42,359 bases of DNA from a bacterium (GTDB lineage Bacteria > Zixibacteria > MSB-5A5 > WJJR01). The stretch covers positions 1-42,359 of the forward strand of contig DATMBC010000012.1 in the NCBI GenBank assembly GCA_035559435.1. The letters run 5' to 3'. Both the position numbers and the translations under genes were made by a program. Under the pieces are notes generated by a model. That model was not told the DNA's origin. It was given only the letters and a program-made list of their open reading frames with translations, and ran no database searches. Positions 1-42,359 of the stretch are shown here, in pieces (positions within the stretch are counted from its first letter, which is position 1; each line of letters opens with the position of its first letter).

Positions 1-29
1 GGGCCGCGGCCCGGAGGGGCCGCGGCCCG
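1..29. repeat. GC-rich direct repeat downstream of the cupredoxin gene
   Basis: A 13-base GC-only word (1-13) recurs at 17-29 after a 3-base spacer. Its first 12 bases are self-complementary, so each copy can form a short stem, or the two can pair with each other. It lies just past the stop of the minus-strand gene at 52-930 and could act as a transcript end, but there is no T-run. Confidence 0.35.
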
Positions 30-51
30 TAAGAGCGGGAGTCTCGATCGG

Positions 52-930
52 TTACAGGCAGGGGTCGACGTAATTGGCCGCGGCGGTCTGGCCGCGGAAG
101 GCGACATTGACCACCTTGACCACGTCGGTGACGCTGGTGACGCCATTGGCGTCGACATCGGTGCGCTCATTGGGACAGCCGGCGTCCACGGTCGGCGCCG
201 CGCCGCGAAAGGCGACGTTGACCGTGATCACGACATCCTGAACGTTGGAAATAATACCGTCACACTGCGGATCAAACTTGCAGGGGCAATTGCAGGGAGT
301 GGACACATAGACGGTGGTGCGCATGTTGGCGAATTCGTGGGGCGTACAGAAAAACGGATAGACACCAGGGGAGTTAAAGGTCAGTTGTATGGCCGGGACG
401 CTGGCATCCAGCGGAGAGTTGATCAGATTGCCGGCGTTCGGATCGCCCGAACCGGTGCCCGAAGTCAGCGTGTGGGCATCGTTCCCGCTCCAGTAGAACT
501 CGACCGTCTGCCCGGTGAGCACCGGCACAGAATCAGGGTCAAAAGCCAGGATGTCGGTGGCGCGGACATGCGCGGCCACGGTGGGCGTGACCACGACCTT
601 GCCGGTCATGCCGAACAGTTCATGCGGGATGCAGAAGTTCTGGTAGGTGCCGGGGGCGTTGAACTGGTGCTGGAAGATGGGCTGGCCTGTGCCAAACGCG
701 CCGTTGTAGTCGTTGCCGGCGTCGGGATCGCCGGAGCCGGTCCCGGAGGTGGCGGTGTGGTCGCCATTGATCTGGTACCACTGCAAGGTGTCGCCGGCGG
801 AAATCTGCACGGAATCGGGCACGAAGGTGGGGCTGGGGGTTTCGATACCGCCAACTTTGATGACCGCGGCGCGCACGGCCAGGGTGGTGGCGGCGAACAA
901 GACGCAGAGCGCAATCACGGCTTTCTTCAT
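52..930 (-). CDS. Secreted tandem cupredoxin protein with C-terminal dockerin-like domain
   Basis: This 292-residue exported protein probably binds two type 1 copper ions and may act in extracytoplasmic electron transfer or copper handling. Residues 1-21 form a signal peptide (Lys-Lys start, hydrophobic core, ends near AVRAA). Two plastocyanin-like domains follow. The first has ligands H58, C100, H103 and M108; the second has H153, C195, H198 and M203. Both show C-x2-H-x4-M and exactly 42 residues from first His to Cys, so they look like an internal duplication with both copper sites intact. Residues 213-280 are a dockerin-like pair: a cysteine cluster (CNCPC...DPQCD), then a canonical calcium loop DVDANG, each half ending in VNVAFRG. 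A GAGAGG box sits 4 bases before the ATG. The partner protein and physiological role are unknown. Confidence 0.85.
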   Translation of the reverse strand: MKKAVIALCVLFAATTLAVRAAVIKVGGIETPSPTFVPDSVQISAGDTLQWYQINGDHTATSGTGSGDPDAGNDYNGAFGTGQPIFQHQFNAPGTYQNFCIPHELFGMTGKVVVTPTVAAHVRATDILAFDPDSVPVLTGQTVEFYWSGNDAHTLTSGTGSGDPNAGNLINSPLDASVPAIQLTFNSPGVYPFFCTPHEFANMRTTVYVSTPCNCPCKFDPQCDGIISNVQDVVITVNVAFRGAAPTVDAGCPNERTDVDANGVTSVTDVVKVVNVAFRGQTAAANYVDPCL

Positions 931-993
931 CTGACCTCTCTCCTATCCGATGGAGCCGGGGTTGCCGCCCCGGCACATTCTCTTTCCGACCGT

Positions 994-2706
994 CTATGGG
1001 CACGGGCTGGCGCAGGCGTCGCAGAACGGCGACGCATCGCCGCGGAAGGCGTGGTTGACCATGCTGACCACATCGAGCACGCTGACGACGCAGTCGCAGT
1101 TGAGATCGGCGCGGCCGATGTGGGTGCACTGCGGGTCGACGGTGTCGGCGCCGCCGCGGAAGGCGATGTTCACCACCGAAACCACATCCTGGATGTTGGG
1201 CACCTGATCGCAGACCGGGTCGGCGTGGCAGGAGCAATCGCATCCCTCGGCGACGTTGATGCGGATGGTGGCGGTGTTGCCGGGGCCGTCGCCGTCATCG
1301 GCGTGGTAGCGGATCGAATCGGGGCCGACGTAGTCGAGGTCGGGCGTGTAATCGAAGGAACCGTTGGCGGCGTTGAAGTTGGAGACCGTGCCATGAAACG
1401 GCCCCAGATCGAACGCGACAGTAAAGGCGACATCATCGACATCGATCACCGGTAGCGCAGGGACATGCGCGAGTGTGTTCTTGATGGCGTTGAAGTTGGC
1501 GTCCGCGGCGACGGGAGGATCATTGACGGCGGCGACATCGATGCGCAGCGTGCCGGTGTTGGACGTCGCAAAGCCGTCATTGACTGTGAACCGCACTGAG
1601 TCGGGGCCGAAGTAGTCCTGGGCGGGAGCGTAGGTGTAGGTCCCCGCGTTGGCGTTGATCACTTGCAGACTGCCGTGGAAGGGGCCGCTGGCGACGGTGC
1701 GCGGTATCGGGTCGCCGTCGGGATCGAAGGCCTGCAAAGTGACGCCCAGCGGCGTGTCCTCCTGCGCCGCAACCGCGGAGTCGCGCGCGACCGGAGGATC
1801 GGTGACTTCGTTGACGGTGATCGTGACCAGTTCGGAGTCGGCGAGCGCGCCATCGGAGACGATGAAGCGCACGACCGGGGCGCCGGACTGCGTGAAGCCC
1901 GGGGTCCAACTGAAATTGCCGGTGCCATTGCCGTTGTCGGTGAAGACGGCGCCCGCGGGCAGGCTTTCGGCGGCGAGGGTCAGCGGGTCGCCGTTGCCGT
2001 CGGAAGCGCTGACGCCGAAGGCCAACAACTGTCCCTCATTCACATTCCTGGGGCCGATCGACGCCAACACGGGCGCGACGGGCGGACAGGTCAGTGTGGT
2101 GGTCTGGCCGGCGTTGTTGCGCGGGGTGGCGGCCGATGCTATCCCCCACTGGGCGGCGTTGTCCTTGGGCAGGATGTAGTCGTGGATGTTGCGCACCAGC
2201 GAACGGCAGCCATCGGAAGGAAGCGCCGGCGCCGGCGAACCAAAGTTGGTGTTGCTGCCGGTGTAGTTGCCGTAGGCGACCGCGTCGACCATGGTCGGAA
2301 ATGGCGGCGGATCCTCGAAGATGACACGGCCGTTGCCGAGGAAGATCGAGTTGGCCGGTATGATGAAATCGGGGCTGAAACCCAAATCGTCGGCCATGGC
2401 CGCGGTGGCCAAGAGAATAGTCTCGTTTGCGTCCAGGGCGGGGAACAGCGCGGTGAAATCGAAGACGACATTGGTGTCGGTGCCGTCGGCGTTGAGCGCG
2501 ATCAGCCAGGTGGGCGCGAGGTTGGTTTGACCGGCGGACCCGGCAAAGAGTTCGATGAATTGCTTGGAGCCGTCGGCGTTGGTGTAGACCTCGTTGATGT
2601 CGATGATGTGAAAGGTCTGCGGATCCGCCATAACCCGAGTCGTCGATAATCCGACAATCCCCCAGACCAGAAACAGTGCGGCGGCAAATCGAAGACGTCT
2701 CGACAT
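994..2706 (-). CDS. Secreted multidomain protein: lamin-tail-like, Ig/cadherin-like repeats, dockerin-like C terminus
   Basis: This 570-residue exported protein is probably extracellular or surface-attached. It has a signal peptide (about 1-27, ending VMADP). An N-terminal region of about 30-200 contains INEVYTNADG and QFIELF, typical of lamin-tail-like domains of secreted bacterial proteins. Three Ig/cadherin-like repeats (about 210-490) follow, marked by recurring phrases such as DPPVA, YFGPDSVRFTVNDG and YVGPDSIRYHADDG. The final 80 residues are the same cysteine-rich dockerin-like module as the neighbour at 52-930 (CDCSCHADPVCD, then DLNCDCVVS, halves ending AFRG). GGGAGG lies 4 bases before the ATG. 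No enzyme motif is seen; a structural or adhesive role is an inference. Confidence 0.8.
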   Translation of the reverse strand: MSRRLRFAAALFLVWGIVGLSTTRVMADPQTFHIIDINEVYTNADGSKQFIELFAGSAGQTNLAPTWLIALNADGTDTNVVFDFTALFPALDANETILLATAAMADDLGFSPDFIIPANSIFLGNGRVIFEDPPPFPTMVDAVAYGNYTGSNTNFGSPAPALPSDGCRSLVRNIHDYILPKDNAAQWGIASAATPRNNAGQTTTLTCPPVAPVLASIGPRNVNEGQLLAFGVSASDGNGDPLTLAAESLPAGAVFTDNGNGTGNFSWTPGFTQSGAPVVRFIVSDGALADSELVTITVNEVTDPPVARDSAVAAQEDTPLGVTLQAFDPDGDPIPRTVASGPFHGSLQVINANAGTYTYAPAQDYFGPDSVRFTVNDGFATSNTGTLRIDVAAVNDPPVAADANFNAIKNTLAHVPALPVIDVDDVAFTVAFDLGPFHGTVSNFNAANGSFDYTPDLDYVGPDSIRYHADDGDGPGNTATIRINVAEGCDCSCHADPVCDQVPNIQDVVSVVNIAFRGGADTVDPQCTHIGRADLNCDCVVSVLDVVSMVNHAFRGDASPFCDACASPCP

Positions 2707-2898
2707 TCAACCTCCCTGAAGAGCCGCCGGTGGCGGCTCGTTTTGTTGAAATTGTGGAACGTGCGCAGACGGCCGTGGAAGCAATGGCCAGCCTTAATCG
2801 TGCAACAGGGAGGGATTCGGTTTTGTTTCAGGCGCGGTTAAGAATTTGTGACAGCGCGGGAGCAGAGGCCGCCTAAAGTAAAATACGCATCAACGCGC

Positions 2899-2925
2899 AT
2901 ATCATATTGTTGTGCAATATGATAT
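2899..2925 (-). terminator. AT-rich perfect hairpin after tRNA-Leu
   Basis: Positions 2899-2909 pair perfectly with 2915-2925 (11 bp, 5-base loop). It starts 6 bases beyond the 3' end of tRNA-Leu on the minus strand. It is strikingly AT-rich against a GC-rich background. No T-run follows on the minus strand, so a transcript-end or processing role is only probable. Confidence 0.4.
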
Positions 2926-2931
2926 ATAAAG

Positions 2932-3017
2932 TGCCGGAGGCCGGAATCGAACCGGCACGTCCCTTGCGGGACAAGGGATTTTAAGTCCCTGGCGTCTACC
3001 AATTCCGCCACTCCGGC
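2932..3017 (-). tRNA. tRNA-Leu (anticodon TAA)
   Basis: An 86-nt class II tRNA. The acceptor stem GCCGGAG pairs with CTCCGGC and the discriminator is A. The anticodon stem AGGGA/TCCCT encloses loop CTTAAAA, which gives anticodon TAA. The long variable arm (GTCCC...GGGAC) is typical of tRNA-Leu, and the T-arm GGTTCGATTCC is intact. CCA is not encoded; CTTT follows. Confidence 0.95.
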
Positions 3018-3135
3018 AGAAGGACAAGGAAAAGTACGAAGCAGGCGGTGATTTGGGAATAGGTTTGCGGAAGGGCCGCCCTGCCGCGGGCATCGCCTCG
3101 TTCGGCGGACCATGAGACGACCCGGCTCGCGGAAG

Positions 3136-3191
3136 AACAAAGACTCCAAGCCGATCGCGGCATAGAGCGCCGCGCCCGACTTGGAATGACG
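3136..3191 (+). repeat. Hairpin repeat, copy 1 (AAGAGC-loop family)
   Basis: It begins AACAAAGACTCCAAG and ends CTTGGAATGACG, with the arms converging on loop ATAGAGC. It is intergenic, between tRNA-Leu and tRNA-Cys, and slightly degenerate. A second short repeat word (3073-3113, containing ATCGCCTCGTTCGGCGG) precedes it and is shared with 12293-12327. Confidence 0.75.
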
Positions 3192-3224
3192 GACTATTTC
3201 ACGAAATCGGATCTTCGGGGAGAG

Positions 3225-3296
3225 AGGCGGGTTCCGGAATCGAACCGGAGTATAGAGGTTTTGCAGACCTCCGCCTTACCGCTTGGCTAACCCGCC
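3225..3296 (-). tRNA. tRNA-Cys (anticodon GCA)
   Basis: A 72-nt tRNA. The acceptor stem GGCGGGT pairs with ACCCGCC and the discriminator is T, as expected for tRNA-Cys. The anticodon stem GAGGT/ACCTC encloses CTGCAAA, giving anticodon GCA. The T-arm GGTTCGATTCC is intact and CCA is not encoded. Confidence 0.95.
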
Positions 3297-3337
3297 TTCA
3301 ATCGGCGCCTTTGTCGTGACGCCGCCACTGCGCAAAC

Positions 3338-3363
3338 AAAAAGGGCCGTCGCTGCGGCGGCCC
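3338..3363 (-). terminator. Intrinsic terminator after tRNA-Gly
   Basis: Read on the minus strand, 3363-3355 pairs with 3351-3343 (9 bp with one mismatch, 3-base loop), followed at once by five T (3342-3338) and more T-rich sequence. It lies about 90 bases downstream of tRNA-Gly and upstream of tRNA-Cys, so it probably ends or attenuates transcription from the tRNA-Gly promoter. Confidence 0.7.
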
Positions 3364-3452
3364 AAACCAGGAACAGACTTCGGCACCGCCGGGACTAAGG
3401 GACCGGACAACAAAGATCGAAATCGGCGCCGTGTGTCGTCATCTTGGTATGG

Positions 3453-3526
3453 AGCGGGAAACGGGATTCGAACCCGCGACATTCACCTTGGCAAGGTGAT
3501 GCTCTAGCCAACTGAGCTATTCCCGC
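3453..3526 (-). tRNA. tRNA-Gly (anticodon GCC)
   Basis: A 74-nt tRNA. The acceptor stem GCGGGAA pairs with TTCCCGC and the discriminator is T. The anticodon stem TCACC/GGTGA encloses TTGCCAA, giving anticodon GCC. D-arm AGCTCAGTTGG and T-arm GGTTCGAATCC are canonical, and CCA is not encoded. Confidence 0.95.
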
Positions 3527-3564
3527 CTCATTCGCTCCGTCCAGCCAACCGCTGGACTGTCATT

Positions 3565-3593
3565 AAAGTATCGGCCGCCGGGGCGGGAGTCAA
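3565..3593 (-). promoter_or_regulatory. Sigma-70-type promoter for tRNA-Gly
   Basis: Read on the minus strand, TTGACT (3593-3588) and TACTTT (3570-3565) are separated by exactly 17 bases. The -10 box lies about 38 bases before the tRNA 5' end. A short hairpin (GTCCAGC/GCTGGAC, 3539-3557) sits in the leader. Confidence 0.65.
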
Positions 3594-3612
3594 GAGGGAT
3601 TGGGATTGGGCG

Positions 3613-3640
3613 TTTACGGGGGAGAAATTTAGGTTATCTT
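3613..3640 (+). promoter_or_regulatory. Possible promoter of the beta-helix gene
   Basis: TTTACG (3613-3618) and TATCTT (3635-3640) are 16 bases apart, about 40 bases before the ATG at 3682. The match is weak and the call rests on position and on this being the local AT-rich patch. Confidence 0.25.
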
Positions 3641-3681
3641 AGAATTCAGGGGGCGAACCGTTCACAGTCGGGGAGCCCGGT

Positions 3682-6210
3682 ATGCGTCTTCCCATCAGTC
3701 ATTGCCTTTGTGCCATACTCTGGCTTATCCCATCGGGCTCTGTCTCCGCGACGGTGATCGCGGTCCCGGGCGATCATGCCACGATTCAAGGGGCGATAGC
3801 GGCCGCGGCGCCCGGCGATTCGATCCTGGTCTCCCCCGGCTTCTATAAGGAAAACCTGGACTTCCTCGGTAAGTCGCTCGCGGTTATCAGTGTGGCGGGG
3901 GCGGAGTTTACGCATCTGCGCCCCGTCGACACCGGCGCGCCCACGGTGCTCATTTCCGGCCCCAGTGCCGCCGGCGCGGAATTTCGCGGGTTCGACGTTC
4001 AGGGTTCCGGAGGGTCATCGATCATTGCCTGTCAGTACAGCTCTTACAGCGCCATCCGTGACAACATCATTCACAGGAACGCCGGTTCGGGCGACTGCAT
4101 CGGAGTCTACGACGATAATGTCCTGATTGCCGGGAATATGATTGCGGCGAATGTGACGCGGCGGGCGATCGGCATCGCCATCGGCACTGCGACTATCCTC
4201 GACAACACCATCGACGGCAACTGGGAGGGAATCATGTTCGGCGCCGGTTCGAACGGACTGGTGCGCAACAATGCGATCACCGCCTGCAACCAGCATGGGC
4301 TCGCGGGACATCCCGACACTGCCGACTACAATCTCATCTATCTCAACGGCGACGATTACGAGTGCGATGGCTGTTATCCCAACAACCTCTCCCTCAACCC
4401 GCTGTTTCTGGGATCGACCTCAGGAGAGTACCTGTTGCGCGATGGGTCGCCCTGTCTGGATGCCGGGCATCCCGACCCGGGCTACAACGATGCCGACGGG
4501 TCCCGTAATGACATCGGGGCGTTTCCGAAGGTTCCGGCGGGAATGGTCCCGTGGAATGTGCGAATTGGAAACAACGACCGTTATCATGTCATCGAAGCCG
4601 AGCCGTTGATCGCCTGGTTGCGCTATCCGAGCGGCTCGCCATCGCAGGAGGCGTGTGAAATCCAGGTCGGGACCGACCTCGACTGGACGGTGGCAGAAGT
4701 CTGGGCGCCGTGGCCATTCACCAGCGCGGCCACCTACCGGTTGTATCAGGGGCCGGAATTGCAGGACGGTGTGACTTATTACCTGCGGCTGCGTCTGCGC
4801 GCGGCCGGTGTCTGGGGGCAGTGGCGAACCTTCGATCTGCGCACCAACAGTCTTCCCACCGCGCCGACCCCCCTCTCCCCCGCCGCCGATGCGTTGCTCC
4901 CCGCCCGGGCGCAGGAATTGACCGTGATCAACGGCGTGGACCCCGACGATGACCCGCTAAAGTATGAGTTCACCATCTACCGGGATCCGGAGCTTTCGAA
5001 TGTCGCGGGATCACGTGTCAACATCCTTGAGACACCCGACCAGACCGCATCGGGCAACTTCAAGCCGCTGTTTCCGGGGGCCGAGTACTGGTGGCGGGCG
5101 CGGGCGCACGATGGATATCAGTGGGGGGCCTGGTCGGATTCGCTGCGGTTTTTCACCCGCGCCGGGCGAACCCATCATGTGCCATTGGAGTATGCCTCCC
5201 TGCAGGCGGCGGTGGATTCGTCGGGCCAGTTGGACACAATCCTGGTGGGCCCCGGCGAGTACAGCGAGAACATCCTCCTGCGCGGCTGGGACCTGGTGAT
5301 CACCTCCAGCGATGGTCCGGCGGCAACGATCTGGCATCCGGGGTATCATTACGGCAAGACCATCACCGTCGGCAACGCCGAGGGGGCGTCCACGCGCATC
5401 AGTGGCTTCACCTTTGGCGGCGGATACGCCGAGGCGTATATCGACGTCAACGGTGGCGCCGCCCCGGAGATTACCGGCAATATCTTCCGCGATTACCAGC
5501 CGATGTTCTGGGCGTTTCCGGTGGTCATCACGTGCTCCGACGCGGCGCCGTACATTCATCACAACCTGTTTGTCAACAATGGCGGGATTTCCTGTATCGG
5601 GAACAACTTCGGCGGGCGCGCGCGGATCATCAACAACACCTTCGCCAACAACCAGCGCGGCTTCTACTCGATCAGCGGCGCGGGGCTGGCGGCCAATAAC
5701 ATCGTGGTCAATTCGGCCGAGTACGGCATCTACGGCTTCTTCGCTTTGCAGCATCACAACAACGTCTGGGGCAACCATCCCGACTACGACGGCGGGGCGA
5801 CGGCCGATCCGACCAACCTGTCGGTCGATCCCTGGTTCTGCGATCCGGGCAATGGGGGTTACGCGCTCGCGTCGATCTCCCCCTGCGCGACCGCGGCATC
5901 CAACGGCGGGTACATAGGCGCCTTTGCGCCCGCCTGCGGCTTTCCGGCGACCTGCCATTGCGAGTGCCACGCCGACCCGGAATGCGATGGCGCGACGGAC
6001 ATGATGGACATCGTGCGCACCATCGCGCGGGCCTTCAATGCCGACAGCACGGTGTTTGACACGGCGTGTGTGTACCACGGGCCGCTGGCCGACGGGCGCA
6101 CCGATGTCGATTGCAATGGCGGGACCGACATTGCCGATGTGACGCGGATGATCGATGTGGTGTTGCGCGGGGCCGATCCGGCGTTGCGGTTTTGCGCGCC
6201 GTGTGAGTAG
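3682..6210 (+). CDS. Secreted double parallel beta-helix protein with Fn3-like middle and dockerin-like C terminus
   Basis: This 842-residue exported protein has a signal peptide (about 1-23, ending SVSA). Residues about 25-280 are a right-handed parallel beta-helix: DHATIQGAIAAAAPGD opens it, then repeated short strands with N/G-rich turns (NVLIAGNMIAANV, NGLVRNNAITAC). A fibronectin-type middle region (about 290-480) contains PTAPTPLSPAADAL and GAEYWWRARAHDG. A second beta-helix (about 485-740) begins EYASLQAAVDSSGQLDTI. The last 85 residues are the cysteine-rich dockerin-like pair (CHCECHADPECD; calcium loop DVDCNG). GGGGAG lies 6 bases before the ATG. The helices resemble NosD/pectate-lyase-like folds, but I see no catalytic residues. 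A carbohydrate-binding or surface-display role is an inference. Confidence 0.85.
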   Translation: MRLPISHCLCAILWLIPSGSVSATVIAVPGDHATIQGAIAAAAPGDSILVSPGFYKENLDFLGKSLAVISVAGAEFTHLRPVDTGAPTVLISGPSAAGAEFRGFDVQGSGGSSIIACQYSSYSAIRDNIIHRNAGSGDCIGVYDDNVLIAGNMIAANVTRRAIGIAIGTATILDNTIDGNWEGIMFGAGSNGLVRNNAITACNQHGLAGHPDTADYNLIYLNGDDYECDGCYPNNLSLNPLFLGSTSGEYLLRDGSPCLDAGHPDPGYNDADGSRNDIGAFPKVPAGMVPWNVRIGNNDRYHVIEAEPLIAWLRYPSGSPSQEACEIQVGTDLDWTVAEVWAPWPFTSAATYRLYQGPELQDGVTYYLRLRLRAAGVWGQWRTFDLRTNSLPTAPTPLSPAADALLPARAQELTVINGVDPDDDPLKYEFTIYRDPELSNVAGSRVNILETPDQTASGNFKPLFPGAEYWWRARAHDGYQWGAWSDSLRFFTRAGRTHHVPLEYASLQAAVDSSGQLDTILVGPGEYSENILLRGWDLVITSSDGPAATIWHPGYHYGKTITVGNAEGASTRISGFTFGGGYAEAYIDVNGGAAPEITGNIFRDYQPMFWAFPVVITCSDAAPYIHHNLFVNNGGISCIGNNFGGRARIINNTFANNQRGFYSISGAGLAANNIVVNSAEYGIYGFFALQHHNNVWGNHPDYDGGATADPTNLSVDPWFCDPGNGGYALASISPCATAASNGGYIGAFAPACGFPATCHCECHADPECDGATDMMDIVRTIARAFNADSTVFDTACVYHGPLADGRTDVDCNGGTDIADVTRMIDVVLRGADPALRFCAPCE

Positions 6211-6223
6211 CGGAGGGAAGAGC

Positions 6224-6324
6224 AACAAAGATTCCAAGGGGTGTCCGCAAAGAGCGCGGACACCCCTTGGAATGACGGGGGATGAGTTTTGGAGTCGGGC
6301 GCGCTGACACCCCGTCGGATGACG
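6224..6324 (+). repeat. Hairpin repeat, copy 2, with one 47-base tail unit
   Basis: 6231-6248 pairs perfectly with 6256-6273 (18 bp) around loop AAAGAGC, flanked by AACAAAG on the left and GACG on the right. About 47 bases further the end motif recurs in decayed form (near 6317), matching the 47-base unit repeated at 9855-10004. It lies between convergent genes, so the hairpin may also stop transcripts from both sides. Confidence 0.8.
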
Positions 6325-6351
6325 GTTACGTTGTCCGTTTCCCCGACTCGG

Positions 6352-9300
6352 TCAATCGCCGCAGCCAAAGCACGGATCGATGTAGGTGGCCGCGATCATC
6401 TGACCGCGGAAGGCGACACCGACCACCTTGACCGCATCGACGATGTCGGTGACACCGTTGGCGTCGACATCGGAGCGCGCCACCGGACAGCCCGGATCGA
6501 GAATCGCCCCCGCGCCACGGAATGCCACGTTCAGCGTTGCCACCACATCCAGTACATCGGAGCGCACCATGTCGCACTCCGGATCGGCCCAGCACGGACA
6601 GGCGCATTGCACCCCGCTGCACAGATCGGGTGAACAGGCCAACGCCAGCCCCGCATCCACCGTCGCCAGGAACGAGGCCTCGCTGATGGTGTCGGAGGCG
6701 AAGATCGCGACATAGGTCAGGGTCTCGGCGGGGGCAAGAGATCGGCCGCGGTCCAGCGCAAACAACGTGTACAGATCGGCGGCCGAGTCGACGAACATGT
6801 CGGCTCCGTTGGCAGGGAGCGTCAGGATGCGATAAAGGAAGCCATCGCTCGGCCCTCCCCCCGGCTGCAAATCGGTGTAGGCGTTGCCGACCTGGGCGTA
6901 ACCAAACGGCGCCCGTGTCGCGATCCCGGCGCGGAACCGTGTCGCGGTGTTCTGACCCACAGGGACATGGCCGGCGGTGTCGGATCCCTGCACACCCAGC
7001 AGATTCCGATTCATGTCCGCAACCGGCGTGTTCGCGGCGCCGTACTGCACCGCCCCCAGGCGTTTGGCGGGCATCGCATTCAGATCGGCCAGCAAGCCGA
7101 TGGCCAGGTCGGTCACCGGGACCTGCGGGTTGTGGCGGTAGATGCGGTAGCGGGCGATGACGAACTCATCTTTGGCGTAGTCCTGCGGGAAGGCCCACTC
7201 CACCGAGATGCCCACCACCGAATCGCGGGTGCACAGCCGGGTGGACGCGTAGGCGCATCCCATGCCGGTGCCATAGGCCGAGGTGTCGATGATCAGATCG
7301 CTCAACGGACGGAATCCATACTGGCCGTTGGATGGCCGGTCATAGAACCGCAGGAACACGGTGGTGTCGGGGGATTGCGGGCCATGGGCGATGAGCAGCG
7401 AGGCGTCGAAGACCGACCACGACGAATCCGAATGCCGCCACAGCCCGCCCTTGTCATACTGGTCGGCGATACGGCCGTTGTTCTCCACCAGCAACGCCAG
7501 CGAACCGGGGCTGGCCACGCCGGTCTTCATGATCACCGGAGATTCCGGGCAGAAGAACTCATCGAAGACGAAGAACTCCACCGGGAAGACCTGCGGCGAC
7601 GGCTGGGACGGATCGTTGTGCGTGACCGCAATGCTCCCGGTGTACATCCCCTCCGGACCGCCGTTGGCGGTCATGGTGACGGTCAGGATCAGATCGGGGT
7701 CGCCGGCGGGAATGGAGTATGGCCCCGGCGCGCTGACCGCCAGCGTTGGGTTGCCGGGGAAGTCGGAGACGCTGACGTCACCGGTCAGTTCGGCGTTGCC
7801 CAGGTTCATGATCGTCAGGGTGGTCTGCGTCTGGCTGTAGGTCGGGGCGTGGAACTCGCAGACAGGATCCTCCGCCAGTATGGCGGCGAAGTTGGGCGCC
7901 AGATTGGGGCAGAGGTACTGCGCATCGGTGGTGCCGCCGGGAAGGCGCAGGTAATGCACCGGATTCAACTGCCAGGTGCCTTCACCAAGAACCGCCGCGC
8001 CCGCGTCCAGGTCGCTGATGAAGAAGATATCGAGGTCGGAGACGACCAGGCCGATGGAGGCCCAATGTTCCGAGCGGCAAACGCTGTCGGGACGCTGGGG
8101 AATCCCAGTGAGGGTATCGGCCGGGCCGGGATTGCACTGCGGCGTCTTGGTGTTGGTCAAGTTGACTGACGGGCCCCATGTGAGCCCTCCGGTCGGCGAC
8201 ATTGCAAGATAGAGCTCCCCGTTGGCATACCCCAGCGCGGAGATATCCTCCTGCTCGGCCTGAGACTGTCCGCCAAATCGCGTGTAGACAATGTAGACAT
8301 AGTTGTTATTGGACTCGGCGCCTCCCCGGCAGGGTGTCGCGCCGTCGCCGATTCCCATCGTCAGTTCGGACACGTTGAGATTGAACAATCCGGGGAGTGG
8401 CGACAATGACCACGAGGCGTCGACCGCCGTCCGGATGGTGTTGCGGAGGGAATTCCAATGCTTAATCGACGATGCCGTCGATGCGTTGGCTTCATGCTGC
8501 ATATCGAAGGCGATGTGCAATATCCCGCTATTGTCGTAGCAGGTTGAGATGTGCAGCCACGCCTGCGGACCTTGGGGATTCGAATAATTGGTGATGACGT
8601 GCTTGACGATGGGTTCGGTGCCGTCGATCCAGCCGGCGCCATCGGTGGCTGATTCCAGATAGGCCACATTGTTGAGGCCGTTCATCGCCGTGTAATTGTC
8701 GACGTGGACGGCCACGGCGACTTTGTCGCCAGTCGGATCATCGGCAATCGCATAGGAAGGCAGCGGCGTCGAGTCGATCGGCACCGGGCCGGTCCAGCTA
8801 GCGCCATTGTAGCGCCAGTACCAAAGGAGATCGATTGGGCAGTCGTTGACATTGGAATGCGCAAGGATGTGCAGGGTCCGATCGCCATCGCGGGAGGCGG
8901 CGATCAGCGGCCAGAGGGCTTCGTTGCAGGGCGCGGTCAAACCACTCAATCCCTCAGCGATGTGCGAGGCGTTGCCGGGGGTGGGGAAGCCCAGATGCCA
9001 GGGACCATAGGGGAGATTGGGGTCTTCGCGCTGATGCAGAGTGGCCTGGAAGGTGTTGTCCTCGAAGACGGCGCCATTGCCGAATCCGGCGCGGGCGAGC
9101 GTGGAACCGCCAATCGCGACACCGCCGAAGGGTTGGATGAAGTTCCCACCGGACACGGTGTAAGACTGGTAATTCACGCTGCGGTCATTATCGTCGATAT
9201 CTCTGGGAATCCGGTCCCAGGACATCCAGATGAAATGCACGATGTCGGCGCCGGAGGCGCGGGCGGTCTGATACCCATTCCAGCCCTCACCTTGGAAATC

Positions 9301-9630
9301 GTAGGAGGTTTGCGCCAGCGCCAGGCCGGGAGAGGGCGGCGGCGGTGAGGCGGCCGCACTCTGCGAGACCGTCTGAAGAGGCGATGTTTCGACAACGATC
9401 GTGCGGCCGGCATCGGGCGCGAGAGGCCTGTCACCGCGGAGACTGGCGCGTACCTGGCGCAGGTCCAGTGATTGCCGTTTGATTGCCTCGATGCGGGCCT
9501 GATCGACGGCGCGGCGGGTTTTCGGGGACGCTATGGGGCTGGTTTCGTTGGCGTGAGGGGTTTGGAAACCGAGGATGGCAGCGACCGACAAGGCCAGGGC
9601 AATCCCGACAGACCGTTTCGCAATGCGCAT
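6352..9630 (-). CDS. Large secreted protein, propeller-like with Ig-like region and dockerin-like C terminus
   Basis: This exported protein has 1092 residues. I start it at 9630 rather than at the longest frame (9678), because GGGAGG lies 6 bases upstream and the N terminus then reads as a signal peptide (MRIAKRS plus a hydrophobic core). Residues about 90-560 look like a sialidase/BNR-type propeller: repeated aromatic/Asp phrases such as WHLGFPTPG, DGDRTLHILAH and MSPTGGLTWG. An Ig-like region (about 590-690: MNLGNAELTGDVSVSD) follows, then a beta-rich section. The C terminus is the dockerin-like pair (CACPCWADPECD; DVDANG; halves ending AFRG) and ends in CFGCGD. No catalytic Arg/Asp-box set for a sialidase is identifiable, so the enzyme role is open. 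Confidence 0.75.
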   Translation of the reverse strand: MRIAKRSVGIALALSVAAILGFQTPHANETSPIASPKTRRAVDQARIEAIKRQSLDLRQVRASLRGDRPLAPDAGRTIVVETSPLQTVSQSAAASPPPPSPGLALAQTSYDFQGEGWNGYQTARASGADIVHFIWMSWDRIPRDIDDNDRSVNYQSYTVSGGNFIQPFGGVAIGGSTLARAGFGNGAVFEDNTFQATLHQREDPNLPYGPWHLGFPTPGNASHIAEGLSGLTAPCNEALWPLIAASRDGDRTLHILAHSNVNDCPIDLLWYWRYNGASWTGPVPIDSTPLPSYAIADDPTGDKVAVAVHVDNYTAMNGLNNVAYLESATDGAGWIDGTEPIVKHVITNYSNPQGPQAWLHISTCYDNSGILHIAFDMQHEANASTASSIKHWNSLRNTIRTAVDASWSLSPLPGLFNLNVSELTMGIGDGATPCRGGAESNNNYVYIVYTRFGGQSQAEQEDISALGYANGELYLAMSPTGGLTWGPSVNLTNTKTPQCNPGPADTLTGIPQRPDSVCRSEHWASIGLVVSDLDIFFISDLDAGAAVLGEGTWQLNPVHYLRLPGGTTDAQYLCPNLAPNFAAILAEDPVCEFHAPTYSQTQTTLTIMNLGNAELTGDVSVSDFPGNPTLAVSAPGPYSIPAGDPDLILTVTMTANGGPEGMYTGSIAVTHNDPSQPSPQVFPVEFFVFDEFFCPESPVIMKTGVASPGSLALLVENNGRIADQYDKGGLWRHSDSSWSVFDASLLIAHGPQSPDTTVFLRFYDRPSNGQYGFRPLSDLIIDTSAYGTGMGCAYASTRLCTRDSVVGISVEWAFPQDYAKDEFVIARYRIYRHNPQVPVTDLAIGLLADLNAMPAKRLGAVQYGAANTPVADMNRNLLGVQGSDTAGHVPVGQNTATRFRAGIATRAPFGYAQVGNAYTDLQPGGGPSDGFLYRILTLPANGADMFVDSAADLYTLFALDRGRSLAPAETLTYVAIFASDTISEASFLATVDAGLALACSPDLCSGVQCACPCWADPECDMVRSDVLDVVATLNVAFRGAGAILDPGCPVARSDVDANGVTDIVDAVKVVGVAFRGQMIAATYIDPCFGCGD

Positions 9631-9809
9631 AGAGCACCTCCCGCGGAATACCGCCAATAATATAGTTGATTTCCTCACGGTGTGAGGACCGCGAGAGAGC
9701 GAAGGGGTGTGACCGTCCTACGCTTAGAATCTGAGCGTGTGGGGCAGTCTTGTCAAGATGAAATCGGGACATCGATGCGGGGTTTTGACAGCCGTGGTGA
9801 TCGGGGGCA

Positions 9810-9863
9810 AACAAAGATTCCAAGGGGTGTCCGCAAAGAGCGCGGACCCCCCTTGGAATGACG
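9810..9863 (+). repeat. Hairpin repeat, copy 3
   Basis: 9817-9834 pairs with 9842-9859 (18 bp, one imperfect pair) around loop AAAGAGC. Outer words are AACAAAG and TGACG. It is nearly identical to copy 2 (6224) and opens the tandem array that follows. Confidence 0.8.
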
Positions 9864-10004
9864 GTGGGAGAGTTTCGGAGTCGGGTGCGCGGACACCCTT
9901 TGGAATGACGGGGGATGAGTGTAGGAGTCGGGTGCGCGGCCCCCCCTTGGAATGACGATGGATGAGTTTTGGAGTCGGGAGCGCGGACACCCCCTGGAAT
10001 GACG
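9855..10004. repeat. 47-bp tandem repeat array (three units plus end)
   Basis: The word GGAATGACG starts at 9855, 9902, 9949 and 9996, a period of exactly 47 bases. Each unit carries GATGAGT/GAGAGTTT-type sequence, then GGAGTCGGG, then GCGCGG(A/C)C. The units are extensions of the hairpin repeat's right arm. The array ends about 30 bases before the stop codon of the symporter gene. Confidence 0.85.
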
Positions 10005-10032
10005 ATTCCTGCTGATGATTTCAACCGGATTC

Positions 10033-11289
10033 CTACGTGGATTCGCCTTTGGAGACGACCACGGCGGCGGCGAGGTCGCCGGTGACGTTAAGGGTGGTGC
10101 GGCACATGTCGAGGAAGCGGTCGACGCCGAGGATCAGGCCGAGACCCTCGATCGGCACATGGACCATGCCGAGTATCATCGCCACCACTGGCAGCGAGCC
10201 GGCCGGGATGCCGGCGGTGCCGATGCCGCCGAGGATGCAGATGCCGACCACCATGATCTGCTGGGCGAGCGAGAGATCGACGCCATAGAACTGCGCCAGG
10301 AACAGGACGGTCACGCCTTCAAACAGGGCGGTGCCGTTCTGGTTGGCGGTGGAGCCGATGGTGAGGACGAAGCGGCTGACGCTGGGCGGGAGTTTCAGGT
10401 TCTCCTCGGCCACGCGCAATGTGGTGGGCAATGTGGCGTTGCTGGAGGCGGTGGAAAAGGCGGTCAGCATGACCTCCTGAATGTCGCGGAAAAACCGCCG
10501 CGGACTCATGCCGCCGAGCAACTTCACCGAGAGCGAATAGACCACAAAATGGTGGATCGCCATCGCCGCCAGCACGACGATCACATAACGCAACAACTGC
10601 AGAATGACCTCGTATCCCAATTGGGCGGTCAATGTGAAGAGCAAGGCGCCGACGCCGATCGGGGCAAACGAGATCACCAGACCGATGAGGCGCATGGTGA
10701 TGTCGTAGAGGCCGGAGAGGGCCTCCTCGAAGCGGCGCGCCGGCTCGGTCCTGGTCATGATGAGGCCGATGCCGATCATCAGCGCGAAGAACATCACCGC
10801 CAGCATGTCCATGTCGACCATGGCGCGGATTGGGTTGTCGGGGACGATGCGAACGAGGAAGTCGAGGTCGCCCTTGCCCGATTCGGGACGGGCGGTGATC
10901 GCGGCGGCCCTCTCCCCCGCGCCCTCGAGGAGCCGTGCGCGGGTCTCCTCCGACATGCCGCCGCCGGGCTGGAAGAGATTGACCAGGAAGATGCCGAGGA
11001 AGACGGCGATGGCGGACACGACGAGCGTGTAGGCGAACATCTTGACGCCCACGCGTCCGAGACGGCGCGGATCGCCGATGCCGGCGACACCCAGGGCGAG
11101 CGCCGCGAAGATGAGCGGGATGACCAGCATGAACAGCAACCGGATGAAGATCTGCCCGACCGGCTGGGTGACATAGCGGATGAGGTCGCGCAGCGCGGCG
11201 GAATCGCCGAAGAGAAAGTGCGAGGCGGTGCCGAGGATGATGCCACCGGCCAGACCGATGGCCATGCGGGTGTGCAGGGAGCCGCGCAT
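10033..11289 (-). CDS. Dicarboxylate/amino acid:cation symporter (DAACS family)
   Basis: A 418-residue inner-membrane carrier for C4-dicarboxylates or glutamate/aspartate driven by Na+ or H+. The start at 11289 gives the family's usual length; upstream frame residues are not membrane-like. The serine-rich hairpin is SSNAT (282-286) and the second hairpin contains GTAGIP (357-362). The last helix carries the substrate and sodium residues D390, D394, R397, T398, N401 and D405, in the spacing known from GltPh. The unwound-helix motif, NMDGT in most members, is NQNGT here (316-320), so the Asp that helps hold sodium in GltPh is Asn. It is divergent from the reductase gene. The exact substrate cannot be read from the sequence. 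Confidence 0.88.
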   Translation of the reverse strand: MRGSLHTRMAIGLAGGIILGTASHFLFGDSAALRDLIRYVTQPVGQIFIRLLFMLVIPLIFAALALGVAGIGDPRRLGRVGVKMFAYTLVVSAIAVFLGIFLVNLFQPGGGMSEETRARLLEGAGERAAAITARPESGKGDLDFLVRIVPDNPIRAMVDMDMLAVMFFALMIGIGLIMTRTEPARRFEEALSGLYDITMRLIGLVISFAPIGVGALLFTLTAQLGYEVILQLLRYVIVVLAAMAIHHFVVYSLSVKLLGGMSPRRFFRDIQEVMLTAFSTASSNATLPTTLRVAEENLKLPPSVSRFVLTIGSTANQNGTALFEGVTVLFLAQFYGVDLSLAQQIMVVGICILGGIGTAGIPAGSLPVVAMILGMVHVPIEGLGLILGVDRFLDMCRTTLNVTGDLAAAVVVSKGEST

Positions 11290-11434
11290 GCCCAACGATG
11301 GCACGCGACGGGACGCGGCGCAACCGGGATTACGAGGCGGCGAAAACCACTCAAGTTCAGTGTAGACCGGAGTCGATTTCAGGAGTATGATGATCCCGGT
11401 TGCCGCCGCCGTGCGCCGCGCGACTCTGGAGACC

Positions 11435-12199
11435 ATGACCGAGACCAAACACATCACCGCGCGTCTGCGCAGCCGCTTTGAGATCGCCGAGGGGCTGGCG
11501 ATCTTCGTCTTTGAGCCCGCCGCGCCGATGCGCTGGGAGCCGGGGCAGTATGCGACGATCGGCGTGGCCAACGGCGAGCGGATCATCGAACGTCCCTACT
11601 CGATCTGCTCGACCGAGGCGCAGGGCTTCCTGGAGTTCTTCGTCGAGTTGGTCCCGGGCGGGACGTTGACGCCGCTTCTGTGGAACCTCAAGGTCGGCGA
11701 ATGGGCGATGGTCCGTCCGAAGACCAAAGGGCATTTCCTCCTCGACACCGAAAGCGGCCGGACCACGCATCTGATGGTGGCCACGGTCACCGGGATCGCG
11801 CCGTATGTGAGCATGTTGCGGCGCTATCGCGCCGATTTGCTTTCCGGCAAGGAATCGACCATCCATCACTTCATCATTCTCCACGCGGGAAGCCGTTCGC
11901 ACGAGCTGGCCTACCAGGAGGAGTTCCAGGCCTTGTCGATGGATGTGAAGATGCTTCGCTATGTCGCCTCGGTGAGCCGTCCCTGGGAGGAGCCGGACTG
12001 GACCGGCGAGGTGGGCCGCGCCGAGGATGTGCTGCGCAAGTACATCGACGCCACGCGGGTGAAGCCGGCGCAGATGACCGCGTATCTGTGCGGGCATCCG
12101 GGGATGATTCAGACGGGGTCCGGGGTGTTGCAGCGTGTCGGGATGCCGAAAGAGAATATCCGCATTGAGCAGTATTTCCCCCCGTCGGCGGGGGAGTGA
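11435..12199 (+). CDS. Ferredoxin--NADP+ reductase-like flavoprotein
   Basis: A 254-residue cytoplasmic FAD enzyme moving electrons between NADPH and ferredoxin or flavodoxin. Motifs in order: FAD-binding RPYSI (53-57), GGTLTP (75-80), nucleotide-binding VTGIAPYVSML (118-128; Val where GTGIAP is usual) and CGHPGMI (219-225). The C terminus IEQYFP resembles bacterial Fpr-type enzymes, of similar length. The start is uncertain: ATG 11435 has GGAG 3 bases upstream and fits the family N terminus. ATG 11387/11390 follow a strong AGGAG and would add 15-16 residues. It is transcribed divergently from the symporter. The subfamily (plant-type Fpr class) is an inference. Confidence 0.85.
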   Translation: MTETKHITARLRSRFEIAEGLAIFVFEPAAPMRWEPGQYATIGVANGERIIERPYSICSTEAQGFLEFFVELVPGGTLTPLLWNLKVGEWAMVRPKTKGHFLLDTESGRTTHLMVATVTGIAPYVSMLRRYRADLLSGKESTIHHFIILHAGSRSHELAYQEEFQALSMDVKMLRYVASVSRPWEEPDWTGEVGRAEDVLRKYIDATRVKPAQMTAYLCGHPGMIQTGSGVLQRVGMPKENIRIEQYFPPSAGE

Positions 12200-12215
12200 G
12201 ATTCCCGCACAGGTG

Positions 12216-12271
12216 AACAAAGATTCCAACCCGGCCGCGGCCAAGAGCGCCGCGACCGGGTTGGAATGACG
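12216..12271 (+). repeat. Hairpin repeat, copy 4
   Basis: 12223-12241 pairs with 12249-12267 (19 bp, one mismatch) around loop CAAGAGC, with AACAAAG and TGACG outside. The inner stem differs from copies 2 and 3 on both arms together. It begins 17 bases after the reductase stop codon. Confidence 0.8.
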
Positions 12272-12309
12272 CCGCTGGAATCATGCGGCCGGGCGGCCCT
12301 GCCGTGTGT

Positions 12310-12380
12310 ATCGCCTCGTTCGGCGGGTCCCAAAAGCGGACCCGCCGAACGAGGCGATGGACAGACAGGAATGTCTGTCC
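12310..12380. terminator. Two strong hairpins between convergent genes
   Basis: 12310-12330 pairs perfectly with 12338-12358 (21 bp, 7-base loop). Directly after it, 12359-12367 pairs perfectly with 12372-12380 (9 bp, GGAA loop). They separate the reductase (+) from the glycosyltransferase-like gene (-), so a bidirectional transcript end is plausible, although no T-run is present. Part of the left arm recurs at about 3094-3110, so it is also a repeat. Confidence 0.5.
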
Positions 12381-12414
12381 TCCTGAATTCAAATCAGACA
12401 GTTGGGGGATCTGA

Positions 12415-14274
12415 TCAATTCGCCAGCCAGGGGGCGAGGCGTTTGATTTGCGAATTGGCGTAGGCGACCTGGGCGGAGTCGCCACGGGCGAGGGCGACGA
12501 CGCCGATGGTCTGCCAGGCGCTGACCATGAAGGAATCGATGGCCAGCGCGCGGTGGGCATAGGCGAGGGCGCTGTCATCCTGGCGCATCTGCATGAAGGC
12601 AGTGGCGAGGAAGGCGTCGGCGGCGGCCCAGTCCGAGGGTCCGATCGCTTTCAACTCGTGCATACGCTGAACTGCGCCGGGAAGATTGTCGGCGACCAGT
12701 TCGTTGTAGGCGGCGTTGAGCTTGTGCGCCAGCTCGATGTCGGGCCAGACCTCGTCGGGCTTGTTGTAGGGGCCCTTGCGCTTGTGGATGGCCAGCATCC
12801 GGGTGGTGCCGGGAAAGAGCACGGTGTAGTAATTGTTGCGGAACTCGGAATGCAGGATGAGGGCGCGTTCGGCCGGCGCCGACGGTTTGTGGCCGGTGGA
12901 AAACAGGATCCAGTCGGGGTCCTGCGAGAGGACATAGGTGGCGTTGAAGTTGCGCTCGCGCCAGGTGGTTTCGTTGCCGGGGATGGTTTCGGGATGGCGC
13001 GCCACGGTCGAGTCGGTCAACCCCAGCATGTCGATGATGCGGCGTCCGGGGAGATCATAGGCGATCTTGCCGATGGTCGAGACGGCGATGGTGAAGGGAC
13101 GGTCATCGATGCGGCGCAGATAGTCGGCGATCGTGGTCATCTTGGCGATCAAGCCCAGCTCGAGATTGCGGGTCGAGGTGAGAATCTCGCGGGGTTGAGT
13201 GATCGAGAACGTGAGCAAGGCGGTGGTGGCCGCAACGGTGCCGATATAGGGCATCGGCAGACGGCGTGTCCAGGACGGCAGCCAGGCACCGCCGGCCATG
13301 ATTGCCGCGGCCATGAGAGGCAGAATCGGCACGAAGAACCGATGCGGGCGCAGGACATCGCCGCCGATGACGATGATGTAGCCGGTGTAGATCAAAAACA
13401 GCAGCGGCACACACTTCCAGCGTCCGGGCAGCTTCCACACGGCGATGCCGACAGGGAGGAGCATAACCCCATAGATCATGTAGTGCCGGAGGAAGAGCCA
13501 GGCGTACTGCAGGCCGCTTTGCACATACTCCCAGGCCAGCCCGGTCTTGGCATAGAATGGATTGGGCAGCAGGCCGCCATAGTAGAGCAGTTTGAACAAT
13601 CCGAATGGCGCGAGCAGAATCGCGGTGAGGCCGAACAGATACAGCGCGCGTCGCCCGTCACGGCTGATGACATATTCGCATCCCGACAGCAGAATCCAGA
13701 ACAGCCCGCCTTCGGGACGGGTCATGGTGGCCAGCGCCAGGGCGATCGGGGTCAGCCGCGACTGGCCAAGCCAGAGCCAGACGGCAAGCGCCACGAGGAA
13801 ACCAAACAGCGCGGTCTCCAGCCCGGAGACCGCCCAGTAGGCCAGGGAGCCATTGACGCCGGCAATCAACGCGCCGGAGAAACCGGCCCAGTGGCCGCCG
13901 CGGTCATAAATCTGCTCCCAGCAACGCCGTGACAGCAGCGCGGCAAGGATGATCATGCCTATCCCCGCGGCCATGCCCAGCGCCTTGGCGGCCGGATCGA
14001 AGTCGATGCCGACCAGGCCGCAGAGGACCAGCCAGATCACCCAGAGGAAGTTGGTGTACCCTTCGACGCGCTCGCCGATGTTGAACACCAATCCATGCCC
14101 CTCGAGGGCGTGGCGGGCATAGCGGTAGGAGATGAAGGCGTCATCCTGGGTGAACCAGAGCTGGCGGGCATTGACGATAAAGACAATCACGGCGGCGACG
14201 ACGCCGAGGACGACGACCACATGGCTCAACAGCGCGGCGTTGTCCGGAGCATGGGCTTTGGAGCGGGGCGGCAT
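12415..14274 (-). CDS. GT-C-type membrane glycosyltransferase-like protein with TPR-like tail
   Basis: A 619-residue multi-pass inner-membrane protein. The first helix is at about 17-36; the first periplasmic loop carries DD (44-45) in QDDAFISYRYAR and GERVEGYTNFLW (67-78), the signature region of GT-C transferases such as the mycobacterial AftB-like group. About ten hydrophobic segments follow to about residue 370, then a soluble domain and a helical C-terminal repeat region (about 530-619: AADAFLATAFMQ, ALAYAHRALAID) that looks like TPRs. Such enzymes use polyprenyl-phosphate sugars to glycosylate lipids or proteins outside the membrane. Acceptor and sugar are unknown. No clear ribosome binding site precedes the ATG. 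Confidence 0.65.
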   Translation of the reverse strand: MPPRSKAHAPDNAALLSHVVVVLGVVAAVIVFIVNARQLWFTQDDAFISYRYARHALEGHGLVFNIGERVEGYTNFLWVIWLVLCGLVGIDFDPAAKALGMAAGIGMIILAALLSRRCWEQIYDRGGHWAGFSGALIAGVNGSLAYWAVSGLETALFGFLVALAVWLWLGQSRLTPIALALATMTRPEGGLFWILLSGCEYVISRDGRRALYLFGLTAILLAPFGLFKLLYYGGLLPNPFYAKTGLAWEYVQSGLQYAWLFLRHYMIYGVMLLPVGIAVWKLPGRWKCVPLLFLIYTGYIIVIGGDVLRPHRFFVPILPLMAAAIMAGGAWLPSWTRRLPMPYIGTVAATTALLTFSITQPREILTSTRNLELGLIAKMTTIADYLRRIDDRPFTIAVSTIGKIAYDLPGRRIIDMLGLTDSTVARHPETIPGNETTWRERNFNATYVLSQDPDWILFSTGHKPSAPAERALILHSEFRNNYYTVLFPGTTRMLAIHKRKGPYNKPDEVWPDIELAHKLNAAYNELVADNLPGAVQRMHELKAIGPSDWAAADAFLATAFMQMRQDDSALAYAHRALAIDSFMVSAWQTIGVVALARGDSAQVAYANSQIKRLAPWLAN

Positions 14275-14318
14275 GACGGCCTAAAGAACAGCGGCGTCGC
14301 GCCGCTGGCAATGCCTTC

Positions 14319-15863
14319 TCACGCCGGGGACTGCACCGGGATGGTCGTCAGGTTGTCGGCGTCGCGGTGGCGCTGCGAGACGATCCACGGGAAATCGGTC
14401 GAGTCGAGGACCTCGAAGAAGATGTCTACGATCGCCGGGTCGAACTGGATGCCGGAAAAGATGCGCAGTTCCTCGCGCGCGGCGGCCAGCGACTGGCCGC
14501 GGCGGTAGGGACGGTCGGAGGTGATGGCATCGAAGGCATCGACCACGGCCAGGAGGCGTCCTTCGATCGGGATCTCCTCCCCCGCCAGGCCGCTGGGGTA
14601 GCCGGTGCCGTTGTAGCGCTCGTGGTGATAGTACACATACGGGATTGCGGCCCTCAGAAACGGCACGCCCTCGATGATCTTGGCGCCGATTTCGGGGTGG
14701 GTCTTCATCACGGCGAACTCATCGGGGGTGAGCGGGCCGGGTTTGGAGAGGATCGAGTCGGGCACACCAATCTTGCCGATGTCGTGGAGCGTGCAGCCAA
14801 TCCAGAGATTGGTGAGCCGTTCGGGGTCCCAGCCCATCTTGGCGCCGATGGCGCGCGCGAGCACCTTGACCCGATCGGTGTGTCCGTGGGTGTAGGGATC
14901 GCGGATTTCGATGGCGTTGGCCAGAGCGGTGACGGTCTCGACGTAGGTCGCCTGGAGGTCCTTGTAGAGGCGGGCGTTGTCGATGGCGATCGCCGCCTGC
15001 TGGGCGATCATGCCGATCGCGCGCAGGGTGCCATCGCCGACCGGCCCGGCGGTGGCGCGGCGCACGATGTTCAGCAACCCGATGGCCTGACCCTTCACCA
15101 CCAGGGGCTGGCAGATGCGCATGGCGCCATCGTGGTCGTTCGGGAACAGCGCGATCTGGCTGTCCTCGAGCACGACGGTCTGGCCGTTGGCCAAGGCGGC
15201 GTTGGAGGTCACGGTCTCGCCGCGCAGGAAGCGCGCCTGCGGGGGCTCCTGCAGGAGGGCCGGGTCGCCATGGAAGGCGCGCATCTCCAATTGACCGGTC
15301 TCGGGATGGCGCAACAGCACGCTGGCAGCCTCGGCGGCGCATTCGCGCACCACGGTCTCGTTGACCGCCTGCAGAATCTGATCGACGCCGGAGATGGTGC
15401 CGACGGCGCGGTTGAGCTCGGAGACGGCAACCTGCTCGCGCAGTTCCATGTTCTCGCGGCGCAGACGGCAGTTGTCGAGGGCGCGGTGAATGGCGGCCGA
15501 GAGCATCTCCAGACGGAATGGCTTGATGATGTAGTCGTAGGTGCCATGCTGCAAAGCCGAGATGGCGGTCTCGACGGTCGGGTGCGCGGTGATCAGAATC
15601 GAGACCGCATGCGGCTGGACCTGACGGGCGCGGCGAATGACATCGAGACCCGAGCCATCGGGCAAAAACAAGTCGACCAACAGAAGATCGACGGCGCGCT
15701 TGTCGAGCAGGTCGATGGCTTCGTGGACATTGGCGGCCACATGGACGGTCATGCCCGGCTGATCGGCCAGCCAGTCGTGGAGCAGGATGCGGATGCCGGG
15801 CTCGTCATCGACGATCAGCACGGCCGCCGGGATCGGCATGGATTGATACAGGGAGTGGGTCAT
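14319..15863 (-). CDS. Response regulator with GAF and HD-GYP domains (probable c-di-GMP phosphodiesterase)
   Basis: A 514-residue cytoplasmic signalling protein. The receiver domain (about 12-130) has acidic pair D19/D20, phosphoacceptor D64 (LLLVDLFLPDG), T92 and K114. A short helical linker leads to a GAF-like domain (about 150-300). The HD-GYP domain (about 305-490) has H360-D361, H389-P, HHE (413-415) and GYP (421-423), all metal-ligand positions kept. The usual DG before GYP is NG. HD-GYP proteins hydrolyse cyclic di-GMP, so phosphorylation by an unknown kinase probably tunes motility or biofilm behaviour. No histidine kinase lies next to it. The start at 15863 omits an unrelated 38-residue upstream extension; the ribosome binding site is weak. 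Confidence 0.88.
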   Translation of the reverse strand: MTHSLYQSMPIPAAVLIVDDEPGIRILLHDWLADQPGMTVHVAANVHEAIDLLDKRAVDLLLVDLFLPDGSGLDVIRRARQVQPHAVSILITAHPTVETAISALQHGTYDYIIKPFRLEMLSAAIHRALDNCRLRRENMELREQVAVSELNRAVGTISGVDQILQAVNETVVRECAAEAASVLLRHPETGQLEMRAFHGDPALLQEPPQARFLRGETVTSNAALANGQTVVLEDSQIALFPNDHDGAMRICQPLVVKGQAIGLLNIVRRATAGPVGDGTLRAIGMIAQQAAIAIDNARLYKDLQATYVETVTALANAIEIRDPYTHGHTDRVKVLARAIGAKMGWDPERLTNLWIGCTLHDIGKIGVPDSILSKPGPLTPDEFAVMKTHPEIGAKIIEGVPFLRAAIPYVYYHHERYNGTGYPSGLAGEEIPIEGRLLAVVDAFDAITSDRPYRRGQSLAAAREELRIFSGIQFDPAIVDIFFEVLDSTDFPWIVSQRHRDADNLTTIPVQSPA

Positions 15864-15912
15864 GTCTATGAGATTATCGGCGCGCCCGGGCGAAGCGTTA
15901 TGCGAAAGATGA

Positions 15913-15942
15913 CACAGCCCCCGGCGAGGGCCGGGGGCTGTG
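15913..15942 (-). terminator. Strong hairpin between the adenosyltransferase and HD-GYP genes
   Basis: 15913-15925 pairs perfectly with 15930-15942 (13 bp, 4-base loop). It lies 50 bases past the stop of the minus-strand corrinoid adenosyltransferase gene. Read on that strand a modest T-containing stretch (TCATCTTTC) follows, so it probably ends that transcript. Confidence 0.6.
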
Positions 15943-15991
15943 CAACGGTTTGCGTGTCGGTATGGGGACGCCCCCATTGGGGCGCGGCGGC

Positions 15992-16552
15992 TCAGTAATC
16001 GACGCCTTTTTGCGCCAGTTCGCCCTTTTGGTAGGGGTGTTTGATCTCGCGCATTTCGGTGACGAGGTCGGCGCGTTCGATCACCTCGGGCGGCGCGCCT
16101 CGTCCGGTGAGCACCAGATGGACGTTGGCGGGCTTGGTGTCAATCAGGGCGACCAGATCGGCGCCGGTGAGGAAGCCGAGTTGGCAGGCAACGAAGATTT
16201 CATCGAGGATCACGATCTGCCAGTGTCCCGAAGTGATTTCATCCTTCACCTCGGTTAAGGCGGCGAGGGCGGCCTGGCGGTGGACCTCGCGGGGGAGTTT
16301 GTCGTCGACGATGCCGACAAATCCCTCCCCTTTCTGGCGCAGTTCGACATAGGGAGACAACAGTTGGAGGCCATCCAGTTCGCCGTAGTGCCAGGAGCCC
16401 TTGATGAACTGCCAGATCAAGGTCCGCCAGTTGTAACCGGCGGCGCGTACGGCCATACCGAGGGCGGCGGTGGTCTTCCCCTTGCCGTCGCCGGTGTAGC
16501 AGATCACCAGGCCCTTCTGGACGCGGATTTTCGGGGGTGCGGGCGTCGTCAT
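15992..16552 (-). CDS. cobO: Cob(I)yrinic acid a,c-diamide adenosyltransferase
   Basis: A 186-residue cytoplasmic enzyme of the CobA/CobO/BtuR family that moves the adenosyl group of ATP onto reduced corrinoid, in B12 synthesis or salvage. The P-loop GDGKGKTT is at 21-28. Other family marks are the Q-F-I-K-G-S-W-H-Y-G-E stretch, VILDEIF, LTGRGAPPEVIERADLVTEM and the C-terminal QKGVDY. Length matches the family. The ATG at 16552 is preferred to an upstream TTG (16615), because the extra residues are not family-like. No other cobalamin gene is in the window, so it may serve salvage. Confidence 0.92.
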   Translation of the reverse strand: MTTPAPPKIRVQKGLVICYTGDGKGKTTAALGMAVRAAGYNWRTLIWQFIKGSWHYGELDGLQLLSPYVELRQKGEGFVGIVDDKLPREVHRQAALAALTEVKDEITSGHWQIVILDEIFVACQLGFLTGADLVALIDTKPANVHLVLTGRGAPPEVIERADLVTEMREIKHPYQKGELAQKGVDY

Positions 16553-16749
16553 GCCGCAATGATGGCACGGCGCAAGGGGGCATTCAAGGGAATCCGGTCG
16601 CGAAGGAGTTGACAACCGGGAATAATCAGCGACTTTATCGGTAGAGAGATACGAGATGTCAAACCCGCCCGGTCCGGGCGGACAATCGAATCAAGCGGTG
16701 CGCGACGCCCGCCGGCGTCGCGGTCCGGCCCAGGCCGGAGGGGGATGCC

Positions 16750-18240
16750 ATGAGACGCTGTGTCATCGTGGTGGCGGCGGCGGCGTTGAGCGCCTGCGGC
16801 GCGGTGCGTGTGGGCACCGGTGTGCCCGATTCGGTTGATCGGGAACGGATCCTGGCCTCGGCGGCCGGCCCGGCGGACTCGACGTATGTCCGCGAAATGA
16901 CGGAGTTCATCAAGATCATCGATCCGGAGTACTGGAAAAGCGAGGTGCGCCCCGCGGCCAACGCGGCGGAGTTCCGTGCCCGGATCGAAGAATTCTTCGC
17001 GCGCCAGGACCGGCAGACGCGTCCGGACACGCCGCATCGCAACGAGTGGCGCGAGGAGATGGAGCGTCGGATCGCCTACTGCCGGGAGAAGTTGCTCAGC
17101 ACAATCGACGCGCCGATCCGGGATGTGCGCTGGGAGTTGATTCTGCGGCTGGGGATTCCGAGTTATATGGTCAGAGCCATCGATACGGCCGTCATTGATA
17201 CCTATATCCTCGAATGGGATAATCGTGGCATTACTCTGACATGCAGCTCGCTCAACGGTGGCGGCCCTCCGGTCATGCTCAACCGCTATGACGGTGACGA
17301 CATGATCTCTGCAATCGGAACGACGCAGAATTGCCTCGGCGGCCAGTGCGGACAGAGCGCGTCAGCCCTCGCGGCATCGACGATCGGCTATCAACGACTC
17401 GTGGCCGAGGAACTGCAGAAACCACCCGCGTTCGTTCCCTTCCCTGGCCTCAAGCAGATCATCCACTCCAACGTCGCGCCCTTGGTCTTCCCAAATGCGG
17501 ATGGGACATCGGACCTGTGGATCGCCACGCTGACGCGCGGGGATCAGTTCAGCGATTCGACGTTGGCGCGCGACCGTCTGGGTCTTGAGTTGATTGTTTA
17601 CGACCGGGAACAGCGGCTGATCGGGCAGGACAGTTGCACGATCGGCGGACTGGCGCAACTGCAGACGCTTGCGGAGCGTGAGGCGGTCGCCATACCGGGG
17701 TATGTCGGGCTGAGGGGATTGGCGCCGGGACCGTATGAGTTTGTCCTGTCGCTGCGGGGCGGTGGGCCGGACAATATGGGTGTCTATCGCGACACGGTGA
17801 CCATTCCGACACGGCGCGCGTTGCGTGGGGCCAGCGACGTGGTGGTGGCGTTTCCGCCAGGGGCGGTGCAGGGCGGCGGCATTCCGCGGCATGGACGGCT
17901 GATCCACGCCAACCCCTCGGGACGGTTCGCCCCGCGCGACTCGCTGGCATTGTATGTGGAGTTCCCGCTGGCGGAGATTCCCGACAGCGCCTACCGGGTC
18001 ACGGTCAGTCTGATCCCGCAGGGGAATCCGTTGTTCAGCGGCCGCGTGTCGCGACGGGAACGTGTCCTGCAATCGGCGATCTACCCGCGCGAGGCATTGG
18101 ACGGCGCATTCCAGGGGGATGTCCGTCTGGCAGATGTGCCAAGCGGGCGGTACTTCCTCTCGGTGCAGGTGGCATCGCGCTGGGAGGACCCAACCGGCGA
18201 AAAACCGGTGATGGCCTGGACGGAGATCGAAGTGAAGTGA
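16750..18240 (+). CDS. GWxTD-like lipoprotein, first of a tandem pair
   Basis: A 496-residue predicted lipoprotein: short signal peptide with lipobox LSAC (Cys16). After it comes a helical region (about 45-130) including EFRARIEEFFARQD and EWREEMERRIAYCREK. This matches the block that precedes the name-giving motif in GWxTD proteins of Acidobacteria and FCB phyla. The following DVRWELILRLGIPS sits where GWxTDRGxxxxxxGxPD is normal, so the Gly-Trp motif itself is missing. A beta-rich C-terminal half (about 200-496) follows. GGAGGG is positioned before the ATG. The gene is 50 bases from a paralogue at 18291 with the same layout, probably one operon. Function is unknown; family membership is an inference from the pattern. 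Confidence 0.65.
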   Translation: MRRCVIVVAAAALSACGAVRVGTGVPDSVDRERILASAAGPADSTYVREMTEFIKIIDPEYWKSEVRPAANAAEFRARIEEFFARQDRQTRPDTPHRNEWREEMERRIAYCREKLLSTIDAPIRDVRWELILRLGIPSYMVRAIDTAVIDTYILEWDNRGITLTCSSLNGGGPPVMLNRYDGDDMISAIGTTQNCLGGQCGQSASALAASTIGYQRLVAEELQKPPAFVPFPGLKQIIHSNVAPLVFPNADGTSDLWIATLTRGDQFSDSTLARDRLGLELIVYDREQRLIGQDSCTIGGLAQLQTLAEREAVAIPGYVGLRGLAPGPYEFVLSLRGGGPDNMGVYRDTVTIPTRRALRGASDVVVAFPPGAVQGGGIPRHGRLIHANPSGRFAPRDSLALYVEFPLAEIPDSAYRVTVSLIPQGNPLFSGRVSRRERVLQSAIYPREALDGAFQGDVRLADVPSGRYFLSVQVASRWEDPTGEKPVMAWTEIEVK

Positions 18241-18290
18241 AGTGACGGCGACGGCATCATCCCCGACGGAGTACCGGGAGGGATCGCGAC

Positions 18291-19790
18291 ATGGAATGTG
18301 GCGGTCAGGCCAATAGACGAATAATTACGGCGTTGACGCTGGCGGCAATCGCGATATACAGCGTCGCGGCGGCGGATGAACCGGTGCGGCGGTGGTTGCC
18401 GCGCGATCTGGTCGATGCCGCCGATTCGGCCCGCTTTACGGAGTTGTCGTATGTGGCGCAGATGATCGACAGCGGCTGGTGGTCGCTGTACCTGCAGGCG
18501 CCGCACACCCGCCAGTCGTTTCTCTCCCTGATTCAGCGGCATCAGGCGGACCATCCCGAAGATTGGGCGCGCGCGCAGGCAGGGCTGGCCTGGGGACGCG
18601 ACAGCGCCCATTGCGGCGAGCCGCCGTGGGATCCGTACGGTGACGTCCGTTGGCCCTTCTTGCTGCGTTATGGGCCGCCCAGCTCCTGGTGGGAGACCTG
18701 GGCTGTGACACCGACGTATTATCACCGCGACACGACACGCACGTGGTATTACTGGTGGTCGGCCGCCGACCGCGGAGCCGCTTTTCAGGCCCCGCGCGGA
18801 GACTCGATTCCACGGGCAGCGCTGGTGCCCGATCGACGGAAATCAGAAATCTGGCTGCGCATCGACCCGGTGATCGAGCTGGTGTCATTTCCCAATCGCG
18901 ACTCCACCGACGATGTCTGGATCGCGGTGGGAGTCAACGGAAGCGATCTCAACCGGGAGAGCATCGCCGCCAAGACGTTGGAGATCGAGTACACGGTTCG
19001 CGATGACCAGGGCCACACGATCCGTCACGAGCAACAGCGTTATGGGCTGGGGCTGACAGGCGTGGTGTTGTCGGTGGTCGGCAATCACCGTAATGTGCGG
19101 GTGCCGATCCATCTGTGCGTACCCGGTTTGAAACCCGGACATTACGAACTCGATTTGACGGTGCGCGGCCACCGGCACAACCGCGGCAGCGTATCGCTGG
19201 ATTTTACCGTGCCCTCGCCTTTGGCTTCGCGCGGGATGAGCGACCTGTTGCTGGCGTATACCCGCGGCCCGCGCGGGTTCGATCTGGCGCCCGGGGTCCA
19301 GCGCGGCGGACGCAATCTGTACATTGACACGGAGCCGGTGTACGCCGTCGGCGACACGGTTTTCCCCTATGTCGAGATTGCGTTTCCCGAGGGGGACGAT
19401 TGGTCGTACGCGGTGAGCGTTTATCTGCGGCCGGTGCGTGCGGTCAAGGGCACGCTGGTCCGGACCGGACGCCCGGTGGTTGTGGCCGACAGCGCCGAGA
19501 CGCCGTTGGCGCGCTGGGCGGGCATCGACATCCGCCGCGAACTGACGGTGCTGGGCATCGATGAGCCGGCGCGTCCGCACAGCGTGACCCTGCTGGCGGC
19601 GCGGGTCTACCGCGGCGGCGGGTCGGATTGTGTCTTTGAGTCGGAATTCGTCATCAACGAAAATGTCAAAAGCGGGGAGTACTGGCTGACGGTCGAGATC
19701 GAGGGCGCCAACCCGCAGGGACGGCATCTGTGGCGTGCGGCGCAGAAACAGATTGTGATTGGGCGGTCGTGGCGTAATCGAGGGTTGTAG
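18291..19790 (+). CDS. GWxTD-like exported protein, second of a tandem pair
   Basis: A 499-residue protein with an N-terminal hydrophobic segment (about 10-27, TALTLAAIAIYSVAAA) that is likely a signal peptide. Its layout follows the neighbour at 16750: a helical N-terminal block, then YGDVRWPFLLRYGPPSSWW (about 119-137) with the GPP of the GWxTD motif kept but Gly-Trp-x-Thr-Asp lost, then WYYWW. A beta-rich half follows with shared phrases (GLKPGHYELDLTVRG here, GLAPGPYEFVLSLRG there) and a similar final strand. GGGAGG precedes the ATG by 8 bases. Unlike its neighbour it has no lipobox Cys. The pair probably arose by duplication; its role is unknown. Confidence 0.65.
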   Translation: MECGGQANRRIITALTLAAIAIYSVAAADEPVRRWLPRDLVDAADSARFTELSYVAQMIDSGWWSLYLQAPHTRQSFLSLIQRHQADHPEDWARAQAGLAWGRDSAHCGEPPWDPYGDVRWPFLLRYGPPSSWWETWAVTPTYYHRDTTRTWYYWWSAADRGAAFQAPRGDSIPRAALVPDRRKSEIWLRIDPVIELVSFPNRDSTDDVWIAVGVNGSDLNRESIAAKTLEIEYTVRDDQGHTIRHEQQRYGLGLTGVVLSVVGNHRNVRVPIHLCVPGLKPGHYELDLTVRGHRHNRGSVSLDFTVPSPLASRGMSDLLLAYTRGPRGFDLAPGVQRGGRNLYIDTEPVYAVGDTVFPYVEIAFPEGDDWSYAVSVYLRPVRAVKGTLVRTGRPVVVADSAETPLARWAGIDIRRELTVLGIDEPARPHSVTLLAARVYRGGGSDCVFESEFVINENVKSGEYWLTVEIEGANPQGRHLWRAAQKQIVIGRSWRNRGL

Positions 19791-20095
19791 CCGTCTGTCG
19801 GCCGTGTCTTGGTATCGTTGCGATCTCTACTGGCGAATGCGTGGGCGTGTCTCTTAGAGCCAAGGGACGAAGCGATGTCGAAGGCCGGGTGTCTCCCCTG
19901 ACGCCCCTTTTAGGACCACTTATCTACAAGTGTTTCCGCTTTTGTGCTGGCAATTGCCGCAAGTCAATTCCTGATCGCCCCTTAGCGTGTCCCAATTCGC
20001 GGAAACGACAGGGGAGTCGTGACGATCCGGAGACGCTTAACACTGCCGCTGCCAGAGGCCGCCGGTGGTCCGTGGCGCCATGCGACATCACCGAT
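19791..20095. other. Noncoding gap, nothing recognised
   Basis: About 300 bases, locally less GC-rich than the neighbouring genes, between the end of a plus-strand gene and the end of a minus-strand gene. Open frames crossing it continue into the antisense of the DUF6504-like gene and show no family resemblance. I see no convincing RNA gene or terminator. Confidence 0.5.
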
Positions 20096-20383
20096 TTAGT
20101 CAAGGATTTGATACAGGAACCACTCCCCTTCGGCGCTGGACGGCGGGCGGTCGAGGTAGATTTCGCAGATGTCGCCGTTGTCGAGCTTGACGCGGAAGTA
20201 GTTCCGGTGGCGGCGGGTGCGCCAGTTCTTCTGGGTGGCCGCCGGCGAGAAACCCCAGTCGAACCAGGCGGCGATCACCTCGGTCACGCCATGCCGCTGT
20301 CCGCGCCAGACCAGCGCGACCGGCTGCTTGACGGTCCCTTCAGTTTCGACGTCGATCCTCTCCCCGACAAAGCGCGGTGACAT
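20096..20383 (-). CDS. DUF6504-like small protein
   Basis: A 95-residue soluble protein. The start at 20383 has GGAG 5 bases upstream. Features: opening RFVGERIDVETEG, a central VWRGQRHGVTEVIAAWFDWG, then YFRVKLDNGDICEIYLDR and a closing WFLYQILD. This order (WRG...VxEVxxxWFDxG...FRVxxDxGxxxxLYxDR...WFLxRxL) is what I recall for DUF6504 proteins of many bacterial phyla, which have no known function. It is divergent from the lipoprotein at 20467, with 83 bases between the two starts. Confidence 0.7.
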   Translation of the reverse strand: MSPRFVGERIDVETEGTVKQPVALVWRGQRHGVTEVIAAWFDWGFSPAATQKNWRTRRHRNYFRVKLDNGDICEIYLDRPPSSAEGEWFLYQILD

Positions 20384-20466
20384 GGCCGCTCCGAATCGCC
20401 GCTTGCCCGATCTGCCGACACGCGGCATGTTACGCGGCAGATCCCGTCCAAGATGCGGAGATGACG

Positions 20467-21174
20467 ATGGCCAGACAACTGCTGCTTCTCCCCCTGTGCG
20501 CGGCGCTGTGGCATTGCGGCAGCGCCTCCGAGGCGCCGGTCTCGCGTCACACGTCGCCCTCCGGACGGATCGGGATCGCGATCCAGATGATCGCCGATGT
20601 CAAAGCGGATGATCCGCTCAACGAGGCGCAAATCGCCTTCATCCGCTACGCCATTGTCTTTGAGGATTCGCTGGGGCAGCCGCTGGCCACCACCACCTTC
20701 GATGATGTCTATGGCCTGGAAGGCGAGACGCTGGATCCGGTGAACCTCGTGCGCTGGATGGTCTGGTCGCCGGGGGAGGATTTTGTCCTGTTGCCGCCGG
20801 AGAGCTGGATGACGGCGCCGGGGACGGTGGCCGTGAAGGCGGTGAATCTCAACCCGAAGTTTCCCTGGTCGACCGCCGAGGTGGCCATCGACAACCGCTT
20901 TTGGATCGACTCGCTGCGGGTGATCGGCGATGACATTTCCGATTGCGCCTACTCGGTGGTGATGTTCGATGGACGCACCGGCCAGACGCGGCTGATCAAG
21001 GCCGGCGAAAGTCCGGTCGGCTACCAGATTGAACAGATCATGGACAAGTCGATCCTCATCCGTTCACTGCCCGACAACTGCGCCGATGAGCAATTTCGCG
21101 CCGCGTTTGTGCCGGAGTGTTGGAAGTTTTCACTCGAGCTTTTCGCGGTGACAAAGGTGGAGTGTCGGCCCTGA
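20467..21174 (+). CDS. Probable lipoprotein of unknown function
   Basis: A 235-residue protein. A GGAG box directly abuts an ATG at 20461, but lies 6 bases before the in-frame ATG at 20467, so I start there. The N terminus (MARQLLLLPLCAALWHC) is a short signal peptide ending in Cys17. The lipobox LWHC is atypical, so lipidation is likely but not certain. The rest is a mixed alpha/beta domain with conserved-looking acidic phrases (FDDVYGLEGETLDP, IDSLRVIGDDISDC) and four C-terminal cysteines. I do not recognise the family. Confidence 0.65.
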   Translation: MARQLLLLPLCAALWHCGSASEAPVSRHTSPSGRIGIAIQMIADVKADDPLNEAQIAFIRYAIVFEDSLGQPLATTTFDDVYGLEGETLDPVNLVRWMVWSPGEDFVLLPPESWMTAPGTVAVKAVNLNPKFPWSTAEVAIDNRFWIDSLRVIGDDISDCAYSVVMFDGRTGQTRLIKAGESPVGYQIEQIMDKSILIRSLPDNCADEQFRAAFVPECWKFSLELFAVTKVECRP

Positions 21175-21268
21175 GCCGGAGCGCGTTGCAAGTCGGGACG
21201 TCGCGCGCGCATGTGGCCCCTCACCCCGGCCCTCTCCCCCTCCCGAGAGCGGGGAGCAGCGGATCGCC

Positions 21269-22597
21269 TCAGTCGCGCGGGCTTTTGCTGCGCCACCAGA
21301 GACGAATGGGCGCGCCAGTGAAGCCGTAGCGTTCGCGGATGCGGTTGACGACGAAGCGTTGGTAGGATTCGCCGATCAACTTCGGGTGGTTGCAGAAGAC
21401 GATGAAGGTCGGCGGGGTCGCTTCTGTCTGGGTGATGTAGTTGATCTTGATGTGCTTGCCCTGCACGGCCGGTGGCGGCTTGTCGCGCATGTCGTTGAGG
21501 ACGGTCTCATTGAGCTCGGCAGTCGGGATGCGCTTGCGGTTTTCGGCGAGCACCTCGCGGGCCATGTCAAGAATCTTGACGGCGCGTTGGCCGGTGAGCA
21601 CGGAGATGAAGACCACCGGCGCCCAGGCGAAGGAGCGGGCGCGTATGCGCAGGTCATGCACATACTGCCCGGCGGTGGACTCATCCTTTTCGATCAGATC
21701 CCACTTGTTGATGACGAAGAAGAGCGCCTTGCCGGCCAGGGCGGCGGCCTCGGCGATCTTAAGGTCCTGAGTGCCCAGTTGTTGGGAAGCGTCGATCAGA
21801 ACACAGACGACGTCGGCGCGCTGGACCGCCTTGACGCTGCGCAGGGTGGTGTAGAACTCGAGCGACTGATGGACGCGGCTGGCGCGTCGTAGGCCGGCGG
21901 TGTCGATGAGCGTGAAACGAACGCCCTCGTACTCCAGAACCGAGTCAACCGAGTCGCGGGTGGTGCCGGCGCGGGCGGAGACGATCATCCGTTCCTCGCC
22001 CAAGAGACGATTGACCAGCGAGGACTTGCCGACGTTGGGGCGACCGACAATCGCCAGCGCGATCGACTCGATCTCTTCGGGCTCTTCGGCCGGTTCCTCC
22101 GGCGGCAGGATGGCGACCAGCCGTTCGAGCAGATCGCCGGCGGCACGCCCGTGCAAAGCGGAGATGCCCAGCGGCTCCAGCGGGCCGAGGCGGCTGAAGT
22201 CATAGATGTCGGCATCCTGTTTGGGGCCGTCGATCTTGTTGACCGCGAGAATCGCCGGCTTGCCGGAACGCAGGAGCATGCGTGCGATCGCCTCATCGTC
22301 CTGGTGGATGCCGACTTTGCCGTCGACCAGGAAGATCACCGCATCGGCTTCCTCGATGGCGATCTGCGCCTGCGAGGCGATTTCGCGCTGCATCTCATCA
22401 TCCGATTGCATGACGAGGCCGCCGGTGTCGACGAGTGCGAAGCGGCGGCCATCGCACTCGGTTTCGGCGTAGAGACGGTCGCGGGTGACGCCGGGGGTCG
22501 GATCGACCACCGCCAGGCGCCGTCCGACCAGACGGTTGAACAGCGTCGATTTGCCCACGTTGGGGCGTCCGATGATGCAGACAATGGGCAGGCGCAT
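21269..22597 (-). CDS. der: Ribosome biogenesis GTPase Der (EngA)
   Basis: A 442-residue cytoplasmic double GTPase needed for assembly of the 50S ribosomal subunit. The first G domain has P-loop GRPNVGKS (10-17), DTGG (57-60), NKID (120-123) and SAL (146-148). The second has GRPNVGKS (185-192), DTAG (232-235) and NKWD (297-300). A KH-like C-terminal domain (about 350-442) contains the NYITQTEATPPTF and GAPIRLWWRSK segments usual in Der. Length and motif order are normal. It converges with the lipoprotein gene at 20467. It is a housekeeping anchor for phylogenetic placement of this contig. Confidence 0.97.
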   Translation of the reverse strand: MRLPIVCIIGRPNVGKSTLFNRLVGRRLAVVDPTPGVTRDRLYAETECDGRRFALVDTGGLVMQSDDEMQREIASQAQIAIEEADAVIFLVDGKVGIHQDDEAIARMLLRSGKPAILAVNKIDGPKQDADIYDFSRLGPLEPLGISALHGRAAGDLLERLVAILPPEEPAEEPEEIESIALAIVGRPNVGKSSLVNRLLGEERMIVSARAGTTRDSVDSVLEYEGVRFTLIDTAGLRRASRVHQSLEFYTTLRSVKAVQRADVVCVLIDASQQLGTQDLKIAEAAALAGKALFFVINKWDLIEKDESTAGQYVHDLRIRARSFAWAPVVFISVLTGQRAVKILDMAREVLAENRKRIPTAELNETVLNDMRDKPPPAVQGKHIKINYITQTEATPPTFIVFCNHPKLIGESYQRFVVNRIRERYGFTGAPIRLWWRSKSPRD

Positions 22598-22865
22598 GAG
22601 GTCTCGATCCGAATCGAGCAGGGCAATATACGCACCAAACCTGATCCCATCAGGTGTTGGATTGAAACCATCTTTCTTCTCCTGCCGCCCCAGTCGGCGC
22701 TGATCGTCACTTGACCAGTTACTTTAATGTTCTGTCGTAACAACTTGTGCCGTATGCGATTGCGTTAGTGTTCAACGGCGCGACATGCTGGGCAAGTCCT
22801 TTGCGATGCTTGGGGGAGTAGGCACGCTGACGAAGCGCAACGAAGCGGAGAAGGAGGCGGATGTC

Positions 22866-23060
22866 ATGAAGCGCGGCTGGAGAATGGCAGGAGTGTTCGC
22901 GGTGGTGATCGTGCTCATGAGTTTGTTTGTCATGGGGTGCGGCGATGCGCCGACCGGGCCGATTACCGCCGGTGATGATGGCATCTATGTGCCGCCGGAT
23001 CATGCGGGCGGCGGCCCGAATGTGAACCTCGATACGAAGGGCTCAAACAATCAGCAGTAG
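22866..23060 (+). CDS. Small lipoprotein
   Basis: A 64-residue protein with an ideal ribosome binding site (AAGGAGG, 7 bases before ATG 22866), which fixes the start inside a longer open frame. The signal peptide is Lys/Arg, then a hydrophobic core, then lipobox VMGC with Cys25. The mature part is only about 40 residues, Gly/Pro/Asp-rich and without structure motifs. A UUCG-capped hairpin at 23111-23142 follows. Function is unknown. Confidence 0.7.
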   Translation: MKRGWRMAGVFAVVIVLMSLFVMGCGDAPTGPITAGDDGIYVPPDHAGGGPNVNLDTKGSNNQQ

Positions 23061-23110
23061 GCCTACGGATGGCTGCCTGTGGGTTGCGGACCACGCGGCC
23101 CTGAGTGACA

Positions 23111-23142
23111 CACCGCCTCGGCGCTTCGGCGCCGGGGCGGTG
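23111..23142 (+). terminator. UUCG-tetraloop hairpin after the small lipoprotein gene
   Basis: 23111-23124 pairs with 23129-23142 (14 bp including one U-G pair), closed by a TTCG tetraloop. It lies 50 bases past the stop at 23060. The following CTGTGTTGTCC is only mildly T-rich, so this may be a terminator or an RNA-stabilising 3' end. Confidence 0.5.
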
Positions 23143-23174
23143 CTGTGTTGTCCGACTTGAGTTATTCTCTCCGG

Positions 23175-23180
23175 TATACT
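23175..23180 (+). promoter_or_regulatory. Probable -10 box of the RND efflux operon
   Basis: TATACT lies in a locally AT-rich stretch after the UUCG hairpin and 13 bases before GTG 23193. No good -35 hexamer is found 16-18 bases upstream. If it is used, transcription begins near 23187, which excludes the upstream ATG at 23145. Confidence 0.35.
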
Positions 23181-23210
23181 ATCGTTGGGTCCGTGAAGCC
23201 CGCCACCGCC

Positions 23211-23555
23211 ATGAAGCGATTGACCGGTGCGATTTCGACCGTTGTGTTGCTGGCGGTCTGGGTCCTCGGGATTCCGGCGCACATCGCCGAGGCGCATGCC
23301 GAGCATCCCTCATCGCCGGCAACGTTGGCGGCCGAGTCGCCCGCGCACGATCATGATCACGCCGCGGGCGACCATGACTACCGGGCCTGGCGCGGTATGC
23401 GCGGGCCGCTGCACCTGGCGCCGGCGCAGTATTTCGCGGTGTTGCCGCCGCCCGAAGCGCGCTCGCTTCTCATTGCGGTGAGAGCGGAGAATCCCCGGCC
23501 GCTGTGCGACACCGGTCCGCCGCTTCTCCGCTCGCCTCCCCTGTATCCCCTGTAA
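23211..23555 (+). CDS. Small exported His-rich protein at the head of the RND efflux operon
   Basis: A 114-residue protein with a signal peptide (Lys-Arg, hydrophobic core about 7-21, cleavage near AHA-EH). A short metal-binding-like stretch HDHDHAAGDHD lies at 46-56, and the C-terminal half is Pro/Leu-rich. Starts at GTG 23193 or ATG 23145 are possible; ATG 23211 is preferred because of the -10 box at 23175 and the signal peptide. It precedes the adaptor gene by 133 bases on the same strand. Small secreted His-rich proteins often accompany CzcCBA/CusCBA-type operons, so a periplasmic metal-handling role is inferred. The family is not recognised. Confidence 0.55.
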   Translation: MKRLTGAISTVVLLAVWVLGIPAHIAEAHAEHPSSPATLAAESPAHDHDHAAGDHDYRAWRGMRGPLHLAPAQYFAVLPPPEARSLLIAVRAENPRPLCDTGPPLLRSPPLYPL

Positions 23556-23688
23556 TCCCCTGATCATTTCATCAGAGTGAGTCTCTGTCTCCGCCCCTGG
23601 CGGCGGCACGGACCGCATCGCAGCGCCTGCGCTCTCCCTGGGAGCGCGGGGCAACCGCCATCCCGGTGATGGCTGCAAGGAGATGACT

Positions 23689-25203
23689 GTGCGGGCAGTC
23701 TTTCGAACATTGATCGTTGTCCTGGGACTCCTGGCCGTGTCATGCGCGCATGAACACGACGAAGCCGACGGCGGGCATGCGCACGGCGGCGAGGCGGCCG
23801 AGACCGAAAACTGGGCGGTGACCGCCTGGGGCGAGCACTTCGAGATCTTCGCCGAAGCCGAACCGCTGGTGGTCGGCGCGGTGTCACGATCGCACACGCA
23901 TGTGACGATCCTCGATGGCTTCCAGCCGCTGGTGGAGGGACGTGTCGCGGCGATCCTGCGGTCCGCCGGCGGGACCGAGGAGGTCTTTGTGCGCGAGGAG
24001 GCGTTGCGCGCGGGGATCTTCTCCATCGACATCGCTCCCTCCGTGGCGGGCGAGTATGATTTGTTCTTTCGTGTCCAGACCGCCGCACGCGACGAATTGA
24101 TTCCATCGGGCCGTGTGAGTGTGGGCACGGCGGCATCACCGGGCGGGCTGGTGGAGCCGCCGCCGGGACCATCGAGCGACGGCGCGGGCGGCTCGGCGCC
24201 GGTGGGATTCCTCAAAGAACAGCAATGGAAGACATCCTTTGCGACGGCATGGACCGGGCACGGCGCGATACGCCGCACGGTGATCGGCGCGGGGCGTCTG
24301 CGCCCGGCGGCGGGCGGGGATGTGGTGGTCTCATCGCCGGTCAACGGCGTGGTGGACAGCGACTGGCGCGGGTATCCGGGCCTGCGTGTGCGCGCCGGGG
24401 AACCGCTTCTGCGTCTGCGTCCCCGCGCCAGCGCCGAACAGTCAATCTCGGAATTGCGCAGCGAGCTGGCGCTGGCGCGTCTGCAACTGGAACGCGCGGA
24501 GAAACTACGGGCCACCGGCGCGGTGAGCGAGGCGGATGTCGAGCCGCTGCGCGCGCGGGTGGCGGCGCTGGAGCCCTTGGTGGAATCCTCGGCGGCGGAG
24601 GAGATTTTGGTCGCCTCTCCCCTTTCGGGCGCGGTCGCCGAGGTGTGGGTGACGGCGGGCGCGGCGGTGGACGCCGGCGACTCGCTTCTGCGTGTGGTGA
24701 AGACCGCTCCGGTCTGGCTGGAAGCGGCGTTGCCGCCGGCGGGCGCGGCGGCGGTCAGCGCCGGGGTCACCGGGCTGCATCTGCGTCTGCCGGGCGAGGC
24801 GGAGCCGTTGTCATTTGTGGGTGATGCGCTGCGACTGGTCGCGCTGTCGCCGGCGGTCGATCCGGCCACCGGCACGGTGACCGCGCTTCTTGAGATCGTC
24901 CCGGTGGATGAGCGGCTGCGTCTGGGCGCGGCGGTGGAGGCGGCGATCGCGGTGGCCGCGCGCGACAGCGGCGTGGTCATCCCCGCGGCGGCGCTGGTCG
25001 ACGACGGCGGCACGACGGTGGTCTACTGCCAGATTGAAGGGGAAGCGTTCACGCGTCACGAGGTGCATGTGCGGGGACGCGAGGGAACCTGGGCGCTGGT
25101 CGAGGGAATCGCGCCGGGGATGCGTTTGGTCACTCGCGGCGGCGCGATGATCCGGCGGGCATCGCTTTTGTCCTCCGGAGGAATCGAGGGCCATGTCCAT
25201 TAG
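23689..25203 (+). CDS. RND efflux periplasmic adaptor lipoprotein (CusB/CzcB type)
   Basis: A 504-residue membrane-fusion subunit linking an inner-membrane RND pump to an outer-membrane channel. AAGGAG abuts ATG 23683 but lies 6 bases before in-frame GTG 23689, the likelier start. The lipobox VSC is followed by a His-rich tract (HEHDEADGGHAHGG), typical of metal-exporting adaptors. After an Ig-like N-terminal domain come a barrel-sandwich half (VVSSPVNGVVDSDWRGYPG), a coiled-coil hairpin (about 250-305: EQSISELRSELALARLQLE, TGAVSEADVEPL), the second half (VASPLSGAVAEVWVTAGAAV) and beta-barrel domains. It overlaps the pump gene by 11 bases, indicating translational coupling. The substrate is probably a divalent metal or Cu/Ag; the sequence does not decide. 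Confidence 0.88.
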   Translation: MRAVFRTLIVVLGLLAVSCAHEHDEADGGHAHGGEAAETENWAVTAWGEHFEIFAEAEPLVVGAVSRSHTHVTILDGFQPLVEGRVAAILRSAGGTEEVFVREEALRAGIFSIDIAPSVAGEYDLFFRVQTAARDELIPSGRVSVGTAASPGGLVEPPPGPSSDGAGGSAPVGFLKEQQWKTSFATAWTGHGAIRRTVIGAGRLRPAAGGDVVVSSPVNGVVDSDWRGYPGLRVRAGEPLLRLRPRASAEQSISELRSELALARLQLERAEKLRATGAVSEADVEPLRARVAALEPLVESSAAEEILVASPLSGAVAEVWVTAGAAVDAGDSLLRVVKTAPVWLEAALPPAGAAAVSAGVTGLHLRLPGEAEPLSFVGDALRLVALSPAVDPATGTVTALLEIVPVDERLRLGAAVEAAIAVAARDSGVVIPAAALVDDGGTTVVYCQIEGEAFTRHEVHVRGREGTWALVEGIAPGMRLVTRGGAMIRRASLLSSGGIEGHVH

Positions 25204-28200
25204 CGGAGACCAGGGACGGGAGACGGGGCGCGGGTTGCTCAATCGCCTGATCGCCTTGTCGTTGCGGCACCGCGCGCTGGCGCTGCTGGGGGCGGGCTTG
25301 GCGCTCTTGGCCGGCTCGCTGTGGATTCTCGAAACACCGGTCGATGTTTTCCCCGATCTGACCGCGCCGTCGGTGACGGTGATCACCGAAGGACAGGGGT
25401 ATGGGCCGGAAGAGATCGAGGCGCTGGTCACCTTTCCGCTGGAGTCGGCGCTGAACGGCGCGCCGGGAGTGAGACGGGTCCGTTCGGTGTCGGCCGACGG
25501 GATCTCGGTCATCTGGGTGGAGTTCGCCTGGGGCGAGGATGTCTACCGGGCGCGTCAGGTGGTGGCCGAACGGGTGCAGCGGGCCTCGCTGCCCGAGGAG
25601 CTGGAGCCGCCGCAACTGGGGCCCATCAGTTCGATCATGGGCGAGATCACCTTCATCGCGCTGACCGCCTCCTCGGACTCCGTGTCGCCTTTGGCCCTGC
25701 GCCTGATCGCCGAGACCACGGTGCGTCGCGGGCTCCTGGCGATTCCGGGCATCTCGCAGGTGACGCCGATCGGCGGCGATGTCCGCGAGTTCCAAATCGA
25801 GTTGGAGCCGGCGCGGATGATCCAGCACGGTCTGGGCGTCGAGGAGGTGGCGCATGCGCTGGAGGAGGCCTCGGCGCACCCGGCGGCGGGGTTCCACATC
25901 GACCAGGGGCAGGAGTATCTGGTGCGCGGATTGGCGCGGGCGCGGCATGTCGACGATCTGGCGGCGGCGGTGGTGCGTGTGCGCGACGGCGTGCCGTTGC
26001 GGGTGGGCGACCTGGGCACGGTGCGCGAGGGCGCCGAACCCAAGCGCGGCACCGCCTCATACCGGGCGCGTCCGGCCGTCATCCTCAGCGTGCAGAAACA
26101 ACCCGGCGCCAACACGCTGACGCTGACGCGGGCAATCGATGAGACGCTGGCCGCCTTGGCGCGGTCGCTGCCTGAAGGTGTGGTGATCGAGAAGGAGAAC
26201 TTCCGCCAGGCGGACTTCATCACCGTGGCGATTCACAATGTCCTGGTGGCGATGCGTGACGGCGCCATCCTGGTGGTCGGGGTGTTGCTTTTGTTTTTGG
26301 GCAATCTGCGCAGCACGCTGATTTCGGCGGTGGCACTGCCGTTGTCGCTGGTGGCGGGGATGCTGACGTTGGCGTGGTTCGGTCTGTCGATCAACACCAT
26401 GACGCTGGGCGGCCTGACGATCGCGATCGGGGCGCTGGTGGATGACGCCATCATCGATGTCGAGAATGTCGTGCGGCGTCTGCGCGAGAACCGGACGCTG
26501 CCGGAGACGGCGCGTCGCGGGGCGATCGAGGTGATCTACGCCGCCTCCTCCGAGGTCCGGGGCGCGATCTTCTTTGCGACGTTGATCATCGGGTTGGTCT
26601 TTGTCCCGCTGTTCTTCCTGCCGGGGATGGAGGGGCGGCTGTTGCGGCCTCTGGGGATTGCCTATGTCACGGCGCTGGCGGCCTCGCTGGTGGTCTCGCT
26701 TACGGTGACGCCGGTGCTCTGCTACTATCTGCTGCGCGACGCCAAGTCGCTGGGCAAGGATGAACCGCCGCTGATGCGCGGCCTGAAGCGATTGTATGCG
26801 CGCACCCTGGATGTGGCGCTGCGGCGGCGTGGCTGGGTCATCGGGGCGACCGTCGCCATGCTGGCGGCGGCGCTGGCGCTGGTCCCGTCGCTGGGCCGCA
26901 GCTTCCTGCCGCCGTTCAACGAGGGGTCGCTTACGGTGGCCATTGTCAGCGTGCCGGGGATCACGCTGGCGGAAAGCGATGCGATCGGCCAGCAGATCGA
27001 GTCGGCCCTGCTGGGATTCCCGGAGGTGGTTTCGACCAGCCGTCGGACGGGACGGGCCGAAAAGGACGAACATGTGCAGGGTGTGAACGCCTCGGAAATG
27101 GAAGTGGTCCTGCGACCCGGCCGCCGCAAGGAGGAACTGCTGGCGGCGATGCGGGCGGCGGTGGCCACGATCCCCGGGGCGAATGTGAGTTTCGGCCAGC
27201 CGATCAGCCACCGGATCGATCACATGATCTCGGGCAGCAAATCGAACCTCGCGGTGAAAATCTTCGGGCCGGACCTGTCGGTCCTGCGCGGATTGGCGGC
27301 GCAGGCCGAGGCGACGCTCGCCGGAATTCCCGGCCTTGTCGATTTAAGCAACACCGAGCAGGCCAGCATCCCGCGTCTGATGATCGCCTACGACCGCGCG
27401 GCGATGGCGCGTCACGGGCTGTCGGCGGCGGATTTGTCGCAGACCATCGAGGCCCTCTATCAGGGGACCGAGGCGGGCGAGATTGTCGAGGATGGAATCG
27501 CCTCGCGGGTGGTGGTGCGTTATCCGGAGCGGTTGCGCGCCGAGCGCGAGCGGCTGGGGGACTTGCCGGTGGTCACACCCGCGGGGCACACGATCCGTCT
27601 GGCGGATGTGGCACGGGTGCAATTCGACTTGGGCCCCAGTCTGGTGCGGCGCGAGAATGTCCAGCGGGTCGCGATGCTGACCGCCAACATCGAGGGAGCG
27701 GATCTCGCCGGAACGGTCGAGCGGGCGCGTGCCGCCATCGACGCGGACATCGCCCTGCCGCCGGGATATCACATCCGGTTCGGCGGCCAGTTCGAGGAAG
27801 CGGCCAAAAGCGTGCGCAACCTCTTGGCGCTGGCGGCGCTCATCCTGGTGGCCATCTATGCGATTCTCTACCGGGCCTTCGGCCATCATCGGCACACGCT
27901 CATTGTGCTGGTCAATCTGCCACTGGCGTTGATTGGCGGGATCGTCGCGGTGGCGATGGGGGCCCAGACGTTGAGCGTGGCGACGCTGGTCGGATTCATC
28001 ACGCTCTTTGGCATCGCAACGCGCAACGGCGTGCTGTTGGTCACACACTACCAGCACCTGATGCGCGACGAGGGCATGGCGTTGGCCGAGGCGGTGCGGA
28101 CCGGATCGCTGCAGCGGCTGGGGCCGGTGTTCATGACGGCGTTGTCGGCCGGGCTGGCACTGATTCCATTGGTGATCGCCGGCGGCCAGCCCGGCAACGA

Positions 28201-28312
28201 GATTCAAAGCCCGATGGGGCAGGTGATTTTGGGCGGGCTGTTGACATCGACGTTTTTGAACATGGTGCTGGTGCCGGTGCTGTTCGTTCGCTGGGGCGGG
28301 GTAAAGTCGTAG
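25193..28312 (+). CDS. RND efflux pump, heavy-metal (CusA/CzcA) type
   Basis: A 1039-residue inner-membrane proton-driven pump. It has the expected layout: TM1 at about 25-45 with FPDLTAPSVTVITEG, a first periplasmic loop, TM2-TM6 (about 345-510), a second loop and TM8-TM12 (about 825-1030). The proton-relay helix TM4 reads GGLTIAIGALVDDAIIDVEN (D417, D418, E424, N425), a variant of the HME signature seen in many CusA/CzcA-like pumps. The methionine triad that binds copper in CusA is not apparent, so zinc/cobalt/nickel or another substrate is equally possible. It is coupled to the adaptor by an 11-base overlap. No outer-membrane factor gene follows; the channel must be encoded elsewhere. The last 109 bases lie antisense to the peptidase gene at 28204. 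Confidence 0.92.
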   Translation: MSISGDQGRETGRGLLNRLIALSLRHRALALLGAGLALLAGSLWILETPVDVFPDLTAPSVTVITEGQGYGPEEIEALVTFPLESALNGAPGVRRVRSVSADGISVIWVEFAWGEDVYRARQVVAERVQRASLPEELEPPQLGPISSIMGEITFIALTASSDSVSPLALRLIAETTVRRGLLAIPGISQVTPIGGDVREFQIELEPARMIQHGLGVEEVAHALEEASAHPAAGFHIDQGQEYLVRGLARARHVDDLAAAVVRVRDGVPLRVGDLGTVREGAEPKRGTASYRARPAVILSVQKQPGANTLTLTRAIDETLAALARSLPEGVVIEKENFRQADFITVAIHNVLVAMRDGAILVVGVLLLFLGNLRSTLISAVALPLSLVAGMLTLAWFGLSINTMTLGGLTIAIGALVDDAIIDVENVVRRLRENRTLPETARRGAIEVIYAASSEVRGAIFFATLIIGLVFVPLFFLPGMEGRLLRPLGIAYVTALAASLVVSLTVTPVLCYYLLRDAKSLGKDEPPLMRGLKRLYARTLDVALRRRGWVIGATVAMLAAALALVPSLGRSFLPPFNEGSLTVAIVSVPGITLAESDAIGQQIESALLGFPEVVSTSRRTGRAEKDEHVQGVNASEMEVVLRPGRRKEELLAAMRAAVATIPGANVSFGQPISHRIDHMISGSKSNLAVKIFGPDLSVLRGLAAQAEATLAGIPGLVDLSNTEQASIPRLMIAYDRAAMARHGLSAADLSQTIEALYQGTEAGEIVEDGIASRVVVRYPERLRAERERLGDLPVVTPAGHTIRLADVARVQFDLGPSLVRRENVQRVAMLTANIEGADLAGTVERARAAIDADIALPPGYHIRFGGQFEEAAKSVRNLLALAALILVAIYAILYRAFGHHRHTLIVLVNLPLALIGGIVAVAMGAQTLSVATLVGFITLFGIATRNGVLLVTHYQHLMRDEGMALAEAVRTGSLQRLGPVFMTALSAGLALIPLVIAGGQPGNEIQSPMGQVILGGLLTSTFLNMVLVPVLFVRWGGVKS

Positions 28313-28707
28313 CCGCGGTGTCTGCGAGGCCTCTGGTCGCCGGCTTCCAGATGAAAGTGCGGCGCGCGCCGATTATACGGCGGTCCTTCGATGACGAAAT
28401 CCCACCCCTCCCCCCGGCTTTGCCAGAGCGATTTCATCGATGCGGCATACCGGTCGAATCCACGCCGTCGGATGTCGATCGCGCGGCAGGGTCTGGCCAG
28501 GTGGAGCGATGCCGGATGGCCGCCGAGGCGGGCATTCTCAGCATCCGTGCGGGCGATGCAGGTGATGACCAGCGGTGGGGCGCCCAGCTCATGGACACAC
28601 GCTGCGCTGAATCGGATGAATGCCTCGCGCAGAGGCGGCCAGAGGAGCAGCCAGTCGGAGGCGAGACGGTCGGCGATGTCGGGTTTGAACAGGTAGGTGG
28701 GTCGCAT
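28204..28707 (-). CDS. M15-type (D-Ala-D-Ala carboxypeptidase/endolysin-like) metallopeptidase
   Basis: A protein of about 167 residues from ATG 28707 (an ATG at 28743 would add 12). Zinc-ligand pattern: SLH (near 68), RAIDI with Asp nine residues after the His, and PHFHLE (near 120), plus the preceding VITCIARTDAENARLGGH typical of M15 peptidases that cut peptidoglycan cross-links. It lies on the same strand as the phage-like module and could be that element's endolysin. There is no signal peptide. Its last 36 codons, after the catalytic HxH, are antisense to the end of the pump gene and look like readthrough into non-family sequence. No good ribosome binding site is present. Classification is fair; the biological role is an inference. 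Confidence 0.6.
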   Translation of the reverse strand: MRPTYLFKPDIADRLASDWLLLWPPLREAFIRFSAACVHELGAPPLVITCIARTDAENARLGGHPASLHLARPCRAIDIRRRGFDRYAASMKSLWQSRGEGWDFVIEGPPYNRRAPHFHLEAGDQRPRRHRGYDFTPPQRTNSTGTSTMFKNVDVNSPPKITCPIGL

Positions 28708-28743
28708 GATCCAAAACGCTATCGAACCGTGCCGGTCCGACAT

Positions 28744-29340
28744 GGGACCGCTTGCACTGCACGACAGCTGACAGAATCAGCTCGGAGGGTGATTGCGCTC
28801 ACGAAGGGCACGCACCGTTGTATGCATGCCAGCGAGAGCGGAGAGTGCAGAAAACGCACCCACCCTACCGGGACAACAGGGCGCGTTGCATCGAGTGGCC
28901 CACGACGGCGCCATCGGGATTGACGGGAAGGCGGTTGCGCCGTGTGGCGCAGCAGCATACCGGCGGGCGGGCACGAAATGACCCGGACGGCCCCCCGTCG
29001 GTACGAGGGGCCGCCCTTGGTAGTGCCACGCGTGCAGGTGGCAGTTCAGGTCCGATTCTTCCCCGCTCCCTGCCGCGCGCTTTCAGGATAGGCAGGGGGT
29101 GTGACAGAACCTGTCAGTGGAAATTCGCGAAATCCAAAAAAAAACGCCCCGGTCCGGGGGAATCGGGCCGGGGCGGCGGAGTCGATGCAGCACTATCTCC
29201 ATCCGAAGTTGTGCGGCAAAGCGAAGGAACAAGGACTTGATTGGGAGGCCTCAAATCGGCCAATGCTAAACTGATCGCCGGCACCGAAATCGTGCTTGAC
29301 GAATTTGCCTGCGAGGGGCTGTTTTTGTCGGAGAGGCGAC
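28744..29340. other. Noncoding stretch with hairpins before the methyltransferase gene
   Basis: About 600 bases without a credible gene; the open frame across it is Arg/Gly/Pro-rich and family-less. It contains hairpins at 28988-29013 (10 bp with one mismatch, CGGT loop), 29024-29043 (6 bp) and 29102-29116 (6 bp), and the terminator-like 29136-29175. The base composition drops toward the right, marking the edge of the lower-GC island. Confidence 0.5.
29136..29175 (-). terminator. Textbook-shaped minus-strand terminator without an obvious gene
   Basis: Read on the minus strand, 29175-29164 pairs with 29156-29145 (12 bp, one mismatch, 7-base loop) followed by nine T (29144-29136). The only sequence it could terminate is the roughly 165 bases up to the start of the divergent methyltransferase gene, or antisense transcription from inside that gene. 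Confidence 0.6.
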
Positions 29341-30951
29341 ATGGCAGACGGCAACACACTCTATTACGGCGATAATCTCGAAATTCTGCGCCGCTACATC
29401 GCTGACGAATCGGTGGATCTGATCTATCTCGACCCACCTTTCAACAGTGCGCAGGATTACAACGTGTTGTTCAAGGAACAGGACGGTTCTCGAGCGGCGT
29501 CCCAGATCAAAGCGTTTGAGGATACGTGGCGCTGGGATGAAGCGGCGGCCTTGGCGTTTCAAGAGACTGTGGAGCGCGGAGGGCAGGTGTCCCGGGCTCT
29601 GTTGGGATTCCGATCGTTTCTCGGCGATACGGACATGCTCGCGTATCTGTCGATGATGGCCCCGCGATTGGTCGAATTGCGGCGAGTGCTCAAGCCAACG
29701 GGGAGCATCTATATGCATTGTGATCCTACAGCCAGCCATTATCTCAAGATGCTCATGGATTCTATCTTCGGACCGGACCAATTCCTAAACGAGATTATCT
29801 GGCAGCGGTCTACGCCGAAGGGACATGCATTCACTCGATACGCGAGCTCCCATGATGTTCTGTTGTTCTATGCTCGGGACAAATCCGCGACACGCTGGAA
29901 TCCATCGTTTCTCCCGCACAACGAGAAGTACCTCGAGAGTCATTACAATCGTATCGACACCGACAACGGTAGGCGGTACCGTCTCGACAACTGCCTGAAT
30001 CCAAATCCGAATCGCCCAAACCTAACCTATGAGTGGAACGGGCTGACGCGCGTATGGCGCTGGACAAAGGAGAGAATGCAGCGCTTGCATGATGAAGGAC
30101 GGCTCGTTTATTCAAAGTCGGGAATGCCCCAGTACAAGCGCTATCTGGACGAAATGACGGGCACTCCCGTTACAAGTGTCTGGACCGACATCCCCCCGAT
30201 CAATTCTCAAGCTGCTGAACGACTCGGCTACCCCACCCAAAAGCCGGAAGCGCTCTTAGAGCGAATCCTGTCGGCGAGCTGTAACGAGGGCGATACCGTG
30301 CTCGATCCGTTTTGCGGATGCGGGACAACAATCGCCGCCGCTCAGAAGCTCAAGCGGCGCTGGATCGGCATAGACATCACTCACTTGGCGATTACTCTGA
30401 TCCGGCATCGGTTGCATGATTCATTCGGGGATTCGGTCCAGTACAAGGTCATCGGAGAGCCAGTTTCGGTCGCGGATGCTCAAGCGCTCGCCGTGGCGGA
30501 CCGCTTCCAATTCCAATGGTGGGCACTTGGTCTGGTGGACGCCAGGCCCATCGAGCAGAAGAGGGGCGCGGATCAGGGGATCGATGGTCGCCTCTACTTC
30601 CACGATGAAGGTCCGAAAGGCACGACGAAGCAGATCATTCTGTCTGTGAAGAGCGGTGGGGTTTCGGTCAAAGATGTTCGCGACCTTCGGGGAGTCATTG
30701 ACCGCGAGAAGGCCGCAATCGGCGTCCTCATCACTCTTGAGGATTCGACCAAGCCGATGCGTTCTGAAGCGGCGAGCGCGGGATTCTACAATTCGCCGTG
30801 GGGAACAAAGCATCCTGTCTTGCAGATCCTGACAATCGAGGAGCTGCTAGACGGAAAAGGCATCGACTACCCACACCACACAAACAAGACCTTCAAGCAG
30901 GCGCCGCGAAAGAAGACCGGGGATAAGAGCAAGCAGGGGGAAATGCTGTAG
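29341..30951 (+). CDS. DNA methyltransferase (N4/N6 type) fused to a C-terminal Mrr-like nuclease domain
   Basis: A 536-residue protein; GGAGAGG precedes ATG 29341, which trims 15 residues from the longest frame. The methylase part has catalytic motif DPPF (31-34) before PTQKP (298-302) and the AdoMet-binding DPFCGCGTT (322-330). This is the beta-class order of site-specific N4-cytosine/N6-adenine methylases of type III Mod-like proteins. Between them lies the target-recognition region (about 150-290). Residues about 385-510 read as a PD-(D/E)xK domain of the Mrr kind: GADQGIDG (409-416) then IILSVKSG (432-439), with Asp415 and Lys437 as candidate active residues. No separate restriction or specificity subunit is adjacent. 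Its base composition is clearly lower in GC than its neighbours, suggesting transfer. Confidence 0.85.
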   Translation: MADGNTLYYGDNLEILRRYIADESVDLIYLDPPFNSAQDYNVLFKEQDGSRAASQIKAFEDTWRWDEAAALAFQETVERGGQVSRALLGFRSFLGDTDMLAYLSMMAPRLVELRRVLKPTGSIYMHCDPTASHYLKMLMDSIFGPDQFLNEIIWQRSTPKGHAFTRYASSHDVLLFYARDKSATRWNPSFLPHNEKYLESHYNRIDTDNGRRYRLDNCLNPNPNRPNLTYEWNGLTRVWRWTKERMQRLHDEGRLVYSKSGMPQYKRYLDEMTGTPVTSVWTDIPPINSQAAERLGYPTQKPEALLERILSASCNEGDTVLDPFCGCGTTIAAAQKLKRRWIGIDITHLAITLIRHRLHDSFGDSVQYKVIGEPVSVADAQALAVADRFQFQWWALGLVDARPIEQKRGADQGIDGRLYFHDEGPKGTTKQIILSVKSGGVSVKDVRDLRGVIDREKAAIGVLITLEDSTKPMRSEAASAGFYNSPWGTKHPVLQILTIEELLDGKGIDYPHHTNKTFKQAPRKKTGDKSKQGEML

Positions 30952-31034
30952 CACCAAAGGGCGCACAAAGTGATTCGATTTTGTGAGAATGTGATTGCGA
31001 TGACGAGCGGGACTTTGTAGGTAGGCCCGTGTTA

Positions 31035-31298
31035 CCGCCAGAATACCCTGGCGGGGACCCAAGGGGGTGAAGCACTTGAGCGCATTCTTCCAAGCGCTCT
31101 TTTTGCCGTCCCACGGTAGTGCCTACGTGAGTAGACACGTAGCGTGACTCGAAAAGGGCTGTGAGTTGGGACGGATCAGAAACGGGCACGCGAACGACAA
31201 GTTCATGGCGGATGACTGCCCGGGGGGCAGTCGCGTACCGAACCATGTGCGTAGCGTTTTGGTGTCTACCGAATCTACGGCCCCCATCTACTTGGGGG
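31035..31298. other. Hairpin-rich noncoding stretch, possible structured RNA
   Basis: The 500-base gap between the methyltransferase stop (30951) and the small gene at 31452 holds five hairpins in 264 bases: 31035-31054 (7 bp), the terminator at 31078-31104, 31123-31142 (CTACGTG/CACGTAG, 7 bp), 31213-31231 (GACTGCC/GGCAGTC, 7 bp) and 31281-31298 (CCCCCA/TGGGGG, 6 bp). A minus-strand frame crosses part of it but overlaps the methyltransferase end and is low-complexity. This could be a small RNA, a long leader or a decayed mobile-element end; the sequence does not decide. Confidence 0.4.
31078..31104 (+). terminator. Intrinsic terminator after the methyltransferase gene
   Basis: 31078-31083 pairs with 31094-31099 (GAGCGC/GCGCTC, 6 bp, 10-base loop) followed by five T. 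It lies 127 bases past the stop codon at 30951. Confidence 0.6.
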
Positions 31299-31451
31299 TT
31301 GGTCAAAGTCTGGAGGGGAGTCTGAGTCGCGGGTAAGGATCGTTTAGAGGCAATGATAAAGGTTCGCGAATGCGAATCGGCCCCGCGCTGCTTGCCGTTT
31401 CTACCGACTCCCCACCAACTCTATTCATGAGAATTCAGGAGGAATCGTGGT

Positions 31452-31604
31452 ATGTCAGAAACTAGAGATCAAGCCTCGCCACCGTCACCGCCGCCGCCTC
31501 CGTCGCCACCACCTCCGCCACCTCCACCAGCACCCGTACAGGGGATACAAGGTCAGTTGGTGACGGAGGCCTTTGTGCCCCCGGCTCGGTCAAAAATCAC
31601 TTAA
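31452..31604 (+). CDS. Proline-rich small protein (50 residues)
   Basis: ATG 31452 lies 9 bases after a perfect AGGAGG. The frame runs 50 codons to TAA at 31602-31604. The product has a short charged start (MSETRDQAS), then a tract of about 17 residues that is almost all proline with two serines, then a non-repetitive tail (APVQGIQGQLVTEAFV, ending RSKIT). It has no signal peptide or membrane segment. Its stop overlaps the end of the convergent membrane-protein gene by 8 bases. I know no family for it; the ribosome binding site and defined tail argue that it is translated. It belongs to the lower-GC island. Confidence 0.55.
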   Translation: MSETRDQASPPSPPPPPSPPPPPPPPAPVQGIQGQLVTEAFVPPARSKIT

Positions 31605-32190
31605 GTGACCATGCGAGCGGGAAGGCCAGCAACACCCAGATAGCTGCGGCATACAGCAGCCAGTACGCACGCCGGACGGCAGCTCCTGTGCTATGAGTGT
31701 CTTCGGCACGGGCATGTGCAGACTCGGAGATCGCCGCTGCGACCTTGCCCATGACCTCATTTGACGCATAGTCAGGTCCGTATGCTTTTGCTATCCGGTC
31801 AATGTCGATGATGTCGGGTAGTGCTGGCCGCTTCCTTGGTGTCTGTGCCCGTAGCGCGAGGGCGCCCGACACCGCAGCAAGCGCCATTCCAATCCACAGC
31901 ACCAGAATAAGGTGACTCGTGTTATGATCTGGCAGCTGAGTCATCGCGGCCGCGAGGATTGAAATGACTGCGACGGCATAGCCGGCGGCACGATCGGCTT
32001 TTGACCAGACGTTCGTTTGGGCTTCACGGGCTATCGAGTGACACTTCAATGCGTGCTCATAAATCCATCGATACTCAATGTCCTTCGATGGTATGAATTC
32101 CTCATTGAAATTATGAAGGTCTTCCAATGAATGTACGCCGGCTCTCGGTGAATTCTTCGGCATCCCCAATACCCTCCGCAACAGACTCAT
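31597..32190 (-). CDS. Three-helix membrane protein, possibly SLATT/Pycsar-effector-like
   Basis: A 197-residue protein; GGAGG lies 3 bases before ATG 32190, preferred over an upstream extension to 32370 that is not conserved-looking. An N-terminal soluble helical part (about 20-66) leads to TM1 (about 68-86), preceded by KADRAA, and TM2 (about 93-113). A cytosolic stretch with charged helices (about 118-172) leads to TM3 (about 174-195). This pattern of two helices, a helical insert and a last helix resembles the SLATT domain and the Pycsar effector PycTM, which kill infected cells by damaging the membrane. I cannot confirm family membership and no nucleotide cyclase lies nearby. It sits beside a restriction-modification-like gene in a low-GC island, so a defence role is plausible inference. 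Confidence 0.55.
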   Translation of the reverse strand: MSLLRRVLGMPKNSPRAGVHSLEDLHNFNEEFIPSKDIEYRWIYEHALKCHSIAREAQTNVWSKADRAAGYAVAVISILAAAMTQLPDHNTSHLILVLWIGMALAAVSGALALRAQTPRKRPALPDIIDIDRIAKAYGPDYASNEVMGKVAAAISESAHARAEDTHSTGAAVRRAYWLLYAAAIWVLLAFPLAWSLK

Positions 32191-32405
32191 TTGCCTCCAT
32201 GGCCGTTCCGTAAGACTTACGTTGCAACCCGTCTTAGTGCGGGATTTTTCAGGGCGTGTGGCCTTGGGTGTGACGCTGCGCCGAGCTGCTCTTGCGCCCA
32301 GATCGACCAAGCAGCAAGCCAGGGTACGCTCGCTCCCCGCAAAGGAATTACCAACCCTGTCACCAGCCACCCTGCTTCGCTAGAGCTACGCAGGGCAGAC
32401 GCCTC

Positions 32406-33545
32406 TCACCAAGTCAGAAGCCAGGTGGTGGTGTTGGGGACGGTGATCTTGCGGCGGAGGATCGCGCCGTTGGTGTAGCGGATCTCGAATTCGTAGCGGG
32501 TGGCGTCCGGTGTCAGAAGCTCGCTGGGATACAGATCGAGGTACCAATAGCCGAGCGAATCGGTGGTGGTGCGGCGTTCGTAGGGGGAGATGATGATGCC
32601 CTGGTACCGGAGGGGCGTTTCGGCGATGCGGGCGCGGACTTCGGCGCCGGCGATCTGCCCGGAGGAGAGATCCTGCACCCAGCCATAGACACGGCACAAT
32701 GACGCGGTCGCCGGTGTCCCGGGGTCGAGATTATATCCCAAGATCAGCAGAGTGTCCGGTGACGCGCCGGCGGTTGTCGTAAGCGACGTGATGGGCCACA
32801 CATAGCCGACGAGCGCCGGCACGGCGACGTAGGCGGTCGCCGCGTTCACCGCAAAGACAATTCGTCCCGGCGGCAGGGCTCTCCCCTGCGCGAGATTGGC
32901 GCTTTGCCCGGCATCCTTAAGCGAGACGAGAACGTCGGGGATTGTGTCATCGACGCCCGATGTGTCAATCAGATACACGACCAGCGACTTTGTCCCGGCG
33001 CCCAGCCCGACATCGCCGAGGCGCGCCAGCGAATTCCCCTCGCTCCAGCGCAACGAACGCAGGACCGAGTCGCGCTGGCTGTCGCTCCAGTTGGAGTTGA
33101 AGTACTGGTCATCGAGGTAGTCGGTGAAATCGGCGGTGGTGTAGAGCGTGAAGGCGCCATGCCAGGCGGTCTCGAGGTCGGCGCCGGTGTTGTCCTGCAC
33201 GGTCAGCACATAGCGATAGATACCGTTGGTGCCGGCGCCATCGAGGTTGGCGACGGCGTCACGGAAGGTGTAGGCCTCGCCGCGATCAAAGTCCTCCCAG
33301 TCGGCGGCGGTGATCCGGGCGTTGCTGTGGGCCATCGAGTCGCGGTGGCAGAGCGCGCCCGACGGCCCAAAGACCAGCAGGTAGATCGAATCCCCGGCCG
33401 CCAGCGCCACCGGCCGTCCGAGGGAGTCGAGACATTGGAAGGTGATGGCAAGCGAGTCCTGCGCGGCTGTGCCTGCGTTGTTGAGGATGACGGCGTGAGC
33501 GGGCAAGGCGGGAAGAAGCAGCAGCAGTGTTAACAGTATGCGCAT
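32406..33545 (-). CDS. Signal-peptide protein with carboxypeptidase-regulatory-like C-terminal domain
   Basis: A 379-residue protein, last of the capsid-operon series. The N terminus (MRILLTLLLLLPALPAHA) is a classic signal peptide with an AxA site. Residues about 20-145 are beta-rich (DSIYLLVFGPSGA, YRYVLTVQDNTG), residues about 145-270 are mixed, and the C terminus (about 280-379) contains YGWVQDLSSGQIAGAEVRA, TTTDSLGYWYLDLYP and YEFEIRY. The C-terminal pattern is that of carboxypeptidase-regulatory-like beta-sandwiches, often found in phage fibres and surface proteins. No ribosome binding site is evident before the ATG; the gap to the upstream gene is 90 bases. A fibre or decoration role is an inference from position. 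Confidence 0.65.
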   Translation of the reverse strand: MRILLTLLLLLPALPAHAVILNNAGTAAQDSLAITFQCLDSLGRPVALAAGDSIYLLVFGPSGALCHRDSMAHSNARITAADWEDFDRGEAYTFRDAVANLDGAGTNGIYRYVLTVQDNTGADLETAWHGAFTLYTTADFTDYLDDQYFNSNWSDSQRDSVLRSLRWSEGNSLARLGDVGLGAGTKSLVVYLIDTSGVDDTIPDVLVSLKDAGQSANLAQGRALPPGRIVFAVNAATAYVAVPALVGYVWPITSLTTTAGASPDTLLILGYNLDPGTPATASLCRVYGWVQDLSSGQIAGAEVRARIAETPLRYQGIIISPYERRTTTDSLGYWYLDLYPSELLTPDATRYEFEIRYTNGAILRRKITVPNTTTWLLTW

Positions 33546-33635
33546 GGCGTTCGGTTCTCGATTCGCAATCCATCGCAGGGGCGGGTCTGAGATCCGGCCC
33601 GGTTTTCTGGTCCCGAGGATGAACGTGCGCGGGAC

Positions 33636-34220
33636 TCAGCGCGGGGTGGCGATGAGACGACGGCGCGGGGGCGGGCCGAGGGTTGGTGTGTAGGTGACAT
33701 AGATCGACATGCGGAAACTAGCGGCGCCGGAGGAGGGATTGAGCGTAACGGGGACGCCGGATTCGTAATTGGCATTCTTCGACACCAGCGTTGCGCCGCC
33801 GGAACTGACGCCGACACGCGCCAAACCGGCGCCGGTGGCGCCGGCGGTGTCGGCGAAGATGGCGATCAGGTAGGTGGTGTTGGCATTGATGGCGGGCTTG
33901 GGATCGGCGAAGGCGAAGCCCTGCCAAATGAAGGCGGCGTTGGCGGCGAAGCGGCGTTCGACGCTGACCCCGCCTGCGACCAGCACGGTGTCGGAGCCGG
34001 CGATCGTGTAGAGCGCGGCGCGCGCCTTGCAGGAGTCGAGGTTGAACTTCAGGTAGGCGGTGATCGAATCGCAGCGGCCGGATTGCGACGGCGTGCCGGC
34101 AACCGCGGCGACCACATCTTTGACGGTGAAGTTGGTGCTGTAGGCGGTCGGATCGCCGAAAGTGACCGCCGTGGCGGTGGCGGTGAAGGCCAGGAAGGCG
34201 ATGATCAGGCGGGGCAGCAT
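33636..34220 (-). CDS. Signal-peptide beta-sandwich-like protein in the capsid operon
   Basis: A 194-residue protein with a signal peptide (MLPRLIIAFLAFTATATA). The mature part is beta-rich: CDSITAYLKFNLDSCKARAALY, NTTYLIAIFADTAG and RMSIYVTYTP resemble a jelly-roll carbohydrate-binding or exported structural domain. It ends with a basic tail (PPPRRRLIATPR). It is 36 bases downstream of the 95-residue helical gene, on the same strand. Family unrecognised. A signal peptide is odd for a virion protein. Confidence 0.6.
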   Translation of the reverse strand: MLPRLIIAFLAFTATATAVTFGDPTAYSTNFTVKDVVAAVAGTPSQSGRCDSITAYLKFNLDSCKARAALYTIAGSDTVLVAGGVSVERRFAANAAFIWQGFAFADPKPAINANTTYLIAIFADTAGATGAGLARVGVSSGGATLVSKNANYESGVPVTLNPSSGAASFRMSIYVTYTPTLGPPPRRRLIATPR

Positions 34221-34256
34221 GGCAATGGTGTGAGAGGATGGAAAACCATTCGCGGC

Positions 34257-34544
34257 TCAGCGTGCGTCTTCTTCCCTGTCCGACGGGGCGACGGGCGCGG
34301 ATGTGTCGCGCGCAAGTTCCTCGCGGCGCATCTCATCGATCAGCCGCCAGAAGGTGGCTTCGGCATCGACGGTCGGCTGGAGTTTGGCGCGGAATTCGAG
34401 CAGACGGACAAAGTCGGCGAGTTTGACATTCAACTCGGCGCCTTCCAGTTCCTGCTCGCAGCGTTCGATCAACCGTTCGATGGCGGCCAGGTCGCGCGCG
34501 ATCGAGCGCGGGGCGATTGCGGAGTCATCGAGATGGATGCGCAT
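34257..34544 (-). CDS. Small helical protein of the phage-like module
   Basis: A 95-residue protein, almost all predicted alpha-helix and strongly charged (RDLAAIERLIERCEQELEGA, FVRLLEFRAKLQP, FWRLIDEMRREELARD). It has no signal peptide. It lies 16 bases after the 124-residue gene, as expected for one operon. Such short coiled proteins occur among phage chaperone and connector genes, but I cannot assign one. Confidence 0.5.
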   Translation of the reverse strand: MRIHLDDSAIAPRSIARDLAAIERLIERCEQELEGAELNVKLADFVRLLEFRAKLQPTVDAEATFWRLIDEMRREELARDTSAPVAPSDREEDAR

Positions 34545-34560
34545 GCGGAAAGCGAAAGGG

Positions 34561-34935
34561 TCAGTCGCGGGCCTCGATGATCCAGAGGTCGACCAGGGCG
34601 AGCTCGGCGGTGCCGGCGGTCTTGGCGATGCGGAAGCCCGACGGTGTCGGCGGGGCGGACAGCGCGACCGGGATGGCGTTGCGGAGAATCGGAATCACCA
34701 CCGGCGCGGCGATGGTGGCCGGCAGCGGGTTGCCGCGATGATCGACCAGCGACGCGAAGGCCACCTCCTGCGGCGTCCCGGCCACCGCAAACTGATAGAA
34801 GACGACGCGGCGTCCGGTTCCTTCGGTTTCGGCGCCGAGCGCGGCGATGGTGTCGGTGTGCAACTGGCCATGCACCGCCAGGTCGCGCACCAGCCAGGCG
34901 CGACGGGCGTTGAGGAGGGTGAAGGTGGAGTTCAT
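34561..34935 (-). CDS. Small unknown protein of the phage-like module
   Basis: A 124-residue protein with a helical start (FTLLNARRAWLVRDLAVHG) and a beta-rich remainder ending LALVDLWIIEARD. It has no membrane segment or signal peptide. It lies 30 bases downstream of the 274-residue gene. I do not recognise it; position suggests a structural or connector component. Confidence 0.5.
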   Translation of the reverse strand: MNSTFTLLNARRAWLVRDLAVHGQLHTDTIAALGAETEGTGRRVVFYQFAVAGTPQEVAFASLVDHRGNPLPATIAAPVVIPILRNAIPVALSAPPTPSGFRIAKTAGTAELALVDLWIIEARD

Positions 34936-34965
34936 GGGGCAAGGGGACGGATGGGCCGATGGGGC

Positions 34966-35790
34966 TTATCCGCGTTGAAGCGGTGCGCGGGCGGCGACGG
35001 GGGCGGCGTAGCGAGAGAGGAACGTGCGCGCGGAGCGATCGTATTGGGCGGCGATCTCCAGCCACAGTTGCGCGGCGGCGCGTGCGGCCGGCGCGCCGGT
35101 GCTCGCATCCGCCAGCACGGCCGCGGCGCGCATGCGCGCCAATTGCGCCACCGCCAGGTGCGTGGCGCCGACCACCACCCCGGGCGCGGGAGCGTCATGG
35201 TAGACCGGCGCGACAATCTGCAGGGCCAGCTCCCCCGATTCAGCGATGGCCTGATCGATGATGGTGTCGGAGACGGCGCCGAGGGCGACGGTGTAATCGA
35301 CCAGCACCTCCTGGCCATCGGCGATCGCGCCATCGGCGCGGCGTGTCAATTCGCCGCGCGCCGTGTCGACGGTATAGTCCTCTCCCTCGCTGTAGAGATG
35401 ATAGTGGAGATACCAGACGGCGACGGTCTGGCCGGCGGCGATCGCGCCATTAACCAGACGGCGGATCCGTCCGCCGGGCGCGTCGACGATGTAATCGACA
35501 TTCTCGCTGAACCACCGGCCGAGCGAACTGTCGGCGGCGATCAGCACGGTGCCTGGGATCAATTGGGCATGACTGAGGATGGCCCAACCGGCATCGAGCG
35601 TTCGCCATTCGAGCGTCGGGGCGAAGTCGCGCGGGGCCTTGACGATCACCGAGCCAGTCGCCAGGCCGGCATGCGGGAACGCCGCGGGGATGTCGCCGCT
35701 GAGCACCACCGGGACGGCGCGGATCGGGACTTCGCCGAGGCTGGCGAAAGTGAGATGAGCGCGTACGAGATCGCGGGAGGTGAAGGACAT
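34966..35790 (-). CDS. Phage-type structural protein with duplicated beta motif
   Basis: A 274-residue protein. Two consecutive copies of a motif are visible (about 95-128 and 134-167), each D-Y-x-V-D-x-x-x-G-x-x-x-R-x-x-x-G-A-I-A-x-G-Q-x-V-x-V: VDYIVDAPGGRIRRLVNGA, then EDYTVDTARGELTRRADGA. Similar motifs occur in head-tail and tail proteins of tailed phages. The last 80 residues are helical (LAVAQLARMRAAAVLAD, AQLWLEIAAQYD). It has no signal peptide. A head-tail connector or neck role is an inference from order and motif; the family is unconfirmed. Confidence 0.55.
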   Translation of the reverse strand: MSFTSRDLVRAHLTFASLGEVPIRAVPVVLSGDIPAAFPHAGLATGSVIVKAPRDFAPTLEWRTLDAGWAILSHAQLIPGTVLIAADSSLGRWFSENVDYIVDAPGGRIRRLVNGAIAAGQTVAVWYLHYHLYSEGEDYTVDTARGELTRRADGAIADGQEVLVDYTVALGAVSDTIIDQAIAESGELALQIVAPVYHDAPAPGVVVGATHLAVAQLARMRAAAVLADASTGAPAARAAAQLWLEIAAQYDRSARTFLSRYAAPVAARAPLQRG

Positions 35791-35815
35791 GGGAATCTCT
35801 GTGCGTGGCGCGGTA

Positions 35816-37234
35816 TCAGATGGAGACCGCGGTCAGTTCGGTCACGGCGGTGATCTGTGTGCCGATTGGGACAGTGGCGTAAGGTGAGCCGCACAGCGCA
35901 CGCAGCCAGAACTGATGCGCGCCTTGGAGCGTGTGTTTCTGCCAATCGGCGGGGATGGCGAGGGTGTCGCTGAAGAGACGCACCCCGGCATTGGCGGAGT
36001 CGAAATGATACGGGCCGGAGGCGGGGACAAATTCGCTCCACGAGGCGCCGTTCCAGTACGCCCAGGTCACCGTGCCGCCTGCGCCGCTTTGCGAGAGGAT
36101 GACGCGAACGAAATCGAAGCGATCGGCGGCGCCCAGGTAGAGCGCATCGCCCGCCGCCGCCAGCAATGCGCCGGAGGCCGGGTGAACGATATCGGCAACG
36201 GAGCTCGACGCGGCGGCCGCGGTCAGGTCGGCGAAGGGTATGGGGGCGTCGGAATCAAAACAGAAGACGGCGGCGAAGGCCGGCTGTTCGCTTAAGACCG
36301 GCTCGGGCGCCACAAATGCGTTGCCGCTGCGGTGGGTGGCATAGAGTCGGTTCTGATCGGCGCCGACGTTGCGCAGGAAGAAGGCGTAGGGCAACAAGTC
36401 AAGATAGCGAAGGATGGGCGCGACGGCGGGTTGAGCGGCGACGGTCTGCAAGGCGCCCCAGGTTGCACCATCGTACTCCTTCAGAACCAATTGCCCCTCG
36501 GCGGCAAAGAGCGCGCCGAGCCGTCCATCGGCGGCGACCGCGCCGGTGATGTCGGCGCCGAGACCGGAGCCGGTGTAGAGCAGATCGGCCGGATCCCAGA
36601 GTGTGGCATCGAGCGTGATGCGGCGATGACGCGCCTCGGTTCCGTTCACCGTATAGAGGCAATGCAGATGAGTCGGACGCGGCGCAAGATGTGGGAAGAC
36701 GGCGCTGACGGTGCCGGACAGATCGGTTCCCGGATCGGCCGTGCCCGCGCCCCAGGTGGCGCCGTCATCGCTTGAGGACTTCACCCGCAGCGAGATGGCG
36801 CCGGCATCATCGCGCGCCCAGGCAATCCAGAGACGATTGTAAGCATCAAGTGTGATGGACGGCTGACGATTGGCCGACGACGCCGAATCGAAGACCGTGA
36901 CCGGGGTCTGCGGCGCCCAGGCGCCATTCAGATGCGCGAGACGGACCACACGCAGCGCGGCGGTTCCGGATTGTGTGTAGGCGACGGTGACATGGCCATC
37001 ACGATCGATCACCGCATCGAAGGGCAGGTCATCCGATTCGGTGAGAAAGTCGACCGGGTCGGTCCAAGCGGTATGCGGCGGATCGGACCAGCACAGGGCC
37101 AGATTGGACGGTGTGCGCGCAAACAGCGCGAGGAGCCGTCCGGCATACGCGCCGTGGGCGAGACGGAAGATCCGTTTCTGCGTCGGCAGACCGGCGGGGA
37201 ATTGGGCGGTGGAGGTGTCGAGGAGGATGTGCAT
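35816..37234 (-). CDS. Beta-propeller-like (BNR/sialidase-type) protein of the phage-like module
   Basis: A 472-residue protein from ATG 37234 (the longer frame adds 12 unrelated residues). It is built of repeated beta blades: ARTPSNLALCWSDPPHTAW, DGHVTVAYTQSG, RQPSITLDAYNRLWIAWARDD, SSSDDGATWGAG and DGRLGALFAAEG. The SxDDGxTW phrase is an Asp-box-like BNR mark. The C-terminal 100 residues form a beta-sandwich-like tail (TVTWAYWNGASWSEF, QFWLRALCG). There is no signal peptide and the ribosome binding site is weak. A receptor-binding or fibre role is likely if the element is phage-derived. Confidence 0.6.
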   Translation of the reverse strand: MHILLDTSTAQFPAGLPTQKRIFRLAHGAYAGRLLALFARTPSNLALCWSDPPHTAWTDPVDFLTESDDLPFDAVIDRDGHVTVAYTQSGTAALRVVRLAHLNGAWAPQTPVTVFDSASSANRQPSITLDAYNRLWIAWARDDAGAISLRVKSSSDDGATWGAGTADPGTDLSGTVSAVFPHLAPRPTHLHCLYTVNGTEARHRRITLDATLWDPADLLYTGSGLGADITGAVAADGRLGALFAAEGQLVLKEYDGATWGALQTVAAQPAVAPILRYLDLLPYAFFLRNVGADQNRLYATHRSGNAFVAPEPVLSEQPAFAAVFCFDSDAPIPFADLTAAAASSSVADIVHPASGALLAAAGDALYLGAADRFDFVRVILSQSGAGGTVTWAYWNGASWSEFVPASGPYHFDSANAGVRLFSDTLAIPADWQKHTLQGAHQFWLRALCGSPYATVPIGTQITAVTELTAVSI

Positions 37235-37272
37235 GAGCGATGGGATTGCGGAGTGTGCGGGTGCCCTCACCC

Positions 37273-37565
37273 GCTCTGCTCCGCAGAGCGACCTCCCCCA
37301 GAGGGGGAGGTGAACGTCCTATTCAGAAGAACCGGATGCTCTTGGGGAGGGTGAGCCCCGAAGGTGGCGAGCCGCGCGCGGCGTGGGGCGCGAGAAGAGC
37401 AGGCCCAGCACCTCCGGGCTTCGCCCTCCCCGAGAGCGAATGTCAATGTGATGTAAGCAGAAAAGGCGGCGGGCGGGGCCCGCCCTGCAGGTTAGTTCAA
37501 CATGGACGGAAAAGAGTTCGCCTCTGCCTGAGGGAGAGGCCGCCTCACGCCGATGGGCGTGAGGC
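37273..37565. repeat. Cluster of intergenic palindromes inside the capsid operon
   Basis: The 344-base gap between the capsid and propeller genes holds perfect palindromes at 37273-37289 (GCTCTGC/GCAGAGC), 37292-37110+ range 37292-37310 (CCTCCCCC/GGGGGAGG) and 37542-37565 (10 bp, 4-base loop), and further GC-rich inverted words between them. The start (CCTCACCC...) resembles a fragment at about 21219-21257. Such palindromes are usual in chromosomal intergenic DNA and unusual inside a working phage head operon. Confidence 0.65.
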
Positions 37566-37578
37566 GGGTGAGGGGTCG

Positions 37579-38682
37579 CTACGGCCAGACGGTGTCGAGG
37601 GCTTTGGCGGCGTCGGGAATGACCTTGGCGTAGGCGACCGATTCGGAGATCACCGCCTCCTCGAAGCGCTGCTCGATAATCTTGTCGTATTCGACGGTGA
37701 GCGGCTGGGTGATGACCTCCTCGGCGGCAAAGCGGCGATCGATGCCGATGACCAGATCGGCGGGGACTTCATCGGAGCGCACCAGCGAGGCGCCGATCGG
37801 GCTGACCAGTTCGCCGGTGCTCTGAAACCGGAACCCGGCGTTGGCGTCCTTGAATTCATCCATGGTGAGGATGGCGGCCAGCTTCGCCTTACCGCAGATC
37901 AGCGTGTTCATCTCGAACGGATGCAGTTCCGACCAGAAGGCGACGAGGTCATCGTAGGTGAAGGCGCCGGAGACGGCGGTGTTGATCACGTCGGCCGGAT
38001 TGTCGTTGCCGTCGCCGTTGAGCAGGACATCGACCAGCAATCCGAGTTTGTCGACCTGCATGCGGTAGCCAATGTACCAGAGCAGCACCTTGAACTGCGG
38101 CATGGTGCGGTGACGCAGGGCCTTGTACGAGGCCTTGAGCGCCAGGCCATAGTCGGGAATGTCGATCGAGTTGACCCGTTCGGTGACCACCACCGCCGGG
38201 ACATGGGCGCCATCGCCGGTCGGACGCAGCGACCATTTCGGATCGGTGACGGCGGCATCGACATCGAAGGGGGTGTAGCGGCTGGCGGTGATGCGCGAGG
38301 TGGCGCCGACCAGGCCGGCCAGCTCGGGCCGCATCGCCATGCCGGCGCGGATTTCGCGCATCATGAATTCGGGCAAAAGCGCCGGCGCGCCGCGATGGAA
38401 CAGCTCGACGGTGACCGGGTTGGATCCACCGACACGCAGTCCGCGCGCGGCCAGTTGCCGTTCGAAGGCATCCAGCGGGCTGTCGGCGGGGCTGGGGTCG
38501 AAGTCGGGGGACTCGAGCAGCTCGGAGAGGGTCAGGCCGCGCGACTCGGCTTCAAGGTAGGTGTCGCGGGTGATGGACAGTTGACGGGCGCGTCGCAGAT
38601 CGACGGGGCCACCGGACGGATCGGCGGATGCGCGCGCCAGCAGGTCGGCGGGTGGATCGGAGAGAAGTTTATCGAGGTCCAT
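37579..38682 (-). CDS. Major capsid protein (HK97-fold-like)
   Basis: A 367-residue protein; AAGGA lies 5 bases before ATG 38682. The N-terminal 90 residues are helical and charged (DLRRARQLSITRDTYLEAES), as in HK97-type delta or pre-capsid regions. The body shows the usual order for this class: LLPEFMMREIRAGMAMRP; a beta/E-loop-like region; IDIPDYGLALKASYKALRHR; then a spine-like helix with LGLLVDVLLNGDGND; then the A-domain (NTLICGKAKLAAIL, GIDRRFAAEEVI) and the final strand. It lies downstream of a prohead protease, two small genes and a decoration-like gene, as in a phage head module. I know of no non-phage protein with this layout except encapsulins, which are shorter. Confidence 0.65.
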   Translation of the reverse strand: MDLDKLLSDPPADLLARASADPSGGPVDLRRARQLSITRDTYLEAESRGLTLSELLESPDFDPSPADSPLDAFERQLAARGLRVGGSNPVTVELFHRGAPALLPEFMMREIRAGMAMRPELAGLVGATSRITASRYTPFDVDAAVTDPKWSLRPTGDGAHVPAVVVTERVNSIDIPDYGLALKASYKALRHRTMPQFKVLLWYIGYRMQVDKLGLLVDVLLNGDGNDNPADVINTAVSGAFTYDDLVAFWSELHPFEMNTLICGKAKLAAILTMDEFKDANAGFRFQSTGELVSPIGASLVRSDEVPADLVIGIDRRFAAEEVITQPLTVEYDKIIEQRFEEAVISESVAYAKVIPDAAKALDTVWP

Positions 38683-38745
38683 GGGGTCCTTGGGGCGGCG
38701 CAAGCGGCTGAAAGCCCCTTGCGCGCGTGGAGAGTGTGTTGAGGA

Positions 38746-39168
38746 TCAATTCAGCAGGATGATGCAATCGGTGGCGCCGTTGACGGCCAGCACGGTGCCG
38801 CGGGCGGTGGTGCCGCCGGCGGGATCGTTGCCGGTGAGACCGGGCGCCTGCTTGACCGTGGCGTTGGCGGCGCAGACGACGCGCTCGCCGACCGACGGAA
38901 ACGGCGCACCGATGGGCAGTCGGCAGACGCCGGCGATCTGCACGGTCGCGAGACGGCGTCCGGTGTCGCGGTCTTCGTGCCTCAGGTCGATGAGTTTGCC
39001 GATCAGCACGGCGTTGTCGCCGCCGGGGCCGACTTCATTGGAGTCGGTGAGCGTGACCGCGCGGCCGATGTGGGAGTCATCGAGGTCATCGACGCCGGCG
39101 GTCTGCTTGACTTTGAAGGTGGCGTAGAGTTCGCCGATCGAGTCGAGGTTGTGATCGCGGATGGGCAT
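38746..39168 (-). CDS. Capsid decoration-like protein
   Basis: A 140-residue soluble beta-rich protein; AGAGGA lies 6 bases before the ATG. It has no signal peptide or membrane helix. Phrases such as GRAVTLTDSNEVGPGGDNAVLIGKL, VQIAGVCRLPIG and GTVLAVNGATDCIIL match the small barrel proteins (DUF2190-like and cement proteins) encoded directly upstream of capsid genes in many phages. It lies 63 bases before the major capsid gene. The decoration role is inferred from position and shape. Confidence 0.55.
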   Translation of the reverse strand: MPIRDHNLDSIGELYATFKVKQTAGVDDLDDSHIGRAVTLTDSNEVGPGGDNAVLIGKLIDLRHEDRDTGRRLATVQIAGVCRLPIGAPFPSVGERVVCAANATVKQAPGLTGNDPAGGTTARGTVLAVNGATDCIILLN

Positions 39169-39179
39169 GGGGGTTCCTC

Positions 39180-39455
39180 TCAGCGGGTACGGAATTCATG
39201 GTTGGCGGTGACCGTCGGCCCGCCGGGGATGGGGAGCCGTGCCGCGCGCGGCCGGGCGGCGGCATCGAGCGCGCGGTCGACCCGTTCGGCCAGGGCCCAG
39301 AGCGCGGCGGCGTCATTGCCGCAAGTATCCAGTTCCTGGTCGATAGCCTCCGGGTCGGGCGGGCCGCCCTGGAGGCGTTGCAGGGCGATGAAGCGGCGAC
39401 GGATGCGTTCGGAAAGGCGGGAGCGGATGATCTCCCAGTTGGTGTCGGCGGGCAT
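39180..39455 (-). CDS. Small helical protein of the phage-like module
   Basis: A 91-residue protein; AAAGGA lies 5 bases before ATG 39455. It is helical and charged (WEIIRSRLSERIRRRFIALQ, DAAALWALAERVDRALDAA), with a Pro/Arg-rich tail. It lies 11 bases before the decoration-like gene. It may be a scaffold-like or accessory head protein; no family is recognised. Two hairpin repeats (39473-39592) separate it from the membrane/coiled-coil gene. Confidence 0.5.
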   Translation of the reverse strand: MPADTNWEIIRSRLSERIRRRFIALQRLQGGPPDPEAIDQELDTCGNDAAALWALAERVDRALDAAARPRAARLPIPGGPTVTANHEFRTR

Positions 39456-39472
39456 GTGGTCCTTTCGGGGGA

Positions 39473-39519
39473 AACAAAGATTGCTTCGTCCCGCCAAGAG
39501 CGCGGGACTCGCAATGACG
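39473..39519 (+). repeat. Hairpin repeat, copy 5 (inside the capsid operon)
   Basis: It opens AACAAAGATTGC and closes GCAATGACG. ATTGC pairs with GCAAT and GTCCCGC with GCGGGAC around loop CAAGAGC. Compared with the other copies, the terminal stem has changed from ATTCC/GGAAT to ATTGC/GCAAT on both arms, a compensatory change. Confidence 0.8.
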
Positions 39520-39548
39520 GATGACGCGGAGTGGTGCGTGGGGGCTTG

Positions 39549-39592
39549 AACAAAGATTCCAAGCCGGCAAAGAGCGCCGGCCTGGAATGACG
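39549..39592 (+). repeat. Hairpin repeat, copy 6 (inside the capsid operon)
   Basis: 39556-39568 pairs with 39576-39588 (13 bp, one mismatch) around loop AAAGAGC, with AACAAAG and TGACG outside. It is 29 bases after copy 5 and the shortest-stemmed of the family. Confidence 0.8.
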
Positions 39593-39638
39593 GAGTGTGG
39601 CATGATCGGCGTTGCGAGGTGGAGACCGGCCATCGCTG

Positions 39639-39905
39639 TCAGCGCGACTCGAGGAGAGTCTCGATGCGGGTCAAGCGGTTGTCGAGGGCGGCGCGCAGTT
39701 CGAGAAGGTCGGTCTGGCGCGCGATGTCGGTGCGCAGGAGCGTTTCGATGGTGACCAGGCGGCGGTCGATCTGCTCGACGGTGGCGCGGTCGGCTTTTTC
39801 GCTGACGGTCAGACGGATGCCATAGACGGTGGTGTAGTACGCGGCCAGCGCGCCGGCGACGATTAGCACGATCGATGCCAGCGGCTTGATCCAGTTGTTG
39901 TTCAT
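39639..39905 (-). CDS. Membrane-anchored coiled-coil small protein (holin- or spanin-like)
   Basis: An 88-residue protein. The start codon overlaps the protease stop (ATGA, 39902-39905), so translation is coupled; GGGAGG lies upstream. One N-terminal membrane helix (about 8-25, LASIVLIVAGALAAYYT) is followed by a heptad-like region (VEQIDRRLVTIETLLRT, LLELRAALDNRLTRIETLLE). Proteins of this shape serve as phage holin or lysis accessory proteins, or tether scaffolds. Its place between protease and capsid genes is unusual for a lysis gene. Confidence 0.55.
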   Translation of the reverse strand: MNNNWIKPLASIVLIVAGALAAYYTTVYGIRLTVSEKADRATVEQIDRRLVTIETLLRTDIARQTDLLELRAALDNRLTRIETLLESR

Positions 39906-40684
39906 TGTGCCTCCCATTGCGGCGGGGGCCCATGGCCGCGCCGGAGTTGCGGACGCGGCCATGGGGTGTGACGGGCGGGACAGTGGTAGGCAGACAGAGC
40001 GCGGGAGGTTGAGGGGGACACCCGGAGAAGGGTGGGAAGGTCGGAGTTAATGGCCGCGTCCCGGTCGGAGAAGAGCGGATAATGAACGATTCGTGTGCCG
40101 GGCGTCGCGCCGCGGTAGACCAGCGAGGTTTCGAGCACCCGCTGGATGCCGCGGTACTCGTAGTGGGCGACGACGCCGTCGTAGGCGCGTCCGGGGATGT
40201 GCTCGCAGGCGCGGATGTCTTGCCCGCAGAGAGCGCAGCGGGGGTGTTCGAAGACAAACCCGATCGAGCCCTCCTTGACGATGCCGGCGTCGATGTCGCA
40301 GGCGAGTTGGTCGTGGAGCGGCCCCTCGCCGCGCCGCCAGTAGAACCAGGATTCGACCCAGGCGCGCTTACCATCGTCAACACAACGGGCGGCGAAATTG
40401 CGCGCCACCGGCAGACGGCGATGGTCATGGCCGATCAGGACGGGCGAATCGACCAGCAGTTCGCAGAGACGGGCATGCTCATCGCGCGGGAAGCAGCCGC
40501 CGAGATCGTTGATGCCATCGGAGACGACGCGCAGGGCGCGGATGTGCAACAGATCGAGCGAGAGAGGCGTCGGCGGCTGGATGCGCTCGTTGATCAGGGC
40601 GGCGAGACGTTCGCGCGCGGTGTCAGCGGCCAGCGACACGCCGCCGGTGGCCGCGGCCAGTTGGCCGTACAGGAGTGACTTCAT
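39902..40684 (-). CDS. Prohead (capsid maturation) protease-like protein with zinc-knuckle-like insert
   Basis: A 260-residue protein. The pattern of phage prohead proteases (HK97-type, families U35/S78) is visible: LIGHDHRRLPVARN with candidate catalytic His86 or His88, then KEGSIGFVFE with candidate Ser140, then VLETSLVYRGATPG, the usual ...EVSLV..xAxP end of the core. After Ser140 comes C150-x2-C153-x6-C160-x-H162, a zinc-binding-like insert (CALCGQDIRACEH). The C-terminal 60 residues are Ser/Pro/Arg-rich and not family-like. It is first in the operon; portal and terminase, which normally precede it, are absent, and no strong ribosome binding site is seen. Confidence 0.6.
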   Translation of the reverse strand: MKSLLYGQLAAATGGVSLAADTARERLAALINERIQPPTPLSLDLLHIRALRVVSDGINDLGGCFPRDEHARLCELLVDSPVLIGHDHRRLPVARNFAARCVDDGKRAWVESWFYWRRGEGPLHDQLACDIDAGIVKEGSIGFVFEHPRCALCGQDIRACEHIPGRAYDGVVAHYEYRGIQRVLETSLVYRGATPGTRIVHYPLFSDRDAAINSDLPTLLRVSPSTSRALSAYHCPARHTPWPRPQLRRGHGPPPQWEAQ

Positions 40685-40871
40685 AATCGGATGACAATCG
40701 CCTCTACCCTACCCGGCGGCGTGACCGGCACCCCCGGAATGGGGGCGGTCGACGGTGGACGGCAGGAACGCAGAGATAAGGGGAGGAATCGGCGGAGGTT
40801 TTCCGTATACTTACTGGTCTGTCCGCGGCGCACATGGTGTGCGGCCGGAGGAGACAGCACTGTGAGGCTTA

Positions 40872-42293
40872 TTGATTTCGAAGACCGGGGCCGCGGCCGC
40901 CCCTGACACGGCCGCCAAAACCATCGACGTATCCGGGGATTTCGCCTCGTTTGGATTGCATCCCGACTTGCTGCGCGGGGTCGCCGACCTGGGGTTTCGC
41001 ACCGCGACGCCGATTCAGCGCGACGCCATCCCGCCGGCGCTGGAGGGACGCGATGTCCTGGCCTGCGCGATGACCGGGTCGGGGAAGACGGCCGCTTTTG
41101 TCCTGCCGATTCTGCACCAACTGCTGGGGAAGCGTCGCCGCACCACACGCGCGCTGATCCTCACGCCGACCCGCGAACTGGCGGCGCAGATTGCCGAACA
41201 TCTGGAACTTCTGGCGACCCACACGCCGCTGTCGAGCGCGGCGGTCTTCGGCGGGGTCGGCATGGGACCGCAGGAGCACGCGTTCCGTGTGGGCGTCGAT
41301 GTGATCGTGGCCACGCCGGGACGTCTTCTGGATCACTTTCAGTATCCGTACGCGAAGCTGGCCGGGCTGGAGATTCTCGTGCTCGACGAGGCCGACCGGA
41401 TGCTGGACATGGGCTTTCTGCCCGACATCCGGCGGGTGCTGGACCATCTGCCGCCGCGCAAGCAGACATTGTTCTTCTCGGCGACGCTGCCGCCGCCGAT
41501 CGTCGAGTTGGCGCGCGAGATGCTGAAGAATCCGGTGGCGATCAACATCGACCGCAAGTCGGCGCCGGCGACCGGGATCGCGCAGGCGGTCTATCCGGTG
41601 CGCCGCGATTTGAAGTCTCCCCTGCTTCTGGAACTGATCCGTCAGGGCTCGATCAAGAGCGCGCTGGTGTTCACCCGGACCAAGCACCGTGCCAACCGTC
41701 TGGCGGAGTACCTGCAGAAGCACGGAGTTCGTTGCGAACGCATTCACGGCAACCGCAGCCAGAACCAGCGCACCGAAGCGCTGGAGGGATTCAAGAAAGG
41801 GAAATTCCCGGTGCTGGTGGCCACCGACATCGCGGCGCGCGGAATCGACGTCGAGGCGCTGTCGCATGTGGTCAACTTTGATGTGCCGGAGATGCCGGAA
41901 AGCTACATCCACCGGGTGGGACGAACCGCGCGGGCTGCGATGACCGGGGATGCGTTGACGTTTGTCGCGCCGGAGGAGGAGTCCGACCTGCGCGCGATTG
42001 AGAAGGCGGTCGGACAGAGGCTGCCGCGGCTGACGCTGGCGGGGTTCGACTACAACGCCAAGGCGCCGGAAAAGCTGGAAATCCCGCTGCACGAGCGGAT
42101 TGCGGCGATCAAGACACGCAAGGCGGCGGAGCGGGAACGCTCGCGGGCCAAGGAAAAACGGCGTGTGCCCGCGGCCCCGGTGTCAAAACCGGCGGCGCCG
42201 GCGAAACCAAAACCGGCCGGCGGCGGTTATGGACGCCGTACGAGCAAACCGGCCGGACGGCGCGGTCCGGGCAAACCACGGCGCGCCGCTTAA
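40872..42293 (+). CDS. rhlE: DEAD-box ATP-dependent RNA helicase, RhlE type
   Basis: A 473-residue RNA helicase acting in ribosome assembly and mRNA turnover. Motifs in order: Q-motif region FGLHPDLLRGV...ATPIQ (27-49), Walker A AMTGSGKT (66-73), PTRELA (99-104), TPGR (148-151), DEAD (172-175), SAT (203-205), HGNRSQNQR, ATDIAARGID and HRVGRTAR. A basic Lys/Arg/Pro tail (about 405-473) is typical of RhlE. The only usable start in frame before the Q-motif is TTG 40872, with GAGG 4 bases upstream. A TATACT (40806-40811) and a 6-bp hairpin (40828-40842) lie in the leader, which would suit cold-shock control, though that is an inference. Confidence 0.92.
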   Translation: MISKTGAAAAPDTAAKTIDVSGDFASFGLHPDLLRGVADLGFRTATPIQRDAIPPALEGRDVLACAMTGSGKTAAFVLPILHQLLGKRRRTTRALILTPTRELAAQIAEHLELLATHTPLSSAAVFGGVGMGPQEHAFRVGVDVIVATPGRLLDHFQYPYAKLAGLEILVLDEADRMLDMGFLPDIRRVLDHLPPRKQTLFFSATLPPPIVELAREMLKNPVAINIDRKSAPATGIAQAVYPVRRDLKSPLLLELIRQGSIKSALVFTRTKHRANRLAEYLQKHGVRCERIHGNRSQNQRTEALEGFKKGKFPVLVATDIAARGIDVEALSHVVNFDVPEMPESYIHRVGRTARAAMTGDALTFVAPEEESDLRAIEKAVGQRLPRLTLAGFDYNAKAPEKLEIPLHERIAAIKTRKAAERERSRAKEKRRVPAAPVSKPAAPAKPKPAGGGYGRRTSKPAGRRGPGKPRRAA

Positions 42294-42359
42294 GCCCCCA
42301 TTGAACGATCGCACTTTGACTGGAGCACGCTGCTGTCCCGTGTAGACACCTTCGCCGAC

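Follow-up and report, generated by a model that had tools for sequence, protein, structure and literature searches.

The array at 9816-10004 of the window, by which we mean the whole 42,359-nt stretch analysed here, is best explained as a small minisatellite that grew out of a palindromic repeat, dispersed in the genome and of the CGTC-tagged REP type. In it, a single left arm precedes four right (tag-side) arms. Similar structures recur at other hairpins of the source genome and in its relatives, the extra arms are mostly of local origin, and the preference for the tag side is strong in these genomes. We infer that the array arose by slippage at the hairpin and that it lacks a function of its own; most likely, this locus is a by-product of the repeat and not a conserved control element.

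The sequence-only reading had reported a four-fold recurrence of GGAATGACG, and the motif is indeed present at 9855, 9902, 9949 and 9996, with a step of exactly 47 nt. Its total of eight matches in the window was reached in none of 100 shuffled sequences (mean 0.73, maximum 4). Tandem Repeats Finder delimited the repeat as 9838-10006, with a period of 47, 3.6 copies, 84% matches and no indels. The word 'exact' in the original description of a 47-bp tandem array therefore fits the step only, as several positions vary among the units. Complementarity of the left arm (9817-9834) to the four right arms amounts to 94, 94, 89 and 94%, and the three extra arms retain 14-15 of 16 pairs with it, a layout that agrees with the proposal that the hairpin's right arm and spacer had been amplified in one place. 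The decayed single unit described after a second copy of the hairpin was likewise recovered (Table 1). Positions 6224-6325 match 9810-9911 with 89% identity over 102 nt, which makes the hairpin at 6230-6277 and its decayed unit at 6278-6324 homologous to the hairpin and first unit at 9816-9910. The same reading had made itself depend on the 47-base unit occurring elsewhere in the genome; outside the array, only this decayed unit was found, so that the dependence held by a narrow margin.

Table 1. Hairpins, array units and neighbouring genes in the window
Positions	Strand	Feature	Details
3143-3191	+	Diverged family member	GACTCC for GATTCC; arms 82% complementary
6230-6277	+	Second hairpin of the array-head type	Arms 100% complementary over 18 nt
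6278-6324	+	Decayed single 47-nt unit	End: GGATGACG
6352-9678	-	Neighbouring ORF, 1108 aa	No Pfam match; start region faces the array
9816-9863	+	Complete hairpin heading the array	Left arm 9817-9834, 7-nt loop, right arm 9842-9859, tag GACG 9860-9863
9864-9910	+	Unit 1, 47 nt	Spacer, second right arm and tag
9911-9957	+	Unit 2, 47 nt	Spacer, third right arm and tag
9958-10004	+	Unit 3, 47 nt	Spacer, fourth right arm and tag
10033-11586	-	Sodium:dicarboxylate symporter family gene (Pfam SDF)	Stop codon 28 nt from the last tag
12222-12271	+	Family member	Extra arm absent
39555-39592	+	Family member	Extra arm absent

To place the array within its repeat family, we searched the source genome (3.0 Mb, 106 contigs) with patterns of different stringency. 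A strict pattern found 15 hairpins there and had no match in the 57 other genomes searched, a looser pattern gave 26 matches in the source genome, and a broad one (GATTC...GAATGACR) matched in 117 of 117 genomes searched, in many cases by chance. From the strict and looser patterns together, 24 hairpins were accepted, that is, the 26 looser matches minus three plus one strict match. Left out were L041 (9 of 12 pairs, 6 of the outer 8, GATTCG), L043 and L044; counted were L046 (10 of 12 arm pairs) and L016, which matches the strict pattern but has a core exceeding the length that the looser one allows. Read on the other strand, the hairpins follow the plan CGTC-ATTCC-stem-loop-stem-GGAAT. Their outer ends are near-constant and their cores variable yet self-complementary, with 5.33 of 6 inner positions pairing between own arms versus 2.83 with partners from other loci (n = 24).

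Some further palindromes accompany the family. At three loci on contig C56 (L017, L018 and L019), a sibling hairpin family, CGTCATTGCGAG-core-CGAAGCAATCTT, adjoins family members; the loop (GCTCTTT or GCTTTAT) and the terminal AATCTT are common to the two, which thus look like two outer frames with interchangeable cores. One hairpin (L024, C92:17304-17349) has its loop in the opposite sense, CTCTCTTTG versus CAAAGAGCG in the others, as if its centre had been inverted. Shortly past the hairpin at 12222-12271, the window contains another inverted repeat (12305-12363) with 26-nt arms, 92% complementarity and a 7-nt loop. An Rfam scan of the window returned three tRNAs only.

Extra right arms were found within 90 nt downstream of 6 of the 24 hairpins, extra left arms upstream of none. 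In the corresponding null searches (at least 11 of 14), a left arm downstream was never seen and a right arm upstream at three loci, L017-L019, all beside the sibling family; we read these as the right arm of the neighbouring sibling hairpin. At other hairpins of the source genome, extra arms follow at steps of 34, 38, 48 and 66 nt. We then compared the eight extra right arms of the six loci with all left arms. Six paired strictly best with the left arm of their own locus, the extra arm of L022 tied between its own and two others, and that of L015 paired better with four foreign left arms than with its own. With six of eight matching best at home, the units are mostly local duplicates, not separate insertions.

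The same one-sidedness was evident beyond the source genome. Raw pattern matches to pairs of right arms (GGAATGAC, gap 9-39 nt) came to 203, spread over 23 of 58 genomes, with G036 contributing 79; the backward control yielded two. Some of the 203 are whole hairpins or chance: by eye, among the matches listed, a left arm separates the two right arms in at least five, and at least seven seem unrelated to hairpins. Left-arm pairs (TGGATTCC) numbered 18 in 10 of the 58 genomes (control, 0); 13 were whole hairpins repeated and five were not. As this left-arm pattern misfits the left flank in the source genome, AAAGATTCC, the left side was assessed there by the census of its own hairpins only. In the loci fetched from relatives, one to six further right arms typically follow a hairpin, and the first step measures 17-23 nt in 43 of 59 array loci, a set chosen for having arrays and from which G036 was omitted as one dispersed element. 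The G036 arrays (L115-L126, L153, L154) share a similar 20-22 nt unit; being dispersed and often at contig ends, they probably break the assembly. This recurrence with other steps, in the same genome and in relatives, bears out the suggestion that the amplification is a step in how the repeats expand.

A census of hairpins in the relative G055 covered 100 of 146 matches and excluded duplicates, edges and three hairpins in which 6 of 8 arm positions pair. Two hairpins with arrays at the beginning of contig C8 (in L134) also lie outside it. Among the matches listed, 12 of 88 hairpins had an extra right arm at 17-20 nt, eight of them at exactly 19, versus 0 of 88 with an extra left arm at that distance (Fisher p 0.0003). 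Any right-arm hit within 120 nt was seen at 17 of the 88; the five right-arm hits beyond 20 nt and the four left-arm hits (39-67 nt), again among the matches listed, are at null level (5 and 9). According to a rough purpose-made gene caller, 2 of these 88 listed hairpins lie inside genes and 12 were not placed, while the remaining 74 include 34 between convergent and 11 between divergent genes. The 11 placed arrays among them occur in both orientations to genes, and arrays of both orientations can be found on one contig. At six G055 loci (L201, L202, L203, L205, L210 and L212), a second palindrome with a variable core (for example, ACCCCGCGCCACGCGGGGT) stands after the last tag, which suggests a composite repeat.

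In IMG/VR contigs, 30 of 35 right-arm pairs have a left-arm motif directly upstream, and among 57 pairs from a left-arm scan, 2 stand before a hairpin and 55 have none. In a looser count (115 hairpins at 80 loci, among the matches listed), however, the bias was weak: eight had an extra right arm (16-24 nt) and four an extra left arm (23-24 nt), a difference with a Fisher p of 0.37. Strict one-sidedness everywhere is rejected by this count, and the strong tag-side bias accordingly applies to the window's relatives and not to all bacteria. Four mutually similar IMG/VR loci (L325, L335, L338 and L340) contain one hairpin with both a repeated left arm and an extra right arm. Searching a phage collection with one IMG/VR stretch of this kind gave no match.

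Among known repeats, the family most resembles the CGTC-tagged REPs, a class that includes dRS3 of Neisseria (Di Nocera et al. 2013, PMC3733652). In the sections of that survey on which we draw, the shared traits are a CGTC/TGTC tag, a stem starting with AT and dispersed intergenic copies. The tag (GACG on the strand read here) ends all 24 hairpins of the source genome, and ATTC/GAAT, that is, complementary AT at stem positions 1-2, is present in all 24, both features being required by the search patterns. The same sections give a stem of 8-9 bp, a loop of 4-5 nt and a 3-nt tail with the consensus CCA, whereas the five window copies have arms of 13-19 nt and a 7-nt loop, and the hairpins of the source genome mostly read CTTTGTT or CTTTTTT after GGAAT. 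With its longer stem and loop and different tail, the window family is a variant of CGTC-tagged REPs, not a plain member. The G055 hairpins (TGGATTCCCGC-4 nt-GCGGGAATGAC), in turn, fit the stem of 8, loop of 4 and CCA tail given there; in 76 single hairpins among the matches listed, the tail has G in a fraction of 0.96 and T in 1.00. The survey, in the same sections, regards head-tail dimers of CGTC REPs as negligible and finds elements seldom grouped, except for large clusters in Neisseriae and Wolbachia, and leaves the mode of multiplication open. REPINs and REP tandem arrays associated with RAYT transposases occur as singlets, doublets and tandem arrays, as described in the consulted part of PMC3116915, and resemble the present family in being palindromic repeats, single or in tandem. 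Those arrays repeat whole REPs, however, whereas the window array repeats one arm and has no linked RAYT. Arrays of lone tag-side arms are not described in the portions of PMC3733652, PMC12306157 and PMC3116915 consulted, nor did a literature term search find them; a search by sequence string gave nothing relevant by title among the matches listed. A RAYT-mobilised (GTAG) REP was rejected as an identity for the repeat, as the tag is CGTC and no Y1_Tnp gene is linked.

Slipped-strand mispairing at hairpins would yield tandem copies of the sequence at the hairpin, and we consider it the most economical explanation and the probable origin of the array, with template switching at the hairpin copying the tag-side arm and ordinary gain of units following. 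While DNA was being synthesised across the hairpin, the nascent strand would slip and recopy the tag-side arm together with a short spacer, leaving one left arm opposite two right arms. These direct arm repeats could then gain units by ordinary slippage or unequal recombination until the four right arms of 9816-10004 were reached. Stepwise gain and decay would be expected to produce both diverged units and a neighbouring copy with a single unit, as seen here. If arm, tag and flank were duplicated in tandem, the spacer should also reappear behind the last arm. Such recurrence ranked in the top 10% of comparisons in 25 of 59 array loci; the other 34, including the window's, showed no clear recurrence, the overall shift was not significant (p 0.06), and an identity of 0.75 was reached in only 14 of 59 loci in an ungapped comparison.

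Slipped-strand mispairing alone favours neither arm, so that either should be copied, but G055 shows 12 of 88 right versus 0 of 88 left among the matches listed. The preferred step of about 19 nt (8 of these 12 listed cases) is not accounted for by plain slippage either, and together the two leave room for an enzyme that reads the tag. Such an enzyme would recognise GAATGAC (GTCATTC on the other strand), nick beside the tag and prime repeated copying of the tag-side arm, as an HUH/Y1-type enzyme might. In line with this idea, the tag-side bias is strong in these genomes, steps of 19-20 nt are preferred despite differing spacers, and arrays lie in both orientations to genes. We nevertheless regard it as unlikely, since a search of the source genome for the Y1_Tnp class matched only two neighbouring copies, both on contig C70, whose fetched flanks contain no family hairpin, the consulted sections of the CGTC survey saw no transposase gene flanked by such REPs (PMC3733652), and the IMG/VR bias is weak (8 versus 4 of 115, among the matches listed). 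The Y1-transposase-like genes of the two C70 loci (L108 and L109) are very similar and about 1.3 kb from each other; the open frame is shorter in one of them. As a wider proposal, CGTC-type REPs of many bacterial lineages might undergo tag-guided, tag-anchored arm copying in steps of about 19 nt that turns a palindrome arm into a minisatellite, an idea we put forward tentatively. A recurring one-sided intermediate with a preferred step offers a testable handle on the multiplication of CGTC REPs, and one-sided arrays suggest a route from palindromes to bacterial minisatellites.

Alternatively, the extra right arms could be what is left of whole hairpins in tandem after deletion of the left arm and loop. 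Tandem whole hairpins do exist, with tag-to-tag steps such as 33 nt, from which removal of a 14-nt left arm and loop would give 19 (arithmetic on L141 and L142); moreover, 13 of the 18 left-arm pairs are repeated whole hairpins, and by eye the spacers of L144 somewhat resemble the left flank of the hairpin. The spacers of the 12 G055 arrays, however, are G-rich (AGAGGGGC type), not like the left flank GAAGATG, and an identical spacer is repeated in several multi-unit arrays, which renders this origin quite doubtful. An assembly artefact is highly improbable: the assembly does comprise 106 contigs, and the similar arrays of G036 often sit at contig ends, but the units differ (84% matches) and many separate assemblies contain similar structures. 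One-sided copying recurs beside similar hairpins in related bacteria and thus looks like a route of these repeats to tandem arrays, not like a gene-control device.

A selected role for the array, either as right arms competing for one left arm in the symporter mRNA or as a set of protein-binding sites, is improbable. The array does lie 28 nt past the symporter stop, its three extra arms hold 14-15 of 16 pairs with the left arm, and another hairpin with extra arms occurs 5' of a symporter gene in G006. Still, the unit at 6278-6324 is decayed, and the RNA folding energy is only mildly better than that of shuffled sequences (z -1.76, 8 of 200 as good; z -1.19, 23 of 200). Symporter relatives were found in G001 of the same genus (78% identity) and in G005, G006 (both 74%) and G004 (38%) of the same family, and two further genomes gave no match to the gene. 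Neither GGAATGAC nor GTCATTCC occurs in the 420 nt after the symporter stop in G001, G004, G005 and G006. The idea of binding sites beside the symporter thus found no support, these motifs being missing after the stop in one same-genus and two same-family relatives; a control role is not supported for the same reason. No terminator-like site was found by a terminator scan, and two promoter-like hits fall at 9657-9686, outside the array. We therefore rejected a regulatory array, as the relatives' post-stop sequence, the folding and the terminator scan all failed to support it.

Two observations concern the symporter itself. In G006, which belongs to another genus of the family, the hairpin with extra right arms 5' of the symporter gene (L136 and L322, contig C49) is unrelated to the window's; it lies a few hundred nt from the gene and, by eye, after an apparent tRNA end, and we take its proximity as coincidence. 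Finally, alignment of the 517-aa symporter ORF with its three closest relatives starts only at residue 88-93, indicating that the true start may lie further inside.

Follow-up and report, generated by a model that had tools for sequence, protein, structure and literature searches.

The window analysed here, a stretch of 42,359 nucleotides that constitutes the entire contig DATMBC010000012.1 of a Zixibacteria genome, carries genes for a phage-type capsid, while portal, terminase and tail genes were not seen on it. The initial annotation left open whether such a capsid module is a decayed prophage, a capsid-using satellite, or an element of the gene transfer agent (GTA) or domesticated type that is retained under selection. 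In the following, we address this question, moving from the genes of the window to the remaining genome and finally to the phylum.

Head genes and their neighbours in the window

All open reading frames of the module are located on the minus strand, are intact and tightly packed, and resemble the host in GC and GC3. The module is bounded by a divergent host gene outside the system, a DEAD-box helicase of the RhlE type (40872..42293, plus strand; PF00270, 1.4e-48; PF00271, 1.5e-33), whose start lies 187 bases away. In these respects the initial annotation was accurate. A PADLOC search with six proteins of the module region gave no match.

The first gene encodes a prohead-protease-like protein (XkdF/S78-like, 260 aa, 39902..40684; phrog_16951, 1.8e-15). 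In a Tepidibacter prophage, its family profile matches a protein annotated as XkdF-like protease (4.2e-19), and a KE(C/G)SIGF motif is conserved. Because the protease is too diverged, a Pfam Peptidase_S78 search of its own genome remained empty. Two small proteins follow. The first, of 107 aa (39639..39962), appears from its sequence to have a membrane segment at the N-terminus and a coiled-coil-like part, and has a counterpart at the same position in 52 of 61 clusters. The second, helical-looking and 105 aa long (39180..39497), precedes the decoration gene, and its family HMM finds members in 18 clusters. Most families show an ORF of approximately 137 aa at this position, for some of which homology was demonstrated.

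The decoration-like capsid protein (140 aa, 38746..39168) belongs to a family present in 59 of the 61 clusters, whose profile matches the gene between protease and major capsid protein (MCP) in the Tepidibacter prophage (2.4e-8) and in a gut scaffold (5.9e-6). The MCP itself (374 aa, 37579..38703) is assigned to the HK97 type by phrog_3922, the PHROG major head protein (4.1e-54), and by Pfam PF25209 (Phage_capsid_4; 2.9e-6, above the cut-off), and its family profile matches the Tepidibacter phage MCP with 4.3e-87. The AlphaFold model (pLDDT 45) is too low for use and a profile search of the PDB with the MCP gave no match; the predicted HK97 fold is based on the sequence profiles. Protease-like protein, decoration-like protein and MCP, which had been proposed to occur in this order, are thus all backed by profile matches.

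Downstream of the MCP, a propeller-like protein (484 aa, 35816..37270; 58/61 clusters) with a sub-threshold BNR match (0.14) is possibly a vertex or receptor-binding protein. It is followed by a neck/tail-type structural protein of 274 aa (34966..35790; 58/61 clusters; phrog_18315, 5e-8; phrog_807, 5e-6), for which AlphaFold (pLDDT 86.7) predicts an N-terminal helix, a duplicated beta domain and three long C-terminal helices. Foldseek relates this model to the phi812 baseplate (5.3e-6) and to a BFVD major tail protein (1.4e-8), both at low TM-scores, and we regard the protein as a candidate head-completion or adaptor protein. The adjacent 124-aa protein (34561..34935), conserved in 55 of 61 clusters and without match in PHROG or Pfam, may by its position be a neck component. 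The helical-looking 95-aa protein (34257..34544; 47/61 clusters) is a candidate small terminase by position, since families f17-f19 carry a homologue between the portal and TerL genes; searches for a protein family matching it gave none.

The last two genes encode proteins with apparent signal peptides. One of them (194 aa, 33636..34220) is weakly conserved, with family HMM matches in 20 clusters. The other (379 aa, 32406..33545; 51/61 clusters) is fibre-like in relatives: its C-terminal part is conserved, signal-peptide-like N-termini occur in most families, and the homologue in L015 matches the tail fibre family phrog_892 (8e-7) as well as, below threshold, CarboxypepD_reg (0.001).

Packaging genes at a second locus and the question of the tail

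At first glance, the window suggests a capsid module without packaging genes, and so the initial annotation described it. Genome-wide, this description fails. A separate contig of the same genome, C63, carries one intact copy each of the portal gene (C63:33512-34636, E 2e-89) and the TerL gene (C63:34813-36108, E 6e-112), i.e., the portal/terminase pair is found elsewhere in the same element. Among relatives, portal and TerL adjoin the protease directly upstream in 35 of 60 fetched clusters, and both belong to the same ancestral gene cluster. Portal and TerL are separated from the MCP by 1.3 Mb in the single-contig genome G108 and by approximately 91 kb in G116; the packaging/head system is often split over loci. 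TerL shows no variation across 10 diverse members in its Walker A motif GNRWGKS, its Walker-B-like DE or its nuclease aspartates.

The claimed absence of a tail, on the other hand, holds in the tests made. By gene order, a tail module with a tape measure was found in none of 60 clusters. PF10145 (PhageMin_Tail), the sole tape-measure family searched, occurs in only 9 of 133 genomes. The single PF10145 tape measure of the window genome is located on contig C74, in a separate contractile-tail prophage that encodes a sheath and a major head protein of its own; this tail was ruled out as a part of the system. No lysis gene was identified in the cluster.

Distribution and inheritance in the Zixibacteria

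Within the GTDB phylum Zixibacteria, whose members are represented here by assembled genomes, the MCP is present in 112 of 133 genomes (74 of the 79 of high quality), nearly always in one copy, while TerL and portal, nearly always single-copy as well, are found in 116 and 113 genomes, respectively. The gene order is near-constant over 18 GTDB families. Chromosomal neighbours are conserved, too: lipA and others across families f7, f8 and f10, and recN in f1/f2. Exceptions are given by G057, which is 98% complete and has neither MCP, portal nor TerL, and by the single-contig genome G010, where portal and capsid cluster are present and TerL was not found. A TerL profile search of 11 genomes without TerL match, G010 among them, again returned none. 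In G010, exported repeat proteins are encoded between portal and protease.

The MCP tree recovers each of the 15 multi-member families as monophyletic, and the 17 family label changes equal the minimum of 17. MCP and RpoB trees have 16 of 21 splits in common, and their distances correlate with 0.80, a value reached in none of 999 permutations. dN/dS ranges from 0.02 to 0.5 in every gene tested, indicating purifying selection. Two scans of IMG/VR revealed no relative, and on plasmids the MCP was matched only in Tepidibacter and, weakly, in Deinococcus. The cluster is part of the host lineage and is passed on vertically. Single-copy spread over the phylum, a host-congruent tree and low dN/dS are in good agreement with the earlier suggestion of a GTA-type or domesticated element under selection. 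They do not support the two other suggestions, a decayed prophage and a capsid-using satellite.

Taken together, the system is probably an ancient, vertically inherited and domesticated GTA-type element without recognisable long tail, perhaps podovirus-like, for which we infer packaging and transfer of DNA; the module of the window would be its head half. Since a tailless set of genes is near-universal, single-copy and vertically inherited in high-quality genomes, our findings suggest that the whole phylum retained an ancient virus head for packaging its own DNA. With respect to the definition of GTAs in PMC9662315, the profiles of MCP, portal, TerL and protease trace the particle proteins to a tailed-phage ancestor; chromosomal neighbours, together with portal and TerL on a separate contig or at distant loci, reveal full endogenisation in several loci; and family monophyly and RpoB congruence reveal vertical inheritance and co-diversification with the host. 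The element is likely unable to package its own whole gene set, given that its loci lie far apart in several genomes. Beyond the Zixibacteria, the closest MCPs, those of gut scaffolds and Tepidibacter, reach only about 35% identity, and therefore the ancestor is distant.

In such an element, MCP, decoration protein and protease would build a procapsid around the portal. TerL, encoded here at the second locus, would fill the head with host DNA by a headful mechanism, in which the 95-aa protein may act as a reduced small terminase, and the neck-type proteins (the duplicated-domain and the 124-aa protein), perhaps along with the propeller, would close the vertex. The particle, once formed and released, would bring DNA to kin, where the secreted fibre-like proteins possibly help. 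Several observations count against the GTA reading: neither a tail that would account for delivery nor a lysis gene was found, G010 and G057 are exceptions, the ancestor is distant, and the TerL differs from that of the Tepidibacter phage.

A more specific version takes up an observation in some families, whose protease is fused to an ATP-dependent DNA-ligase domain with weak similarity to LigD-type 3'-phosphoesterase; the ligase motif is intact in two families and degenerate elsewhere. The window protease is the short form without this C-terminal domain. A prohead protease usually finishes inside the procapsid. It is conceivable, if doubtful, that a phylum-old GTA without long tail carried the LigD-like ligase into its heads by way of the fused protease and used it to repair or join packaged ends, that the ligase decayed in most lineages, and that the secreted fibre-like proteins attach to donor or recipient cells.

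Among the alternatives, a DNA-filled domesticated capsid with another role survives best, although we consider it unlikely. Such a capsid could release or store DNA, kill relatives or act as a repair compartment, and possibly would never be released. The absence of tail and lysis genes from the cluster, the rarity of the tape-measure family, the ligase-like domain of some proteases and the signal peptides of the fibre-like proteins are in line with this role, whereas the retention of portal, TerL and neck-type protein points to a standard packaged and closed head, and delivery systems with short tails are sometimes small and easily missed. Far less probable is a helper-dependent, satellite-like element whose heads take tails from co-resident prophages: the window genome does harbour a separate contractile-tail prophage on C74, but the tape measure occurs in 9 of the 133 genomes as opposed to more than 110 with the capsid system, and mobile satellites are neither near single-copy nor host-congruent in this way. 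Encapsulins are domesticated HK97-type capsid proteins, and a similar closed compartment for non-DNA cargo, with portal and TerL as bystanders, has this precedent. We give it very little credence, as encapsulins need neither portal, terminase nor protease, and here all three, the protease being of the maturation type, are co-conserved with the shell protein; portal and TerL accompany the MCP phylum-wide and are adjacent in 35 of 60 fetched clusters. Finally, a decayed or active prophage from repeated infections of Zixibacteria, to which the origin of every recognised component from tailed-phage head genes might point, is the least probable and is refuted as far as genome data allow by one copy per genome, a non-sporadic distribution, family-level monophyly and a phylogeny that follows the host (RpoB), low dN/dS, common chromosomal neighbours, a cluster without tail module or tape-measure gene, and no IMG/VR relative.

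Comparison with known systems

An earlier description of the system was not found in the searchable open-access literature, nor was an open-access paper on Zixibacteria and gene transfer agents; papers in which both Zixibacteria and prophages occur name the phylum just once or twice. If the GTA-type interpretation is true, phage-derived DNA packaging can reach the stability of core genes and keep it for very long periods, even without a recognisable long tail, and horizontal exchange across a whole uncultured phylum becomes directly testable. MCP, portal, TerL and protease constitute a ready marker set for similar elements in uncultured phyla.

The nearest annotated relative is the tailed plasmid-prophage NZ_CP120734 of Tepidibacter hydrothermalis. 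It has homologous portal, XkdF-like protease, decoration-like protein and MCP (35.5% identical) in the same order, but differs in its TerL and in possessing a small terminase, tape measure, baseplate, holin and lysis genes. The gut 'Bacteriophage sp.' scaffolds MT835952 and MT835508, which may be prophages or GTAs, with about 35% MCP identity, show TerS/TerL-like ORFs, portal and protease in phage order, and MT835952 a decoration-like protein. In contrast to the Zixibacteria system, their TerL fails to match the Zixibacteria TerL-family profile, and bacterial chromosomal genes, e.g., for ribosomal proteins, are present.

FpGTA of Faecalibacterium (PMC12946183) is alike in its compact terminase-portal-capsid operon without identifiable tail, described as podovirus-like, and has a second operon approximately 125 kb away. 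For FpGTA, particles and packaged DNA of approximately 9 kb were shown (PMC12946183), whereas the Zixibacteria system is compared by description, from its genes.

Of the GTAs with a known genetic basis, just three groups have been assessed for formal recognition (PMC9662315). RcGTA and the recognised GTAs (Rhodogtaviriformidae, Bartogtaviriformidae, Brachygtaviriformidae; PMC9662315) are also derived from caudoviricetes and often endogenised in several loci, and they are likewise inherited vertically with the host under purifying selection. RcGTA, with its tailspike (PMC13420450), and BhGTA, with its tail (PMC9662315), are tailed particles for which transfer was demonstrated; in the Zixibacteria system, known here from gene content, no tail module was found. 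Its conservation extends over a whole GTDB phylum, that of the recognised GTAs over part of a class, and the protease-ligase fusion of some Zixibacteria families is a further difference to these systems.

Conservation of the capsid module

The window of 42,359 bases is the entire contig C12 of a 3.0 Mb genome assembled in 106 contigs. The capsid module proposed in the initial annotation (32406-40684) is indeed present: its open reading frames are intact, all lie on the minus strand, and the gaps between them are mostly short. Profile matches identify the 374-aa product as a phage major capsid protein, MCP (phrog_3922, 4.1e-54; Pfam PF25209 above cut-off), and the first protein of the module is prohead-protease-like (phrog_16951, 1.8e-15). 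Structure prediction, which the same annotation had suggested as a test of the MCP, yielded an AlphaFold model with a mean pLDDT of 45. In the vicinity, a membrane protein (31597-32370), whose gene lies downstream of the module at a distance of 35 bases, shows a weak match (2.5e-4, below cut-off) to PycTM, the membrane domain of Pycsar effectors, while 29296-30951 encodes a DNA methyltransferase (N6_N4_Mtase, 9e-46) whose C-terminus carries an Mrr-like domain of the restriction-endonuclease type (Mrr_cat, 8e-8).

A genome-collection scan with the MCP revealed 35 loci, which carry the names Zixibacteria or GN15 apart from few exceptions (one Ignavibacterium and four labeled "bacterium" only), with a common gene order wherever locus length can show it. 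L001 (JACRMA010000111) and L105, loci of close relatives in the GTDB family of the window genome, bear the public name Candidatus Zixiibacteriota. Among the 133 genomes of the phylum, MCP, large terminase (TerL) and portal occur in 112, 116 and 113, respectively, and in 74, 72 and 71 of the 79 high-quality genomes (≥90% complete, ≤5% contaminated). Each gene is single-copy in almost every genome that has it, and additional matches are mostly fragments. In single-contig genome G027, the MCP match is divided over two chromosome positions about 600 kb apart, reflecting cluster-internal rearrangement or misassembly.

We fetched 60 clusters and annotated them by iterated profiles. Across 18 families, the order is portal, TerL, protease, small proteins, decoration, MCP, propeller, duplicated-domain, 124-aa, 95-aa, exported 1 and exported 2, with few swaps: some families have the 124-aa and duplicated-domain genes in reverse order, and in f17-f19 (GTDB family labels) the 95-aa gene separates portal from TerL.

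Portal, terminase and tail-like proteins

The claim that terminase and portal are missing does not hold genome-wide, as one portal and one TerL adjoin on contig C63 of the window genome, both in open frames. Both genes precede the protease in many of the MCP-scan loci reaching far enough upstream, and directly so in 35 of the 60 fetched clusters; several others have them at a distance of 18 kb to 1.3 Mb or on a separate contig. In locus L015, the portal matches phrog_3753 (1.3e-18) and TerL matches phrog_2, terminase large subunit (1.2e-32), and PF03237 (4.1e-9, above cut-off); TerL motifs are invariant across ten diverse members. In single-contig genome G080, the TerL match is divided over two chromosome positions about 415 kb apart, again by cluster-internal rearrangement or misassembly. 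G010 (L114, L196), also a single contig, has the portal and the capsid cluster, with genes for exported repeat proteins separating portal from protease, and gave no TerL hit.

PF10145 tape measures occur in 9 of 133 phylum genomes. The only one of the window genome belongs to an ordinary contractile prophage segment on contig C74 (L165:300-18583). This is a separate element that has a major head protein of its own (phrog_1005, 9e-102) besides genes for sheath, tape measure and fibre. The tape-measure search covered PF10145, and the system may still possess a tail that is short or divergent. For the duplicated-domain protein, AlphaFold gave a good model (pLDDT 86.7) with three long helices and two beta domains resembling those of phage tail proteins, with Foldseek matches to a phi812 baseplate (5.3e-6) and a BFVD major tail protein (1.4e-8). 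As TM-scores are low, we only infer that it acts in the neck or as an adaptor. Against the gene that follows the MCP in a tailed Tepidibacter prophage, its profile reaches only 0.01. Most families have a last conserved protein whose N-terminus resembles a signal peptide, and that of L015 has tail-fibre-like repeats (phrog_892, 8.3e-7).

In f15 and f16, an ATP-dependent DNA-ligase domain (PF01068, 4.9e-27 in L006) is fused C-terminally to the protease; its KYDG motif is intact, and there is weak similarity to LigD 3'-phosphoesterase. A degenerate ligase-homologous region was detected in f2, f3, f7, f8, f9 and f10; in f14 it is residual, and f11 and f12 show it only marginally. The window's protease and the other short ones are devoid of it.

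Inheritance and selection

In the MCP tree of 60 genomes, all 15 families with at least two members each form one clade, and 17 family label changes are needed, equal to the minimum (shuffled mean 43.6). MCP and RpoB trees of 24 genomes have 16 of 21 splits in common, with a distance correlation of 0.80 (0/999 permutations as high). Chromosomal neighbors are likewise common between families: lipA in f7, f8 and f10, recN in f1 and f2. dN/dS (NG86) ranges from about 0.02 to 0.5 over all compared genes, with MCP lowest and several dS saturated; the unsaturated pair L103/L105 gives 0.02 for MCP, 0.12 for decoration, 0.11 for propeller and 0.19 for exported 2. The protease of genome G130 (L105/L001, L001:2727-3604) is split into two overlapping frames, by sequencing error or real loss, while that of its close relative G131 is not.

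Relation to gene transfer agents and tailed phages

The three sequence-testable features of the gene transfer agent (GTA) definition (PMC9662315) were found: phage-derived proteins, endogenization over loci, and vertical inheritance. This definition also has experimental features, and we therefore describe the Zixibacteria system, characterized here from sequence, as GTA-like rather than as an established GTA. We found no account of such a system in Zixibacteria in the open-access literature, a scope that excludes most subscription journals.

Profile comparison with the Tepidibacter hydrothermalis plasmid-prophage (NZ_CP120734) matched portal (3.9e-28), protease (4.2e-19), decoration (2.4e-8) and MCP (4.3e-87) in the same gene order; its TerL gave no match. 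The head module is therefore of common descent with XkdF-type tailed phages, with TerL from another lineage. Two gut scaffolds, MT835508 (L161) and MT835952 (L162), encode MCPs about 35% identical; in both, a TerS-TerL-portal-protease-MCP set is flanked by bacterial chromosomal genes, and they may represent DNA that GTA-like heads of gut Firmicutes packaged. The Faecalibacterium GTA, FpGTA (PMC12946183), shows that DNA can be packaged by a compact element that lacks identifiable tails.
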